This document shows positions 1 to 64,000 of a stretch of 64,000 nucleotides of DNA, piece after piece. The stretch is taken from positions 186,001 through 250,000 of the forward strand of contig NZ_VCBA01000005.1 of the NCBI RefSeq assembly GCF_007995245.1, read 5' to 3'. Numbering within the stretch: position 1 is the stretch's first letter; the number at the start of each line of letters is the position of its first letter. Below the pieces are notes generated by a model. That model had not been told where the DNA came from, ran no database searches, and was given only the letters and a program-made list of their open reading frames with translations. This stretch comes from Tateyamaria sp. syn59. Its GTDB lineage: Bacteria; Pseudomonadota; Alphaproteobacteria; Rhodobacterales; Rhodobacteraceae. Both the position numbers and the translations under genes were made by a program.

Positions 1-1
1 T

Positions 2-217
2 CGGCAAATGCGCCTGCGCAGTAAGGGCATGCCCGCCCTGCGCGGCGGCGCGACAGGTGACATGTTCATCGAACTCGCGGTCGAAACACCGGTGAACCTG
101 ACAGCACGCCAAAAGGAACTGCTGCGCGAATTCGAGGACCTCTCGGAAGAGAACAACCCGGAATCCTCCAGCTTCTTCTCCAGCGTGAAATCCTTTTGGG
201 ATTCGATGAAGGGTTAA
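2..217 (+). CDS. dnaJ: Chaperone DnaJ, C-terminal end (partial)
   Basis: The reading frame is open from the window edge and ends at TAA 215-217. The 71 residues match the end of DnaJ: the KGMPALRGGATGDMFIEL stretch is the last beta strand of the substrate-binding domain, followed by the helical tail after VETPVNLTARQKELL. DnaJ is the Hsp40 co-chaperone that delivers unfolded proteins to DnaK and stimulates its ATPase. The J domain and zinc-finger region lie outside the window. A terminator-like hairpin follows 33 bases after the stop, so this is probably the last gene of its operon. Confidence 0.9.
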   Translation, partial: RQMRLRSKGMPALRGGATGDMFIELAVETPVNLTARQKELLREFEDLSEENNPESSSFFSSVKSFWDSMKG

Positions 218-249
218 GCGCGCAACGCTTTGCAAAGTAACAGTTTTAT

Positions 250-280
250 GTCGCCCCAACCCTCTGGGCGGCATTCTTTT
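250..280 (+). terminator. Probable intrinsic terminator after dnaJ
   Basis: Bases 250-256 pair with 266-272 (7 bp, one G-U) around a 9-base loop, and the stem is followed by ATTCTTTT. It lies just after dnaJ and well before the RTX gene, so it plausibly ends the dnaJ transcript. The rest of 218-426 shows no gene. Confidence 0.55.
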
Positions 281-426
281 GAGGGTTTCGCCAGACCTTG
301 GAGAAAGCCCGCTTATACCTTTGGTTTATTCGATCGAAGTAAACGCGGCGCATATGGCTCTCCCGCCCAGCAGCGACATTTGCGGAGTGCGACACACTGA
401 CGGTCGTGCTTTTTTGAGGAGTGGAT

Positions 427-1164
427 ATGCCTGTCTTTCGAGGAACGGATAACGACGACCTGCTTATCGGCGGACGCTTCGACGACACACTACGCGGCTT
501 TGACGGGGACGACACCCTGAACGGGAACGCGGGGGATGACCTGCTTGATGGCGGGGATGACGACGACCTGCTGCGCGGAAATGACGGCAACGATCGGCTG
601 GAAGCTGAAGATGGCAATGACACCGTATTCGGTGGCGCGGGCAATGATCGCATCTTTGGCGAAGACGGACATGATGACCTGTTTGGCGGATCAGGCGCGG
701 ACACGATCATAGGCGAAGACGGCAACGATGAGATCTTTGGTGCCGCCGGCGCAGATCGCATTAATGGCGGCGAGGGCAATGACGACATATTCGGCGGCAA
801 AGGTGCTGACCGGATCACAGGTGGTGAAGGCAGAGATGACATCGAAGGAGGCGGCGGAAATGATACGCTATTTGGCGGCGATGGCGCCGACAGCCTGACC
901 GGCGGTGGCGGACGGGATGAGCTGACAGGTGGAGATGGGAATGACACCTTTATCTTTGTTGGCGGTCGCGACGTCATTACCGACTTTGACGAGGATGACG
1001 ACCGTGTCGATCTTTCCGCTGCCAATGGTGTCAATAACTTCGGGGACATTCTGGATGCAGCCACGCAATCCGGAAACAACCTTGTGCTTACCTTTGATGA
1101 GGGCGTCGTTGTTCTGCGTGGCATAGAAGAATCCGACCTCGATGCGGGTGATTTCATTTTCTGA
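427..1164 (+). CDS. Short RTX (haemolysin-type calcium-binding repeat) protein
   Basis: This 245-residue acidic protein is almost entirely glycine/aspartate nonapeptide repeats of the GGxGxDxLx type from about residue 10 to 165. An RTX C-terminal segment follows (DTFIFVGGRDVITDFDEDDD, then a hydrophobic tail ending DAGDFIF). Such repeats bind calcium as a parallel beta roll, and the tail is typical of type I secretion substrates, so export through an ABC/HlyD/TolC system is inferred. No enzymatic domain, N-terminal signal peptide or adjacent secretion genes are seen. ATG 427 is chosen over GTG 421 because GAGGAG at 416-421 is correctly spaced for it and overlaps the GTG. Length may vary among strains through repeat slippage. 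Confidence 0.8.
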   Translation: MPVFRGTDNDDLLIGGRFDDTLRGFDGDDTLNGNAGDDLLDGGDDDDLLRGNDGNDRLEAEDGNDTVFGGAGNDRIFGEDGHDDLFGGSGADTIIGEDGNDEIFGAAGADRINGGEGNDDIFGGKGADRITGGEGRDDIEGGGGNDTLFGGDGADSLTGGGGRDELTGGDGNDTFIFVGGRDVITDFDEDDDRVDLSAANGVNNFGDILDAATQSGNNLVLTFDEGVVVLRGIEESDLDAGDFIF

Positions 1165-1179
1165 GGGAACATGTCAAAC

Positions 1180-1220
1180 ACCTCCGCCCTTTCATGGTTT
1201 TTGATGGGCGGAGGTTCGTT
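1180..1220 (+). terminator. Intrinsic terminator after the RTX gene
   Basis: A perfect 10-bp stem (1180-1189 with 1206-1215, ACCTCCGCCC/GGGCGGAGGT) has a 16-base loop containing a T-run and is followed by TCGTTGTT. It lies 15 bases after the RTX stop and before radC. Confidence 0.65.
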
Positions 1221-1260
1221 GTTAACGCTTCCCTAACCAGTCTCGCGCACGTTTTTCGGC

Positions 1261-2010
1261 ATGTCCCATTTCGCCGAACAGCCGCTGCCTTTCGACTTTG
1301 ACGAAGCGACCCCTGTTTCGATACCGAAGGGACGCACGCCGTCTTACATGGCCGATCATCGCAAGCGTCTGCGCACCCGGTTCATGGACGGCGGGGCCGG
1401 CGCAATGCCAGACTACGAATTGCTTGAACTTGTCCTGTTCCGCGCGATCCCGCGTCAGGACGTCAAACCGCTTGCCCATGACCTGATGACCGAATTTGGC
1501 GACTTCAACCGCGTTGTGACCGCTCCCGTTGAGCGGCTGCGCGCGTTCAAGGGTGTCGGCGAGGCGGTGATCTGTGAATTGAAGATTGTCGAAGCGGCCG
1601 CCCATCGCATGGCACGCGCCAAAGTATTGAACACACACGTGATTTCAAGCTGGGATGCGCTGCTGGATTACTGCCATACGACCATGGCTCACCGGGAGAC
1701 CGAACAGTTCAGGGTACTCTATCTCGACCGTAAGAACGTTCTTATTGCAGATGAGGAACAGGCCAAGGGCACCGTTGACCATGTGCCGGTCTATCCCCGG
1801 GAAGTGGCCAAAAGGGCGCTTGAACTCAACGCATCCGCCCTCATCCTTGTCCACAATCACCCATCGGGTGACCCGACGCCCAGCCAGTCAGACATCGACA
1901 TGACGGCCAAGATGGAGATGGCTTGCGGTGCGCTTGGTATTACCGTCCACGACCACCTGATCGTCGGTAAGGATCGGGAGCTAAGCTTCAAGTCCGAAGG
2001 GTACCTTTAG
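1261..2010 (+). CDS. radC: RadC family JAB/MPN-domain protein
   Basis: The 249-residue protein has an N-terminal helix-hairpin-helix part (FKGVGEAV, about 95-102) and a C-terminal MPN/JAB domain. The metal-binding JAMM signature is intact: His198, His200 and Asp211 in HNHPSGDPTPSQSD. The family was first linked to DNA repair, but its biochemical role remains unsettled. No clear ribosome site precedes ATG 1261, so the exact start is less certain than the gene. The stop overlaps the stop of the convergent gene on the other strand. Confidence 0.9.
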   Translation: MSHFAEQPLPFDFDEATPVSIPKGRTPSYMADHRKRLRTRFMDGGAGAMPDYELLELVLFRAIPRQDVKPLAHDLMTEFGDFNRVVTAPVERLRAFKGVGEAVICELKIVEAAAHRMARAKVLNTHVISSWDALLDYCHTTMAHRETEQFRVLYLDRKNVLIADEEQAKGTVDHVPVYPREVAKRALELNASALILVHNHPSGDPTPSQSDIDMTAKMEMACGALGITVHDHLIVGKDRELSFKSEGYL

Positions 2011-3560
2011 CGGACCCAGACCTCGACCCGCCGGTTGGCCTGGCGCCCCCATGCGCTGTCATCACATGCCATCGGCAACGCCTCTCCGAACGCGTCAACA
2101 CTCATCTGGAACCGCTCGAAATTTGCCGTTTGTGCGGCTGTTTCGACCGCGCGCTGCACAGCCTCCGCCCGACGTAGGGCGATGTCGCGATTGGCTGTTG
2201 CCGGACCATCACCGTCGCTGAAGCCCACAAGCAGGATCTGCCGCGCGTCGTACTTTCCCTGCTCAAGCGCCCGCGCCAATTGCTGGACATTTGACCGCGA
2301 CTGCGCGTCCAAACGCACCGATCCCGCCTCGAACCGAAAGGACGTGGTCAGCCGGGCCATACCGTACAGCGTGCGCGTCATCCGCTGAAGTTCTTCCAGA
2401 GACACCTCGGGCCCGGCGGACGTCACTGCATTGGCAAAGCGATAGCCCTGTTCATTGATCGACACCTCTTCGGGTGCCTGATCGACGAAACCTGCCCGCC
2501 GGATGACAACCTGCGCCGACTGGCCGCGGGTAAAGGCCAGAAACTCGCGCCCGATCTTTGGCAACCGACGCGCCGGAAGATACAAAAACATCGGCGCAGT
2601 CAGGGGATAGTCTTCGGTCTTTATCGTTCCGCGCGCGGCCGAGAGGGAAAAGCCGCAAGGCCCTGTCAGGGTCAATGCCCGCGCATCGCCGGTGTCAGCA
2701 TAGCTTGCAATACCAATCCCGAAAGGATCACGCAGCACCGCGTTCACAACGTCCATGCCGCGGTCATGGCGCTGGATGCCTTCGGCAAAGGTGGACCGGG
2801 CCGGCCCCATCACATCATCCTCGACCGATTGGCCAAGCCCTGTGCCTGCGGCCGGCAGATGCAGCGCAATAGGCGCGTCGGCACCGCCAAGTTCTGTCCA
2901 ATTGGTGATACGACCGGCAAAAACAGAAGCGAGGTCTTGGGGCGAAATCGTATCGACCGGGTTCGACGGTGACACAATCGGCACCATCGCATCCAAGGCA
3001 AGCACACGACTGCGATTGGCTTCAGTCATATCGCCCATGCCAGCGTCGCGTGCGCGCTGGCGCTCGTCCGGCCGGATTTCGCGCAGCGCCATCACGATGT
3101 CAGCGTCATTCGCCAACAGATCCGCAAAGCCCTCATCCGTGGTCGAGACATGAAAATAAAAGCGCGCGACAGGCTTGCCGGTTTCCTCGTCTTTCAGCGT
3201 GTAGGTAAAGTTGCGGGCGTCGACGACATCCCGCACCGTTGAATAATTGTTACGCAGAGCGAACCCCTCAATCAGCGCAGGCATCAAGACGGCGCCCATT
3301 GTGGACGATCCGGACACGCTGATCTCGGCCACAAAGTCTTGCAAGTTGGGGCAAGCAGGCCCCTCGCACAGGACACCGGACCCGTCCACAGTTAACTCGC
3401 CATAGATCGTTTCGATGCGGTAGAACTCGCCATCAAAACCCAGAAGCGTCCCGCTCAACTCCACTTGCCCATCGGGCGATGTGAGCGTGACGTCCTGCGC
3501 AAAGGAGGCAATCCCCCAAAAGGAAAGTGCGGCGAAAATCGCCGCACGTATCAAAGCCAT
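2007..3560 (-). CDS. PstS-like phosphate-binding domain fused to an OmpA-like domain
   Basis: 517 residues. A signal peptide (1-21, ending IASFAQ) is followed by a PBP-like domain starting around residue 90 with the phosphate-binding type motif ISVSGSSTMG. From about 395 to the end comes an OmpA/MotB-like peptidoglycan-binding domain (LVGFSDGDGPATANRDIALR, then RRVEVWVR). This arrangement suggests a periplasmic protein that binds phosphate or a similar anion while anchored to peptidoglycan. No pstCAB or phoU genes are nearby, so a role in PstSCAB transport is not supported. It starts 22 bases after the stop of the upstream exported-protein gene, so the two are probably cotranscribed. Confidence 0.8.
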   Translation of the reverse strand: MALIRAAIFAALSFWGIASFAQDVTLTSPDGQVELSGTLLGFDGEFYRIETIYGELTVDGSGVLCEGPACPNLQDFVAEISVSGSSTMGAVLMPALIEGFALRNNYSTVRDVVDARNFTYTLKDEETGKPVARFYFHVSTTDEGFADLLANDADIVMALREIRPDERQRARDAGMGDMTEANRSRVLALDAMVPIVSPSNPVDTISPQDLASVFAGRITNWTELGGADAPIALHLPAAGTGLGQSVEDDVMGPARSTFAEGIQRHDRGMDVVNAVLRDPFGIGIASYADTGDARALTLTGPCGFSLSAARGTIKTEDYPLTAPMFLYLPARRLPKIGREFLAFTRGQSAQVVIRRAGFVDQAPEEVSINEQGYRFANAVTSAGPEVSLEELQRMTRTLYGMARLTTSFRFEAGSVRLDAQSRSNVQQLARALEQGKYDARQILLVGFSDGDGPATANRDIALRRAEAVQRAVETAAQTANFERFQMSVDAFGEALPMACDDSAWGRQANRRVEVWVR

Positions 3561-3582
3561 ATCAAGCCTGTTGTCGCTGCGG

Positions 3583-4581
3583 TCAGTTGCTGGCGACTTT
3601 CAGGTCTGCGACCAAATTGTTCAACACCAGAAAACTCCCAACGGCCTCGCAACCGGGCACCGCAAGTGTCAAATCCTGCGATTTCATCCCTCCATCGGCC
3701 TGAATTTCCAGTGATTGAGCCTCAACTTCGATACCGCAGTTGTTCAACGTTACTTGGGCTTCGACGCTCAGGTCGATGGTGCCCGATTGGATCGAATGGC
3801 CAGAAGGATAGGTATAGACTTCGGCGATCAGCGGTTCGGCTAGGTCGGTATCCCCGAGCCGCATGATGTAACCATTTTTGCCGCTCATCATGCCTTCGAT
3901 GTCTTGATCAACACCTGACCAGACGTGACCGTCTTGACCGTAATCTGCACCAAACTCCCGCGCGTGAAGCTCAAACCCCGCACGCCCACGCCATTGCAGC
4001 GTCGTCCGCTTGTACTGCGCGACATCGGGAACGGCGACTTGCGCCACGGCACCGTCACCATCAGAAAACGCCATGATAAACACAGCCTGTTCCGTGAGCG
4101 CCGGAACGATCAGGCTCAGATTACCATTCGCGTCCGTCGTCTCGGTGAACATCATGCCGTTATGATGAACGGTGAGCCGTTCGTTGCGCGCACATGGCGC
4201 AGCGAGAGACAGGCTGACCGTTGCTGCCAGACCCGCCTGGGCACCGGCGACAATTTCGCAACCCGCTGCACGGGGCAGAACATCACTTTTGTCAGGCATG
4301 TCGCTGTTCGCAGGTACAGACACACGCTGCACGGTTGCATCTGCCTGTGGTACAGGCACCGCCGCAGGGTCCGTGGCAGAGGTCAGTTCAATCTCTTGCA
4401 CTTCTAGCAACACGTCCGCACTTTGCGCGCTGTTGACGGGCTGACTGTCAGAAGCGGCCATTTGCCTTGCCGCTTCGCCATATCTCGCTTGGGCTGCTTC
4501 GCCACTTTGCATGACAAAGCCTATCCCGACCGCAATTGCCAGCGTCGTTGCGCCGGTTGCGATCTCTTTTATATATCGCAT
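3583..4581 (-). CDS. Exported protein of unknown function next to secA
   Basis: I do not recognise a named domain in these 332 residues. An N-terminal hydrophobic stretch (about 9-27, ATGATTLAIAVGIGFVM) looks like a signal peptide or membrane anchor. An Ala/Gln/Ser-rich linker to about residue 100 precedes a beta-rich region with several cysteines that could form disulfides in the periplasm. It lies 118 bases after secA in the same direction. Proteins at this place in related genomes have, from memory, been labelled translocase, probably only because secA is adjacent; nothing here shows translocase activity. Confidence 0.7.
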   Translation of the reverse strand: MRYIKEIATGATTLAIAVGIGFVMQSGEAAQARYGEAARQMAASDSQPVNSAQSADVLLEVQEIELTSATDPAAVPVPQADATVQRVSVPANSDMPDKSDVLPRAAGCEIVAGAQAGLAATVSLSLAAPCARNERLTVHHNGMMFTETTDANGNLSLIVPALTEQAVFIMAFSDGDGAVAQVAVPDVAQYKRTTLQWRGRAGFELHAREFGADYGQDGHVWSGVDQDIEGMMSGKNGYIMRLGDTDLAEPLIAEVYTYPSGHSIQSGTIDLSVEAQVTLNNCGIEVEAQSLEIQADGGMKSQDLTLAVPGCEAVGSFLVLNNLVADLKVASN

Positions 4582-4699
4582 CGTCCCATTCCCTTCCCAC
4601 GGATTGGTTCCACCATCAAATGGCAGGTGAAACGGGCCGGGTTATGACAGGCGTTGGGAGTCTTTGCGGCAGGATTGCGGCGCTTGGTTCAAATGACGA

Positions 4700-7399
<2,700 letters not shown>

Positions 7400-7576
7400 A
7401 CGTTCTCCAGCCGATCGTTTGTGTCCATACAGCAACTGCTTGCCGGGCGCGCGCCAAGCCCATAATAACGGTGGGCGAAAATCGGCCCAGGCCGCGTCCA
7501 TAGGGCGATGTAAGGGTCACGTGAAACCGTGTCAATGCGCGCCCCCGGTGGGGCGCATGAGCCCAAGGACTGTTAC

Positions 7577-8416
7577 ATGAATAAACGTTTCTTCTCCCTG
7601 CCCGCGCTTGGTTTGATTGCAGCCATGGCCACCCCGGCAAATGCGCAGGACGCGGATACAGTCGTTGCCACGGTAAACGGAACCGACATCACCATCGGTC
7701 ACATGATCGTGGCCCGCGCCTCGCTGCCACAGCAGTTTCAGCAACTGCCCAACGACGTGCTGTTCACCGGCATTCTGGAGCAGTTAATTAACCAGACCCT
7801 TTTGGCTCAGGCTTTTGACGGTGACCTGCCCAAGCGGACCAACCTGCAGATTGAAAACGAAACGCGGTCCCTGACCGCGGGCGAGGAATTGGAAACGCTG
7901 TTCCAGAAAACACTGACAGACGAGGCGCTGCAGGCCGCATATGACGCGAAATACGCGGGCGTCACACCCCAAGAAGAGTACAATGCCTCACACATCCTGG
8001 TCGAAACCGAGGAAGAGGCGAAAGCCATCAAGGCAGAGATTGACGGCGGCGCCGACTTTGCCGCCACGGCCCGCGAAAAATCGACAGGTCCCTCGGGCCC
8101 CAATGGCGGTCAGCTTGGATGGTTCGGTGCAGGCGCAATGGTTCCCAGCTTTGAAGCGGCAGTGATTTCCCTGGAAGTGGGCGAAGTGTCGGAGCCGGTG
8201 CAAACCCAGTTCGGATGGCACGTCATTGTCCTGAACGAAACCCGCACACCCGAAGCCCCCACTCTGGATGAGGTGCGCGAAGAACTGCTGCAGGACGTGC
8301 GCGACACGGCTGTCGAAGACTATGTCGCGTCCCTGACAGAGGCGGCGCAGATCGACCAGTCCGGCGCCGCAGACATCGACCCCGAGATTCTGTCCGACCT
8401 CGGCTTGGTGGAGTAG
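7577..8416 (+). CDS. Periplasmic parvulin-type peptidyl-prolyl isomerase
   Basis: 279 residues. A signal peptide (1-23, ending TPANAQ) precedes an N-terminal helical chaperone-like region and a parvulin domain at about 135-230. The domain shows the family landmarks ASHILVETEEEAK, GGQLGWFGAGAMVPSFEAA and FGWHVIVLNET. It should catalyse prolyl cis-trans isomerisation and assist folding of exported proteins, like PrsA/SurA/PpiC relatives. ATG 7577 follows AAGGA at good spacing and gives a proper signal peptide. argJ starts 3 bases after the stop, so the two are cotranscribed. It diverges from secA, linking export and folding. Confidence 0.9.
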   Translation: MNKRFFSLPALGLIAAMATPANAQDADTVVATVNGTDITIGHMIVARASLPQQFQQLPNDVLFTGILEQLINQTLLAQAFDGDLPKRTNLQIENETRSLTAGEELETLFQKTLTDEALQAAYDAKYAGVTPQEEYNASHILVETEEEAKAIKAEIDGGADFAATAREKSTGPSGPNGGQLGWFGAGAMVPSFEAAVISLEVGEVSEPVQTQFGWHVIVLNETRTPEAPTLDEVREELLQDVRDTAVEDYVASLTEAAQIDQSGAADIDPEILSDLGLVE

Positions 8417-8419
8417 TCG

Positions 8420-9646
8420 ATGGCCGGCGCATTGCCACGGTCGCCGCTGGCACCGGAGACATTTCCCGATCTTCCCCAGATTGATGGCGTCACCTTTGCC
8501 GCCGTTGAGGCGGGCGTACGGTATTCCGGTCGCCTGGATGTGATGCTGGCGCTCTGTGCCCCGGGCACCAGCGTGGCTGGTGTCTTTACCAAGTCCGCCA
8601 CCCGTGCAGCACCCGTTCTGGATTGCCAGTCCAAACTGGGTGGCCCGCAGGATGCTGGCGCAGCCATTCTCGTAAATGCAGGCAATGCCAACGCGTTTAC
8701 AGGTCGAAACGGAGTGGATGCTGTGGCAGCTGTGGTGTGTGCAACAGCAGATGCGACCGGCTTGCCCGCAGAACGGATTTTCACGGCATCGACCGGTGTG
8801 ATTGGCGAACCCTTGCCGCATGACCGGATTACATCGCACCTTGCCGATCTGGTGGCCCAGCAATCGGCGAGCGGGATCGTGGATGCCGCCTCTGCGATCA
8901 TGACGACGGATACATATGCCAAGGGCGCGACGCGCACCGTTGAGGTGAACGGACAGGCTGTCAAAATCGCGGGCATCGCCAAGGGCAGCGGTATGATTGC
9001 GCCCGACATGGCCACGATGCTTGTCTACATCTTCACCGATGCGCTCATCTCTCAAGCCGCGTTGCAGGACCTGGTGCGGGACACAACCGACACGACCTTT
9101 AACTGCATCACGGTCGACAGCGACACATCGACATCCGACAGCTTGATCGTCGCGGCAACCGGGGCAAGCGGTATCGAAGTGACAGGCAAATCCGCATTTG
9201 CAGACGCCCTGCACGCCGTCATGCTTGATCTGGCCCACCAGGTTGTCCGCGACGGCGAAGGTGCAACAAAATTCGTCGAAATTGAAATGACCGGCTGCAC
9301 TGACACAGCGGCGGCAAAAACCCACGGTCTGTCCATCGCCAATTCCCCCTTGGTCAAAACAGCCATTGCCGGAGAGGACCCCAATTGGGGGCGCGTGGTC
9401 ATGGCGATCGGGAAGTCGGGCGCACCCGCGGACCGGGACACGCTGTCCATCTGGTTTGGTGAAACACTCGTCGCCGAAAACGGATGGGTCAGCCCGACCT
9501 ACCGCGAAGAGGACGCAGTTGCCCATATGAAGCAAGATCACATCCACATTCGCGTCGATTGTGGCATGGGTGATAAATCAGCCACGATTTGGACCTGTGA
9601 TCTGACGCATGGCTATATCGACATCAATGCGGATTACCGGTCATGA
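8420..9646 (+). CDS. argJ: Bifunctional ornithine acetyltransferase / N-acetylglutamate synthase
   Basis: ArgJ transfers the acetyl group from N-acetylornithine to glutamate, recycling it in arginine synthesis; some members also use acetyl-CoA. The 408-residue protein carries the self-cleavage site KGSGMIAPDMATML, with Thr199 as predicted N-terminal nucleophile of the beta chain, the GNANAFTG motif near 88-95 and the conserved C-terminus GYIDINADYRS. Full length, no damage. It is tightly linked to the PPIase gene upstream and overlaps the next gene by ATGA. argG lies separately at 37.3 kb. Confidence 0.96.
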   Translation: MAGALPRSPLAPETFPDLPQIDGVTFAAVEAGVRYSGRLDVMLALCAPGTSVAGVFTKSATRAAPVLDCQSKLGGPQDAGAAILVNAGNANAFTGRNGVDAVAAVVCATADATGLPAERIFTASTGVIGEPLPHDRITSHLADLVAQQSASGIVDAASAIMTTDTYAKGATRTVEVNGQAVKIAGIAKGSGMIAPDMATMLVYIFTDALISQAALQDLVRDTTDTTFNCITVDSDTSTSDSLIVAATGASGIEVTGKSAFADALHAVMLDLAHQVVRDGEGATKFVEIEMTGCTDTAAAKTHGLSIANSPLVKTAIAGEDPNWGRVVMAIGKSGAPADRDTLSIWFGETLVAENGWVSPTYREEDAVAHMKQDHIHIRVDCGMGDKSATIWTCDLTHGYIDINADYRS

Positions 9647-10041
9647 AAGTTGTATTGGTTTCAGCCGTTGCCCTCGTCGACGTCGACGGCCGCGTATTGC
9701 TGGCACAACGGCCGGAAGGGAAATCAATGGCAGGCCTGTGGGAGTTTCCGGGCGGCAAGGTCGAACCCGGCGAATCCCCCGAAGCCGCCCTCATCCGAGA
9801 GTTGAACGAAGAACTGGGCATCGACACTTGGGCGTCTTGCCTGGCGCCGCTGACATTCGCCAGCCATAGCTATGATGACTTTCACCTGCTGATGCCGTTG
9901 TTTGCCTGCCGAAAATGGGAGGGTACTCCACAGTCCCGCGAAAATCAGGCGTTGAAATGGGTCAAGCCTCGGGATTTGCGCGACTATCCCATGCCCGCCG
10001 CAGATATCCCATTGATCCCAATTCTGCGGGATTGGTTGTAA
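9643..10041 (+). CDS. mutT: MutT-like 8-oxo-dGTP NUDIX hydrolase
   Basis: 132 residues with a complete Nudix box at 38-60 (GKVEPGESPEAALIRELNEE, then LGI), which fits G-x5-E-x7-REUxEExGU. WEFPGGK and the short length match MutT, which hydrolyses 8-oxo-dGTP to keep it out of DNA. The first four bases overlap the argJ stop, so translation is probably coupled. Related NUDIX enzymes act on other nucleotides, so the substrate is inferred from family resemblance. Confidence 0.85.
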   Translation: MKVVLVSAVALVDVDGRVLLAQRPEGKSMAGLWEFPGGKVEPGESPEAALIRELNEELGIDTWASCLAPLTFASHSYDDFHLLMPLFACRKWEGTPQSRENQALKWVKPRDLRDYPMPAADIPLIPILRDWL

Positions 10042-10057
10042 CGTTGCGTGAAACTCT

Positions 10058-10091
10058 TCACAAAACGACAAAAAAAACGACAGTTTTGTGA
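10058..10091. repeat. Inverted repeat upstream of a 44-residue ORF
   Basis: TCACAAAAC at 10058-10066 is the exact reverse complement of GTTTTGTGA at 10083-10091, with a 16-base A-rich spacer. No T-run follows, so it is less like a terminator for mutT and more like a binding site or mRNA hairpin ahead of the small gene at 10162. The region 10092-10140 is A+T-rich and probably holds that gene's promoter, but no -35/-10 pair with normal spacing stands out. Confidence 0.4.
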
Positions 10092-10161
10092 CATTGTTGA
10101 TGACTTGTTAAACAATACACTTATAGTTGAGGTATCACTTTTCTTTTTGGGGAGGAAAGTC

Positions 10162-10296
10162 ATGCTACGCACAATTGCTTTGGGCAGCGCCGTTTTGATC
10201 CAGGGGTTTTACGTAAAAACCCTACCGGATGGCCGGATGACTGTTCGGGTTGACGGAGCCAACTATTCCGGAACACCCGTTTCGCAAACTGCATAA
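10162..10296 (+). CDS. Small hypothetical protein, 44 residues
   Basis: A strong ribosome site (GGGGAGGAAAG) sits just before ATG 10162. The reading frame continues to TAA 10294-10296 and is followed within 20 bases by a strong terminator, so this looks like a separate transcription unit. The product has a hydrophobic start (MLRTIALGSAVLIQGFYV) and then a polar part with LPDGRMTVRVDG. No known domain is recognised and no function is proposed. The frame extends upstream to 10048, but that part has no ribosome site and atypical composition. Confidence 0.65.
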   Translation: MLRTIALGSAVLIQGFYVKTLPDGRMTVRVDGANYSGTPVSQTA

Positions 10297-10310
10297 CGCG
10301 ACGATCTGAC

Positions 10311-10350
10311 GAAAAAGGGGACGGTTCCACACCGTCCCCTTTCTCTTTTC
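10311..10350. terminator. Strong bidirectional intrinsic terminator
   Basis: A perfect 12-bp stem joins 10314-10325 (AAAGGGGACGGT) to 10331-10342 (ACCGTCCCCTTT) around a 5-base loop. It is flanked by GAAAAA on the left and CTCTTTTCTT on the right, so it can act on both strands: for the 44-residue gene on + and for infB, which ends at 10364, on -. Confidence 0.88.
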
Positions 10351-10363
10351 TTATACGTGTCGC

Positions 10364-12835
10364 TTAGTCGAGCGTACGTGTCACTTCTTCCCGCTCGAAA
10401 ATCTCGATGACATCCGAGGGACGAATATCGTCGTAGTTTTCGAACGCCATGCCGCATTCCTGACCCGACTGAACCTCGGCCACTTCATCCTTGAAGCGCT
10501 TGAGGGTTTTCAGCGTGCCCTCGTGGATCACTACGTTGTCCCGGAGCAGACGCACACCAGCCGAGCGGCGAGCCACCCCCTCGGTCACGAGGCAACCGGC
10601 AACCTTGCCGACACCCGTCACCTTGAACACTTCCTTGATCTCGGCATAACCGATGAAGTTCTCGCGGATTTCAGCACTCAGCAGACCCGAGGCAGCTGCC
10701 TTCACATCATCGACCAAGTCATAAATGACCGAGTAATACCGGATCTCCACACCCTTCTGGTTCGCTGTATTCCGAGCCGATGCATTCGCACGGACGTTGA
10801 AACCCATGACAGGCGCGCCTGAGGCCTCGGCAAGACCCACGTCGGTTTCGGTGATCGCACCCACGCCGGAGTGCAGCACGCGCACACGAACTTCATCGTT
10901 GCCGATTTTCTCCATCGCCTGAACAATAGCTTCGGCAGAGCCCTGCACGTCCGCTTTGACAAGGATAGGCAGTTCGCTGACATTCTCGTCCGCCTTGGCG
11001 TTCGCCATAAGCTGTTCGAGGGTCGTGGCCGCACCCGCTGCCGCGCGTTTGTCCTTGGCCGCTTTCTCGCGATATTCCGCGATCTCGCGCGCCTGCGCCT
11101 CGGTCTCGGTCACGTTCAGAACATCGCCCGCTTCGGGTGTGCCGTTCAGACCAAGCACCTCGACAGGAACAGATGGTCCAGCCTCCTTCACGCGCTCGCC
11201 CTTGTCATTGATGAGTGCACGAACCTTACCGTACTGCTCACCCACAACAAAGATGTCGCCCTGGCGCAGCGTCCCGGTCTGAACCAGAACGGTCGCGACA
11301 GGCCCACGGCCCACATCCAACTGCGCCTCGATCACAGCACCTTGGGCGGCGCGGTCAGGGTTGGCTTTCAGTTCCAGAATTTCGGCCTGAAGCGCGATGG
11401 CTTCGAGCAGTTCATCCAGACCTTTGCCTGTGATCGCAGACACTTCGACATCCTGCACTTCGCCGGACATCTTCTCAACAATCACCTCGTGCTGCAGCAG
11501 ATCTGTACGGACCTTGTCCGGGTTCGCCTCGGGCTTGTCGCACTTGTTGATCGCCACGATCATTGGCACTTCGGCCGCCTTGGCGTGGTTGATGGCTTCA
11601 ATCGTCTGCGGCATCACGGCGTCATCTGCCGCAACAACCAGCACCACGATGTCCGTAACCTGCGCACCGCGCGACCGCATCGACGTGAACGCCGCGTGGC
11701 CCGGAGTGTCGAGGAAGGACAGCACCGCGCCGCCATCGGTTTTCACCTGGTAGGCACCGATGTGCTGCGTGATACCGCCCGCTTCGCCTGCCACAACCTT
11801 TGCATCGCGAATCGCGTCAAGAAGCGATGTTTTACCGTGGTCGACGTGACCCATGATGGTGATGACCGGCGGACGACCCTGCAGATCTTCGGCCTTGTCC
11901 TCAACCTCCTTAATCACGTCCTCGACGTCGGCGTCGGACACGCGCTGCACGCGGTGGCCAAATTCCTCGACGATCAGTTCGGCAGTATCGGCGTCGATGG
12001 TCTGGTTCTGCGTGACCATCATGCCATTGTTCATCAGCGCCTTGACCACATCGCCGACCTTTTCGGTCATACGGTTGGCCAGCTCGCTCACCACGATGGC
12101 CTCGGGCACCTGCACGTCGCGGACAACCTTTTCACGCTCAACGGAACCGCCCATGGCTTTCTGCCGGGCACGTTCCTGCTTGCGCTTCATGGCCGCCATG
12201 GAACGCTGGCGTCCACCTTCACCACCGGATAGCGCCTGGTTCAGCGTCAGCTTGCCGGAACGGCGACCACCATCATCACGGCCCCGGTTGTTCGGACGCT
12301 GATCGCGGTCACGCTCGTTCTTGCGCGGCGTTGCAGCGGGTTGCGCCTGACGTTGCGCCGGTTGCGCCTTTTCAGCAGGGGCTGCAGCCGCAGCTTGTGC
12401 CGCCGCAGCAGCTTCAGCCGCCTTGCGCTTTTCTTCTTCTTCCTTGGCCTTCAAGGCTTCCTCGCGCTCACGCTCGGCTTGCTCTTTGGCCTCGGCTTCG
12501 GCACGGCGACGCTCGCGCTCTTCTTCGCGGGCCTTTTCCTCGGCCTCACGCTTGGCGGCTTCTTCGACTTCACGCGCCTTGGCCGCTTGAACGGCTTTCA
12601 GGCGGCGCTCCATCTCGGCATCGGAAATGCCCGCCGGACGACGGCTGGGGTCACCCCCGGCAGCACCACCGGCGCCCGCAGGCTTCGCGGCACCGGGCTT
12701 CGGCACCACAACGCGCTTGCGCTTGGTTTCGACGACGACATTCTTGGTCCGCCCGTGGCTGAAACTCTGTTTCACATTGCCCGGACGCGCGCCGCTACGC
12801 AGACCCAGTGTCTTTTTCCCGTCAGTATCGCTCAT
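10364..12835 (-). CDS. infB: Translation initiation factor IF-2
   Basis: IF-2 is the GTPase that brings initiator tRNA to the 30S subunit and promotes subunit joining. The 823-residue protein has a long charged Glu/Arg/Lys/Ala-rich N-terminal region with coiled-coil character (about 70-160), an IF2_N segment near 240-310, and the GTPase domain with G1 GHVDHGKT (329-336), DTPGHAAF and NKCD. Two beta-barrel domains follow with the conserved C-terminal part around [12 protein letters not shown]. It is the last gene of rimP-nusA-ylxR-infB and ends at the strong terminator. ATG 12835 starts 9 bases after ylxR ends. Confidence 0.97.
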
Positions 12836-12844
12836 AAAGCTCGT

Positions 12845-13504
12845 CTATCCTTCCCGGCGGCCCTTGCCGCCGTCTTTTTCGCGCCCGGTGGCGCCAGCCA
12901 CTGCACTTTCGCGGAATCCGCGTAAGCGGTTGGCTTCCTCTACAACACGTTGCGTGAGTCCACCAGAGGCGAGCGCCCCATGTATCACAGTTTGACGGCC
13001 AAAGGCCAAACCCAACTCATCTGCCGTCAGCCAGCCGATATACGTGCCGAAATGCGGCGTACTCAGCTTGGACTTGCCACGACCGGACCCATCGACCGCC
13101 TGGATCAGAACCTGCGCCTCTTCCATCTGGAGCATGTTCTTGACCTTTTCATAGCCCGCCACGGCCCGACCGCCCTTGCGCGACAGCGCGATCAGGTCAA
13201 TCACCCGCCGCGCCAATTGCCGCTCAACCTCAGCCACCAGATCGTCCGGCACCTGCACGGGTTGCTTGGCCCCCCGCGCAAACAGCTTCTTCTGCACCGC
13301 CTTGTCCAAGGCAGCCCGATCCGCCGCGACATATATACCGCGCCCCGGCAGCTTGCCCGCGATGTCCGGCACGATCTGCGCATCGGGAGCCACGACAAAG
13401 CGGATCAACCCATGCTTGGGTTGCACCTCGCCCGTGGCAATGCACTTGCGCTCCGGTCCATCCGACCGATCCTTTGAGACGCCACCGCGACCCATCAGGC
13501 CCAC
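12845..13504 (-). CDS. YlxR/DUF448 RNA-binding protein with L7Ae-like C-terminal part
   Basis: 219 residues. The N-terminal 90 residues match the YlxR/DUF448 family (ERKCIATGEVQPKHGLIRFV and LPGRGIYV). The part from about 95 to 190 looks like the L7Ae/ribosomal L30-like RNA-binding fold often fused to it in alphaproteobacteria (DLIALSRKGGRAVAGYEKV). A nucleoid/RNA-binding or regulatory role has been reported for YlxR proteins, but the role of this fusion is inferred only. Its place between nusA and infB is the conserved family context. A second start four codons in (MGRGG) is possible. Confidence 0.88.
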   Translation of the reverse strand: MGLMGRGGVSKDRSDGPERKCIATGEVQPKHGLIRFVVAPDAQIVPDIAGKLPGRGIYVAADRAALDKAVQKKLFARGAKQPVQVPDDLVAEVERQLARRVIDLIALSRKGGRAVAGYEKVKNMLQMEEAQVLIQAVDGSGRGKSKLSTPHFGTYIGWLTADELGLAFGRQTVIHGALASGGLTQRVVEEANRLRGFRESAVAGATGREKDGGKGRREG

Positions 13505-13517
13505 CCGAGGCCTGAGA

Positions 13518-15137
13518 TCAGGCCTCGGCCTCCTCGGTCAGCTCTTCGCCGTCTTCGGCCTCGGCTTCGGCTTCCAATTCAGCGGGATCAACCCAACCCA
13601 GCAGAACGCGGGCGGTCATGATCAGGTGCTGCGCCTCTTCCAGCGACACGTCGAAGGGTTCCAGAACACCATCGTCCTTGTGACGTTCGCCATCAACGGT
13701 CGTCCAGCCACCGGCCAGTTCCCAGTCTGCGCAAGTTGCAAAATCTTCGAGGGTTTTGACGTCGTCCTTGGCGAGCGCCTCTACCATTTGGGGTGTGAGA
13801 CCGTCGAATTCAATAAGGCTGTCCTCGGCTCCCATCGACCGCGCATTGTCCAGCGCTGCCTTGGCCTGCGCTTCCAGCACGTCGCGGGCACGGGCCTGCA
13901 GTTCTTCTGCGGTCCCTTCGTCCACACCGTCGATGACCAGCAGTTCGTCCAGTTCGACGTACGCCACTTCTTCCAGGTTGGTGAACCCTTCGGACACCAG
14001 CAGCTGGGCAAAGAATTCATCAAGGTCCAGCGTGTCCATGAACAGCTTCGTACGCTCTTCGAATTCGGCCTGACGACGCGCCGATTCCTCGGCCTCGGTC
14101 ATGATGTCGATATCGAGGTTGGTGAGCTGTGACGCCAGACGCACGTTCTGACCTCGGCGACCGATGGCAAGGCTCAGTTGCTCTTCCGGCACAACCACTT
14201 CGATCTTGCCCGCTTCCTCGTCCAGAACCACCTTGCTCACCTCGGCGGGCTGCAATGCGTTCACAAGGAAGGTCGGCTGGTCCTCATTCCACGGAATGAT
14301 GTCGATCTTTTCGCCCTGAAGCTCGTTCACAACAGCCTGCACGCGAGAACCACGCATACCGACACAGGCACCCACAGGGTCGATGGAGTTGTCGTAGGAA
14401 ATCACGGCAATCTTCGCACGCGAACCCGGGTCACGGGCAACAGCCTTGATCTCAATGATCCCGTCGTAAATTTCGGGCACTTCCATCTTGAAAAGCTCGG
14501 CCATGAACTCAGGCGCGGTGCGGCTCAGGAAGATCTGCGGCCCACGCTGCTCACGCCGCACATCCTTGATGTAGCAGCGGATGCGGTCATTCGGGCGATA
14601 CGATTCGCGGCCAATCTTCTCATTTCGGCGCAGGATTGCTTCACCGGCACCGACATCCACGATGACGTTGCCGTATTCTTCGCGCTTGACCAGCGCATTG
14701 ATAATGGTCCCGGCGCGGTCCTTGAATTCTTCGTACTGACGATCCCGCTCGGCTTCGCGGACCTTCTGCAGGATCACCTGCTTGGCAGATTGGGCAGCAA
14801 TACGGCCCATCTCAACCGGCGGGACTTCCTCGACAAAGGTGTCACCGACGGCAGGGTTGTCCAGATACTGCTTGGCCTGCTCAACAGTGAACTCGGCCTG
14901 GTAGTTCTCCAGCTCTCCTTCCTCGACCACGGTGCGGACGCGGGTGAATGTCGCCTTGCCGGTCTTGCGGTCGATGGACACGCGAATGTCCATTTCGGCG
15001 CCGTAGCGGGACTTCGCCGCACGGGCGAGCGATTCTTCCATCGCCTCGACCACCAGCGCGGGGTCGATCATCTTTTCGCGGGCCACCGCCTCGGCGGTTT
15101 GCAGCAGCTCAAGCTGGTTTGCAGATGTAATGGCCAT
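13518..15137 (-). CDS. nusA: Transcription termination/antitermination factor NusA
   Basis: NusA binds RNA polymerase and modulates pausing, termination and antitermination. The 539-residue protein has the NusA N-terminal domain (from [18 protein letters not shown]), an S1 domain near 135-200, two KH domains ([20 protein letters not shown] and [16 protein letters not shown]) and C-terminal helix-hairpin-helix acidic repeats ending in a Glu-rich tail. The start codon overlaps the rimP stop (TGATG). In E. coli NusA represses its own operon; the leader upstream of rimP here could support similar control. Confidence 0.97.
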
Positions 15138-15712
15138 CAGCTGTCCTCCTCTGACCCTTCGGTCTGTACTTCGTCGAATTCCGTTTCGTTCAACACACCT
15201 GCGGCTTTGCGCTGGCGCAGCATCTCTTTGATCAGCTCATCCGTCAGGACCAGCTTGGCGTCGCTCAACCACTCGAACTTGAGGCCAATCGTGCCCTCGG
15301 CGACATTAATCAGCACTTCATCATCCTCGATCCCGGCCAGCACGCCTTTGAAACGGCGACGTCCGTCGATCAGTTCGTCAGTTTCCAGCTTGGCCTCGTA
15401 CCCTTCGAACATGTCGAAATCCTTCAGCCGCGTCAGCGGGCGGTCGATGCCGGGTGAGGACACTTCAAGCGTATAGGCATCAAGTATCGGGTCCTCGACA
15501 TCCAAGGTCGCACTCACGGCAGTCGAAATCGCAGCGCAATCATCCACCTCAATCCCGCCGTCAGGCTTGTCGGCCATGATCTGTAGGGTCGTTTCCTTGC
15601 CGCTCATCAGCCGCACGCGCACCAGCTCATAGCCCAGGTCCTCGATCACCGGAGTGATGATCTCGGCCAGGCGGCGGTCGATGGCAGCTTTGGCAATCAG
15701 GTCGTTGGTCAT
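15137..15712 (-). CDS. rimP: Ribosome maturation factor RimP
   Basis: RimP assists late assembly of the 30S subunit. The 191-residue protein has the family N-terminal half ([20 protein letters not shown], then [10 protein letters not shown] and [15 protein letters not shown]) and a C-terminal SH3-like barrel. The start at 15712 is chosen because [10 protein letters not shown] begins the conserved domain; a longer frame runs back through the promoter and leader hairpin and is not credible. The ribosome site TTGGA is weak and lies immediately after a hairpin with a T-run, which suggests regulated expression. It is the first gene of the nusA-infB operon. Confidence 0.93.
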
Positions 15713-15725
15713 TTGATCCAAGCAC

Positions 15726-15748
15726 AAAAAAACGGGCGCGCGGCCCGT
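15726..15748 (-). terminator. Terminator-like hairpin in the rimP leader
   Basis: On the minus strand ACGGGC (15748-15743) pairs with GCCCGT (15737-15732) around a 5-base loop and runs into seven T residues (15732-15726), only 13 bases before the rimP start. It may end the upstream binding-protein transcript, but any rimP promoter must lie upstream of it. It is therefore also a candidate attenuator for rimP-nusA-ylxR-infB. Confidence 0.6.
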
Positions 15749-15803
15749 CGATGTTTCCCGGTGGAGCGTCGGGTGTGGACCCCAGCGCGCCGCTGTTGGG
15801 TGG

Positions 15804-15832
15804 GATATACGTAAGCACGGGTGAGTCTGCAA
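15804..15832 (-). promoter_or_regulatory. Candidate promoter of the rimP-nusA-infB operon
   Basis: On the minus strand TTGCAG (15832-15827) and TATATC (15809-15804) are separated by exactly 17 bases. Each matches the sigma-70 consensus in three to four positions. Transcription would begin near 15797, giving a leader of about 85 bases that contains the hairpin at 15726-15748. Confidence 0.45.
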
Positions 15833-15838
15833 GCCCTC

Positions 15839-16609
15839 TCAGGCCATCCACCACCGTTCCGCCATGCGCAGGTTGTCCAGAGGCCAGGACTTACCGACGG
15901 TCACGGGCACCGTCACCGACCGGCTTGCGATATGTGTGGGTGTATGTGTATTGGGCAACGTCTGAAAATCGCGAGGGTCGGCGTAGTCGTCCAGCGCAAT
16001 GACATCCGCTACATCCACAAGACCATCGCGCAGGGCCTCTCCGCGCACGTGATCGGCACTGAACTGCACGAACTCGACTGTGTCGAACCAGCCTGCGCCC
16101 TGCTTCCAGTGATCCGCGACCCGCGTTCCGATGAAGTGGCGCCCTTCATCCAGCTTTTGCACTTCGTAAAGGCCAGTGCCTGTCGCCCCGCGAATTTCGA
16201 AACCCGGTTGGGCCAGCAGGTAAGGCAGGCTCGGATTTGGGGCATCCAGCGTGATCTGAACGGTCCGCGCATCAAGGGCCTGAACATCCCACATCAGATT
16301 GACGACAGCCGAGGCATCAAACGGGGTTCCGTCATGAAAGGTCACGCCCTCACGCAGTTTGAAACGCCACACACGCGCATCCCCGTCCGAGGACCACTCC
16401 GTCGCCAACTCACCGCGCAGGGTTCCGTCCGCAGCAATCTCAGTCAGGTTGTCATAGACCGTTGCGGCCACCGCACGCTCGAACAACTCAGGCGACAAAG
16501 CCGCCCGCAATCGCCCGCCCCGCTGGGGCAACGCCGATGCGCCCGTGGCCGCGAGCAAGGCTGCGGCAGCACCGGAAGCAAACAGCGCGCGGCGGTCGAT
16601 GCGGGTCAT
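15839..16609 (-). CDS. Short peptide/nickel-type ABC substrate-binding protein
   Basis: 256 residues, about half the usual 500 of the SBP_bac_5 family. A twin-arginine-like or Sec signal (MTRIDRRALFASGAAAALL) is followed by family landmarks: VYDNLTEIAADGTLRGELAT, the WRFKLREGVTFHDGTPFDAS motif and NLMWDVQALDARTV. The second lobe is mostly missing, and the protein ends LRMAERWWMA. No frameshift or flanking remnant was seen, so it may be a stable shortened form rather than a recent truncation. It overlaps the pip stop by ATGA, so a link to peptide use is plausible. No permease or ATPase genes are adjacent. Confidence 0.8.
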   Translation of the reverse strand: MTRIDRRALFASGAAAALLAATGASALPQRGGRLRAALSPELFERAVAATVYDNLTEIAADGTLRGELATEWSSDGDARVWRFKLREGVTFHDGTPFDASAVVNLMWDVQALDARTVQITLDAPNPSLPYLLAQPGFEIRGATGTGLYEVQKLDEGRHFIGTRVADHWKQGAGWFDTVEFVQFSADHVRGEALRDGLVDVADVIALDDYADPRDFQTLPNTHTPTHIASRSVTVPVTVGKSWPLDNLRMAERWWMA

Positions 16610-17577
16610 TTTCCTGCGATCCTGTCCATGGTGCGCACCAGTTCAGCCGAAATCCCCGGCTCAGACAAGGCATGACCCGCATTGCGCACCATTTTCAGCT
16701 CACCCAGCGGCCACGCCTTGGACAAAGCATAGGCGCTATCGGGTGGACAGATCATATCGTAGCGACCCTGCACAATGGTGCCGGGGATGTGCTTGATCCG
16801 CCCGGCATGGGCGAGGATTTGGCCATCGAACTCCAGAAAACCAGCATTGGTGAAATAGTGATTCTCCAACCGCGCAAATGCACGCGCATAGTCTCCTGGC
16901 GCCTCGCCCCCCGAACCGGACGAATGGATCGAAGCCAGCGCGTTTTCCCAAGACGACCACGCACGCGCGAACCGGGTCTCCATCGCGACATCGCCGGAAA
17001 ATAGACGCCTGTGATACGCGCCAATCAGATCGCCGCGCTCATCTTCGGGGATCAACCCTTCGAAGCGGGACCAAACCTCGGGCCAGAATTTGCCCGCGCC
17101 ACCACCATAAAACCAGTCCAGTTCGGATTGCGTCATCAGGAACACGCCGCGCAGGACGAGATTACGCACGCGCGCCGGATGCGCTTCGGCGTAGATCAAA
17201 GCAAGGGTCGCGCCCCATGAGCCGCCAAAGACGATCCAAGCATCAATGCCCAACGTCTTGCGGATCAACTCGATGTCGTCGACCAGATGCCACGTCGTGT
17301 TGTTCATCACGGACGCATGCGGACGGGACCGCCCGCAGCCGCGCTGGTCGAACAGAATCACGCGGTAGTGTTCAGGATCAAAATAGCGGCGCATCGCGGG
17401 GCTGCACCCACCGCCTGGGCCGCCATGCAAAACGACCACGGGCATCCCATTGGGATTGCCGCATTGCTCCACGTAAATACGGTGGCCCTGCCCAACCTCA
17501 AGCATACGCTGGTCGTAGGGGTCCATGGGCGGGTACAGATATTGTACCGCGCGCTTTTGATCGCTGTGTTTGTCCAT
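16606..17577 (-). CDS. pip: Proline iminopeptidase (alpha/beta hydrolase)
   Basis: Cleaves N-terminal proline from peptides in the cytoplasm. The 323-residue protein has the oxyanion motif HGGPGGG (51-57), the nucleophile elbow GGSWG with Ser120, and a late Asp/His pair in QGRYDMICPP and NAGHALSEPG. Length and motifs match peptidase family S33. The downstream short binding-protein gene starts within its stop codon. It diverges from ubiG with about 50 bases between starts. Confidence 0.93.
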   Translation of the reverse strand: MDKHSDQKRAVQYLYPPMDPYDQRMLEVGQGHRIYVEQCGNPNGMPVVVLHGGPGGGCSPAMRRYFDPEHYRVILFDQRGCGRSRPHASVMNNTTWHLVDDIELIRKTLGIDAWIVFGGSWGATLALIYAEAHPARVRNLVLRGVFLMTQSELDWFYGGGAGKFWPEVWSRFEGLIPEDERGDLIGAYHRRLFSGDVAMETRFARAWSSWENALASIHSSGSGGEAPGDYARAFARLENHYFTNAGFLEFDGQILAHAGRIKHIPGTIVQGRYDMICPPDSAYALSKAWPLGELKMVRNAGHALSEPGISAELVRTMDRIAGK

Positions 17578-17626
17578 TACTGACCTACATAGGGCGTAAG
17601 ACGCACATGAGCATACGGAGACGCAA

Positions 17627-18373
17627 ATGCAAACGCATCAAACCACCGTTGACCCATCGGAAATCGCAAAATTCGAAGCGATGGCGGCGGAATGGTGGGA
17701 TCCGAACGGGAAATTCAAGCCGCTGCACATGCTGAACCCCTGCCGGCTGGACTATATCACCAGCCAGATTGCAGCGGAGTTTGACCGGGATTTGACCGGG
17801 CCGGAGGCATTCAAAGGGCTGCGCATTCTCGATATCGGATGCGGGGGCGGTTTGCTATCTGAACCGATGGCGCGTTTGGGGGCCGAGGTCGTGGGCGCAG
17901 ACGCGGCCGAGCGGAACATCCCTGTCGCCAAGGTTCACGCCGAGCAATCCGGCCTGACCATCGACTATCGACACACAACGGCTGAAGATATGGCCGCCGC
18001 GGGCGAACAGTTCGACGTGGTGCTGAACATGGAGGTGGTCGAGCATGTAGCCGACCCGCTCAGTTACCTGACCGCCTGCCGCCAACTTCTGAAGCCGGGT
18101 GGGCTGCACATCTGCTCGACGATCAACCGGAACCCGAAATCCTACATGATGGCGATCATCGGGGCAGAACACGTGATGCGCTGGCTGCCAAAAGGCACGC
18201 ACGAGTGGAATAAGTTCATCACGCCGGACGAGTTGTTTGATCTGATGCGGAACGCTGGTCTGGACCCCGTGGACCGCAAGGGCTTCGTGTTCAACCCGCT
18301 GACTTGGGCTTGGAAACTGTCTGACACGGACCTGAGCGTGAACTATGTCACCGCCAGCCTTAATCCGGCTTAG
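17627..18373 (+). CDS. ubiG: Ubiquinone biosynthesis O-methyltransferase UbiG
   Basis: UbiG performs both O-methylations in ubiquinone synthesis using S-adenosylmethionine. The 248-residue protein has [20 protein letters not shown] near the start, SAM motif I DIGCGGG (69-75), and [11 protein letters not shown] and [12 protein letters not shown] later, all typical of UbiG. ATG 17627 follows GGAG at six-base spacing. The 3' end overlaps the convergent marR gene by 14 bases. Confidence 0.96.
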
Positions 18374-18812
18374 GTTTGGTAGACAACTGATCGCGCAGCT
18401 GGCGCAGGATGGGCAGGGTCGATCGCACACGATCCTCGCCCAAGTTGTCGATCACTTCGCCCACCATCGGCGCAATAGAACTCAGCGCCTGATCCCGCGC
18501 ACGCCGTCCAGCCGGGCTGATGGCCACCATCTTGCGCCGCGCGTCGTCCCAATCGGGGCGGATATGGATGTACCCCGCCCACTCCAACCGGTTGAGCGTG
18601 TTGGTCATGGCCCCGCGGGTGACATTGAACGTCTCTGCCAACTGCGCGGGGCTGCGCTCACCCTCATGCCAGGCGAGGTGGTTCAGGACTGAAAAATGCG
18701 AGATTTCCATGCCTTTGGGCAACACACGGCTCAGCCGGTTGCGGACCATCTGGTCCGCCGCCAACACCTCGCTGAACAGCGAAATGGCCAATGCGTTCTT
18801 GTCCGTGCTCAT
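18360..18812 (-). CDS. MarR family transcriptional regulator
   Basis: 150 residues with the winged-helix layout of MarR: helix 1-2 ([20 protein letters not shown]), HTH ([20 protein letters not shown]), wing ([20 protein letters not shown]) and a C-terminal dimerisation helix. A dimeric repressor of unknown ligand is expected. It starts 6 bases after the nitrilase-family gene stop, at the end of comF-grxC-nitrilase-marR. No autoregulatory operator was identified. Confidence 0.9.
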
Positions 18813-18818
18813 GCGCCA

Positions 18819-19649
18819 TCAGGGGGCTTCGAACGGGCGCGCATTTTCCCTTGATGGGATACGGCGGCGCGCCTCGGCCACCTTTTCCAAATCCAGATCA
18901 AAGACATAAATGCCGGGCGCAGTCCCTGCGTCAAGTACCACCTCGCCCCATGGATCGACCGCCAGCGAGTGGCCATAGGTGGTCCGCGTCTTGTGCCGGG
19001 CGCTGGCATGCGTGCCTGTCTGGGCCGGAGCCAGAACCCAAGCCCCCGCCTCGATGGCGCGCGCACGCAGCAAGCTGTGCCAATGGGCCGCACCGGAGAT
19101 TGGGGAAAAGGCGGACGGGTAGGTCAGGATCCGGGCGCCAGCCGTCACCAGCGCGTCTGCCAGCCGGGGAAAGCGCATGTCGTAGCAGACGGCCATACCG
19201 ATGGGTGCAAAGTCAGCTTGCGCCAGCACCGCACGTTCACCCGGTCGGTAGCCAGCGGACTCGCGGTAAGTCTCGGTATTGCTGATCGCCACATCGAACA
19301 TGTGGATCTTGTCATACCGCGCAAGGATGTCCCCGCGGGGACAGATCAAAAACGACCGGTTGGCAAAGCGGCCATCAGGGTCATCCGTCTTGAGCGCCAG
19401 CGACCCAATGAGAATGTGCACGCCCCTGTCTGACGCCACTTGCCGCAGGGCGGCCAAGGTTGGGTCATCCTCTTCATGGGATAGAACGGATTGCTGATGC
19501 GCGCGATTGGTCGAGACGCAATTGGTCACCTCGGGTGTGAGGATGAATTCCGCGCCCATATCGGCGGCTTGCGTGACCATCTCGACGGTCCGCGGCAGGT
19601 TGGCCGCCGGATCATCAGAAACATTCAGCTGCAGCAGCGCGGTCTTCAT
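18819..19649 (-). CDS. Carbon-nitrogen hydrolase, Nit/omega-amidase-like
   Basis: 276 residues of the nitrilase superfamily with the full catalytic set: Glu40 in LTPEVTN, Lys114 in RYDKIHMFDV and Cys155 in VCYDMRFP. The sequence around it resembles the Nit1/Nit2 branch, which hydrolyses deaminated glutathione or acts as omega-amidase. A role in clearing deaminated glutathione is plausible next to a glutaredoxin gene, but the substrate is inferred. The start codon directly abuts the grxC stop. Confidence 0.88.
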   Translation of the reverse strand: MKTALLQLNVSDDPAANLPRTVEMVTQAADMGAEFILTPEVTNCVSTNRAHQQSVLSHEEDDPTLAALRQVASDRGVHILIGSLALKTDDPDGRFANRSFLICPRGDILARYDKIHMFDVAISNTETYRESAGYRPGERAVLAQADFAPIGMAVCYDMRFPRLADALVTAGARILTYPSAFSPISGAAHWHSLLRARAIEAGAWVLAPAQTGTHASARHKTRTTYGHSLAVDPWGEVVLDAGTAPGIYVFDLDLEKVAEARRRIPSRENARPFEAP

Positions 19650-19907
19650 TCAGGAGGCAAGCAATGCATCAAGCTTACCCGCGCCGTCCAAGGCGTAGAG
19701 GTCGTCGCACCCGCCGACATGCGTGTCGCCGATAAAGATCTGCGGCACCGTCCGTCCACCATTGGCCCGCTGGATCATCTCGGCCTTGCGGCCGGGTTGG
19801 GCCAGGACATTCACTTCGGAGAATTCAACGCCCTTTTCCTTCAGCAGCCGTTTGGCGGCATGGCAAAAGCCGCACAGAGGTGAGGTGTAGATTTCGACGG
19901 CTTTCAT
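19650..19907 (-). CDS. grxC: Glutaredoxin 3
   Basis: 85 residues with the dithiol active site CGFC at 12-15 (the common form is CPYC) and the glutathione-binding features TVPQIFIGDTHVGGCDDL. It reduces disulfides and glutathione adducts in the cytoplasm. The start at 19907 is chosen because MKAVEIYTSP begins the fold; an upstream in-frame ATG would add 36 unrelated residues. It lies between comF and the nitrilase gene in one operon. Confidence 0.94.
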   Translation of the reverse strand: MKAVEIYTSPLCGFCHAAKRLLKEKGVEFSEVNVLAQPGRKAEMIQRANGGRTVPQIFIGDTHVGGCDDLYALDGAGKLDALLAS

Positions 19908-19948
19908 GTCGCGGATCCTTTCGGCACATAACCAAGTTTGCCGGTTAT

Positions 19949-20674
19949 CTAGGCGTCTTTCACCACGCGCGCCAGTACAGCCACGCACACGTCTGCCGCA
20001 CCAGCCGCACGACACGCCTCGGCACAGGCGGCAAGGGTGGCGCCCGTGGTCAGCACGTCATCGACCAGCACGACGGATCGGCCTGCGATGCGGTGACGGC
20101 GACGATCGGCAACGCGAATGGCGCCGTCCAAAATGTCCGCGCGCTCTTCTTTCGTTTTACCATCAAGCGATGGCGTGCGCCTTGGGCGTTCGAGGACGTC
20201 AGGGCAAACGGCAAGGCCGGTCTTGTCCGCCAAATGCATCGCGATGAGGGCTGATTGATTATAGCGCCGCTTGGCCAGCCGCATCCAGTGCAACGGAACA
20301 GGGACGAGAAGTGCGTCGTGTTTGGCGATCTCCAACACGCCCTGACGCATCCATCCTGCCGCAGGTTTCGCGATCTCCTGCCGGTCGCCGTGTTTGAGCC
20401 GAAGGACCATCTTGCGTCCCATGCCGGTGTAAATCAGCGCGGCGCGCGCATGTGTCCAGGGTTTCGGCGACTTGAGACAAGTGTCGCAATGCACAATCTC
20501 ATCCACGGCGGAACCCGGCAATGGAGTGCTGCAGGTGTCGCAAACCGTACCGCCGACAAAGGCTGTCTGCCCCCAACATGCGCCACACAGGCCAAAGTCA
20601 CTGTCGACCATTTCTCCGCAGCCCAAACATCGTGGCGGGTAAATCGCCGAAAGCGCGGTTTGTAAAAGACCCAT
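19949..20674 (-). CDS. comF: ComF family phosphoribosyltransferase-like protein
   Basis: 241 residues. A zinc-ribbon-like N-terminus (CLGCGE and CGACW, later CDTCSTPLP and CDTCLK) is followed by a phosphoribosyltransferase domain with the PRPP-binding motif SVVLVDDVLTTGATLAACAE. ComF is required for DNA uptake in naturally competent bacteria and helps later steps of incoming DNA handling; here competence itself is not shown. The start at 20674 leaves only 21 bases to the divergent methyltransferase-like gene. Confidence 0.9.
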   Translation of the reverse strand: MGLLQTALSAIYPPRCLGCGEMVDSDFGLCGACWGQTAFVGGTVCDTCSTPLPGSAVDEIVHCDTCLKSPKPWTHARAALIYTGMGRKMVLRLKHGDRQEIAKPAAGWMRQGVLEIAKHDALLVPVPLHWMRLAKRRYNQSALIAMHLADKTGLAVCPDVLERPRRTPSLDGKTKEERADILDGAIRVADRRRHRIAGRSVVLVDDVLTTGATLAACAEACRAAGAADVCVAVLARVVKDA

Positions 20675-20695
20675 TGCTGTCCTACCTATGCCGCC

Positions 20696-21514
20696 ATGAC
20701 TCGGCCCACACCCTTGACCGACCTTTGCGCACTCGCCCGGCACCGCGCTCGCGCCGATATGTCAGCGCTGTTTCTGCAAGAGGCAGCGCGCGATGAAGTG
20801 CAGGATCGGCTGATGATGGTTAACAAATCCTTTTCATCGGTGGGGATCGTCGCCGCTTTTCCACAGCTTTGGCAGAGGCAGTTGGAAAACGCGCATATCG
20901 TGGCCGAGCAGGAGATGCTGGACCTGTCGCCAGTGGCACATGACCTGGTGGTCCACAGTCTCGGGTTGCACTGGGCCAGTGATCCGGTCGGCCAACTGAT
21001 CCAGTGTCGCCGCGCGCTCAAGGCAGACGGGCTTTTGTTGGCTGTCGCACTTGGCGGTCAGACCCTGCACGAACTGCGCGCCTGTCTGGCCGAGGCCGAA
21101 GTGTCTGAAACCGGGGGGCTGTCACCGCGTGTCGCGCCCATGGCCGAAGTCCGCGATCTGGGCGCGCTGTTGCAACGGGCCGGTTTGGCGCTGCCCGTCG
21201 CCGACACGGTGCCCTTGCGGGTGCGGTACGATTCCATGTGGCACCTGATGCGCGACCTGCGCGCCATGGGAGAGACGAATGCGCTGAGCGCACGCAACAG
21301 AACCACGACGCGCCCTCGCATTATGAAACGAGCAGCCGACATTTATGCGGCAAATTACGCGAGCGAAGATGGCGGTATCCTTGCGACCTTTGAACTGATC
21401 GTGCTGACGGGGTGGGCGCCGGACGCCAGCCAGCAAAAGCCGTTGCGGCCGGGATCGGCGCAGGCACGTCTGGCGGATGCGTTGAAGACGGACGAAACGT
21501 CGCTGCCAGATTGA
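20696..21514 (+). CDS. NDUFAF5/BioC-like methyltransferase-fold protein
   Basis: 272 residues. The N-terminal pattern RHRARADMSALFLQEAARDE with VQDRLMMVNKSFSS matches NDUFAF5-type proteins, which in mitochondria hydroxylate an arginine of complex I subunit NDUFS7. DLVVHSLGLHWASDPVGQLI corresponds to the BioC/NDUFAF5 post-motif region, and LMRDLRAMGETNAL is typical near the C-terminal half. The glycine-rich SAM motif I is degenerate, replaced by a segment around SVGIVAAFPQLW, so methyl transfer is doubtful. A role in respiratory complex I maturation is inferred from family resemblance. Confidence 0.78.
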   Translation: MTRPTPLTDLCALARHRARADMSALFLQEAARDEVQDRLMMVNKSFSSVGIVAAFPQLWQRQLENAHIVAEQEMLDLSPVAHDLVVHSLGLHWASDPVGQLIQCRRALKADGLLLAVALGGQTLHELRACLAEAEVSETGGLSPRVAPMAEVRDLGALLQRAGLALPVADTVPLRVRYDSMWHLMRDLRAMGETNALSARNRTTTRPRIMKRAADIYAANYASEDGGILATFELIVLTGWAPDASQQKPLRPGSAQARLADALKTDETSLPD

Positions 21515-21568
21515 CGTGCACGCAAATCCGTTTATCTCACGTGCATTGGCGACCAGGAAGACACCCAG

Positions 21569-22630
21569 ATGCTCGACACAAGCAAAACAGCGACCCGTCC
21601 GGCCCATGCCGCAGACGACCATCCGGCCATCCCGCCGGCGCGCGTCGGCATCCTGCTGGCCAATCTGGGCACACCGGATGGGTACGACTACTGGTCGATG
21701 CGCCGCTATCTGAACGAGTTTTTGTCCGACAAGCGCGTGATCGACTACAGCGCTTGGATCTGGCAACCGCTCTTGCAGTTGATCATCCTGACGAAACGCC
21801 CGTTTTCATCGGGCGCGGCCTACAAGTCGATCTGGAACGAAGAGGCGGGCGAAAGCCCCCTGATGACAATCACAAAGGACCAGACGGCCAAGATCAAGGC
21901 CGCCATGCACGACAAATACGGCGATCAGGTGATGGTCGATTTCTGCATGCGCTACGGCAACCCGTCGACGAAGTCGAAAGTCCGCGAGATGGTCGAGGCG
22001 GGATGCCAGAAGATCCTGTTCTTCCCGCTCTACCCTCACTACGCCGGGGCGACGTCCGCGACGGCCAACGACCAGTTCTTTCGTGCGCTCATGGAAGAGA
22101 AGTGGCAGCCAACCACCCGGACGGTGCAGCCCTACTTCGAGCATCCGAAATACATCGAAGCGCTCGCGCAATCCATCGAACGCGCCTACGGCGCCATGGA
22201 TACGCGCCCGGACATCCTCGTGTGCAGCTACCACGGCGTGCCCCTGCGCTACCTTATGGAGGGCGATCCGTACCATTGCCAATGCCAGAAGACGACGCGC
22301 CTGTTGAAAGAGCGCCTTGGCTGGCAAGACACTGAGATCAAAACGACATTCCAGTCAAAATTCGGCCCGGAAGAGTGGCTGAAACCCTACACGGTCGAGG
22401 AAGTGGCGCGCCTGGCGGAAGCCGGGAAAAAGAACATCGCCGTATGCGCGCCCGCCTTTTCGGCTGATTGCATCGAGACGCTCGAAGAGATCAACGAAGA
22501 AATCAAAGAAAGCTTTGAGGAAGCGGGCGGCGAAACCTTCACCTATATCCCATGCCTGAACGACGATGACGCGCACATCGAAGCCTTGAATACGGTCATC
22601 GAGGAAAATCTGCGCGGCTGGTTGGACTGA
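21569..22630 (+). CDS. hemH: Ferrochelatase
   Basis: Inserts ferrous iron into protoporphyrin IX, the last step of haem synthesis. The 353-residue protein has GILLANLGTPDGYDYWSMRR at the start of the conserved domain, the active-site His222 in SYHGVPLRY and the Glu in PAFSADCIETLEE. About 20 extra N-terminal residues precede the domain, so a later start is possible but no better ribosome site was seen. A strong terminator follows 23 bases downstream. HemJ and HemW are encoded near the origin. Confidence 0.96.
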   Translation: MLDTSKTATRPAHAADDHPAIPPARVGILLANLGTPDGYDYWSMRRYLNEFLSDKRVIDYSAWIWQPLLQLIILTKRPFSSGAAYKSIWNEEAGESPLMTITKDQTAKIKAAMHDKYGDQVMVDFCMRYGNPSTKSKVREMVEAGCQKILFFPLYPHYAGATSATANDQFFRALMEEKWQPTTRTVQPYFEHPKYIEALAQSIERAYGAMDTRPDILVCSYHGVPLRYLMEGDPYHCQCQKTTRLLKERLGWQDTEIKTTFQSKFGPEEWLKPYTVEEVARLAEAGKKNIAVCAPAFSADCIETLEEINEEIKESFEEAGGETFTYIPCLNDDDAHIEALNTVIEENLRGWLD

Positions 22631-22653
22631 CGGCGCCGTACACACCCGCACGT

Positions 22654-22690
22654 AAAAAAGGCGGCTCGCAATGAGCCGCCTTTTTCTTTT
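22654..22690. terminator. Bidirectional intrinsic terminator after hemH
   Basis: GGCGGCTC (22660-22667) pairs with GAGCCGCC (22673-22680) around a 5-base loop. Flanking A6 (22654-22659) and T5 (22681-22685) extend the stem and supply a U-run on either strand. It ends hemH on + and the 59-residue gene (stop at 22706) on -. Confidence 0.88.
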
Positions 22691-22705
22691 CATATTGTAT
22701 AGGAC

Positions 22706-22885
22706 TTAGTCCGCAACAACGGCTGCAACTGCGATCAGGATCAGCAGGGGCAGAACAATGCCACCCGAAGAGCTACGAGTCTCTTCGACGATCACGGGTG
22801 CTTCGATGATCGGCTCGGCAGGTGCGCCAGCGAATGCGGTCGAAGCAGCAGCAGTCAGTGCAGCAGCGAGAACGAGTTTTTTCAT
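22706..22885 (-). CDS. Small membrane protein with signal peptide, 59 residues
   Basis: This gene is shorter than a usual ORF cut-off but well supported. ATG 22885 has an excellent ribosome site (GGAGGT, 6-base spacing), and the frame ends at TAA 22706. The product starts MKKLVLAAALTAAASTAFAG, a textbook signal peptide. An acidic linker (PAEPIIEAPVIVEETRSSSG) follows, then a C-terminal hydrophobic helix (GIVLPLLILIAVAAVVAD). Small proteins of this pattern are, from memory, common in Rhodobacteraceae, but no function is known to me. A membrane-anchored periplasmic peptide is inferred. Confidence 0.8.
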   Translation of the reverse strand: MKKLVLAAALTAAASTAFAGAPAEPIIEAPVIVEETRSSSGGIVLPLLILIAVAAVVAD

Positions 22886-23023
22886 ATTAACCTCCAGTTA
22901 CGCGCCCCAACAATTAGCGTTGGAACGCACCCAAGACTTACCTCGTGAGTCTGTGTAAACAGCAATACCGCGCGAATGCAAACCGTGTTTCAGGGACTTA
23001 GCCGCCGATCCGCCGCAATGTCG

Positions 23024-23617
23024 TCAAATAAGCAACACTTGCGTACCGACGTTCGCCATCTCGTACAGCTCTTCGATATGCTCGTTGTACAGCCCGATGC
23101 AGCCGTTCGAGGACTTGCGGCCAATCTTGCGCGTATCGTGCGTGCCGTGGATCCGGTAATACGTCCAGCTCAGGTGCAGTGACCGCGTACCCAAAGGATT
23201 TTCCGGACCTGGGCCGATGTAGTCGGGCCATTCCGGGTTCCGCTTTTTCATGGACGGGGTGGGGCGCCAATCCGGCTCCGGATCTTTCAGAATCACACGG
23301 GTACGGCCGCGACGGGTCAGATCCTCGGTTAGCGGAACGCTGGACGGATACAGTTTGTAGATCGTTTCCGCCTCGTTCCAGTAGTGAACAGCACGGCTGT
23401 CGATATCAACGAGGATCGCACCGTTCTTGAGGTTGTCGAAATAGGGCTGCCATGCCAGCGACCGGAAGCTGGAGATGTTCCGGCGCACCGATTGGGACGG
23501 ATCGCGCGACGCTTGGCCCGCAGGAATGTTTTGCGCAAGCGCGGGCGCGCCGATCAGCGCGGCTGAGCCTGCCAAAAACGCGCGGCGGCTAGGGCTGTTG
23601 AAAGGTGATTTGGACAT
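23024..23617 (-). CDS. Exported L,D-transpeptidase (YkuD domain)
   Basis: 197 residues. The N-terminus has a twin-arginine-like signal (SPSRRAFLAGSAALIGAPAL), then a YkuD domain with His in YRIHGTHDTRKIG and the nucleophile Cys in SSNGCIGLYNEHIEEL. Such enzymes form 3-3 peptidoglycan cross-links or attach proteins to the wall in the periplasm. ATG 23617 is chosen because it gives the signal peptide and follows GGAGAGG; the upstream extension is not protein-like. It diverges from the CAP lipoprotein gene. Confidence 0.9.
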   Translation of the reverse strand: MSKSPFNSPSRRAFLAGSAALIGAPALAQNIPAGQASRDPSQSVRRNISSFRSLAWQPYFDNLKNGAILVDIDSRAVHYWNEAETIYKLYPSSVPLTEDLTRRGRTRVILKDPEPDWRPTPSMKKRNPEWPDYIGPGPENPLGTRSLHLSWTYYRIHGTHDTRKIGRKSSNGCIGLYNEHIEELYEMANVGTQVLLI

Positions 23618-23789
23618 TGAATGCCTCTCCGATGATGTTTTCCTGCCAGTTCCGTGAAAATTATTGCGTGAATGTCGCAATCGCAAATCAAACAGATGTC
23701 ATCTATGCAGCATCACGCCGATGTGGGTTTGTAATGCAACGTCCAAGCGGCTATCGAGTTTCAAACAACAACAGCGATGTACTGCAAAG

Positions 23790-24437
23790 ATGCGTTTTTT
23801 CCCGGTTCTTCTGGTCGCGATGCTGACCCTTGCTGCGTGTGGCGCCCCTCAGGCTCCGACCCTTGGCGAAGATGGTCGCCCCCTTCCGCAACTGTACCGT
23901 ATCCGCGGCGGCGACACCGCCAAGCTGCAGTTCCGTATGCTCGATTCGGTCAATGCCCTGCGCAGCGCGCAAGGTGCAGCACCTGTCGAACTTGATCCAC
24001 AACTGAACGCAGCAGCGGCAACACATGCGCGCGACATGTCGGTACAAAACCGGCCATGGCACTTTGGATCCGATGGATCATCGCCCATCGACCGGCTGCA
24101 ACGTGTTGGCTATGGCGGCAAGCTGATCGGCGAAAACATTTCGGAATCATACGAGACCGAGTTGGAGACGCTCGCCGCATGGATGGAACAGCCTGACACG
24201 CGTCGCACAATCCTGTCGCCGCAGGCGCGCGATATGGGCTTTGCCTGGTTTCAAGAACAGAACGGCAAGATCTGGTGGACGATGGTGATGGGCAACCCCG
24301 ACACGGCTCCGCTTGTCCCCGAGGCAAATCCGTCCGCGACGCGATTGGTACCGCCCGATCCTGTCGAAGGTGCCGCTGAAACAGCCAGCGATGACACCGA
24401 TGAGGACGTCACGATCATCACGACACCTGCAACCTGA
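23790..24437 (+). CDS. CAP/SCP domain lipoprotein
   Basis: 215 residues. The start MRFFPVLLVAMLTLAAC is a lipoprotein signal with Cys17 as the lipidated residue. A CAP/SCP (allergen V5-like) domain follows from about 45: MLDSVNALRSAQGAAPVELD, THARDMSVQNRPWHFGSDG, GENISESY and GFAWFQEQNGKIWWTMVMG. Bacterial CAP proteins are exported, with roles in binding, cell wall or protein processing that vary and are mostly unknown. The C-terminal 30 residues are acidic and low-complexity. L,D-transpeptidase genes flank it on both sides. Confidence 0.85.
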   Translation: MRFFPVLLVAMLTLAACGAPQAPTLGEDGRPLPQLYRIRGGDTAKLQFRMLDSVNALRSAQGAAPVELDPQLNAAAATHARDMSVQNRPWHFGSDGSSPIDRLQRVGYGGKLIGENISESYETELETLAAWMEQPDTRRTILSPQARDMGFAWFQEQNGKIWWTMVMGNPDTAPLVPEANPSATRLVPPDPVEGAAETASDDTDEDVTIITTPAT

Positions 24438-24938
24438 TCAGGGATTGATCTGGATCGGGGTGCCATTTCGCACCATCGCATAGACATCTTCCATCTCGCG
24501 GTTGGTCACTGCAATACACCCCCAGGTCCAATCCTCGCGCTTGCGTTTGAACGGGCTGGATTCCCCATGAATGAAAATATCACCACCGGGCGGCTTGCCC
24601 AGCGCCGCCGCTTCCATCCGGTCGCGCGCGTTGGGATACGAGATGCCAAGCGATAGGTGGAAGCGGCTGTTCGGGTTGCGCCGGTCAATCAGGTAGGTGC
24701 CTTCGGGCGTGCGCCCGTCACCCTCGATGAACTTGTCACCGATAGGAGCAAACCCAAGGTCGATGTCGTAATCCTTGAGCACCTTGTCATCATGCAGCAG
24801 GTACATGCGCCGCGCATCCTTGTTCACGATGATATAGGTGACGTCAGGGCCGCGATATGTCTTGAACTTGCTGGAAGACGAACAGGCGCCCAAGCTCATG
24901 GCCGCCGCTCCGCCCATCATCAGATGTCTGCGTTTCAT
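24438..24938 (-). CDS. Lipoprotein L,D-transpeptidase (YkuD domain)
   Basis: 166 residues. The start MKRRHLMMGGAAAMSLGAC is a lipoprotein signal with the lipobox Cys at 19. The YkuD domain includes DYDIDLGFAPIGDKFIEGDG, PEGTYLIDRRNPNS, His in IFIHGESSPF and the nucleophile Cys in WTWGCIAVTNREM. It probably modifies or cross-links peptidoglycan at the membrane. Its stop directly abuts that of the convergent CAP gene. It is distinct in sequence from the YkuD protein at 23024-23617. Confidence 0.9.
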   Translation of the reverse strand: MKRRHLMMGGAAAMSLGACSSSSKFKTYRGPDVTYIIVNKDARRMYLLHDDKVLKDYDIDLGFAPIGDKFIEGDGRTPEGTYLIDRRNPNSRFHLSLGISYPNARDRMEAAALGKPPGGDIFIHGESSPFKRKREDWTWGCIAVTNREMEDVYAMVRNGTPIQINP

Positions 24939-25043
24939 GAAAGTCCTGTCCCAATAGATCGTTTTTGTATTTGCTCGGAAAATACCACGACCGGCAGCGT
25001 CCGGCCTAGCGGCATTTTGCCCGGCCAGATCACCAGCGCGTGA

Positions 25044-25811
25044 TCACTTGTCCCGCAGTTTCGCTTCGATCTGGTCCAGACGCTTGATCACCTCGTCGCG
25101 GTAGCTGTCAGTTGCCGCGTTCGATTCCTCTGCGTGTGCGTCCTGCATCGAATTCACGATCAAACCGACCAGCAGGTTCACCACGGCAAAGGTGGTTACC
25201 ATGATAAAGGGCACGAAAAAGAGCCAGGCGTATGGGTACACCTCCATCACGGGACGGACGATGCCCATGGACCACGATTCGAGCGTCATGATCTGGAAGA
25301 GCGAATACGCGCTGCGCCCCAAATCCCCAAACCAATCGGGGAAGCTACTGGAAAAGAGTTTCGTCGCCATCACAGCGCCGATGTAAAAGATCAGCGCCAT
25401 CAACAGGAACACGCTGCCCATGCCGGGCAAGGCGGTTACGAACCCTTCGACCACACGGCGTAGGCTGGGCGCCACTGACACAACGCGCAACACACGTAGA
25501 ATGCGCAAAGCCCGCAGAACCGACAGCCCACCCTGACTTGGCACAAGCGCGATGGCCACGATGACAAAGTCAAAGATGTTCCACCCATTCCGGAAAAAGC
25601 TGCCACGATAGGCGATGAGCTTCAGGATGATCTCGACCGTGAAAATCCCAAGGCAGACACGGTCAATCGCGATGATCAGCCCACCAGCGACCGACATTGC
25701 CGCCTGCGAGGTCTCAAGCCCCAGTGTGATAGCGTTCAGAACAATGATCGCAATGATTGCATTCGTGACGCGCGGGCTTTCCAGCCATCGGGCGAGGGTG
25801 GTCCGGTCCAT
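25044..25811 (-). CDS. Voltage-gated sodium channel (BacNav, NavAb-like)
   Basis: 255 residues in the single-domain six-helix layout: S1 about 17-35, S2 43-66, S3 78-92, S4 97-120 with Arg100, Arg103, Arg106 and Arg109, S5 128-150, S6 195-222. The pore loop carries TLESWSMGIVRP (176-187), the selectivity filter of the bacterial sodium channel NavAb, and a C-terminal coiled coil (DEVIKRLDQIEAKLRDK) follows. Four subunits should form a sodium-selective channel. The gene starts 12 bases after the RNA methyltransferase stop. Roles proposed for BacNav channels include motility, chemotaxis and pH homeostasis; none is shown here. Confidence 0.93.
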   Translation of the reverse strand: MDRTTLARWLESPRVTNAIIAIIVLNAITLGLETSQAAMSVAGGLIIAIDRVCLGIFTVEIILKLIAYRGSFFRNGWNIFDFVIVAIALVPSQGGLSVLRALRILRVLRVVSVAPSLRRVVEGFVTALPGMGSVFLLMALIFYIGAVMATKLFSSSFPDWFGDLGRSAYSLFQIMTLESWSMGIVRPVMEVYPYAWLFFVPFIMVTTFAVVNLLVGLIVNSMQDAHAEESNAATDSYRDEVIKRLDQIEAKLRDK

Positions 25812-25823
25812 ATGTCGTCTCCT

Positions 25824-27053
25824 TCACGCGGCGATATGGGCCAAACGGAAGGCACCGACAAGTTCCACATGGGCAGACCAGCGGAACTGATCCACCGGCT
25901 GCACCCAATCCAGCACATATCCGGCTTTGCACAAGGTTTCGGCATCCCGCGCAAAAGTTTGCGGGTTGCAGGAGACATGCGCGATCACGGGCACCTGGGC
26001 ACGGGCCAATTCGGCCATCTGCGCAGCCGCACCTGCGCGCGGCGGGTCGATGACAACCGCATCAAACTTGGACAGTTCGTCGGGAAGAAGCGGGCGACGA
26101 AACAGATCGCGCGTTTCCGTTGTGACGCGCTTCAAGCCCGTGGCGCCACGCCACCCGGCATCCAGGGCGGCCATCATGTCGCGATCCCCTTCGACTGCAT
26201 GCACCTCAGACGTCTCGGCCAAGGGCAGGGCGAAAGTGCCACAGCCTGCAAACAGGTCGGCCACCTTCTTTGCCGGGCCGACAACATCGCGAACGAAGTC
26301 CGTGAGCGTCTGTTGACCATGCGCGGTCGCCTGCAAAAACGCACCGGCAGGCGGCACGACGCGCGCAACCCCCACCGGTTGAGCGGGAGGCACGCGCATG
26401 CCAATCTGCTCATCCTCCCATGTCAGTCGCGCAATCCGGTGCTGTTCACACAATCCAGCCAAGGCCACCCGCAACGGGCCGTCCAACGGCTTCCCGCCAG
26501 ACACCGCGATATCGAGCCCTTCGGCTGAGTCAGTCACCGTGATCGACAGCGCGGCCTTGCGGCTCGCACCGGCCACGGCAAGCTCTTCGCACAAAGGCAA
26601 CGCCGCGCGTACGGTCGGTGTGACCAGAATACAATTCGGGACCGCAATGATGGTATCGGACTTGCGCCCGTGAAACCCGGCCATCGCACCCTTCTTTGTC
26701 CGTCGTGCGGCGAACGTGGCGCGGCGTCGGGAGTGGCTGGGGGACGTGACAGTGGGACGCGTATCAGTCTCTAAACTTGCGATTTTTAGCGCATTTGTGA
26801 CAATGTCCCGCTTCCAATCCGACACCAGTGCATCAGACGCATGTTGCATCTGACAGCCTCCGCACGACCGGAAGTGCGTGCAAGGAGGTGCGACGCGATC
26901 AGGCGACGGCGTGTCAATCCGAACCTCTGTCAGAAGTGCACCGTCCAACACACCACTCACGACTTCGCCGGGCAAGGTCATCGGGGCAAAGATGGGGCCC
27001 GATGCAATTCCATCGCCTTGCTGCCCCAGTCGTTTAATCGTCACCGTTGTCAT
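25824..27053 (-). CDS. TrmA/RlmD-family RNA uracil-C5 methyltransferase
   Basis: 409 residues. An iron-sulfur cluster motif (Cys58, Cys64 and Cys67 in CTHFRSCGGCQMQH) and a TRAM-like N-terminus are followed by a Rossmann methyltransferase domain (VADLFAGCGTFALPLAE) and the catalytic Cys362 in HVSCNPQTFARD. The family methylates uracil C5 in 23S rRNA or tRNA; which RNA this member acts on is not decidable from sequence. ATG 27053 begins MTTVTIKRLG, the TRAM start; a longer frame upstream runs into the ABC gene. Confidence 0.88.
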   Translation of the reverse strand: MTTVTIKRLGQQGDGIASGPIFAPMTLPGEVVSGVLDGALLTEVRIDTPSPDRVAPPCTHFRSCGGCQMQHASDALVSDWKRDIVTNALKIASLETDTRPTVTSPSHSRRRATFAARRTKKGAMAGFHGRKSDTIIAVPNCILVTPTVRAALPLCEELAVAGASRKAALSITVTDSAEGLDIAVSGGKPLDGPLRVALAGLCEQHRIARLTWEDEQIGMRVPPAQPVGVARVVPPAGAFLQATAHGQQTLTDFVRDVVGPAKKVADLFAGCGTFALPLAETSEVHAVEGDRDMMAALDAGWRGATGLKRVTTETRDLFRRPLLPDELSKFDAVVIDPPRAGAAAQMAELARAQVPVIAHVSCNPQTFARDAETLCKAGYVLDWVQPVDQFRWSAHVELVGAFRLAHIAA

Positions 27054-27093
27054 GCTGAACGGCCTACCCGGATCGGTCAGGGGGCAAAAGAGG

Positions 27094-28926
27094 TTATTCG
27101 GCGGCCTGCGTGCTGATGAACCCGCCAGACTGTCGTTGCCAATAGCGCGCGTATAGACCGCCCTTTGCCAGCAACGCATCATGCGCGCCTTCTTCGACAA
27201 TGCGGCCGCGGTCCATGACGACGATGCGGTCCATCTCGGTCAGCGTGGACAGTCGGTGGGCAATGGCAAGTACAGTCTTGCCGTCCATCACACGCGACAG
27301 GGCGGATTGAATAGACGCCTCCACCTCGCTGTCGAGCGCGCTTGTCGCTTCGTCCAGAACCAAGATCGGCGCGTCCTTGAGTATGGCGCGGGCCAGGGCA
27401 ATGCGCTGTCGCTGCCCGCCGGACAATTTCACACCGCGCTCGCCAAGATGCGCGTCATAGCCCTTGCGCCCTTTGTGGTCCTGCAGCTCAAGAATAAAAT
27501 CATGCGCCTCCGCCTTTTGGGCGGCGGCAATCATGTCCGCTTCGGAGGCGTTTGGCCGACCATAGAGGATGTTCTCACGGGCCGAGCGATTGAACATCGC
27601 CGTTTCTTGCGTGACCATCCCGATGTTGTGGCGCAGGGTGTCCTGGGTCACGTGGTTGATGTCGTGCCCGTCAATCAGAACACGGCCACTTTCGCCTTCG
27701 TAGAGACGCAAAAGCAAGGACACCAGCGTGGATTTGCCAGCACCCGAGGCGCCCACGATCCCGACCTTTTCACCGGGAGCAATGCGCAGCGACACGCCAT
27801 TGATCCCCCCAGTGTCGCGCCCATAACTGAAGCCCAGATCGTCAAACACCACTTCGCCCGCAACATCGCCAAGGGATATGGCATCCTCTGCGTCCTGCAC
27901 GCGCGTCCGGGGCGTGAGCGTGCGCATGCCATCTTCGATCTCGCCTACATTGGAATAAATGGCCATCAGCGTGAAACTGACCCAACCTGTCATCTGTGCG
28001 ATCCGGATCGCAATGGCGCCCGACGCAACGATGTCGCCCGGCGTGGCGATGCCCTGGCGCCACATCAGGATCGTCCCGCCCAAAAGCAGGACAGGCAGAA
28101 TCCCCGCCAGCGTCATCAATGCAAACCGGAAGCCTGCCGATAGAATGCCGAAATCAACGGCCGTTTTGCGGAAACTGCGCATGGCAGTCAGTGCCGCCTG
28201 ATCCTCGTGATCATCGTGGGCGAACAACTTGACGGTCTTGATGTTGGTGATCGTATCGACCACCTGGCCAGACACCATTGCACGAGCGGCAGCACGGGCT
28301 GCGGACCGTTTGCGGATGCGCGGGAGGTACCAGCGGATCAATGCAAAATACGCAACCAGCCAGACCGCAAACCCGATTGCGACGCGCCAGTCGATGGCCA
28401 GCAAAAGCACAATGGAACCCGCAAGCGAGGCCAGCGCAAAGGCAACCACGTTGATGAATTCCGACACCACATCGGTAACGGCACGCGCGGCCTGCATCTG
28501 CTTTTGAGCAATGCGCCCCGCAAAGTCGTCGTCAAAGAAAGTGACGGATTGGCCAAGCGTCCAACGGTGCAGCCGCGACAGGACCAGCGGGTTCACATTT
28601 GGCTGCACAATGATCGAGTTGGTTGCCGAACTCAGACCAAAGAGAAGTGGCCGCGCGATCAGAAAAAACGCCAGTGCGCCTGCGATAAGGCCAACGTTAG
28701 AGACGGAAAAGAACCCGTCGGGACCAAGCTGAACCGTCGCGTCAATCACCCTGCCAAGGATCAGCGCCGTACCGGCCTCAAGCGCGCCTGCTGCAGCAGA
28801 ACAGAACGCAGCCAGCCAAAGTGCAGGCCATGCACCGGACAGGCACCACCGCATGAAAGGCCACAGCGCCTGCGGCGGCGGCCCCTCTGCCTTGCGAAAG
28901 GAATTGATCCAGTTGGAAATCTTCAC
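27094..28926 (-). CDS. ABC exporter subunit (membrane domain plus ATPase), second of pair
   Basis: 610 residues in the type I exporter (MsbA/MdlB-like) layout: an ABC transmembrane domain to about 330 with six predicted helices, then an ATPase with Walker A at 392-400 (GASGAGKST), signature LSGGQRQRIALARAIL, Walker B ILVLDEATSALDSE and the H-loop IAHRLSTL. Both nucleotide sites look intact. It starts inside the stop of the next exporter gene (ATGA), so the two probably form a heterodimer. The substrate is unknown; lipid, peptide or drug export are all possible. Confidence 0.88.
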   Translation of the reverse strand: MKISNWINSFRKAEGPPPQALWPFMRWCLSGAWPALWLAAFCSAAAGALEAGTALILGRVIDATVQLGPDGFFSVSNVGLIAGALAFFLIARPLLFGLSSATNSIIVQPNVNPLVLSRLHRWTLGQSVTFFDDDFAGRIAQKQMQAARAVTDVVSEFINVVAFALASLAGSIVLLLAIDWRVAIGFAVWLVAYFALIRWYLPRIRKRSAARAAARAMVSGQVVDTITNIKTVKLFAHDDHEDQAALTAMRSFRKTAVDFGILSAGFRFALMTLAGILPVLLLGGTILMWRQGIATPGDIVASGAIAIRIAQMTGWVSFTLMAIYSNVGEIEDGMRTLTPRTRVQDAEDAISLGDVAGEVVFDDLGFSYGRDTGGINGVSLRIAPGEKVGIVGASGAGKSTLVSLLLRLYEGESGRVLIDGHDINHVTQDTLRHNIGMVTQETAMFNRSARENILYGRPNASEADMIAAAQKAEAHDFILELQDHKGRKGYDAHLGERGVKLSGGQRQRIALARAILKDAPILVLDEATSALDSEVEASIQSALSRVMDGKTVLAIAHRLSTLTEMDRIVVMDRGRIVEEGAHDALLAKGGLYARYWQRQSGGFISTQAAE

Positions 28927-30764
28927 TCTGCTGCCTCGGTCGCGATGAACCCGCCGGATTGACGCGCCCAGAACTCCGAATATAGACCGCCTTTGGCCAA
29001 AAGCGCGTCATGAGAGCCGTCCTCGGCGATTTTGCCGTCGTCGAGCACCAGAATACGGTCCATCTGCGCGATGGTGGACAGGCGGTGCGCAATGGCGATC
29101 ACCGTCTTGCCCTCCATCATTTTATAGAGCGTATCCTGGATCGCCGCCTCAACCTCGCTATCAAGCGCGCTGGTGGCTTCGTCCAGAACCAGGATCGGCG
29201 CATTCTTCAGGATCACGCGGGCCAACGTAATCCGTTGTCGCTGACCACCGGACAGCTTCACACCACGCTCGCCAACCTGCGCGTCGTACCCCGTGCGCCC
29301 TTCCGGGTCGGCGAGATCCAGAATGAAGTCGTGCGCCTGCGCCTGACGGGAAGCGGCAAACATCTCTTCCTCGGTGGCCTCGGGGCGGCCATACAGGATG
29401 TTGTCACGCACCGACCGGTGCAAAAGCGAGCTGTCCTGTTGAACCATGCCGACGTTCAGCCGCAGACTGTCCTGCGTGACCTTGGCAATGTCCTGACCAT
29501 CAATTTCGATCCGACCCCCCTCGGCATCGTAAAAGCGCAAGAGCAGCTTGACCAAAGTCGACTTGCCCGCACCGGACCGTCCAACAAGGCCGACCTTTTC
29601 GCCCGGATGGATGACCGTCGACACAGCTTCGAGCCCGCCACTGTCGCGTCCATAGTGGTGGGTCAGGTGGTGCAGTGCGATTTCACCCCGACCCATCTCA
29701 AGCGCCTTGGCATCCGGGTCATCGACAAGGATGACAGGTTGGGCAATCGTCTCCATCCCTTCGGAAATGATCCCGAGGTTCTGGACCAGCGATGTCATCG
29801 CCCACATGATCCAATAGGTCATGTTGTTCAGGCGCAGTGCGATTGTCAGCGCGGCGGCGACCATCCCTTCGGTCGTAAATCCACCCATCCAAAGCCAGAT
29901 CGCCAGCACACCCATAGACACGATCATCGACGCGTTCAGGACCGTTAGGGCCACGTCCATGCGCACCACGATGCGCATCTCTTTCATGAAGGTCTGGCGC
30001 GCATTCTCGATTGCATCCTTGGCATAATCGATCTCGCGATCATGATGGGCGAACATCTTGACCGAATGGATATTGGTATAGCTGTCCACGACCCGCCCCG
30101 TGATCGCACTGCGCGCATCCGAACTGGCCTTGGCCGCGGGGCCGGCACGGCGGATGACCCAGCGCATCAACAGCAGATACCCGACGACCCAGAAGATCAA
30201 AGGCAATGCCAGCCACAAATCAAAGCTCATCAGCAGGATGACGGCACCAATGACCGACACCACAAAGAATGACCCGGCATCAAGCACCTGGAACATCGCC
30301 TCACCCGCGGCTGGCGGCGTTTGCATGATGCGGTTGGCGATGCGGCCCGCAAAGTCATCCTCGAACCAGCCGACCGACTGACGCAAGACGTGGCGGTGCG
30401 ACCGCCAGCGGATCAACGTCCCAAGGTTTGGCAACAATGTGTTGTGGAGCAGGGCAACGTCGACAAATGCCAAAAGCGTCCGCAACATGAGTACCCAAAG
30501 TGCGACAAGGGCAAACTCAAGACCATACTCGGGGATGATGGCCTCTGGCGTGCCCTGGGCCAGCAGATCGACGATGCGGGCCACGTACCAGATCAGCAGA
30601 ATTTCCCCGAACGCGACCACCGTGCTGAACACGAAGGTGATGGTCATCACCCACCGAAAGGGCTTCAGGTAGTTCCACAAGAACGGCCACAACTTGGTCG
30701 GTGGCGTGTCGGCTTCGGTATAGGGTTGGTAGGGATCGACAAGCGATTCAAAGAACTTGAACAT
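28923..30764 (-). CDS. ABC exporter subunit (membrane domain plus ATPase), first of pair
   Basis: 613 residues with the same layout as its partner: a transmembrane domain to about 330, then Walker A GRSGAGKST, signature LSGGQRQRITLARVIL, Walker B ILVLDEATSALDSE and IAHRLSTI. Unlike many heterodimeric exporters, neither subunit shows an obvious degenerate ATP site. Only a weak ribosome site precedes ATG 30764. An upstream leader (30765-30924) carries a possible 13-codon ORF, two hairpins and inverted repeats, suggesting regulated expression. It follows cca in the same direction. Confidence 0.88.
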   Translation of the reverse strand: MFKFFESLVDPYQPYTEADTPPTKLWPFLWNYLKPFRWVMTITFVFSTVVAFGEILLIWYVARIVDLLAQGTPEAIIPEYGLEFALVALWVLMLRTLLAFVDVALLHNTLLPNLGTLIRWRSHRHVLRQSVGWFEDDFAGRIANRIMQTPPAAGEAMFQVLDAGSFFVVSVIGAVILLMSFDLWLALPLIFWVVGYLLLMRWVIRRAGPAAKASSDARSAITGRVVDSYTNIHSVKMFAHHDREIDYAKDAIENARQTFMKEMRIVVRMDVALTVLNASMIVSMGVLAIWLWMGGFTTEGMVAAALTIALRLNNMTYWIMWAMTSLVQNLGIISEGMETIAQPVILVDDPDAKALEMGRGEIALHHLTHHYGRDSGGLEAVSTVIHPGEKVGLVGRSGAGKSTLVKLLLRFYDAEGGRIEIDGQDIAKVTQDSLRLNVGMVQQDSSLLHRSVRDNILYGRPEATEEEMFAASRQAQAHDFILDLADPEGRTGYDAQVGERGVKLSGGQRQRITLARVILKNAPILVLDEATSALDSEVEAAIQDTLYKMMEGKTVIAIAHRLSTIAQMDRILVLDDGKIAEDGSHDALLAKGGLYSEFWARQSGGFIATEAAE

Positions 30765-30797
30765 GACGGGTCCGTAGAAAAATGTGCAAAAGGTACA

Positions 30798-30856
30798 TGA
30801 CGCGGGCCGGGGCCACGCGCGTCACGAAGGACAATCAGCGACGATCAGGCGTCGTT
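30798..30856 (-). promoter_or_regulatory. Two hairpins in the leader of the ABC exporter pair
   Basis: AGCGACG (30837-30843) pairs with CGTCGTT (30850-30856), one G-U, and spans the stop codon of the possible leader ORF. TGACGCG (30798-30804) pairs with CGCGTCA (30818-30824) and precedes a moderately T-rich stretch before the exporter start. Together they resemble an attenuation or translation-control leader; there is no proof of function. Confidence 0.4.
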
Positions 30857-30886
30857 CCAGATCCTTGGTACCATTGCGCTCTCCAT
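30845..30886 (-). CDS. Possible 13-codon leader ORF upstream of the ABC exporter genes
   Basis: ATG 30886 follows AGGTGA at 5- to 6-base spacing and encodes MESAMVPRIWNDA before TGA 30847-30845. The stop codon lies inside a hairpin. The ORF ends about 80 bases before the exporter start and is not in its frame. A regulatory leader peptide is possible, but a 13-codon ORF with a ribosome site can also arise by chance. Confidence 0.35.
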   Translation of the reverse strand: MESAMVPRIWNDA

Positions 30887-30899
30887 CAGGTTCACCTGA

Positions 30900-30928
30900 G
30901 ACATAGTGTCAGAGGCGCCAAATGTCAC
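30900..30928 (-). promoter_or_regulatory. Candidate promoter and inverted repeats before the leader ORF
   Basis: On the minus strand GTGACA (30928-30923, five of six matches to TTGACA) and TATGTC (30905-30900) are 17 bases apart. The -10 element lies within the inverted repeat GACA-TAG-TGTC (30900-30910), and a second repeat CAGGT-TC-ACCTG (30887-30898) covers the leader ORF ribosome site. An operator role is possible. Confidence 0.35.
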
Positions 30929-32097
30929 GAGGCGAGCAGCACTTCCTTGGTCGTTGTCAGATCAGAGGCAAGCCAAAGCTGCTTCAACCGCTCAAGCTCA
31001 GCCCCAAGCGCAGGGCCGGACAGATGTGGCAAATCCTTGGCAGCAATCGGAAAAACAGCATTGGCACCCATGTCGATCTGGCGCACTACATCGTCGTCGA
31101 TGGGTGCGCCCGCATAAGCAGCTTTCAGCAATACCGCGCCGCGCGCTGCTGCCGCACCGCCGAGGTAGCCCACCACTTTTGTACTGTACGCAGACACGGC
31201 AAGCGTGCGGATCGATTCGAGATGCCGCTGATCGCGACGCGACAGTCTGAGCCGGGCCTCGACCGTATCACCGCCCAGCGCCGCCAGTCGCGCCAACGGA
31301 TCCGGCTGTGCGCCCGTCAGATCCTCCAGATGGATAAGAGGGCCAAGGAATATTGGTTCTGCGCCAGGTAAGAGGCGCGCAAGGACGCCGGTCTGGTCCA
31401 TGACCGCAACGGCGGGTGACGGATCAGGCGCTGACAGCAGCTTCATAAACTCAGACCCAACACGTTCTGCAGACAGCGTTTCCAGCCCATCAAGGTTTTC
31501 GGAAATGCCGGCCAAGGCATCTGCATCCCAGCCGTTTGCCGGGTCGGCATATTGGGCAGAAAAACGAAAGAAACGCAGCGTGCGCAAGTAATCCTCGCGG
31601 ATGCGCTGGCCCGCATCATCAATAAAGCGGACACGGCGCACATGGGCGTCATTCAGACCACCCACCGGGTCGATGATTGTGCCCTGCGCATCGGCGTAAA
31701 GTGCGTTCATTGTAAAATCGCGCCGCCTCGCGTCATCGGCAACATCGCTGGCAAAGGACACCACGGCGCGCCGACCGTCCGTTTCGACGTCCTTGCGAAA
31801 GGTTGTTACTTCAAACGGGTGATCCTGCACCACGACAGTGACAGTGCCGTGGTCGATACCGGTGGGAATGGTTCGAAACCCGGAATCCTTGCACAGGTAC
31901 ATGGTCTGATCGGGCGTTGCATCGGTCGCAATGTCGATGTCAGAGATCGGGACACCCATGATCGCGTTGCGCACGCAGCCGCCAACAAAATAGGCCCGAA
32001 ATCCCGCGTCCGCAAAGGCTGTGCAAAGTGTTTGCGCCGCAGGATCGGTCAAAAAGGCCGTGTTAGGGTCTAGTCTTGGGGCAACAGGTCGGTCCAT
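30925..32097 (-). CDS. cca: CCA tRNA nucleotidyltransferase / poly(A) polymerase family
   Basis: 390 residues. The nucleotidyltransferase head has GGCVRNAIMG (39-48) and the catalytic DID at 53-55 in PISDIDIATDA, followed by RRDFTMNALYAD and REDYLRTLRFFRFSA. It should add or repair the 3' CCA end of tRNA; the same family contains poly(A) polymerase, but the motif set favours CCA addition. The start at 32097 overlaps the end of the NUDIX gene by 28 bases, and no strong ribosome site was seen, so translation may be coupled. Confidence 0.9.
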   Translation of the reverse strand: MDRPVAPRLDPNTAFLTDPAAQTLCTAFADAGFRAYFVGGCVRNAIMGVPISDIDIATDATPDQTMYLCKDSGFRTIPTGIDHGTVTVVVQDHPFEVTTFRKDVETDGRRAVVSFASDVADDARRRDFTMNALYADAQGTIIDPVGGLNDAHVRRVRFIDDAGQRIREDYLRTLRFFRFSAQYADPANGWDADALAGISENLDGLETLSAERVGSEFMKLLSAPDPSPAVAVMDQTGVLARLLPGAEPIFLGPLIHLEDLTGAQPDPLARLAALGGDTVEARLRLSRRDQRHLESIRTLAVSAYSTKVVGYLGGAAAARGAVLLKAAYAGAPIDDDVVRQIDMGANAVFPIAAKDLPHLSGPALGAELERLKQLWLASDLTTTKEVLLAS

Positions 32098-32669
32098 GCG
32101 CGCAATATACGCGCGGTTGCGCCCCAGATGTAATAGGGGCCGTAAGGCACGGTATAGTACAATCGTTTCTGCCCACGCCAATGACGCGCTTCGACGACAA
32201 AATTGTCAGGGCGCAGAACGTGAGACAGCGGAACGCGGAACACCTCTGACACTTCGCCTGCTTCGGGTATCGCATCGAAGTTGCCGTTCACGAACGCGAC
32301 GACAGGTGTCACCGTGAACGCGGTGACGGTTTCATGGGGCGCGAATGATCCCAGCACTTCGACGTTATGGCTTTGCAGTCCGATCTCTTCATGCGCTTCC
32401 CGCAGCGCGGTGGCGACCAGATCAGGATCACCTTCATCCTGCTTGCCGCCGGGAAAGGCGATCTGACCCGGATGATGCTTGAGCGCCGACGACCGCTTGG
32501 TCAGGATGAGTTCATACCCGTTTCGACCTTCGATAATCGGCGCAAGAACAGCGGCGGGCCGCAACTTGCGCCCCTCCGGCAGCAAAACGCCCTTGTTCAG
32601 GTCGTAGTCGGACGAGGCCGCGCCAGATTGTTCCAGCGCGACCCGTGTTTGGTCGATAAGATCAGGCAC
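32070..32669 (-). CDS. NUDIX hydrolase, probable CoA pyrophosphatase (NudL-like)
   Basis: 199 residues. The CoA-pyrophosphatase signature ILTKRSSALKHHPGQIAFPG directly precedes a Nudix box (GGKQDEGDPDLVATALREAH with EEIG). Such enzymes split CoA or its oxidised forms into 4'-phosphopantetheine and 3',5'-ADP. GTG 32669 is preferred because it gives the usual length and an 8-base overlap with hslO; the upstream ATG at 32762 would overlap hslO by 101 bases and add residues unlike the family. It sits in an operon hslO-NUDIX-cca. Confidence 0.85.
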   Translation of the reverse strand: MPDLIDQTRVALEQSGAASSDYDLNKGVLLPEGRKLRPAAVLAPIIEGRNGYELILTKRSSALKHHPGQIAFPGGKQDEGDPDLVATALREAHEEIGLQSHNVEVLGSFAPHETVTAFTVTPVVAFVNGNFDAIPEAGEVSEVFRVPLSHVLRPDNFVVEARHWRGQKRLYYTVPYGPYYIWGATARILRAWTDLLPQD

Positions 32670-33648
32670 TGTCTTGGGATTCCGCCTCAAATCCCACGGT
32701 GGCCGGGTCCAGATCGTAATGCGCCCCGCAGAATTGACAGTCTGCCGTAACCCGCCCGTCATCGGTCGTCATCTTTTCGATGTCTCGGGCAGAATAGATC
32801 GACAGGCTTTGGCGTACCCGCTCTTCGGAACAGGTGCAGCCAAAGCGGATCGGCTGGGTGTCAAAGACCCGCGGCGTTTCCTCATGAAACAGGCGCAAAA
32901 GCAGATCGTTCGGTGGCACTTGCGGCCCGATCAACTCCATCTCTTCGACTGTGTCTAAGAGAATATTTACGCGGTTCCAATTGTCGGACTCGTCACCCTC
33001 AAGCAGATCGTCCGACCGCAGCACATCGCCAGTGCCTTCGGATGTCGCGGCAAACGGAGAGGCTTTGGGCATATGCTGCAGCATCACGCCGCCAGCGCGC
33101 CAATGCTCGGGCCCGCCTGCTTCGGTGGATTTGCCAAAGCTGAGCTGGAAGCGCGTCGGCAGCTGCTCTGACTGTGCGAAATACGTCTCTGCGCAGGCGG
33201 CCAGCGATGTCCCGTCCAGCGGTGTAATGCCTTGATAGGGCGTCATACCGGTGCCTTGGTCGATCATGATGGCAAAGTACCCTTCACCCACCTGATCAAA
33301 TGGCGCACCTTCTGTCAGACGGTCCCGGTCAAAGCTGGCATAGGCGCGGATACGTGCGATGTCACCTTCTGTCTCTGGCCCATAATAATCGGTCGCGATC
33401 ATCCGCACGGGCCCCTTCGACTGCACCTGCAGCGACAGCTTCCACCGCAGCTTGATCGTCTGGCCGATCAAGGCGGTCAGCAGCGACATCTCGGCAATCA
33501 GCGCCTCGACCTGCGGGGGGTAATCATGTTGTTTCAGGATGCCATCCAACACTCCGTCCAGACGCGCAACGCGTCCGCGGATGTCGGAAGCATCAAGTTG
33601 GAAGGGCAGGACGGTATCGTCCCACGCGAGTTGCGAACCGAGTGTCAT
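32662..33648 (-). CDS. hslO: Hsp33 redox-regulated chaperone
   Basis: Hsp33 is activated by oxidation and protects proteins during oxidative and heat stress. The 328-residue protein has the Hsp33 core (EALIAEMSLLTALIGQTIKL and GYFAIMIDQGTGMTPYQGIT) and the C-terminal zinc redox switch with CTC in FGCTCSEERV and CQFC in ADCQFCGAHYD. All four switch cysteines are present. It is the first gene of hslO-NUDIX-cca and diverges from the NUDIX gene at 33725. Confidence 0.95.
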   Translation of the reverse strand: MTLGSQLAWDDTVLPFQLDASDIRGRVARLDGVLDGILKQHDYPPQVEALIAEMSLLTALIGQTIKLRWKLSLQVQSKGPVRMIATDYYGPETEGDIARIRAYASFDRDRLTEGAPFDQVGEGYFAIMIDQGTGMTPYQGITPLDGTSLAACAETYFAQSEQLPTRFQLSFGKSTEAGGPEHWRAGGVMLQHMPKASPFAATSEGTGDVLRSDDLLEGDESDNWNRVNILLDTVEEMELIGPQVPPNDLLLRLFHEETPRVFDTQPIRFGCTCSEERVRQSLSIYSARDIEKMTTDDGRVTADCQFCGAHYDLDPATVGFEAESQDSA

Positions 33649-33724
33649 TGGGGTTTCCTTTGGTGCCAGTCATTGGCATATCGCGACTATATAGGATTGC
33701 GGGCAGAAACTGAAAGGGGGGCGC

Positions 33725-34162
33725 ATGATCCGACGTTTCGGCGCACCGCCAGACCTCAATCGCAGGTACAAAATGCGACCGGGCGCCTACGCCATCCTGC
33801 ATCGCGGACCATCGGTTCTGCTGACATTTCAAAGTCAGCCCGAACCGGAATTCCAGTTGCCCGGTGGCGGCATTGACCCCGGCGAAAGCCCGATTCAGAC
33901 CCTGCACCGCGAAGTGTACGAAGAAACCGGATGGCATATCGGGTCGCCGCGCAAACTGGGCGCGTTTCGACGCTTCACTTACATGCCCGAATACGACCTG
34001 TGGGCGGAAAAGCTGTGCCACATATACCTTGCGCGCCCTGTCATGCGTTTGAGTGATCCGTTGGAGCCAGATCACAGCGTTGTCTGGATGTCTCCTGCGC
34101 TGGCAGCAGATGCTGTCTACAACGATGGTGACCGCATGTTTTTGCGCCGTTACTTGGCCTGA
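33725..34162 (+). CDS. NUDIX hydrolase
   Basis: 145 residues with the Nudix box GGIDPGESPIQTLHREVYEE followed by TGW (LPGGG to about residue 68). The body has a conserved start (RRYKMRPGAYAILHRGPSVL) but no feature that fixes the substrate; nucleoside diphosphate derivatives are the usual class. Its 3' end overlaps the response regulator gene on the other strand by 13 bases. It diverges from hslO. Confidence 0.85.
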   Translation: MIRRFGAPPDLNRRYKMRPGAYAILHRGPSVLLTFQSQPEPEFQLPGGGIDPGESPIQTLHREVYEETGWHIGSPRKLGAFRRFTYMPEYDLWAEKLCHIYLARPVMRLSDPLEPDHSVVWMSPALAADAVYNDGDRMFLRRYLA

Positions 34163-35433
34163 TCCTCACCGCGGAATTCGAACAGAATACCGGACACATC
34201 ATCGGGAAAGGTGGTTTCACCAGCAAACTCGGTGAGCCGCCAAATCAGCGCTTCGAAAAAAGCGGGACCGGAGACATCAACCAGATCGCGCATCAAATTG
34301 GCAAGTCCAGCCTCTTCAAGCATGTCGCCATCTGTACCGGGGCACTCCGTTACACCGTCGGACAACAGCAGAAGCCGATCACCCGGATTCAACTGCGTTT
34401 CGAACTGGGTGAAAGAGATGCCCGACATCAACCCGACAGGAAAACCACCCGGCCCGTCCTGCTCAATCGTGCCATCGTGGCGCTGTATGGCAGGATGCGG
34501 GTGACCTGCCTGTGCCATGCGCACATGCCCCGTTTTCAGATCGACATCAGCAAGCAGCAGGGTGAAATAATGCTCTGTCTCCATTTCGTCGAGGACCAAG
34601 TCATTCAGCGTCTCGATGACTTCTTCCGGTGGCAGAAATGCGTATGTTCCATCCGCACAACGCCCCAGCGCGACATTCTGATCCGGCGCCGCGGCCGACA
34701 GATATCCCGCCAACCGCGCGGTCATCAGCGCGGAACTGATCCCGTGGCCTGACACATCAATGGAAAACAGCCCCAGATGCCCGGCCTGGGCGGGGAAAAA
34801 GCCAACAAGATCGCCGCCCACATGGCCGCTGGATTTCAGCATCAAGCTAAGATCACCGCTCTCAAAACACTTGTGACGCTCGCGCACCAAAGACTGCTGC
34901 AACTTCTTCGCTTCAAGCAAATCGCTGTCGAGCGAATCGTAGAGCCGTTGCAGCTCGTCCAGAGTGTCGGTGATCAGGCGATTTTTTTCAGTCAATTCGC
35001 GTTGCATGTGCAGGATACGCTCACCTGCAGCGATACGCGCGCGCAATTCATGGGCATCGACCGGTTTGGTGACAAAGTCATCTGCGCCTGCCTCAAGCCC
35101 CATGGCGATCTCCGCCTTTTCGCTCTTTGAGGTCAGGAGAATGAAATAGCCATATTGATCCTGGCTCAATTCACGAAAGGCAGCACAGAATTCGAGGCCG
35201 GTCATCCCCGGCATCATCCAGTCGCTGAGCACCAGGTCGGGCAACACGTCTTCGCAGATTTTCAGCGCCTCTTCGCCAGATCCGGCCTCATACACCTCAA
35301 AACCCCAGCGCTTGACCGAGCTGGACAGGATTTTGCGTTGCAAACGGCTGTCGTCGACGATCAGCACACGATGCGTTGCATGCGTGTCGTCGGGGGCAGA
35401 AGCCTCCTCCTGCTGGATCAAAGTAACGTTCAT
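34150..35433 (-). CDS. Response regulator with PP2C-type phosphatase output (RsbU/SpoIIE-like)
   Basis: 427 residues. The receiver domain (about 20-140) has DD at 27-28, phosphoacceptor Asp71 in LVLSDWMMPG and Lys103 in LLTSKSEKAE. A linker with coiled-coil heptads (about 145-190) leads to a PP2C/SpoIIE phosphatase domain from about 205: GDLVGFFPAQ, DVSGHGISSALMTARLAGYL and LLLLSDGVTECPG. Such proteins dephosphorylate an anti-sigma-factor antagonist when phosphorylated, linking a two-component input to stress sigma control. No RsbV/RsbW-type partner lies nearby. An Hpt gene is divergently encoded about 150 bases away. Confidence 0.92.
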   Translation of the reverse strand: MNVTLIQQEEASAPDDTHATHRVLIVDDSRLQRKILSSSVKRWGFEVYEAGSGEEALKICEDVLPDLVLSDWMMPGMTGLEFCAAFRELSQDQYGYFILLTSKSEKAEIAMGLEAGADDFVTKPVDAHELRARIAAGERILHMQRELTEKNRLITDTLDELQRLYDSLDSDLLEAKKLQQSLVRERHKCFESGDLSLMLKSSGHVGGDLVGFFPAQAGHLGLFSIDVSGHGISSALMTARLAGYLSAAAPDQNVALGRCADGTYAFLPPEEVIETLNDLVLDEMETEHYFTLLLADVDLKTGHVRMAQAGHPHPAIQRHDGTIEQDGPGGFPVGLMSGISFTQFETQLNPGDRLLLLSDGVTECPGTDGDMLEEAGLANLMRDLVDVSGPAFFEALIWRLTEFAGETTFPDDVSGILFEFRGEDQAK

Positions 35434-35520
35434 GTGCCGCGTATTCCAACTGCTCTGCCGACGGATAGGTCCGGTCGCTTAACACGCGGTGAAGCTAGGC
35501 TTTTGATTAGCTAAACCTTT

Positions 35521-35533
35521 AACGGTCACCGTT
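35521..35533. repeat. Inverted repeat between the response regulator and Hpt genes
   Basis: AACGGT-C-ACCGTT is a perfect 13-base palindrome (one central base) in the 149-base divergent region between starts at 35433 and 35583. A bound regulator acting on both genes is possible, but no family is assigned. The rest of the gap shows nothing clear. Confidence 0.4.
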
Positions 35534-35582
35534 CGTTAACGGACACTGTGCTGAAACAAGGCCACAGTGATTGGAGACGGAA

Positions 35583-35915
35583 ATGATTGATTGGGAACGC
35601 GTCAACACCTTGCGGGCGGAAATCGGCGAAGAAGACTTTGAAGAGGTCGTACCGCTGTTCATCGAAGAGGTGACAGAAATCATCGACGCTTTACGCGAAG
35701 GGCCCGACCTTTCACGGTTGGAAGAAGACCTGCACGCGCTCAAAGGCAGCGCGCTGAACCTGGGCTTTACGGAGTTTTCTACCCTGTGTCACAAGGGAGA
35801 GGCGCTTTCCGCCAAGGGCAAGGCCGCCGAAGTGGACGTACCGCGTATCCTGAACAGTTTTGACGCCTCAAAGACCGCGTTCACGTCCGGTCTGGCCGAC
35901 GGCCAAGCGGCCTAG
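35583..35915 (+). CDS. Histidine phosphotransfer (Hpt) domain protein
   Basis: 110 residues forming a single four-helix Hpt domain with the phosphorylatable His51 in DLHALKGSALNLGF. It should relay phosphate between a hybrid kinase and a response regulator, most simply the divergent regulator-phosphatase at 34150-35433. No histidine kinase is nearby. ATG 35583 is chosen over TTG 35571 because GGAG at 35573-35576 is correctly placed for it. The stop overlaps that of convergent ilvA. Confidence 0.9.
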   Translation: MIDWERVNTLRAEIGEEDFEEVVPLFIEEVTEIIDALREGPDLSRLEEDLHALKGSALNLGFTEFSTLCHKGEALSAKGKAAEVDVPRILNSFDASKTAFTSGLADGQAA

Positions 35916-37138
35916 ATCACAAATTGCGCCAGCGTCTCATCATTGGTGATGTCGGTATAGGTAAACCCGCCGGCGTCCAACTCTGACAGGAAGCGGTCGA
36001 AGTTTTCCGGTCGCTTTGTCTCTATCCCGATCAGGACAGACCCAAAATTGCGGGCCGATTTCTTCAGGTATTCAAACCGCGCGATATCGTCGTCCGGTCC
36101 CAGAATGCTCAGAAAATCCTTGAGCGCTCCTGGGCGCTGCGGCATCCGCAGGATGAAATACTTCTTCACTCCAGAATAGCGCTGCGCCCGTTCCTTGACC
36201 TCCGGCAGACGTTCAAAATCAAAATTGCCGCCAGAGGTGACACATACAACTGTCTTGCCTTCGATCTGATCAGCAACATCGTTCAACGCTTCGACGGCCA
36301 GAGCGCCAGCAGGCTCCAGTACGATCCCCTCCACGTTCAGCATGTCGATGATCGTGGTGCAGATACGATCCTCCGGAATGTCTATAACATCTGTGGTGTT
36401 CGCAGATTTCAAACGCTCAAAGGTGCGCGCGCCGATTGTGGCGACCGCCGCGCCGTCCACGAACGTATTGATGGGTGATACATCCACAGGATGACCGGCT
36501 GCAATGGCCCGTGCCAGCGACGGCGCGCCGGACGGCTCCACAAAGGTATAGTTGACCTGATCTTCGAAATAGCTGCGGGTGCCCGCAGACAGTCCACCGC
36601 CACCGACGGGCAGAATGATGTGGTCGGGCGCGCGACCCAGTTGCGCCTCGATCTCGACGGCGACGGATGCCTGCCCTTCGATCACATCGTCATCGTCAAA
36701 AGGCGACAGAAAATGCCCGCCAGCCTCCGCGCAAAACGACTGGGCAGACGCCAGCGTATCATCGAAGTAGTCACCGATCAGCCGCACCTCGACATGATCA
36801 CCGCCAAACATCTGGGTCTTCATGACCTTTTGCTGCGGCGTCGTGATCGGCATGAAGATGACGCCGTGCGCCCCGAAATGCTTGCACATGAACGCAACAC
36901 CCTGCGCGTGATTGCCCGCACTTGCGCAGACGAACACCGCTCCATCCGTCATCACCTTGCGCATTGCATTGAACGCGCCGCGCAGCTTGTAGGAGCGTAC
37001 CGGGCTCAGGTCTTCCCGCTTGAGCCAGATGTCGGCCTTGAAACGTTCGGACAAGACCTCGTTCCGCAGCAGGGGTGTGGGCGGAAAAACCGCGCGCATG
37101 GCCTGTTCCCCCGCGCGCGCATCATCCTGAAAGCTCAT
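35912..37138 (-). CDS. ilvA: Threonine ammonia-lyase (threonine dehydratase)
   Basis: Deaminates threonine to 2-oxobutanoate, the entry to isoleucine synthesis, with pyridoxal phosphate. The 408-residue protein has PLP-binding Lys51 in SPVRSYKLRGAFNAM, the phosphate-binding loop GGGGLSAGT, and a C-terminal part with one ACT-like region (KYFILRMPQRPGALKDFL). One ACT-like region and about 400 residues match the shorter class rather than E. coli IlvA with two. It diverges from argG. Confidence 0.93.
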   Translation of the reverse strand: MSFQDDARAGEQAMRAVFPPTPLLRNEVLSERFKADIWLKREDLSPVRSYKLRGAFNAMRKVMTDGAVFVCASAGNHAQGVAFMCKHFGAHGVIFMPITTPQQKVMKTQMFGGDHVEVRLIGDYFDDTLASAQSFCAEAGGHFLSPFDDDDVIEGQASVAVEIEAQLGRAPDHIILPVGGGGLSAGTRSYFEDQVNYTFVEPSGAPSLARAIAAGHPVDVSPINTFVDGAAVATIGARTFERLKSANTTDVIDIPEDRICTTIIDMLNVEGIVLEPAGALAVEALNDVADQIEGKTVVCVTSGGNFDFERLPEVKERAQRYSGVKKYFILRMPQRPGALKDFLSILGPDDDIARFEYLKKSARNFGSVLIGIETKRPENFDRFLSELDAGGFTYTDITNDETLAQFVI

Positions 37139-37255
37139 CTATTCACCCCTTCGCGGCAATCCCACTGACCTAGCGGCGCGACCATCACGGGTCAATCTTG
37201 CCCCTGTGCGCCAAAACAGCTATCGGCAGCCAACTCTTGCAAGGGAAGACTGACG

Positions 37256-38473
37256 ATGAGCGCACCCAAGAAAGTTGTGCTGGCCTATTCCGGCGGCCTC
37301 GACACCTCGATCATCCTGAAATGGCTGCAGACCGAATACGGGTGCGAGGTTGTGACCTTCACCGCGGATCTGGGCCAGGGCGAGGAACTGGAACCGGCAC
37401 GCGCCAAGGCGGAGATGATGGGTGCCACGTCCATCTATATCGAGGATCTGCGTGAAGAATTCGTGCGCGACTTTGTTTACCCGATGTTCCGCGCCAATGC
37501 GCTGTATGAGGGCCTGTACCTTCTGGGTACGTCCATCGCGCGCCCGCTGATTTCAAAACGCCTCGTCGAAATTGCAGCCGCCGAAGGCGCGGATGCCGTT
37601 GCTCACGGTGCTACAGGTAAGGGTAACGATCAGGTCCGCTTTGAACTGGCTGCCTATGCACTTAACCCCGATATCAAGGTGATCGCGCCTTGGCGGGAAT
37701 GGGACCTGTCCAGCCGGACCAAGCTGATCGATTTTGCAGAGAAAAATCAGATTCCGATCGCCAAAGACAAGCGTGGTGAAGCGCCGTTCAGCGTAGACGC
37801 CAACCTGCTGCACACCTCATCCGAGGGCAAAGTGCTGGAAGATCCGGCCGAGGACGCGCCCGACTATGTGTATCAGCGCACGGTGAACCCCGAGGATGCG
37901 CCGAACACACCCGAGTACATCGAAGTCGGGTTCGAGAAGGGCGATGCAGTCTCTATCAACGGCGAAATGATGTCTCCAGCCACCGTTCTGACCAAATTGA
38001 ACGAGCTCGGCGGAAAGCACGGCATTGGTCGTTTGGATCTGGTGGAAGGGCGGTTTGTCGGCATGAAATCCCGCGGCATCTACGAAACGCCCGGCGGTAC
38101 CATCTTGCTGGAGGCGCATCGCGGGATCGAGCAGATCACGCTGGACCGCGGGGCCGCGCACCTCAAGGACGAACTGATGCCGCGCTATGCAGAGCTGATC
38201 TATAACGGGTTCTGGTTCTCGCCCGAACGCGAGATGTTGCAAGTCCTGATCGACAAAAGCCAGGAGCATGTGACCGGCACCGTCCGCCTGAAACTGTACA
38301 AGGGTCTGGCACGTACAGTCGGTCGCTGGTCAGATCACTCCCTCTACTCCGAAGCGCATGTGACGTTCGAAGATGACGCTGGTGCTTATGATCAGAAGGA
38401 CGCAGCAGGGTTCATCCAACTGAACGCTCTGCGGCTCAAGCTGTTGGCCGCGCGGGACCGTGGGCTCAAGTGA
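37256..38473 (+). CDS. argG: Argininosuccinate synthase
   Basis: Joins citrulline and aspartate with ATP to make argininosuccinate, the step before arginine. The 405-residue protein has the PP-loop nucleotide motif [10 protein letters not shown] (10-19), [12 protein letters not shown], and TNPEDAPN-like [28 protein letters not shown] upstream supports ATG 37256. The stop overlaps the end of the convergent sulfotransferase-like gene. It is not adjacent to argJ or other arginine genes. Confidence 0.97.
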
Positions 38474-39170
38474 TCTTTTGTGTGGCGAGCGCCTCATAGT
38501 AGGGCATCGCCGCATCCACTAAATCTGCGTACTTACCCGCTAACTCCGGCAGAGGCTCCTCAGCCTCATCAAATCCGGTTGAGGCATGAACCGCGTTATA
38601 CCAATGCGCAGCCCACATTCCGTCGTCGGGGTGCCCACCGGCAGGCCATGACAGCATCCTTTCGGTCCAAGAAATGCAGAGTGCGTTGCAAAGCGTCTGT
38701 AACATTCCTGCAGGATCAGCGCGGATGTCGCTCGAATCCACAACAATACCTCCGCCAAGCTGGTCAAATATCCGAGCTTGCTGGGCAAAACCCAAATCCT
38801 CGAAAAGCGGTGCTTCACGCTTGCGGGCATAACTGGCGACAACCCGTGCCGGGTGCCGGATCAGAAACACGTGCGTGACATGGTTCATCCACTCCGTACT
38901 CCATTCATCCAACATGTGGTGGGTCATATGTTTCTGGTAAAAAACAGGCTCTGACACAGGGGAAATAAGCGTTTTCGAAACGCGATCCGGGTCTTGGTCC
39001 TGCGTCCGCAACACATCTTCCCGCATCGGATGATCGACGCTCGTTTGCGCGAGATAGGCGGCGTAGAAAGGCTCATCCACCACCCGGCAATCTCCCCGTG
39101 CGGCAAAGCTGTACATCATGGCCGTCGACAGGTTGCGGGGGCCGGACCACATGGCAATGCGTTTCGTCAT
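38466..39170 (-). CDS. Sulfotransferase-like protein
   Basis: 234 residues. [20 protein letters not shown] near the start is a PAPS-binding 5'-phosphate loop (P-loop-like), and [15 protein letters not shown] after [18 protein letters not shown] resembles the 3'-phosphate region, the layout of sulfotransferase-like P-loop proteins. A target substrate cannot be named. No PAPS-synthesis genes are nearby, so actual sulfate transfer is unproven. Its end overlaps argG on the other strand by 8 bases. Confidence 0.7.
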
Positions 39171-39293
39171 GGCGCGACGCTACGCGGGTTCACGCGGACG
39201 GTAAACAATCTCACGCTTGCGCGACCTCTCCGTCCTGTGAGTTGAGCGTCTTGTGCATCGCGTTAACCTTCGTGGGGACAGAGGAGGCATATT

Positions 39294-39953
39294 ATGACAT
39301 CCGTTCGCACACTCAAAACCGTCTCACTTGGCTTCATGATTGCGCTGGGGTTTCTCGCGCAGGCAAAAACCGGTCACGCGCAGCAACTTGAAACCATCAC
39401 CGTCGCAGGTGGCTGTTTCTGGTGTGTCGAAGCTGACTTTGAAAAGGTGAATGGCGTGACAGAAGCCGTGTCAGGTTTTGCCGGTGGCACGGTTGCCAAC
39501 CCAACCTACAAGCAAGTGGTGAAGGGTGGAACGGGTCACTACGAAGCGGTGCAGATCACATATGACCCGTCCAAGGTGTCCGCCGATACGCTTTACAACC
39601 TGTTTTTCCGTTCCGTTGATCCTACGGACGCTGGCGGCCAGTTCTGCGACCGGGGTGAAAGCTACCGGACGGCTATCTTCGCCAGCCCGGATCAAAAGGC
39701 TGCCGCAGAACAGGCAAAGTCGGACGCGCAGGCGGCACTTGGTCAGACCGTTGTGACGCCCATCCTGAACGCATCAGAATTCTACCCAGCAGACAGCTAT
39801 CATCAGGACTACTACAAACAAACTGGCATCATCCTGACCCGCTTCGGCCCTAAATCGAAAGCAAACGCTTACAAAGCCTACCGCGACGCATGCGGTCGGG
39901 ATGAACGAGTGCGCCAATTGTGGGGCGACGCGGCACCGTTTGCTGGGAGCTAA
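39294..39953 (+). CDS. msrA: Exported peptide methionine sulfoxide reductase MsrA
   Basis: Repairs S-methionine sulfoxide in proteins. The 219-residue protein has a signal peptide (1-29, TVSLGFMIALGFLAQAKTGH then AQ) and the catalytic motif GGCFWCVEADFE with Cys41 and Cys44; later YHQDYY is the conserved family tail. A periplasmic location follows from the signal, whereas many MsrA are cytoplasmic. No msrB is adjacent. The stop overlaps that of the convergent ribokinase-family gene. Confidence 0.93.
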   Translation: MTSVRTLKTVSLGFMIALGFLAQAKTGHAQQLETITVAGGCFWCVEADFEKVNGVTEAVSGFAGGTVANPTYKQVVKGGTGHYEAVQITYDPSKVSADTLYNLFFRSVDPTDAGGQFCDRGESYRTAIFASPDQKAAAEQAKSDAQAALGQTVVTPILNASEFYPADSYHQDYYKQTGIILTRFGPKSKANAYKAYRDACGRDERVRQLWGDAAPFAGS

Positions 39954-40825
39954 CCCAGCTTTGCGTCCTCGATCTCTTTCAGATCGGGGATGACATCGGC
40001 AGTTCCCAACCGCGTGACCATAAGCGCTGCGGCCTGTGTCGCGAGATTCAGCGCCTGCTGCATGGGCATACCGCGATCCAAACCAGCTACGAGATAGCCC
40101 GTGAACGTATCCCCGGCACCGGTTGTATCGACTGGTGTGACGGGAATTGCCGGAACATGCGTTTCCTCACCTGATCCGTTCAGCCAAAGGCACCCGTTCG
40201 AACCCAACGTGACAACGACATCTTCGATGCCCAGCGCATGGACCGGTTTGCCAAGAGCGTCCTCAAGCTGTTCAGCCTCTACCTGGTTCAGCACCAACAA
40301 GTCGACGAAGGGCAAAACGTCTTGAACGGCATCCGGGTCGAAGGGTGCAGCAGCATACACCACGCGCAGACCCAACTGCTTGGCGATCTCTGCTGCCTCT
40401 CGCTGACCGTTGGTCTCATTCTGCATGATAAACGTGTCGTCCGGCGATGCTTCGGCGAGGGCTTGACCAACAGCAGACGACGAAATCACCCTGTTAGAGC
40501 CTGAAAACAGCACGATCTGGTTCTCGCCATCGTCAGCCACCGCGATGTTTGCGTGGCCCGTCGCATGATCGCTCATCACCTCAATGGGGCGCGTGTCCAC
40601 GCCATATTCCATCAAGCGTTCAACCGTCCATTTCCCCTCAGATCCAACGGCACCGATGTGCGCAACACGGGCCGCCGCGCGGGCAATCGCCACGGACATG
40701 TTGGCCCCCTTGCCGCCCAGACCCTGGCTGAACTCCGTCGCGGCCAAAGTCTCACCCGCAGCGGGCAGGTGCGGCACGCGATACACATTGTCGATATTGA
40801 TGGAGCCGAGGTTCCAGACCGCCAT
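39950..40825 (-). CDS. Ribokinase-family carbohydrate kinase (PfkB)
   Basis: 291 residues with the PfkB N-terminal motif (GLGGKGANMSVAIARAAARV, starting near 35) and the C-terminal catalytic motif DTTGAGDTFTGYLVAG with Asp239. It most resembles ribokinase, which phosphorylates ribose at O5, but other sugar or nucleoside kinases are in the family. The start at 40825 is chosen because it begins the fold ([12 protein letters not shown]) and overlaps the maeB stop (TGATG), giving likely translational coupling. Confidence 0.85.
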   Translation of the reverse strand: MAVWNLGSINIDNVYRVPHLPAAGETLAATEFSQGLGGKGANMSVAIARAAARVAHIGAVGSEGKWTVERLMEYGVDTRPIEVMSDHATGHANIAVADDGENQIVLFSGSNRVISSSAVGQALAEASPDDTFIMQNETNGQREAAEIAKQLGLRVVYAAAPFDPDAVQDVLPFVDLLVLNQVEAEQLEDALGKPVHALGIEDVVVTLGSNGCLWLNGSGEETHVPAIPVTPVDTTGAGDTFTGYLVAGLDRGMPMQQALNLATQAAALMVTRLGTADVIPDLKEIEDAKLG

Positions 40826-43080
40826 CAGCCCACCTTGCACGCGGCAAGGACCGCCATGTTGAGGATATCATTGGCCGTCGATACGGCCGAACAAATCTGG
40901 ATCGACCCGCCAACACCGGCGAGGATAGGACCAATCACAGTGGCACCACCCATTTCTTGCATCAGTTTGACCGAGATGCTGGCCGAGTGCCGTGCTGGAA
41001 CAACCAGGATGTTGGCCGGACCGGTCAAACGCGAGAATGGATAGGCCGCCTGCGCCTGCGCGTTCAGCGCGACATCTACGGTCATCTCACCTTCGTATTC
41101 GAAATCGACCCCGCGTTCGTCCAAAACCAACGGCGCTTTGTGCATCTTTTCGGCCCGCTCCGACACCGGGTAGCCAAAGGTCGAGAAGCTGACAAAGGCA
41201 ACGCGCGGCTCCAGCCCCATGTTGCGTGCGACCGTTGCGGCCTGTTCAGCGATGTCTGCCAGATCCTCTTCATCCGGCCATTCATGCACCAGCGTATCCG
41301 CCATGAACACAATGCGCCCTTTCTGGATCAGCGCCGTGATCCCGGCGGTCTTGCTTTTGGGCTGAACGTCAAAGACATGGCCGATCCGGTCCAGGACGTG
41401 GGCAGACTTGCGCGTCGCCCCGGTGACGATCCCGTCGCCGTGTCCATGGGCCAGCATAAGGGCCGCAAAGACGTGTCGATCCCGCGCGGCAAGCCGGTGG
41501 ATGTCCTGCCGATCAAACCCCCGGCGGTTCAAACGGTCATAGAGATGCGATTTGTAAGCATCCAGATGCGTGGTGTTGGCGGCGTTTACCACCTCCAGTT
41601 CGCGCACGGCATCGCCAAGGCCCGATTGTTCCAGCTTGGCTTTCACCTCGTCCTGCCGTCCCACGACCAGCGCTTTGCCGAAACCATTGCGTTGGTACGT
41701 GACAGCGGCGCGCAACACGCGCGGATCGTCACCTTCGGCAAAGATCATGCGCGCCTGGGCTGCGCGAGCGCGGGCGTTGATTCCGGTGAGGATACTGGCC
41801 GTCGGGTCCATGCGGGACTTCAAGCTCAGTTCGTACGCCTCCATGTCGATGATGGGGCGCCGCGCTGCACCTGTGTCCATCCCTGCCTTGGCCACAGCCG
41901 GGGGAATACGGTGGATCAGGCGCGGGTCAAACGGTGTCGGAATGATGTAATCGCGTCCAAAGGACAGCGACTTGCCATAGGCCAGCGCCACTTCGTCCGG
42001 CACATCCTCGCGGGCAAGCGCGGCAAGGGCGTGGGCGCAGGCGATCTTCATCTCGTCATTGATGGCGCGTGCGTTAATGTCCAGCGCGCCGCGAAACAGG
42101 TACGGGAACCCAAGCACGTTATTGACCTGGTTTGGATAGTCGCTGCGCCCGGTCGCGACGATGGCGTCCATTCGGACCTCATGCGCTTCTTCGGGCGTGA
42201 TCTCGGGATCCGGGTTCGCCATGGCGAAAATCACCGGATTATCCCCCATGCTTTCGACCATCGCAGGCGTCACCGCGCCTTTGACCGACACACCCAGGAA
42301 GACATCCGCACCTTTCATGGCCTCTTCGAGTGATCGCAGCTCGGTCTTGACCGCATGGGCCGACTTCCACTGGTTCATACCTTCGGTCCGGCCCTGATAA
42401 ATGACACCCTTGGTGTCACACACGATGCAATTCTCGTGCCGCGCGCCCATCGACTTGAGCAGCTCGATGCACGCGATACCCGCAGCCCCTGCCCCGTTCA
42501 GGACAATCTTTACGTCTTCGATCTTCTTGCCCGAGATATGCAGCGCGTTGATTAGTCCAGCGGCGCAGATTACGGCGGTCCCGTGCTGGTCGTCATGGAA
42601 GACCGGGATGTCCATCTCTTCCTTCAGGCGCTGCTCGATGATGAAGCATTCGGGCGCTTTGATATCTTCCAGGTTGATACCGCCAAAGGTGGGACCCATC
42701 AGCCTGACCGCCTGACAGAAGGCATCTGGGTCTTCCGTGTCCAATTCAATATCGATGGAGTTTACATCCGCAAACCGTTTGAACAGAACGGACTTGCCCT
42801 CCATCACTGGTTTCGACCCCAGCGCGCCCAGATTGCCCAAACCCAGCACGGCGGTGCCGTTAGAAATCACGGCCACAAGGTTGCCCTTGTTCGTGTAGTC
42901 ATAGGCCGTTTCCGGATTTTCAGCGATCGCTTCACAAGGCACCGCAACGCCGGGGCTGTAAGCAAGGCTCAGATCCCGTTGCGTCGTCATCGGCACAGTG
43001 GCCTGGATCTCGAATTTGCCGGGTGTGGGTTCCATGTGGAACGCCAAGGCTTCCTCTGCCGTCACCTTTGTCTTGCTCAT
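40825..43080 (-). CDS. maeB: NADP-dependent malic enzyme with phosphotransacetylase-like domain
   Basis: 751 residues: malic enzyme domain to about 430 ([67 protein letters not shown]) and a phosphotransacetylase-like domain from about 430 to the end ([20 protein letters not shown]). It converts malate to pyruvate and CO2, making NADPH. In MaeB proteins the second domain is non-catalytic and mediates allosteric control and assembly. Full length and intact. Confidence 0.95.
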
Positions 43081-43201
43081 TTGCGGTTGTCCTCCCGTCG
43101 CACCAAGGCCTCTTAACGTGCCCGGTTCGGCGCCTCAATCGACTTTGGCTTTTACTCGGCTCAGAGCGTTTGTAATGTCGCGCGGCAAACGGGGGAATAT
43201 C

Positions 43202-45832
43202 ATGTCGGTCACGCCCATGATGGCGCAATATCTCGAGATCAAAGAAGCGCACCCCGGCGCGCTTCTGTTCTACCGCATGGGCGATTTCTACGAGATGTTC
43301 TTTGACGATGCCGTCGCCGCGGCCGAGGCTTTGGATATCGCGCTGACAAAACGCGGCAAGCATGACGGCGCAGACATCCCCATGTGCGGCGTCCCGGTCC
43401 ATTCTGCCGAAGGATACCTGTTAACACTCATCCGCAAGGGCTTTCGCGTCGCGGTCTGTGAACAGATGGAAAGCCCGGCAGAGGCGAAGAAACGCGGATC
43501 GAAGTCGGTCGTGAAGCGCGATGTCGTGCGTTTGGTCACGCCCGGCACATTGACCGAAGACACGCTGCTCGAAGCGAGGCGGCACAATTTCCTTGCTGCC
43601 TTTGCCGATGTGCGGGGCGAAGGCGCATTGGCCTGGGTCGACATCTCAACCGGTGCATTGTCAGTAATGTCACTTGATTTAACTATGTTAGGGCCTGAAT
43701 TAGCCCGCCTCGCACCCTCCGAACTGATCGTCACCGATGCGAAGGAGGCCGAGCTACGCCCCTTGGTCGAAGATTTCGGCATTTCGATCACGGCGCTTGG
43801 AGGCGCGGCGTTCGACAGCACTGCGGGTGCCAACCGCGTCGGGACGCTGTTCAATGTGCAAACACTCGACGCGTTCGGTACGTTTTCACGGGCCGAGGTT
43901 GGCGCTATGGGTGCGCTGGTCGAGTATCTTGAGATCACGCAAAAGGGCAAACTGCCCCTCCTCCGCCCACCCCGGCAAGAGGTTCAAGCGCGCACCGTCC
44001 AAATCGACGCCGCCACGCGCCGCAATCTTGAACTGACATCCGCGCTGTCAGGTGGGCGCAGCGGATCGCTTCTGTCAGTAATTGACCAGACTGTCACCGC
44101 AGCAGGTGCAAGGCTGCTGGAGCGACGGCTTTCCTCGCCTTCGCGCGTATTAGAGACGATTTCGGATCGTTTGAATGCCGTAGAGTACAGCACCGAGAAC
44201 ACTGAATTTGCACGCGGTACCCGAGAGGCACTCAAGCGTGTCCCGGACATGGATCGGGCATTGTCACGGCTGTCTCTCGATCGGGGCGGGCCGCGTGATC
44301 TGGCCGCTTTGCGCAACGGATTGGGTCAAGCACAGGCGCTATTTGATACACAGCCCGATGATTTGCCCGAACTGCTGGTGCGCGCTTACCGGGATCTCGC
44401 CGGGCATGCGGACCTCATCGAGCGTTTGGAAAATGATCTGGTTGCCGATCCACCACTTCTGGCCCGCGACGGCGGGTTCATCGCAACCGGATGCGATATC
44501 GACCTGGACGAAGCGCGGCAATTGCGAGACGAAGGGCGATCAGTCATCGCCAAGATGCAGCAGGACTATGCCGCCCAAGCCGGCGTTCAATCCTTGAAGA
44601 TCAAGCACAACAATGTACTCGGCTACTTTATTGAAGTCACGGCGACCCATGCGGACAAGATGATGTCCTCGCCGCTGAACGAAACCTTCATTCACCGGCA
44701 AACGACGGCCAATCAGATACGGTTCACGACCGTGGAACTGTCAGACCTGGAAACACGCATCTTGAATGCTGGCGGTAGGGCTCTTGAGATCGAAAAGCGT
44801 CTCTATGAAAGCCTGAAAGCGATGGTTTTGGACAACGCGGCCCAAATCAGTCAAACGGCGAATGCATTGGCCGAGATTGATCTCGCCACCGGCTTGGCGA
44901 CGCTGGCTACGGCCCGGAATTGGACCAAACCTAACCTCGATACGTCTCGCACATTTGAAATTACGGGCGGTCGGCATCCTGTTGTTGAGCACGCACTATC
45001 CCAGCAAGGTGGTTCACCCTTCATTGCCAATGATTGCGACCTGAACGCAGAAGATGGTGCTGCGGTTTGGCTTCTGACAGGGCCGAACATGTCGGGTAAG
45101 TCGACCTTTCTGCGTCAGAACGCGCTCATCACAATCCTGGCGCAAATGGGCAGTTTTGTTCCTGCACAGTCAGCGTATATCGGGCTCGTCAGCCAGATTT
45201 TCAGCCGCGTCGGTGCGTCGGATGATCTGGCACGCGGCCGGTCGACCTTTATGGTCGAGATGGTGGAAACGGCGGCCATTCTGAACCAGGCCGATGATCG
45301 CGCGCTGGTGATCCTCGACGAAATCGGGCGCGGCACGGCAACCTATGACGGGCTGTCCATCGCTTGGGCCACGCTTGAACACCTGCATGATGTAAACAAG
45401 TCCCGCGCGCTTTTTGCCACGCACTATCACGAGATGACGGCGCTGGCAGGAAAGCTGGACGGAGTGGAAAACGCCACTGTGTCGGTCAAGGAGTGGGATG
45501 GCGAGGTCATTTTCCTGCACGAGGTCAAACGCGGTGCCGCGGACAGATCCTATGGCGTGCAAGTGGCGCAATTGGCAGGCTTGCCACCCGCAGTTATTGC
45601 CCGCGCACGGGTCGTACTGGACGCATTGGAGTCAGGCGAGCGCGAAGGCGGCGCCACACAAAAGACGCTGATCGATGATTTGCCGCTATTCTCAGCCGCG
45701 CCACCGCCGCAACCGGTAAAAATCGAAAAGTCGCCCGTGTTAGAGATGGTCGAGGCAATACACCCCGACGAACTCACACCGCGCGAGGCGCTCGATCTGA
45801 TTTACAGACTGAAAGACGCGGCCAAAGCCTGA
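43202..45832 (+). CDS. mutS: DNA mismatch repair protein MutS
   Basis: MutS recognises mismatches and starts repair with MutL. The 876-residue protein has the mismatch-binding domain with YRMGDFYEMFFDDAVAAAEA, connector and lever/clamp domains, and the ATPase with Walker A GPNMSGKSTF (about 627-636), DEIGRGTATYDGLSIAWATL and ATHYHEM. ATG 43202 is chosen because it begins the conserved N-terminus and GGGGGAA precedes it; an in-frame ATG nine codons upstream is a weaker alternative. It diverges from maeB. Confidence 0.97.
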   Translation: MSVTPMMAQYLEIKEAHPGALLFYRMGDFYEMFFDDAVAAAEALDIALTKRGKHDGADIPMCGVPVHSAEGYLLTLIRKGFRVAVCEQMESPAEAKKRGSKSVVKRDVVRLVTPGTLTEDTLLEARRHNFLAAFADVRGEGALAWVDISTGALSVMSLDLTMLGPELARLAPSELIVTDAKEAELRPLVEDFGISITALGGAAFDSTAGANRVGTLFNVQTLDAFGTFSRAEVGAMGALVEYLEITQKGKLPLLRPPRQEVQARTVQIDAATRRNLELTSALSGGRSGSLLSVIDQTVTAAGARLLERRLSSPSRVLETISDRLNAVEYSTENTEFARGTREALKRVPDMDRALSRLSLDRGGPRDLAALRNGLGQAQALFDTQPDDLPELLVRAYRDLAGHADLIERLENDLVADPPLLARDGGFIATGCDIDLDEARQLRDEGRSVIAKMQQDYAAQAGVQSLKIKHNNVLGYFIEVTATHADKMMSSPLNETFIHRQTTANQIRFTTVELSDLETRILNAGGRALEIEKRLYESLKAMVLDNAAQISQTANALAEIDLATGLATLATARNWTKPNLDTSRTFEITGGRHPVVEHALSQQGGSPFIANDCDLNAEDGAAVWLLTGPNMSGKSTFLRQNALITILAQMGSFVPAQSAYIGLVSQIFSRVGASDDLARGRSTFMVEMVETAAILNQADDRALVILDEIGRGTATYDGLSIAWATLEHLHDVNKSRALFATHYHEMTALAGKLDGVENATVSVKEWDGEVIFLHEVKRGAADRSYGVQVAQLAGLPPAVIARARVVLDALESGEREGGATQKTLIDDLPLFSAAPPPQPVKIEKSPVLEMVEAIHPDELTPREALDLIYRLKDAAKA

Positions 45833-45848
45833 CCGCGTCTTCATTGTT
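45813..45848 (+). terminator. Possible terminator overlapping the mutS stop
   Basis: AAGACGCGG (45813-45821) pairs with CCGCGTCTT (45833-45841) in a 9-bp stem with the mutS TGA in the 11-base loop; only a broken T-run follows (CATTGTTCTTT). Moderate terminator candidate between convergent mutS and grpE. Confidence 0.4.
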
Positions 45849-45866
45849 CTTTAAATATGCAAAGCC

Positions 45867-46430
45867 CTAGCTTGCAGGTGTCGATGACACCCCAACCTGA
45901 GCGGGACGCAGCAAACGATCGTGCAGCATAAATCCTTCGGCAGAAACCTGGATAATCTCGCCCGCTTTTGTGCCGGGCACAGGGGCTTCGAACATCGCCT
46001 GATGATGTTGCGGATCGAAGGTATCGCCAACCGCAGGTGAAATACGCTCAATCCCGTGCTTCTTGAACACGTTCAAGAGCTCGCGCAACGTCAGCTCAAC
46101 GCCTTCCAACAATGCAGCAGACACCTCGCGCTGTTCATCCGTTGCAGATTCCAGCGCGCGTTTCATGTTGTCGTAGACGGGCAACATGTCTCGGGCCAGC
46201 TTGGACCCACCATAGTTTTCGGCCTCGCGGCGATCTTTGTCCGACCGCTTGCGCGCATTTTCAGCGTCAGCCAGGGCACGCATGAACCGATCTTTCAGCT
46301 CATCACGTTCGGCCCGCAACTGGTCAAGTTCCAGTGCCTCGTCATCAATCTCTGCCATCTCATCGGCATAGACTTCTTCCTCGGCCATATCGATGTCATC
46401 AAGGAATTCGTCGTTCTTCGGCTCAGCCAT
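45867..46430 (-). CDS. grpE: Nucleotide exchange factor GrpE
   Basis: GrpE releases ADP from DnaK in the Hsp70 cycle. The 187-residue protein has an acidic N-terminal tail, a long coiled-coil helix (ALELDQLRAERDELKDRFMR), and the C-terminal beta region with the motif VGDTFDPQHHQAMFEAP. It starts 3 bases after the hrcA stop, so hrcA-grpE is one operon, the usual arrangement. dnaJ lies at the left window edge, so the chaperone set is split across the chromosome. Confidence 0.95.
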   Translation of the reverse strand: MAEPKNDEFLDDIDMAEEEVYADEMAEIDDEALELDQLRAERDELKDRFMRALADAENARKRSDKDRREAENYGGSKLARDMLPVYDNMKRALESATDEQREVSAALLEGVELTLRELLNVFKKHGIERISPAVGDTFDPQHHQAMFEAPVPGTKAGEIIQVSAEGFMLHDRLLRPAQVGVSSTPAS

Positions 46431-46433
46431 GTG

Positions 46434-47504
46434 TCACCTTTCGTTGCGGTCCGTCAGCATCCGCCCGACCAGCTGGGCTGTGTAATCTACAATCGGAACG
46501 ATCCGGCCGTAGTTCAGCCGCGTGGGACCAATAACCCCAACCGCTCCGATAATCTTTCGGTCCGCGTTCATATATGGGGAAACCACCAAAGAGGAACCCG
46601 AAAGTGAGAAAAGTTTGTTCTCTGAGCCAATAAAAATGCGCACACCATCGCCGTCCTGGGTCAGATCCAGAAATTCAGCGATGTCACGTTTACGCTCGAG
46701 ATCATCAAAAAGGGAGCGGATGCGGTCCAGATCCTCCGCCTCTGTCGAATTGTCGAGCAGATTGGCGCGCCCACGCACGATCAGGCGTTCGGGGGTATCT
46801 CCTTCGCCTGTCCACGACGCAAGGCCGCTTTCGACGAGCGCATGCGCAAGCGAATCAATCTCTTGTCGCCGCTCGGCAATCTCGCGCTGCATGATGGTTT
46901 TCACCTCACTCAGCGTCCGCCCTTCGATCATCGCGTTCAGAAAGTTAGCCGCTTCGCGCATGGAGGACGGGGTTTGGCCAGGCGGTGGCTGAAACAGCCT
47001 GTTTTCGACATGCCCGTCGGCAAAGACCAGAACCACCAGCGCTTGTTCAGGTCCAAGTGGCACAAAATCGAGATGCTTGATCGCCGCTTCGCGCTTTGGT
47101 GTCAGCACCAATGATGCACCTTGTGTCACGCCAGACAGCGCGGAACCGACGCGGTCCAGCAAACCGGCCACGTCGCGTTCATTGGTACCAAGGGTCGCGT
47201 CGATCTTTTCGCGGTCGGACTCGTCCGGCACACCGACTTCCAGCAATCCGTCCACGAACATCCGCAGTCCAAGCTGCGTTGGGATACGCCCAGCGCTCAC
47301 ATGTGGACTGTCGAGCAGACCCATGAACTCAAGGTCCTGCATCACATTGCGAATGGTCGCCGCGCTGACCTTTTCACTGAAATCACGCGTCAGGGTGCGC
47401 GAGCCGACAGGGTCACCAGAATCCAGATACCCCTCGACCACGCGGCGAAACACCTCGCGCGAGCGGTCGTTCATCTCGTCCAGTAGTTTCTGAGTATCGG
47501 TCAT
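46434..47504 (-). CDS. hrcA: Heat-inducible transcription repressor HrcA
   Basis: HrcA represses groESL and other heat-shock genes by binding the CIRCE element. The 356-residue protein has an N-terminal winged helix ([20 protein letters not shown], then [18 protein letters not shown], where conserved DNA-binding residues lie) and a GAF-like and dimerisation region. No CIRCE repeat is visible upstream of hrcA itself. It diverges from rph with about 100 bases between starts. Confidence 0.95.
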
Positions 47505-47603
47505 CGTCAGGTATTAAAGACGTCGGAAATCAAAGGTCAATCGGGGTTGCCTCCGGGCGTGACGCAGGGCTATCCCCGTCGCACACACCAAAAAGGACAT
47601 CAC

Positions 47604-48317
47604 ATGCGCCCCTCCGGTCGAGAACTGAGCGAAATGCGGTCTGTTTCCATTGAAACAGGCTTTACCAAACACGCCGAGGGGTCCGCCCTGATCAAGATGG
47701 GTGACACGCATGTTCTGTGTACTGCCACAATCGAGGATCGCGTACCCCCGTTCATCAAGGGGTCGGGTCTGGGTTGGGTGACGGCCGAATACGGCATGCT
47801 GCCCCGGGCCACGAACACGCGCATGCGACGCGAGGCTGCGTCGGGCAAGCAAGGCGGCCGGACTGTTGAGATTCAACGCCTGATCGGCCGGTCCCTTCGC
47901 GCGGGTGTCGACCGGGTTGCCTTGGGCGAGCGTCAGATCACCGTGGACTGCGACGTGTTGCAGGCCGATGGCGGTACGCGTTGTGCGTCCATCACGGGTG
48001 GCTGGGTCGCGTTGCGTCTGGCCGTGAACAAGCTGATGAACGCTGGTGACGTCATCACCGATCCGCTGATCTCGCCCGTGGCTGCGATCAGTTGCGGCAT
48101 CTATGCTGGTCAACCCGTGTTGGACCTCGACTACCCCGAAGACAGCGATGCAGGCGTCGATGGCAACTTTATCATGACAGGTGACAAGCAATTGATCGAA
48201 GTGCAGATGAGCGCCGAAGGCGCAACATTCTCGCGCGATCAGATGAATGCATTGATGGATCTGGCCGAAAAAGGCGTCGGAGAGCTTGTGACGTTGCAAC
48301 AGGACGCAACTGCATGA
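47604..48317 (+). CDS. rph: Ribonuclease PH
   Basis: Trims 3' ends of tRNA precursors phosphorolytically. The 237-residue protein has [20 protein letters not shown] at the start, [17 protein letters not shown] and the [20 protein letters not shown] active-site region; the C-terminal domain is complete. ATG 47604 follows AAAAGGA; an upstream in-frame ATG at 47547 is poorer. It overlaps rdgB by ATGA and forms rph-rdgB-hemW. Confidence 0.95.
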
Positions 48318-48925
48318 CCAGACGGTTTGACGGCGACAGGATACTGGTCGCCACGCACAACGCGGGCAAGCTGGAGGAAATGGAACAGCTGTTCCAGCCC
48401 TTCGGTGTGTCCGTCGTTGGCGCCAAAGAGATGAACCTGCCAGAACCCGACGAGACGGAAACGACGTTTGTCGGAAACGCGCGGATCAAGGCAAAGGCGG
48501 CGGTTGAGGCAACGGGCCTCCCTGCCCTAGCAGATGATTCAGGCATCGAAGTGGATGGCCTGGACGGCGCGCCGGGTGTCTACACCGCGGATTGGGCTGA
48601 AACCCCAAACGGGCGCGACTTCATGATGGCGATGACGCGCACGCATTCCGAGTTAGTGGATCGCAACGCGGGAAAGCCCTGGACGGCACGGTTCTGCTCC
48701 ACACTGGTGCTCGCCTGGCCAGATGGGCACGAGGAGGTTTTTGCGGGTACAGCGGAGGGCACCCTCGTTTGGCCGGTTCGCGGCGCGTTGGGTCATGGCT
48801 ATGATCCGATGTTCCAGCCACTTGGCCACAACCGTACCTTTGCAGAGATGTCGGCCGATGAAAAAAACGCCATCAGCCATCGGGCGGATAGTTTCAAGAA
48901 ACTGATCGCAGGTTGTTTTGGCTGA
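48314..48925 (+). CDS. rdgB: Non-canonical purine NTP pyrophosphatase (RdgB/HAM1)
   Basis: Removes ITP, dITP and XTP from the nucleotide pool. The 203-residue protein has the family signatures [14 protein letters not shown] at the start, the metal/substrate region [20 protein letters not shown] and GYDPMF followed by [20 protein letters not shown]. The start overlaps the rph stop; the end overlaps hemW by 8 bases. Confidence 0.95.
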
Positions 48926-50063
48926 GGATTGGGAAGCTGGCGGTTTCGGGCTGTACGTCCACTGGCCCTTTTGCGCTGCCAAATGTCCCTACTGTGATTT
49001 CAACAGCCATGTGACCAATGTGGTCGATCATGACGCTTGGCGCGCTGCGCTTGTTACAGAGGTGGAGCGCGTCGGCGCTTTGACACAAGGCCGCGTCTTG
49101 CGGTCTGTTTTCTTTGGTGGTGGCACGCCAAGCCTCATGGAGCCATCCACGGTCGAAGCAATATTGTCCACGGCGGCCAAGACCTGGCCGATTGCCAATG
49201 ACGTTGAAGTGACGCTCGAAGCAAATCCAACCTCGGTCGAGGCCGATAAGTTCGTCGCCTTTCGCGCGGCAGGCATCAATCGTGTGTCGATGGGGATCCA
49301 GGCGTTGAATGATGCGGATCTGCGCGCGCTTGGCCGCCTGCACAGCGCAGCCGAAGGGTTGGCTGCGTTTAACATCGCCAGATCAGTCTTTGATCGCGTG
49401 AGCTTCGATCTGATGTATGGACGTCAAAATCAGTCTCTAACGCAGTGGGAAGCTGAGCTTCAGCAAGCGTTGGCGCTCGACCTTGATCACGTCTCTTTGT
49501 ACCAGCTGACAGTTGAGCCGGGAACAGCATTCGGCGACCGCTACAAACGTGGAAAACTGCGCGGCCTGCCTGATGATGATCTATCCGCTGACATGTATGC
49601 GCTCACCCAGGATGTTTGCGCTGCTCACAACATGCCGCGGTACGAAGTGTCGAACCATGCACGCGACGGAGCGGAATCGCGCCACAACCTCATCTATTGG
49701 CGATACGGGGATTATGCCGGTATCGGGCCGGGAGCGCATGGCAGGCTTACGCTGAGCGGTACTCGCATTGCGACCGAACAACAGCGCATGCCGAAAATAT
49801 GGTTGCAGGGTGTCAATCGTGAAACATCCGAGAGGCTCTCTGACATGGATCAAGCCACGGAATATGTAATGATGGGCTTACGTCTGGCAGAGGGTATCGA
49901 CGTGGACCGGTATACACGGCTTGCCGGGCGCACCTTTCATCCAGATAAACTGGATGAGTTGAGATCCATGGGCCTAATATCGGTGTCGAAAAACAGATTA
50001 GTCGTTACTTATCAAGGGTTTAGTCTCCTGAACGGGGTGCTTGGATCACTCCTGAATGACTAA
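48918..50063 (+). CDS. hemW: HemW, radical SAM haem chaperone
   Basis: 381 residues. The radical SAM cluster motif C-x3-C-x2-C is at Cys19, Cys23 and Cys26 (CAAKCPYC), followed by FFGGGTPSLMEP and the glycine-rich SAM region. The family was long called coproporphyrinogen III oxidase-like, but members carrying this four-Cys-lacking pattern are haem chaperones. The predicted start is TTG 48918, overlapping rdgB by 8 bases with GCAGGT ahead; no ATG or GTG lies before the conserved domain. It ends against convergent parB. Confidence 0.9.
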   Translation: MAEDWEAGGFGLYVHWPFCAAKCPYCDFNSHVTNVVDHDAWRAALVTEVERVGALTQGRVLRSVFFGGGTPSLMEPSTVEAILSTAAKTWPIANDVEVTLEANPTSVEADKFVAFRAAGINRVSMGIQALNDADLRALGRLHSAAEGLAAFNIARSVFDRVSFDLMYGRQNQSLTQWEAELQQALALDLDHVSLYQLTVEPGTAFGDRYKRGKLRGLPDDDLSADMYALTQDVCAAHNMPRYEVSNHARDGAESRHNLIYWRYGDYAGIGPGAHGRLTLSGTRIATEQQRMPKIWLQGVNRETSERLSDMDQATEYVMMGLRLAEGIDVDRYTRLAGRTFHPDKLDELRSMGLISVSKNRLVVTYQGFSLLNGVLGSLLND

Positions 50064-50947
50064 GTTGCGCTCAAGCGGCGGCACAAGTCATCCAACTGGT
50101 CCAATGTCTCATACTGCAGCGTCAATATCCCGGCTTCGCCATTCGGCTTATGCGTCAAAGACACTTTCACGCCAGTGGCCGCAGACAGATCGTCTTCTAG
50201 AGCGCGCGTATCCGCATCTTTTTCGACCTTCGGTTTTGGTGCGCCGGTGAACACTTTGGTTCCCGGCTCTTCCATTCCCTTCTTGACGAGAGCTTCGGTC
50301 GCTCGCACAGAAAGGCCGCCAGCAATCACCTTTTTGGCAAGAGCGACCGGATCGTCTGCCGTGATCAACGCGCGCGCATGCCCTGCGCTCAGCGCGCCAT
50401 CCGTGACAAAAGCCTGAACAGCTTCCGGCAGTTGCAGCAGCCGTAGCAGGTTGGCAATGTGGCTGCGCGACTTACCCAGCGCTTCCGCCATTTTTTCCTG
50501 TGTGTGACCAAACCGATCCATCAGCTGCTTGTATCCTGCTGCCTCTTCAATCGGGTTTAGATCCGCACGCTGGATGTTTTCGATAATCGCGACTTCCAGA
50601 ACTTCGGTGTCAGTGAAGTCGCGCACGAGAACGGGAAGTTCATGCAATTGCGCCTGCTGCGCCGCACGCCACCGACGTTCGCCTGCGACGATTTCAAAGC
50701 TTTCGCCCAACGGGCGAACGATCAGCGGCTGGAGGACACCCTTTTCCTTGATCGACGCAACCAGATCTTCAAGTGGTGCAGCATCAAACTGGCGCCGTGG
50801 CTGATTGGGGTTTGGCTTGATTTTCTCGATCGGAATACGCTGCTCACCACCACTCGGTGACGTTGCTTGCGCTGCTGGTTCGTTTACATCCGCCATAAGA
50901 GCGGAAAGCCCGCGGCCCAAACCTCGCTTTTTGTCACTGTTCGCCAT
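50060..50947 (-). CDS. parB: Chromosome partitioning protein ParB
   Basis: ParB binds parS and, with ParA, segregates the origin; CTP-dependent sliding clamps form around parS. The 295-residue protein has KRGLGRGLSALMAD at the start, the CTPase/ParB-like core with GERRWRAAQ (89-97) and the helix-turn-helix (GHTQEKMAEALGKSRSHIAN). It lies one base after the parA stop. Two perfect parS sites are 1.5-3.5 kb away. Confidence 0.96.
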   Translation of the reverse strand: MANSDKKRGLGRGLSALMADVNEPAAQATSPSGGEQRIPIEKIKPNPNQPRRQFDAAPLEDLVASIKEKGVLQPLIVRPLGESFEIVAGERRWRAAQQAQLHELPVLVRDFTDTEVLEVAIIENIQRADLNPIEEAAGYKQLMDRFGHTQEKMAEALGKSRSHIANLLRLLQLPEAVQAFVTDGALSAGHARALITADDPVALAKKVIAGGLSVRATEALVKKGMEEPGTKVFTGAPKPKVEKDADTRALEDDLSAATGVKVSLTHKPNGEAGILTLQYETLDQLDDLCRRLSAT

Positions 50948-50948
50948 A

Positions 50949-51758
50949 TCAGGCCCCTACTGCTGTGTTGTTGGCGACCAGCTCTTTGGCCAGATCGCGA
51001 TAGGCAATCGCGCCTTTTGATGTGCTGTCATAGGCCAGAACCGGCACAGCAAAAGATGGCGCTTCACTCACCCTGACGTTCCGTGGAATCCGCGTCTTAA
51101 ATACGATGTCACCAAGGTTATCACGCGCGTCCTGTTCAACCTGCTGAGACAAGTTGTTCCGCGCATCATGCATTGTCAGGACCACACCCTCGATCCGCAA
51201 ATTTGGATTGCCGCTCTGCCGGACCTCTCGAATGGTCAACATCAACTGCGACAAACCTTCCAGTGCAAAGAATTCGCTTTGCAGCGGCACGAGAATGGAA
51301 TGCGATGCGATCATCGCATTAACCGTCAAAAGGTTCAAAGACGGCGGACAATCAACGAGGATAAAGTCAAATTCATACGCGTCCATCTCTGTTTGACGCA
51401 GTGCATCATGAAGAAGGAAGCTGCGCTTTTCGTTTGAGATGAGTTCGATGTCCGCCGAACTCAAGTCCACAGTGGCAGGGACGATCGCCAAATCTTCGAT
51501 ATCAGTGGCAAGAATAACATCTTGCAATGAGATATCACCAAGCAGCAGATCATACGTGGTATGTTCGCGGTCATCCATCTCGATGCCCAAGCCCGTGGAT
51601 GCGTTTCCTTGAGGATCAAGGTCCACGACAAGAACTCTGTGGCCCAACTCGACCAGCGCGGCTGCCAAATTGATGGTCGTTGTGGTCTTGCCCACCCCAC
51701 CCTTTTGGTTCGCAACAGAAATAATCTTGGGCCCTGGCGGGCGCGTCGGATCAGACAC
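50949..51758 (-). CDS. parA: Chromosome partitioning ATPase ParA
   Basis: ParA forms dynamic ATP-bound patches on the nucleoid that pull ParB-parS complexes to cell poles or halves. The 269-residue protein has the deviant Walker A KGGVGKTT at 19-26, the Walker B VLVVDLDPQGNASTG and DFILVDCPPSLNLLTVNAM. Upstream it overlaps rsmG by 8 bases, so it belongs to rsmG-parA-parB. Confidence 0.97.
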   Translation of the reverse strand: MSDPTRPPGPKIISVANQKGGVGKTTTTINLAAALVELGHRVLVVDLDPQGNASTGLGIEMDDREHTTYDLLLGDISLQDVILATDIEDLAIVPATVDLSSADIELISNEKRSFLLHDALRQTEMDAYEFDFILVDCPPSLNLLTVNAMIASHSILVPLQSEFFALEGLSQLMLTIREVRQSGNPNLRIEGVVLTMHDARNNLSQQVEQDARDNLGDIVFKTRIPRNVRVSEAPSFAVPVLAYDSTSKGAIAYRDLAKELVANNTAVGA

Positions 51759-52362
51759 GCTGGATATCCTTGATCTTTAGGACAACTGCTTCGCTGTTTG
51801 TTTTACTTGGCGTTGCTTCATAAGAAAACCGCCAGTTTTCCTCAGCATCAGCAACCTCTTTCTGCCACTGCGCGCCTTTTTGAAAAACGCATAGCCCGTC
51901 CTGCGCCAAGTGAAGTTCGGCGAAATGCAACAACGTATCTAAGGGCGCAAGTGCCCGGGCCGATATGGTTTGCGCATGAAGCGGAGAGGCCTCCTCAATG
52001 CGTTTAGCGATGACACTTATCGGAACATCCAGTTCGCGCGCGCACGTTCTGAGGAATGTCGCTTTTCTTTGGTCACTTTCGATAAGAGCGCACTCGGCGT
52101 TGGTATTGTTCGCTTGAACCAAAATCGCTACCACAACACCAGGCAAACCGCCTCCGCTGCCCAAATCGGCCCATATACCTTCTCTCGGTTCAAATACTTG
52201 CACACTGTCCCAAAGGTGCCTGACCTCCAGATCATCAAGCGTTGATTTGGCAACAAGATTGATCTTCGGTGTCCACTTACGGATCAGCTCCGCATATGCC
52301 TGTAACTTCTCAAATGTTTCACGTGAAACACTGCTCGAAGCCCACTCCGGAATAGCATTCAT
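51751..52362 (-). CDS. rsmG: 16S rRNA m7G527 methyltransferase RsmG
   Basis: Methylates N7 of G527 in 16S rRNA. The 203-residue protein has a SAM-binding motif [16 protein letters not shown] near residue 70 and [20 protein letters not shown]. Codons near residues 10-16 (VSRETFE) spell out a perfect parS palindrome. The start overlaps the mnmG stop by ATGA and the end overlaps parA by 8 bases, so it is part of a compact unit. Confidence 0.93.
52315..52330. promoter_or_regulatory. parS: parS site inside rsmG
   Basis: TGTTTCACGTGAAACA is a perfect 16-bp palindrome identical to the bacterial parS consensus recognised by ParB. It lies within the rsmG coding sequence near the start, about 1.4 kb from parB. 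Confidence 0.93.
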
Positions 52363-54218
52363 GCGGATTTCTTTTCCAGGAACCGGATCCTGCCCAGGAT
52401 CAGGGCAAGCGCTGCGGGTGTCATACCATCAATACGCCCGGCCTGAGCCAGATCAGAGGGTCGAACCGCAGATAGCTTTGCCTGCAGTTCAGCCGAAAGA
52501 CCGGAAATGTTTGAATAATCGAAGTCTTCTGGAATTTTAAGCCGCTCATCCTTTCGAAGCTTTTCGATGTCGTTCCGCTGACGCGCGATGTAGTTGGCGT
52601 ATAGTGCGTCACGAGCCACCTGTTCTTTGATCTCAGGTGCAAAGTCGCCCGCTTCAGGAACCAAGCCCTCAACCTGATCAAAGGTGACATCAGGAAACGC
52701 CAAAACCTGAAATGGCGTCCGCTTTGTCCCGTCCTGATTGATCTGAATGCCCTGCTGTGCGATTTGTTTAGGTGTAAACTGGACGCTCTCAAGGCAAGCC
52801 CGAAGCCCGTCCAATTCACTGCGCTTTTGAACAAAGGAAGCGTAACGCCCATCAGATACGCACCCCAAGTTGCGACCAAACTCAGTCAACCGCTGGTCAG
52901 CGTTGTCAGCACGCAAAGACAAACGGAACTCAGCCCGTGACGTAAACATCCGGTAAGGCTCGGTCACACCTCGGGTCGTCAAGTCATCAATCATAACGCC
53001 GATGTAACTTTCGTCTCGCCGGAAATGGACAGGATCCTTGCCCGAAACAGCGCGGGCGGCGTTGATACCTGCGACAAGGCCTTGAGCGGCCGCCTCTTCA
53101 TATCCTGTTGTGCCGTTGATCTGACCCGCGAGGTAAAGCCCTTTTACATCGCGCACTGCCAAATCTGCGTTCAAAGACCTGGGATCGACATAGTCGTACT
53201 CGATCGCGTACCCGGGCTGTAGGATTTCAACATCTTCCAAACCAACGATGGACCGCACGTATTCTGTTTGCACATCAACAGGTAGGGACGTCGAAATCCC
53301 GTTTGGATAAATCGTGTGGTCGTTCAACCCTTCTGGCTCAAGAAAGACCTGATGACTATCCTTATCTGCAAAGCGGACAATTTTATCCTCAATCGACGGA
53401 CAATATCTTGGACCCACACCGTCGATATGTCCGCCATACATGGCGGACCGGCCAAGGTTATCACGAATGATATCGTGTGTTTTGGTGTTCGTATGCGTGA
53501 TTCCGCATGCGACTTGCTTCAGCGGCGCGGTTGTCGACAGGAAGGAAAACAGGCTGGGTTCAGGATCGGCGTCTTGAACATCCAGAATATCCCACCGAAT
53601 TGTGCGGCTGTCCAAACGGGGCGGTGTGCCCGTCTTGAGGCGTCCAGTCGGCAGCGAAAAACTGTCAATACGATCTGCGAGAGGAACCGAAGCATTGTCT
53701 CCCATGCGACCGCCAGAATACGACGTGTCGCCAATGTGAATGACGCCGCGCAAAAACGTACCTGTGGTCAAGATGACAGCGGAGGCCGAAATTTCACTTT
53801 CGTCCCGCAGAATAACGCCCGCCACTGCGTCATCTACCATGTAGAAGTCGATAACTTCACCTTCCACTATGGTCAGATTTTCGGTGTTATCCATGATGCG
53901 CAGCATCGTGCTCTGATACACAGCGCGGTCCGATTGCGTACGCGGACCTTGAACTGCGGGCCCTTTTCGCCGGTTTAGCAACCGGAATTGTATTCCTGAC
54001 GCATCCGCAACACGGCCCATGACCCCGTCCATGGCATCGATTTCACGAACCAGATGCCCTTTGCCTAAGCCGCCGATTGCTGGGTTACACGACATAACAC
54101 CGATGCCGGACCGTTTCATGGTCACCAGAGCAGTATCAGCACCCATACGCGCTGCGGCATGCGCGGCCTCTGTTCCGGCATGCCCCCCACCAACAACGAC
54201 GACGTCAAAATGTTTCAC
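52359..54218 (-). CDS. mnmG: tRNA uridine-5-carboxymethylaminomethyl enzyme MnmG (GidA)
   Basis: With MnmE it installs cmnm5U at the wobble base of certain tRNAs, using FAD. The 619-residue protein has the FAD-binding start [34 protein letters not shown] and [18 protein letters not shown] 54218 is chosen because GGAG lies 8 bases upstream and the protein begins [11 protein letters not shown] 54227 is possible, while longer frames enter mnmE. A second perfect parS palindrome covers the start codon. It starts 13 bases after the mnmE stop. Confidence 0.95.
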
Positions 54219-54226
54219 GTGAAACA
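54211..54226. promoter_or_regulatory. parS: parS site over the mnmG start
   Basis: A second perfect copy of TGTTTCACGTGAAACA, reading through the mnmG start region (FHVKH in that frame). It is 1.9 kb from the copy in rsmG. ParB bound here could affect mnmG expression as well as segregation. Confidence 0.93.
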
Positions 54227-54231
54227 CTCCA

Positions 54232-55515
54232 TCACTTACCCAGACAAAAGCTGGAGAATATCTCATCCAGCAGGTTTTCAACATCCACGCGACCGACAAC
54301 AGCTTCCAAGGATCGAATCGCAACGTGCATTTCGTCTGCTGCGATATCATACCGATCCGGGCCCGCTGCAACCAATGCGGACGCAGAAGATAAGTCCGTC
54401 AATGCGCGCTCCATCGCAGACCGATGACGTTCATGTGTTACCAGGCCTGCGGACTGGCTACGCGTAGATAGCTCAGTGGCTATATCATCAACCAGATGGT
54501 CAACACCCAACCCGGTCACACCCGAAACTGCAGGAACGTCATCAGCTCTCAGATCCGCTTTAGGCGCGCGCACGACATCCCCGTATTGTACAAGGACAGG
54601 CAACTCTTCATCCGGCTCAACGAGAAAAACGCATAAATCCGCGTTTTTCGCTCGCGCAATAGCCCGCGCAATACCTTCGGCCTCAATCTGATCACCCGCC
54701 TCACGCAGGCCCGCTGTATCCAGCAGGGTGACAGGCAAACCATTCATATCCATCCGCACCTCGATGACATCGCGGGTCGTACCGGCAATTTCTGAGGTAA
54801 TAGCGGCCTCTCGCTGCGCCAAAGCGTTCAGAAGTGTTGATTTACCTGTATTGGGTGCACCTACAATCGCGACTTCAAATCCCGACCGGATGCGTTCCGC
54901 GGCAGAAAACCCTTTGAGCTGCTCCCGAATACCATCTGTGACCTGCGCCAGCAGGCTCTGAACTTCCGGAGTGACATCAACCGGGACGTCCTCGTCAGCG
55001 AAATCTATAGTCACCTCGATCAAGGCCGCTGCTCGGATCAAAAGGCTGCGCCAGGTTTCAATCTGCTCACCAAGCGCGCCGGATACCGTACGCAACGCCT
55101 GTTGCCGCTGGGCCTCTGTCTCAGCCTCAATCAAGTCACCCAGGCCTTCGACCTGGGCCAGGTCCATCTTGTTGTTTTCGAGGGCACGACGCGTGAATTC
55201 GCCAGGGTCGGCAAGCCGTGCCTCTGTCTTACCAAGCGTGCGCAAAACCGCAGAGACCACGGCAATGCTTCCGTGCAGGTGCAACTCGACCACATCTTCG
55301 CCCGTAAAGCTGCGCGGCGCGTCAAAAACCAGGATCAATGCGTGATCCAAGGCTTGCCCGTTTGTATCGCGCAAAACACGGGTCGCCATAGTCCGCGACT
55401 GCGGTAGACCGGTGCAAAGCGTTTGCGCTACCTGTTTTGCAGACGGGCCCGAAATACGGACAACCGCAACACCGGCACGCCCCTGCGCCGTGGCGAGGGC
55501 AAAGATTGTATCCAT
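54232..55515 (-). CDS. mnmE: tRNA modification GTPase MnmE (TrmE)
   Basis: GTPase partner of MnmG in wobble uridine modification. The 427-residue protein has the formyl-THF-binding N-terminal domain ([20 protein letters not shown]), the helical domain, the GTPase domain with GAPNTGKST (219-227) and [13 protein letters not shown], and the C-terminal FCLGK that replaces the common CIGK; the catalytic-type Cys is kept. It starts 22 bases after the rho stop. Confidence 0.95.
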
Positions 55516-55537
55516 CCCTCTACCTCCGGCGACTGGA

Positions 55538-56809
55538 TCAGGTGTTCATGGAGTCGAAGAATTCGCTGTTCGTTTTGGTCTGCTTCAACTTCGAGATCAG
55601 GAACTCAATGGCGTCGGTTGTTCCCATCGGGTTCAAGATGCGCCGCAAGACAAAGGTCTTGGCCAAGTCTGTCTTGTCGACAAGCAGATCCTCTTTACGC
55701 GTCCCGGATTTGAGAATGTCGATAGCCGGGAACACACGCTTGTCGGCGATTTTGCGATCCAAAACGATCTCGGAGTTACCGGTGCCTTTAAACTCTTCAA
55801 AGATCACCTCGTCCATCCGGCTGCCCGTTTCAATCAGACCGGTCGCGATGATGGTCAGCGATCCGCCTTCTTCGATGTTACGCGCAGCACCAAAGAACCT
55901 CTTGGGCCGTTGCAGGGCGTTTGCGTCAACACCACCAGTCAGCACCTTACCTGACGATGGCACCACGGTGTTGAATGCTCTACCAAGTCTTGTGATCGAG
56001 TCCAAAAGGATAACAACATCTCGCTTATGTTCGACCAGTCTCTTGGCTTTCTCGATGACCATTTCCGAAACGGCAACGTGACGCGTGGCCGGCTCGTCAA
56101 AGGTAGAGCTCACCACCTCGCCCTGAACAGACCGCTGCATGTCGGTCACCTCTTCGGGCCGCTCGTCGATCAGCAGGACAATCAGATAGCACTCGGGGTG
56201 ATTTTCTTCGATGCTGGACGCGATGTTCTGCAGAAGGACCGTCTTACCGGTCCGCGGCGGCGCCATGATCAAAGACCGCTGCCCTTTGCCGATCGGAGCA
56301 ACCAGGTCGATGATTCGCGCAGACCGGTCTTTGGTCGTCGGATCTTTCTTCTCAAGCGTCAAACGTTCGTCGGGATAAAGCGGCGTCAGGTTATCGAAAG
56401 CGATCTTATGCTTCGCACGCTCGGGCTCTTCAAAATTGATCTTGGTCGCGTTCGTCAGAGCAAAGTAACGCTCGTTGTCATCTGGCGCCTTAATCACCCC
56501 TTCGATGGTGTCCCCGGTGCGTAGCGAATATTGCCGGATCATCTCGGGCGAGACATAGATGTCGTCGGGACCAGGCAGATAGTTTGCCTCGGGCGAGCGC
56601 AGAAAGCCAAAGCCGTCCTGAAGCACTTCAAGCACGCCATCGCCCGAAATCTCCCATCCCTCATCCGCGCGTTCACGCAGGATCTGGAACATCATTTCGC
56701 CCTTACGCATGGTCGAGGCATTTTCGATCTCAAGCTCTTCTGCCATGGCAAGAAGGTCTTTAGGACTTTGTGCCTTGAGGTCAGCAAGGGCGAGGCGTTC
56801 TGCGGTCAT
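55538..56809 (-). CDS. rho: Transcription termination factor Rho
   Basis: Hexameric RNA helicase that ends untranslated transcripts. The 423-residue protein has the N-terminal helical domain, the RNA-binding CSD ([20 protein letters not shown]), Walker A APPRTGKT (183-190), Walker [17 protein letters not shown] and the R-loop/Q-loop region. Length and all motifs are normal. Together with mnmE-mnmG-rsmG-parA-parB it runs away from the oriC candidate; the 123-base gap to hemJ shows no clear structure. Confidence 0.97.
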
Positions 56810-56932
56810 GTGGGTATACTTGGCCCGCTGTGATCCAGCGGTGCGCGTCCAATCAAATGTGAAAGCTGTATGCGGTCCCCGGACGGGGTGCGAGCCAGCA
56901 CATAGGCATTGTGTTGACCGGAGTCAATGAGA

Positions 56933-57379
56933 TCAGAATTTCACGACGACCGACAACACGATCAGGACCATCAAAAGGGTCGGCACCTCATTCATCATCC
57001 GGTACTGTCGACCGGTCTTGACCGGGCCACCGGCGGCAAAGGCCTTGCGCTGTGTGCTCAGCCAGCCATGGAAGCCCGACATTGCAAGAATCCCAATCAG
57101 CTTGGTCCAAGGCCACACCGCGCCCCAATCAATCACGCCCGGAATTGCCGCAAGCACAAGGCCGAACACCCATGTGGCAATCATCGCCGGGTTCATGATG
57201 ACCTTCAGCAGTTTATATTCCATGGTTTGAAACAGGGCATGTGTCTCCCCCTCAAGACCCACGCTTTCAGTGTGGTAGACATAGAGGCGTGGCAGGTAGA
57301 ACAGCGCAGCCATCCAGGCAATCACAGACATGATGTGAAATGCCTTGATCCAGGGATAAAGGGAGATGATGAAGTCCAT
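56933..57379 (-). CDS. hemJ: Protoporphyrinogen oxidase HemJ
   Basis: Membrane enzyme oxidising protoporphyrinogen IX to protoporphyrin IX in bacteria lacking HemG/HemY. The 148-residue protein has four to five hydrophobic helices, the conserved WIKAFHIMSVIAWMAALFYL segment with His15, and FHGWLSTQRKAFA near the end. It lies on the left edge of the oriC candidate. In several alphaproteobacteria hemE is also near the origin; it was not seen here. Confidence 0.93.
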   Translation of the reverse strand: MDFIISLYPWIKAFHIMSVIAWMAALFYLPRLYVYHTESVGLEGETHALFQTMEYKLLKVIMNPAMIATWVFGLVLAAIPGVIDWGAVWPWTKLIGILAMSGFHGWLSTQRKAFAAGGPVKTGRQYRMMNEVPTLLMVLIVLSVVVKF

Positions 57380-57790
57380 GTCTGAGCCTGTCCGTGACGT
57401 CCGGGGCCACCCTTATAAATAAATATAAGAAAGAAAAGAGATGATGATTTTGTAGGGATCTGGATTTCTGTGGATTATGCGTTTGTTCACGCAGTCTCCC
57501 ACCGTGGGACAGGTTTCGTCGTTTTGTCCAAGGTAGTCGAAAGTTGGATATAAAATTTTTAAAAACAAATACTTATAACGAAATTGAATGTGTGGGTGTT
57601 GTGGACAAATCTGTGTTCAATGTCTGGCAGTGTGACTTATCCCCACGTCACAACTTGTCCTTACCCATGGGGTATGAATGCTTGGCAAAGCGTGCGTTCC
57701 GGACCGAAGATCGGCACCCTTGATTGAAGTGCCTTGCCTTCGCCGTATTGATCCCACACTTCGGTGGTCGCAACACACAGGGATATCCAC
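57380..57790. other. oriC: Probable chromosomal replication origin (oriC)
   Basis: This 411-base gap holds no gene. It contains DnaA-box-like 9-mers one mismatch from TTATCCACA or its complement: TGTGGATTA (57469-57477), TGTGGACAA (57601-57609), TTATCCCCA (57638-57646) and ATATCCACA (57783-57791, touching the maf start). An A+T-rich stretch at about 57548-57590 could be the unwinding element. Two short inverted repeats are present: TGCGT/ACGCA at 57478-57493 and TCCCAC-C-GTGGGA at 57497-57509. Genes diverge on both sides, and parAB with parS lies 3-7 kb to the left, matching known alphaproteobacterial origins. Confidence 0.75.
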
Positions 57791-58390
57791 ATGACCACCC
57801 CCATTGTTCTCGCATCTGGGTCTTCTATCCGGGCACAGCTCTTGCGGAATGCGGGTGTGGCATTTGACGTCGCAGTGCCACGCGTGGACGAACATGCGAT
57901 CAAGGAAGCATTGATCGCAGAGGAGGCATCGCCCCGCGATATTGCGGATGCGTTGGCCGAAATGAAAGCGCGCAAGATTGCAGACAAAGTGCCCGGTGCC
58001 ATGGTGATCGGATGTGATCAGATTCTGGCTTTTGACGGGCGCATTCTTTCGAAGCCGGTTGATCAGGACGATGCCGCACATCAGTTGCGTGCCATGAGAG
58101 GAGAGCGGCACATGCTCTTGTCCGCGGCTGTCATCTATCACGAGGGAAAGCCGATCTGGCGGCATGTCGGTCAGGTGCGACTGCGCATGCGGCAGGTGTC
58201 AGACGACTACCTGAATGACTACATTGACAGAAATTGGGATGACATCCGCCACTCAGTTGGCGCATATCAACTTGAGGCCGAGGGGGTGCGCCTGTTTCAC
58301 AGCGTTGAAGGGGACTATTTCAATGTCCTGGGAATGCCGCTGTTGGAACTTCTTGCCTTCCTGACGCTGCGTGGGGTGATCGACGGATAA
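57791..58390 (+). CDS. maf: Maf-like nucleotide pyrophosphatase
   Basis: 199 residues. PIVLASGSSIRAQLLRNAGV at the start is the family P-loop-like motif, then VIGCDQILAFDGRILSKP and SVGAYQLEAEGVRLFHSVEG. Maf proteins hydrolyse modified or canonical pyrimidine NTPs; the exact substrate is not decidable here. ATG 57791 overlaps a DnaA-box-like sequence. It is the first gene right of the oriC candidate and precedes aroE. Confidence 0.92.
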   Translation: MTTPIVLASGSSIRAQLLRNAGVAFDVAVPRVDEHAIKEALIAEEASPRDIADALAEMKARKIADKVPGAMVIGCDQILAFDGRILSKPVDQDDAAHQLRAMRGERHMLLSAAVIYHEGKPIWRHVGQVRLRMRQVSDDYLNDYIDRNWDDIRHSVGAYQLEAEGVRLFHSVEGDYFNVLGMPLLELLAFLTLRGVIDG

Positions 58391-58406
58391 TCAAAGGCGG
58401 ATAGGA

Positions 58407-59237
58407 ATGAGCGACAAAATTCCTTTGGCGGGCGTCATCGGAACGCCCATAGCACATTCAAAGTCCCCGCAATTGCACCGCCACTGGCTGAAAACGCTTG
58501 GGCTGAAGGGTGACTACATCCCAATGGATGTTGCAGCGCAGGACCTGGAGGTCGTCTTGCGCACCTTGCCCAAGGCAGGATTTGTGGGCGTGAACATCAC
58601 CATTCCCCATAAGGAAGCAGCGCTTGAGATTGCGGATCTTGTCACAGATCGGGCGATTCTGATCGGTGCCGCGAACACATTGATCTTTCGGAAGGACGGT
58701 CAAATCCACGCCGACAACACGGATGGGTACGGGTTCATCGAAAACCTGAAGGCCGGTGCACCTGATTGGAATCCAACAGCAGGGCCGGCGACCGTGTTGG
58801 GCGCAGGCGGTGCTGCGCGGGCGGTTCTTGCTTCGCTTTTGGATGCGGGTGTGCCGGAGATTCTACTGACCAACCGAACGCGGGTGCGCGCCGAAAAACT
58901 GGCAGATGATTTTGGGAAAAAGGTGTCAGTCGTAGATTGGGTTCAGGCTGGCAACGTTCTGGAGGATTCAGCGCTTGTCGTGAACACAACGTCTCTGGGT
59001 ATGATTGGAAAGCCTGCCATGCGGGTGCCGCTGGATGGGCTGCGCGCGGGCACAATCGTGACTGATCTGGTCTATGCGCCGCTCAAGACTGATTTGCTGG
59101 CTGCCGCCGAAGCGGCAGGTTGCGTCGCTGTTGATGGTTTGGGGATGCTCTTGCATCAGGCGGTTCCGGCCTTTGAACGGTGGTTTGGTCATCGACCGGT
59201 CGTTGATAGCGCCACACGTGCCGCGGCACTGCGATGA
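58407..59237 (+). CDS. aroE: Shikimate dehydrogenase (NADP)
   Basis: Reduces 3-dehydroshikimate to shikimate in aromatic amino acid synthesis. The 276-residue protein has the substrate motif GTPIAHSKSPQLHRHWL (about 12-28), VNITIPHKEA, and the NADP-binding VLGAGGAARAVLASLL followed by NRTRVRAEKL. It overlaps coaE by ATGA. Confidence 0.96.
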   Translation: MSDKIPLAGVIGTPIAHSKSPQLHRHWLKTLGLKGDYIPMDVAAQDLEVVLRTLPKAGFVGVNITIPHKEAALEIADLVTDRAILIGAANTLIFRKDGQIHADNTDGYGFIENLKAGAPDWNPTAGPATVLGAGGAARAVLASLLDAGVPEILLTNRTRVRAEKLADDFGKKVSVVDWVQAGNVLEDSALVVNTTSLGMIGKPAMRVPLDGLRAGTIVTDLVYAPLKTDLLAAAEAAGCVAVDGLGMLLHQAVPAFERWFGHRPVVDSATRAAALR

Positions 59238-59827
59238 CATTCAAACTTGGCCTGACCGGCTCGATCGGGATGGGAAAATCAACGACAGCGGCATTGTTTA
59301 CCCAAGAAGGTTGTGCGGTGTGGGATGCGGATGCGGCCGTCCACCGATTGTACGATGTCGGGGGTGCTGCCGTTGCAAAGATCCGGGCGTATTTCCCGGA
59401 TGCTATAACAAACGGATCCGTATCCCGTGAGAAACTGCGCGGGATCATATCAAACGATCCAACGGCACTGAAAACCATAGAAGCGATTGTACACCCGCTC
59501 GTCGTGAAAGATCGAGAGGACTACTTGGCCGCCGTCGATGCCGAAATCGTGGTTTTTGACATTCCGCTTTTGTTTGAGACGGGTGGCGACCGCACCATGG
59601 ATGCTGTTGCGGTCGTTCACGTGGATGCTGCAACCCAGCGCGCTCGGGTCCTCGCACGTGGTTCGATGACAGAGGCGCAGTTTGAAACCATCTTGGCAAA
59701 ACAAATGCCAAGTGCGGAAAAATGCGCGCGCGCAGACTTTGTGATCAAGACGGACACGGTTGAACATGCGCGTGCACAAGTTCATTCTGCGGTCCAACAG
59801 ATCAGGGGCAGGCTTAAAGATGCGTGA
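59234..59827 (+). CDS. coaE: Dephospho-CoA kinase
   Basis: Phosphorylates dephospho-CoA in the last step of CoA synthesis. The 197-residue protein has the P-loop GSIGMGKSTTAA at 9-20, VVFDIPLLFETGGDRTMDAV and the lid region RARVLARGSMTEAQFE. The 3' end overlaps dnaQ by 8 bases. The Nudix CoA pyrophosphatase at 32 kb acts on the same compound in the other direction. Confidence 0.95.
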   Translation: MTFKLGLTGSIGMGKSTTAALFTQEGCAVWDADAAVHRLYDVGGAAVAKIRAYFPDAITNGSVSREKLRGIISNDPTALKTIEAIVHPLVVKDREDYLAAVDAEIVVFDIPLLFETGGDRTMDAVAVVHVDAATQRARVLARGSMTEAQFETILAKQMPSAEKCARADFVIKTDTVEHARAQVHSAVQQIRGRLKDA

Positions 59828-60521
59828 AATCGTTCTGGATACAGAGACCACGGGGTTTGATCCGCAAAGCGGTGACCGCATCGTTGAGATTGGTGCTATC
59901 GAACTGATCGGTCACGTCCCGACAACCAATGTTTTCCATGAATACATCGACCCTGAACGGGCCATGCCGCAAGAGGCGTTCGAGGTGCATGGCCTTGGCG
60001 ATGACTTTCTGCGCGGCAAACCAAAGTTCGCCGAATTGGGTCAAAAATTCGTAGACTTCATCGGCGACGCAAAACTGGTGATCCACAACGCAGCCTTTGA
60101 CATGAAGTTCCTGAATGCCGAGCTGAAGTGGATGGGTTTGCCTGAAATTCCGTTTGATCGGGCCATCGACACATTGGACATCGCACGCCGCCGGTTCCCG
60201 GGTTCCCCCGCATCACTCGACGCGCTGTGCCGTCGCTTTGGTATCGACAACTCGGCGCGTACCTTGCACGGGGCGCTGCTCGACAGTGAAATTCTGGCCG
60301 AAGTGTATCTGGAACTGATCGGGGGGCGGCAGCCTGATTTCGGTCTGTCCACCGTTGGCGGCGGCAACGTGGGTGCTGTTGAAGTCGAAGCGTGGATACC
60401 TCCAGCGCGCCCGCGCACCTTGCCCACACGTATTACAAGTGAAGAAGCGGCAGCCCACGCGGCCTTTGTTGACACGTTGGGGGACGACAGTCTGTGGCCC
60501 AAACAAAAAAGCCCGGTGTGA
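59820..60521 (+). CDS. dnaQ: DNA polymerase III epsilon subunit
   Basis: The 3'-5' proofreading exonuclease of the replicase. The 233-residue protein has Exo I (LDTETTGFDPQSGDRIVEIG with Asp7 and Glu9), Exo II around NAAFDMKFL and Exo III near HGALLDSEILAEVYLELI. ATG 59820 is chosen because MREIVLDTETTG is the family start; the upstream part belongs to coaE. It ends at a strong terminator and is the last of maf-aroE-coaE-dnaQ. Confidence 0.96.
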   Translation: MREIVLDTETTGFDPQSGDRIVEIGAIELIGHVPTTNVFHEYIDPERAMPQEAFEVHGLGDDFLRGKPKFAELGQKFVDFIGDAKLVIHNAAFDMKFLNAELKWMGLPEIPFDRAIDTLDIARRRFPGSPASLDALCRRFGIDNSARTLHGALLDSEILAEVYLELIGGRQPDFGLSTVGGGNVGAVEVEAWIPPARPRTLPTRITSEEAAAHAAFVDTLGDDSLWPKQKSPV

Positions 60522-60538
60522 ACCACCGGGCCTTTTTC
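60504..60538. terminator. Bidirectional intrinsic terminator after dnaQ
   Basis: GCCCGGTG (60511-60518) pairs with CACCGGGC (60524-60531) around a 5-base loop that contains the dnaQ stop. A7 lies before the stem and T5 after it, so it serves dnaQ on + and secB (stop at 60555) on -. Confidence 0.88.
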
Positions 60539-60554
60539 ATTACATTTGGCCGGA

Positions 60555-61040
60555 TTAGTTGACGGGTTCGGAGGACGCAGCCTCTTTCTGCCGACGTGCA
60601 ATCTCGTTCCGATAAAGCGAAACGAAGTCGATGTTTTCCAGGTTCAGGGGTGGGAAACCACCGTCGCGCGTGATGTCGCTGACAACGCGACGCAGGAACG
60701 GGAAAATCATGCGCGGGCACTCGATCAACAGGAACGGGTGCATCTGATCTTCTGGCACGTTTTCGATGTGGAACATGCCGACATAGTCGATCTCCAGAAC
60801 AAACAGAACGGCATCACCTTCCTTTGCCTTGGAAGTCACGTTCAGCTTGATCGAGCATTCGTACTGGTTGTCCTGGGCGCGTTTCTTTGCATCCAGGTTC
60901 ACCTGAACCTGAACGTCGGGCTGAACGTCCGCCGAGGCACCTTTTTGGGACACGATGTTTTCAAATGACATGTCGCGAATGTATTGGCCCAAAACGCGCA
61001 TCTGCGGCGCAGCGGGCTGTGTGGCTTGTTCTTCGGCCAT
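60555..61040 (-). CDS. secB: Protein-export chaperone SecB
   Basis: Tetrameric chaperone that keeps precursors unfolded and hands them to SecA. The 161-residue protein has RVLGQYIRDMSFENIVSQKG, a conserved core with EIDYVGMFHIENVPEDQMHP and PFLLIECPRMIFPFLRRVVS, and a flexible tail. The start at 61040 is fixed by MAEEQATQP; an upstream frame is not credible. The SecA zinc domain that binds SecB is encoded at 4.7 kb. Confidence 0.95.
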   Translation of the reverse strand: MAEEQATQPAAPQMRVLGQYIRDMSFENIVSQKGASADVQPDVQVQVNLDAKKRAQDNQYECSIKLNVTSKAKEGDAVLFVLEIDYVGMFHIENVPEDQMHPFLLIECPRMIFPFLRRVVSDITRDGGFPPLNLENIDFVSLYRNEIARRQKEAASSEPVN

Positions 61041-61101
61041 CTGGGTTCTCTCCGAGGTCAATAAAATGTCAAAGCTGTGGTAACAGCTTGGCCCGTTGGC
61101 C

Positions 61102-61569
61102 TCAATGCTTGGTCCAGCCGGAGGGGCCACGAACTTCGCGCTGCTCCGGGTCAACTTCGGTAAATTCACCGTCGACAGTGTTCGGATCGGCTTGGCGCGC
61201 GCCATGCGTCGTAAATGTCGCGACCTTGACGCGTGATCGGGCCCAATGGAAGACGGCGAGGCGCACGCCCGGCACCAAAAGCGCGAAGCCCACCGCGTCA
61301 GTAAAAAACCCTGGGGTTAGCAGCAAAGCACCGGAAAACAGGATCATTGCACCATGCGCCAGTGCCTCACTGGGGTCGCGCATTTGATTGAATGACGACT
61401 TCACCTGACCAAGCGCTTGCATGCCCTGCGCCCGGACCAGCATGGTGCCCAAAACGGCGGTGATGACGACAATCAGCAGGGTCCAGCCAAGACCAATCGC
61501 CCCTCCGATCTGAATGAACAGGGCAATCTCGATCAGCGGAACCAGAAGAAAGGCCAAAAACAGCCACAT
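61102..61569 (-). CDS. fxsA: FxsA family membrane protein
   Basis: 155 residues with about four hydrophobic helices in the FxsA pattern: LFLAFLLVPLIEIALFIQIG, then GLGWTLLIVVITAVLGTMLV and AHGAMILFSGALLLTPGFFT. FxsA is a cytoplasmic-membrane protein first found through suppression of F exclusion of phage T7; its cellular role is not well defined. The start at 61569 follows AAAGGA at good spacing. It diverges from the Tim44-like gene and runs toward secB. Confidence 0.9.
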   Translation of the reverse strand: MWLFLAFLLVPLIEIALFIQIGGAIGLGWTLLIVVITAVLGTMLVRAQGMQALGQVKSSFNQMRDPSEALAHGAMILFSGALLLTPGFFTDAVGFALLVPGVRLAVFHWARSRVKVATFTTHGARQADPNTVDGEFTEVDPEQREVRGPSGWTKH

Positions 61570-61684
61570 CCAAGCAATCCTTTCGTTTTCCACAGGGGGC
61601 CGTACAGTGGACTTGCACCCTTTACGCACCTACATAAGGGTCCGACGGCGCAATCGCCACCCGACCCCGAATGACGAGGATTTA

Positions 61685-62344
61685 ATGAACTCTCCGCTTA
61701 TCCAGTTGCTGGTGCTTGCAGGCATCGCCGTTTTCCTGATTTTGCGCCTGAAAAACGTGTTGGGGACACGCGAAGGGTTCGAGCAGCCTCCGGTGCCAAA
61801 ACAGGCGAGCGACCGGTTGAACCGGCCCGACCTTGAGGTGATCGAGGGCGGTCCCGACCTGGACATCACCGACCACGTGGAAGAGGACAGTGCTGCCGCC
61901 AAAGCGCTGGCAGAGATGAAGCGGGTCGAACCATCCTTTCACGTCGCTGAGTTTCTGGGCGGCGCCCGTGGTGCGTATGAGATGATCGTGATGGGGTACG
62001 AACACGGCAATTTGGCCGATATCCAGCCGTTCCTGTCCGAAGAGATCTACGAATCCTTCGTCGATGGGGTTGCCGCGCGCGAAGACCAGGGCTTGACGAT
62101 TGAGGCGGAGTTTGTCGGTGTGCGCGAGCTTAAACTGATGGACGCCACATTCGACCCCGACACCAATGAGGGCGAACTGACGATCCGCTTTGTCGCAGAA
62201 TTGAAATCCGCTGTTCGCGATCAGGGTGGAGATATCGTAGAAGGTAGCCTGACTGAGGTGAAGCGGCAGAAAGACACATGGGCCTTCTCCCGAACGATGG
62301 GTGCGGACGATCCGAATTGGATATTGGTATCGACCGACGCATAA
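61685..62344 (+). CDS. Tim44-like domain protein
   Basis: 219 residues. A short N-terminal hydrophobic helix (PLIQLLVLAGIAVFLILRL, about 5-23) precedes an acidic linker and a Tim44/MRPL45-like domain from about 85: AEFLGGARGAYEMIVMGYEH, then FLSEEIYESFVDGVAAREDQ. Bacterial Tim44-like proteins are membrane-associated, and roles in protein export or assembly are suggested by analogy with mitochondrial Tim44 but not shown. ATG 61685 follows GAGG. It overlaps mltA by 67 bases if mltA starts at 62278. Confidence 0.85.
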   Translation: MNSPLIQLLVLAGIAVFLILRLKNVLGTREGFEQPPVPKQASDRLNRPDLEVIEGGPDLDITDHVEEDSAAAKALAEMKRVEPSFHVAEFLGGARGAYEMIVMGYEHGNLADIQPFLSEEIYESFVDGVAAREDQGLTIEAEFVGVRELKLMDATFDPDTNEGELTIRFVAELKSAVRDQGGDIVEGSLTEVKRQKDTWAFSRTMGADDPNWILVSTDA

Positions 62345-63375
62345 TTCGGTTTTGGGTCTCGGCTGTCTGCGCAGCATTCTGGGCCATGACCGCCGCTGCC
62401 TCTGACATCAAATACACCGTTCTTGATTTTGCGTCCCTCGACGGTTGGGGGCAAGACGACCATGCGGCTGCACTCACGACCTTTCGCAACACGTGCCAGG
62501 ATATGGATGATCCTGATTGGACGTCGCTGTGTGCCCTGGCCGGTGACGTTCCGGATGCGCGGGCGTTCTTTGAACTCTTCTTCCGGCCTGTTTTGATCGA
62601 AGATGGGCAGCCTGCCCTGTTCACTGGCTATTTTGAGCCGGAGTTAGACGGATCGCTGACACGCAGTGCGCGCTACCGCTATCCTGTTTATGCCATGCCG
62701 CCCGAAGCGCGTGCTATTCGCCCTTGGCTGACACGGCGGCAGATCCTGGAAGGGCCGTTCTTGCAGGGCCGCGGGCTGGAGATTGCGTGGGTTGATGACC
62801 CGGTTGAGCTGTTCTTTCTTCAGATCCAGGGGTCTGGACGAATCCGATTGCCAAGCGGGCAGATGATCCGTGTTGGGTATAGCGGTTTTAACGGGCACGA
62901 ATATCGGTCGGTCGGTGCGGAGCTTGTGCGCCGTGGCACCTATGCCGCGCATCAGGTCAGCGCGCAGGTCATTCGCAACTACGTGCGGCGCAATCCCGAT
63001 GTTGGAAAAGAGTTGCTGTATCACAACCCGTCCTATGTGTTCTTTCGCGAGGTGAGCGAGGTCCCCGCCGAACGTGGGCCATTGGGTGCTATGAACAGGT
63101 CGATTACAACCATGCGATCTATTGCCGTTGATCCAAAATTCGTGCCGCTGGGCGCGCCGGTCTGGATTGAAAAGGACGGGGCGGACCCGCTGCGGCGCTT
63201 GATGATTGCGCAGGATACCGGCTCGGCCATCAAGGGCGCCCAGCGCGCCGATGTGTTCTTTGGTACCGGTGATGAGGCCGGGCGTGCGGCCGGTCGTTTG
63301 CGCGATCCTGGGCGCATGATGGTGCTGATGCCGATACAGCGCGCCTATGCACTGCTGCCCGAGGGTGCGATATGA
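62278..63375 (+). CDS. mltA: Membrane-bound lytic murein transglycosylase A
   Basis: Cleaves peptidoglycan glycan strands with 1,6-anhydro ring formation. The 365-residue frame has a signal-like segment (IIRFWVSAVCAAFWAMTAAA), the MltA domain (LFTGYFEPELDGSLTRSARY) and the catalytic 3D region (VPLGAPVWIEKDGADPLRRL with MIAQDTGSAIKGAQRADVFF). No lipobox Cys is clear. The start is uncertain: ATG 62278 overlaps the upstream gene by 67 bases, TTG 62317 or a later start is possible. It overlaps the Smr gene by ATGA. Confidence 0.88.
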   Translation: MGLLPNDGCGRSELDIGIDRRIIRFWVSAVCAAFWAMTAAASDIKYTVLDFASLDGWGQDDHAAALTTFRNTCQDMDDPDWTSLCALAGDVPDARAFFELFFRPVLIEDGQPALFTGYFEPELDGSLTRSARYRYPVYAMPPEARAIRPWLTRRQILEGPFLQGRGLEIAWVDDPVELFFLQIQGSGRIRLPSGQMIRVGYSGFNGHEYRSVGAELVRRGTYAAHQVSAQVIRNYVRRNPDVGKELLYHNPSYVFFREVSEVPAERGPLGAMNRSITTMRSIAVDPKFVPLGAPVWIEKDGADPLRRLMIAQDTGSAIKGAQRADVFFGTGDEAGRAAGRLRDPGRMMVLMPIQRAYALLPEGAI

Positions 63376-63962
63376 CACGTCGCAAGTTGCGGCCAGAGGA
63401 AGAAGACCTGTGGCGAAAGGTGGCGGACAAAACGGATCGCCTGCATCCCGAAAAGCCGTTCCACCCGGATGATTTCGTAACGACACCGCCACCCGCGCCG
63501 CGATCCCGACCGATGTTCGAGGTTGCGCCAGCGAGGTCTACCGCACGCACGTCAGGGGCGAAAACATCGGTCAACCTCACGCCATCCATCGTGGATCAGG
63601 TCGCGGCGCAGCCAGTGCAGATGGACCGCAAAGCCTTTGCCCGGATGAAACGCGGGAAGTTGCAGCCCGAAGGCAAGCTGGACCTGCATGGCTTGACAAC
63701 CGACCGTGCCCACCCGGCTTTGACCCGCTTTATCATGTCGGCACACGGTCAGGGAAAACGGCTGGTTCTGGTGGTGACGGGCAAGGGCAAGCATCGCGAT
63801 GACGACGGACCGATCCCGGTGCGCTTTGGCGTGTTGCGGCATCAGGTGCCGCAATGGCTGTCGATGCCACCCTTGTCGTCTGTCGTTTTACAGGTGACCC
63901 AAGCCAATGTACGGCATGGCGGTGGTGGAGCCTATTACGTCTATCTACGCAGGCAGCGGTAA
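63372..63962 (+). CDS. Smr-domain endonuclease-like protein
   Basis: 196 residues. A charged N-terminal part is followed by an Smr domain from about 95: LDLHGLTTDRAHPALTRFIM, LVLVVTGKGKHRDDDGPIPV and the end ANVRHGGGGAYYVYL. Small MutS-related domains can nick DNA or cut RNA, but the target of this member is unknown. It is translationally coupled to mltA, an arrangement often seen in this group. Nothing more is visible in the last 38 bases of the window. Confidence 0.85.
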   Translation: MTRRKLRPEEEDLWRKVADKTDRLHPEKPFHPDDFVTTPPPAPRSRPMFEVAPARSTARTSGAKTSVNLTPSIVDQVAAQPVQMDRKAFARMKRGKLQPEGKLDLHGLTTDRAHPALTRFIMSAHGQGKRLVLVVTGKGKHRDDDGPIPVRFGVLRHQVPQWLSMPPLSSVVLQVTQANVRHGGGGAYYVYLRRQR

Positions 63963-64000
63963 GCTGCGCCGGGCGCGCGAGATGCCAGTCCACATGCAGA

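Follow-up and report, generated by a model that had tools for sequence, protein, structure and literature searches.

The 411-bp intergenic region that separates the divergently transcribed hemJ and maf genes (57380-57790 in the coordinates of the window, that is, the entire 64-kb stretch of DNA analyzed here) is very probably the chromosomal origin of replication, oriC, of this Tateyamaria strain. The computed support for this assignment comes from the location of the region, the sites it contains, its conservation, and the nucleotide skew in relatives. The same interpretation was put forward in the first-pass annotation of this DNA, and it is upheld here because position, a cluster of DnaA boxes, an A+T-rich block, nearby parS sites, conservation across the family, and the GC skew of relatives all agree. 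By analogy, this is likely an ordinary origin of its family that resembles the Caulobacter type in its working and differs from it in the flanking genes.

The hemJ-maf gap and its genomic neighborhood

The window is part of contig C5 (336,522 bp) of a genome (G000) assembled into 56 contigs. The hemJ-maf gap has a GC content of 46%, compared to 58% for the window, and is gene-free, as was originally described. On its left lies a gene of the UPF0093 family (PF03653; 56933..57379, minus strand), which we take to be hemJ and the product of which is 97% identical to the HemJ protein of Tateyamaria sp. ANG-S1, an identity that assigns the strain to Tateyamaria; on its right lies maf (PF02545; 57791..58390, plus strand), with the ATG at 57791. 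The gene sets on the two sides of the gap point away from each other, in agreement with the first description. The putative oriC, to which no strand is assigned, comprises the whole intergenic region (57380..57790), which contains the only cluster of four boxes with at most one mismatch on the contig and recurs as a hemJ-maf gap in 80 of the 94 family loci, its own included.

The closeness to parABS that the first-pass annotation gives as typical of alphaproteobacterial origins is apparent here. The parA gene (50949..51758, minus strand; PF13614 AAA_31, PF01656 CbiA) and the parB gene (50060..50947, minus strand; PF02195 ParB_N, PF17762 HTH_ParB) are located 5.6-7.3 kb to the left of the gap, and two perfect parS sites, identified with what we assume to be the parS motif, are found on the plus strand 3.2 kb (TGTTTCACGTGAAACA, 54211..54226) and 5.1 kb (52315..52330) from it. 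Both perfect parS sites fall within the 5' portions of the listed rsmG and mnmG frames (window 51751-54371). The dnaA gene resides on the same contig, at about 287-289 kb, approximately 44 kb to the right of the gap, with dnaN- and recF-like frames, recognized by eye, adjoining it.

DnaA boxes

Four 9-mers in the gap differ from TTATCCACA by one mismatch, and no perfect copy is present, precisely as the first-pass annotation had it. The leftmost of these boxes, TAATCCACA (57469..57477, minus strand; family consensus TGTGGATTA), adjoins a GAT array, and is followed by TTGTCCACA (57600..57608, minus strand; aligned consensus TGTGGATAA), TTATCCCCA (57637..57645, plus strand; aligned consensus TTATCCACA), and ATATCCACA (57783..57791, plus strand). 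The rightmost box ends on the A of the maf ATG and aligns in 17 other Tateyamaria genomes, mostly as ATATCCACA or TTATCCACA. Two more degenerate positions complete the picture. At 57459..57467 (minus strand; TCTGGATTT on the plus strand), in tandem with the 57469 box, there is a weak second box with three mismatches, as counted by hand, for which the alignment consensus in 28 relatives is CTGnGGATA; at 57495..57503 (plus strand), the window carries a degenerate sequence (TCTCCCACC) at the place where the alignment consensus of the relatives is a TTATCCACA box.

Dinucleotide shuffles of the gap contain 0.16 boxes on average, and none of the 2000 shuffles reaches four; at the rate of boxes on C5 itself, about 4e-5 four-box clusters would be expected per contig. 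Among the 31 boxes with at most one mismatch on C5, the contig on which, among the 56, box clusters were assessed, 4 are inside the gap, and elsewhere the maximum is two per 400 bp. It is the cluster alone that exceeds chance: the 64-kb window overall holds 11 boxes versus 7.3 expected, which is no excess, and the whole genome shows no enrichment either, with 447 matches to the box pattern versus 452 for the reversed control. The non-consensus character initially attributed to this box set is real insofar as there is no perfect box, but it does not set this origin apart: 44 of the 78 aligned family gaps, the window's included, are without a perfect box, and the mean number of boxes with at most one mismatch per gap is 3.0, so that the four-box set of the window is typical. 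Three of the 78 gaps (L034, L109, and L021) contain no box with at most one mismatch.

A pair of perfect boxes on another contig (G000:C2:195220 and 195296) was considered as an alternative origin and set aside, there being just two boxes with ordinary-looking gene frames beside them. The two boxes (G000:C2:195220-195304, equivalent to L307:5220-5304) are on the same strand, 76 bp apart, between an exonuclease III-like frame, identified by eye, and a 183-aa frame (L307:4600-5151, minus strand) built from some eight divergent copies of a repeat centered on GDGVxxFSTSSAP.

A+T-rich DNA, the IHF-like site and other elements of the gap

The A+T-rich block reported previously is readily confirmed: the 100-bp segments that start at 57521 and 57541 are 69% A+T, the maximum for the contig, tied with the segment at contig position 196051. 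The central A+T-rich block proper (57544..57586) is 84% A+T over 43 bp. A separate A-rich tract beside the GAT array (57412..57439, plus strand), which is A-rich across the 78 aligned gaps, is the probable DNA unwinding element; the stretch 57412-57450, next to the box, is 82% A+T.

Two conserved elements come in addition to those of the first description, namely, the GAT array at 57440-57457 and an IHF-like site, AAACAAATACTTA, at 57563..57575 (plus strand). The latter fits a relaxed pattern, WAWCARNNNNTTR, that was picked after inspection of the sequence, and does not fit the strict consensus WATCARNNNNTTR. On the same strand, the relaxed pattern is found in 27 of the 78 gaps (the window's included) versus 3.0 in shuffles, and 27 of the 28 relaxed matches are located 150-210 bp from hemJ; the strict consensus, absent here, is present on the same strand in 11 of the 78 gaps versus 1.45 in shuffles. 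No CtrA site (TTAA-N7-TTAA) was detected in the window's gap, and the CtrA pattern occurs in 6 of the 78 family gaps versus 1.2 in shuffles; likewise, the window's gap contains no GANTC, which is present in 55 of the 78 family gaps versus 64.7 in shuffles. The two inverted repeats of the first-pass annotation are unconvincing: there are six weak pairs in the gap, none of which, by eye, stands out as kept in 17 other Tateyamaria genomes.

Conservation of the locus in the family

HemJ was sought in 120 genomes of the family, representing 120 genera, and a match was obtained in 113 of these, of which 90 were read through the locus and 23 were left out. Of the 94 family loci compared, one per genome and with that of the window among them, 80 show the divergent hemJ-maf arrangement; in the other 14 loci, either no maf was found (10) or there was no hemJ match (4). 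The length of the gap has a median of 404.5 bp, with a 10-90% range of 376-419 bp. Alignment of the 78 gaps of 300-500 bp, with the gaps of 175 and 591 bp excluded, shows conservation of the A-rich tract, the array, several further box positions, and the IHF-like site.

A sequence model, R1, that covers 99 positions at the left end of the gap was trained on 28 family genomes. At E≤0.01, it matches 103 of the 120 family genomes, namely, all 28 training genomes and 75 of the 92 others, with no match at this threshold in the remaining 17. The window's own genome, which was not in the training set, is matched with an E value of 1.6e-16 in the 120-genome search, and this gap is the sole match below E 1 on its own contig (E 1.2e-17). 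The match is at a single place in 102 of the 103 matching genomes, one genome (G079) having a second, weak match. For 83 of the 103, the distance from the match to the 5' end of hemJ, which is on the other strand, is 11-129 bp. All 20 Tateyamaria genomes (the window's genome and 19 further ones) are matched by R1.

The trinucleotide array

The DnaA-trio-like array, GATGATGATTTTGTAGGG (57440..57457, plus strand), was delineated from the alignment columns and model R1. In the 78-gap alignment, it is conserved as GATGATGATGTTGTAGGG, alongside TGTGGATTA; the conserved GATGATGAT..GTAGGG array adjoins the DnaA box, and its repeat unit is unusual for a DnaA-trio. The G columns at 57440, 57443, 57446, 57452, and 57455 are occupied by G in 60, 66, 77, 70, and 64 of the 78 gaps, respectively, the G at 57446 (77/78) being the best-kept base among 57434-57479; at 57449, where the window has T, G is present in 43 of the 78 gaps. 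In the 50 gaps outside the training set, the corresponding counts are 40, 44, 49, 43, and 39, and 27 at 57449. The T at 57442, 57445, and 57448 is found in 61, 70, and 65 of the 78 gaps, and the A at 57441, 57444, and 57447 in 62, 58, and 46. Among 17 other Tateyamaria genomes, the array and the first box are near-identical, and most of the other gap sequence varies. Arrays of GTG/GTT units, A-free over several units, are discernible by eye in some other alphaproteobacteria (L196, L215, L216, and L224, among others). A per-sequence test for G at every third base is mostly non-significant (11 of 78 family gaps and 1 of 30 class loci reach p<0.05; with the equivalent test for A, 6 of 78 family gaps do), so that the case for the array rests on the alignment columns and R1, and the array remains a lead.

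The DnaA-trio, together with the basal unwinding system, has been described in Bacillus subtilis and other bacteria (PMC8287927), and trio-like motifs are already listed in DoriC (PMC6323995). The Tateyamaria arrangement shares with that of Bacillus the succession of one DnaA box or a tandem set, a short spacer rich in G, a trinucleotide array, and then A+T-rich DNA, and the strand and side of the array match as well. The published unit is 3'-[G/A]AT-5' (PMC10797057) or 3'-GAT-5' (PMC8287927), and the search rule, as given in the latter source, specifies a minimum of three middle-A units within 16 nt of a box (PMC8287927). The Tateyamaria-type array, in contrast, keeps G and T more often than A. 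In the window, the published 3'-GAT-5' unit occurs once, at 57453-57455, followed by 5'-GAT-3' units; in phase with the 57453-57455 unit, the next units carry a middle T, as counted by hand. In a different phase, there are three 3'-TAG-5' units with a middle A, the distance being 20 nt to the good box and 10 nt to the degenerate tandem box; if the latter is counted, the array of the window can be read as fitting the middle-A rule. That alphaproteobacterial origins unwind via a variant DnaA-trio, marked by G at every third base (5'-GAT/5'-GTN) instead of a middle A, and read by DnaA through single-strand contact, is a speculative proposal of low but appreciable probability, made somewhat less likely by this alternative reading of the window's array.

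Nucleotide skew

A switch of GC skew at the gap, the check suggested in the first-pass annotation, gives a divided picture. In the window's own contig, the raw cumulative GC-skew minimum is at 295.3 kb, 52 kb from the gap and 7 kb from dnaA, and the GC3 break, with gene direction fitted, is also at 295 kb, with a 5-95% bootstrap range of 148-296 kb; the AT3 break, fitted in the same manner, falls 4.5 kb from the gap, at 248 kb, with a corresponding range of 234-252 kb. The gene frames behind the GC3 and AT3 values are crude, running from stop to stop with a minimum of 150 codons. On C5, the GC skew is of mixed sign from 243 to 295 kb and strongly positive thereafter; a local, recent inversion or import could be behind the mixed skew.

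For five relatives, of which G263 and G278 belong to the same genus as the window, skew was analyzed in stretches of 220-400 kb chosen around the conserved block, that of G278 ending 33 kb to the right of the block. The raw GC minimum is 1.3 kb from the block in G263, 1.6 kb in G003, 18 kb in G012, 24 kb in G278, and 32 kb in G111, distances to be read with the proviso that, the minima having been sought within block-centered stretches, a minimum elsewhere could be missed. The GC3 and AT3 breaks are more scattered: the offsets of the GC3 break in G263, G003, G012, G278, and G111 are +93, -5, -30, +20, and +30 kb, and those of the AT3 break are +3, -11, -69, -10, and +11 kb. In each of the five stretches, the top cluster of DnaA boxes is the block. 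The dnaA gene lies 47 kb from the block in G263, 81 kb in G003, 216 kb in G012, and 91 kb in G111, the stretch from G278 being without dnaA. In 20-kb samples taken far away, the sign of the skew fits an origin at this site in 8 of 9 cases in G111 and 7 of 8 in G003; the exception in G003 is near the expected terminus, and the wrong-sign block of G111 is at 2.1 Mb.

Alternative explanations

In many bacteria, the origin is beside dnaA, and the raw GC-skew minimum of the window's own contig, only 7 kb from that gene, along with the GC3 break at 295 kb, would fit such a location (C5, about 287-289 kb), in which case the hemJ-maf gap would be something else. This possibility appears very improbable to us. 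A box-rich region near dnaA, the rival site envisaged in the first-pass annotation, was looked for in the DNA that surrounds and precedes the gene (contig 287-291 kb), and not a single box with at most one mismatch was found there; the gap aside, no place on the contig is matched by R1 below E 1; the AT3 break of the same contig, with its bootstrap range, points to the gap; and the distance between dnaA and the GC-skew minimum is 48 kb in G263, of the same genus, and 234 kb in G012.

The two remaining possibilities assign the gap a function other than replication initiation, and we consider each of these to be exceedingly remote. Since the genes on either side of the gap diverge and promoters can contain DnaA boxes, the gap might be a mere two-way promoter of hemJ and maf, with DnaA as a transcription regulator. 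However, even where hemJ gave no match, in four loci of 3 kb, the block stays next to maf, and in two of these a rho-like frame, as judged by reading, is next on the left; a strong HemJ match is missing from 18 of the 103 R1-matching genomes, and 2 more (G086 and G076) have about 1.06 kb between hemJ and the block. Nor would a promoter account for the near-constant length of the gap across genera or for the GC-skew minima within 32 kb in the stretches from five relatives. A structured RNA or another non-origin element, for its part, would be compatible with a conserved, non-coding gap, but no Rfam family was detected at the gathering threshold in 56500-58600, and the parts that are conserved are DnaA boxes, the IHF-like site, and the trinucleotide array.

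Discussion

Closeness of ParABS to the origin is typical of Caulobacter-type alphaproteobacterial oriCs, and this trait is found in the Tateyamaria window. The origin of Caulobacter crescentus (Cori) is located between hemE and COG1806 and includes five DnaA boxes, one IHF site, and a 40-bp A+T-rich region (PMC1914354); weak DnaA sites have been described for it as well (PMC10797057). To the extent that these descriptions cover it, the Tateyamaria gap is of the same class, with DnaA boxes, an IHF-like site, and A+T-rich DNA in both, whereas the boundary genes are hemJ and maf instead of hemE and COG1806, and the CtrA motif of the Caulobacter type is absent; origins without CtrA sites have also been described (PMC1914354). 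Among loci from other alphaproteobacterial families (the best 30 of 99 genomes with PF03618), R1 matches upstream of COG1806 (PPSR), on the same strand, in 14 of 30 (E<0.01), that is, at the place reported for the Caulobacter origin (PMC1914354), and the block of two relatives, L099 and L120, has beside it what, on reading, looks like the start of COG1806. PF03618 (COG1806, PPSR), present in 99 of the 144 alphaproteobacterial genomes searched, has no match in genome G000, and the single hemE-family match (PF01208) of this genome is on contig C6, not C5; hence, the flanks here are hemJ and maf.

Origins of Rhodobacteraceae have been predicted with Ori-Finder from the minimum of GC disparity, low local GC, and nearness of parAB (PMC6699656). 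The gap described here has the low GC and the nearness of parAB, and the GC minimum is observed in relatives; the family predictions, in the accessible part of that article, come without origin sequence anatomy, and its text names neither hemE nor maf (PMC6699656). Our literature search for hemJ with oriC and Rhodobacter returned nothing, and that for Tateyamaria with oriC, an incidental mention only.

The arrangement of the sites suggests how initiation might proceed; beyond site recognition, the steps are modeled on E. coli, Caulobacter, and Bacillus. DnaA-ATP would bind the box at 57469-57477 and perhaps its degenerate tandem partner at 57459-57467, and would also occupy the weaker boxes at 57600, 57637, and 57783, with an IHF-induced bend at 57563-57575 drawing the boxes on the right up to those on the left. 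A filament of DnaA would then grow on the top strand towards the left, cover the GAT..GTAGGG array, and open the A-rich tract at 57412-57439, where the helicase would be loaded and from which two forks would depart. ParB bound at the parS sites 3-5 kb away would separate the new origins.

Taken together, these observations provide a well-supported origin for a genus of the Roseobacter group, along with a model, R1, that places a single site in most of the family genomes tested, drafts included. The GAT array poses the question of whether Alphaproteobacteria and Bacillus share the code that DnaA reads in unwinding the origin; if the variant trio turned out to be true, the published middle-A rule would miss some alphaproteobacterial origins.
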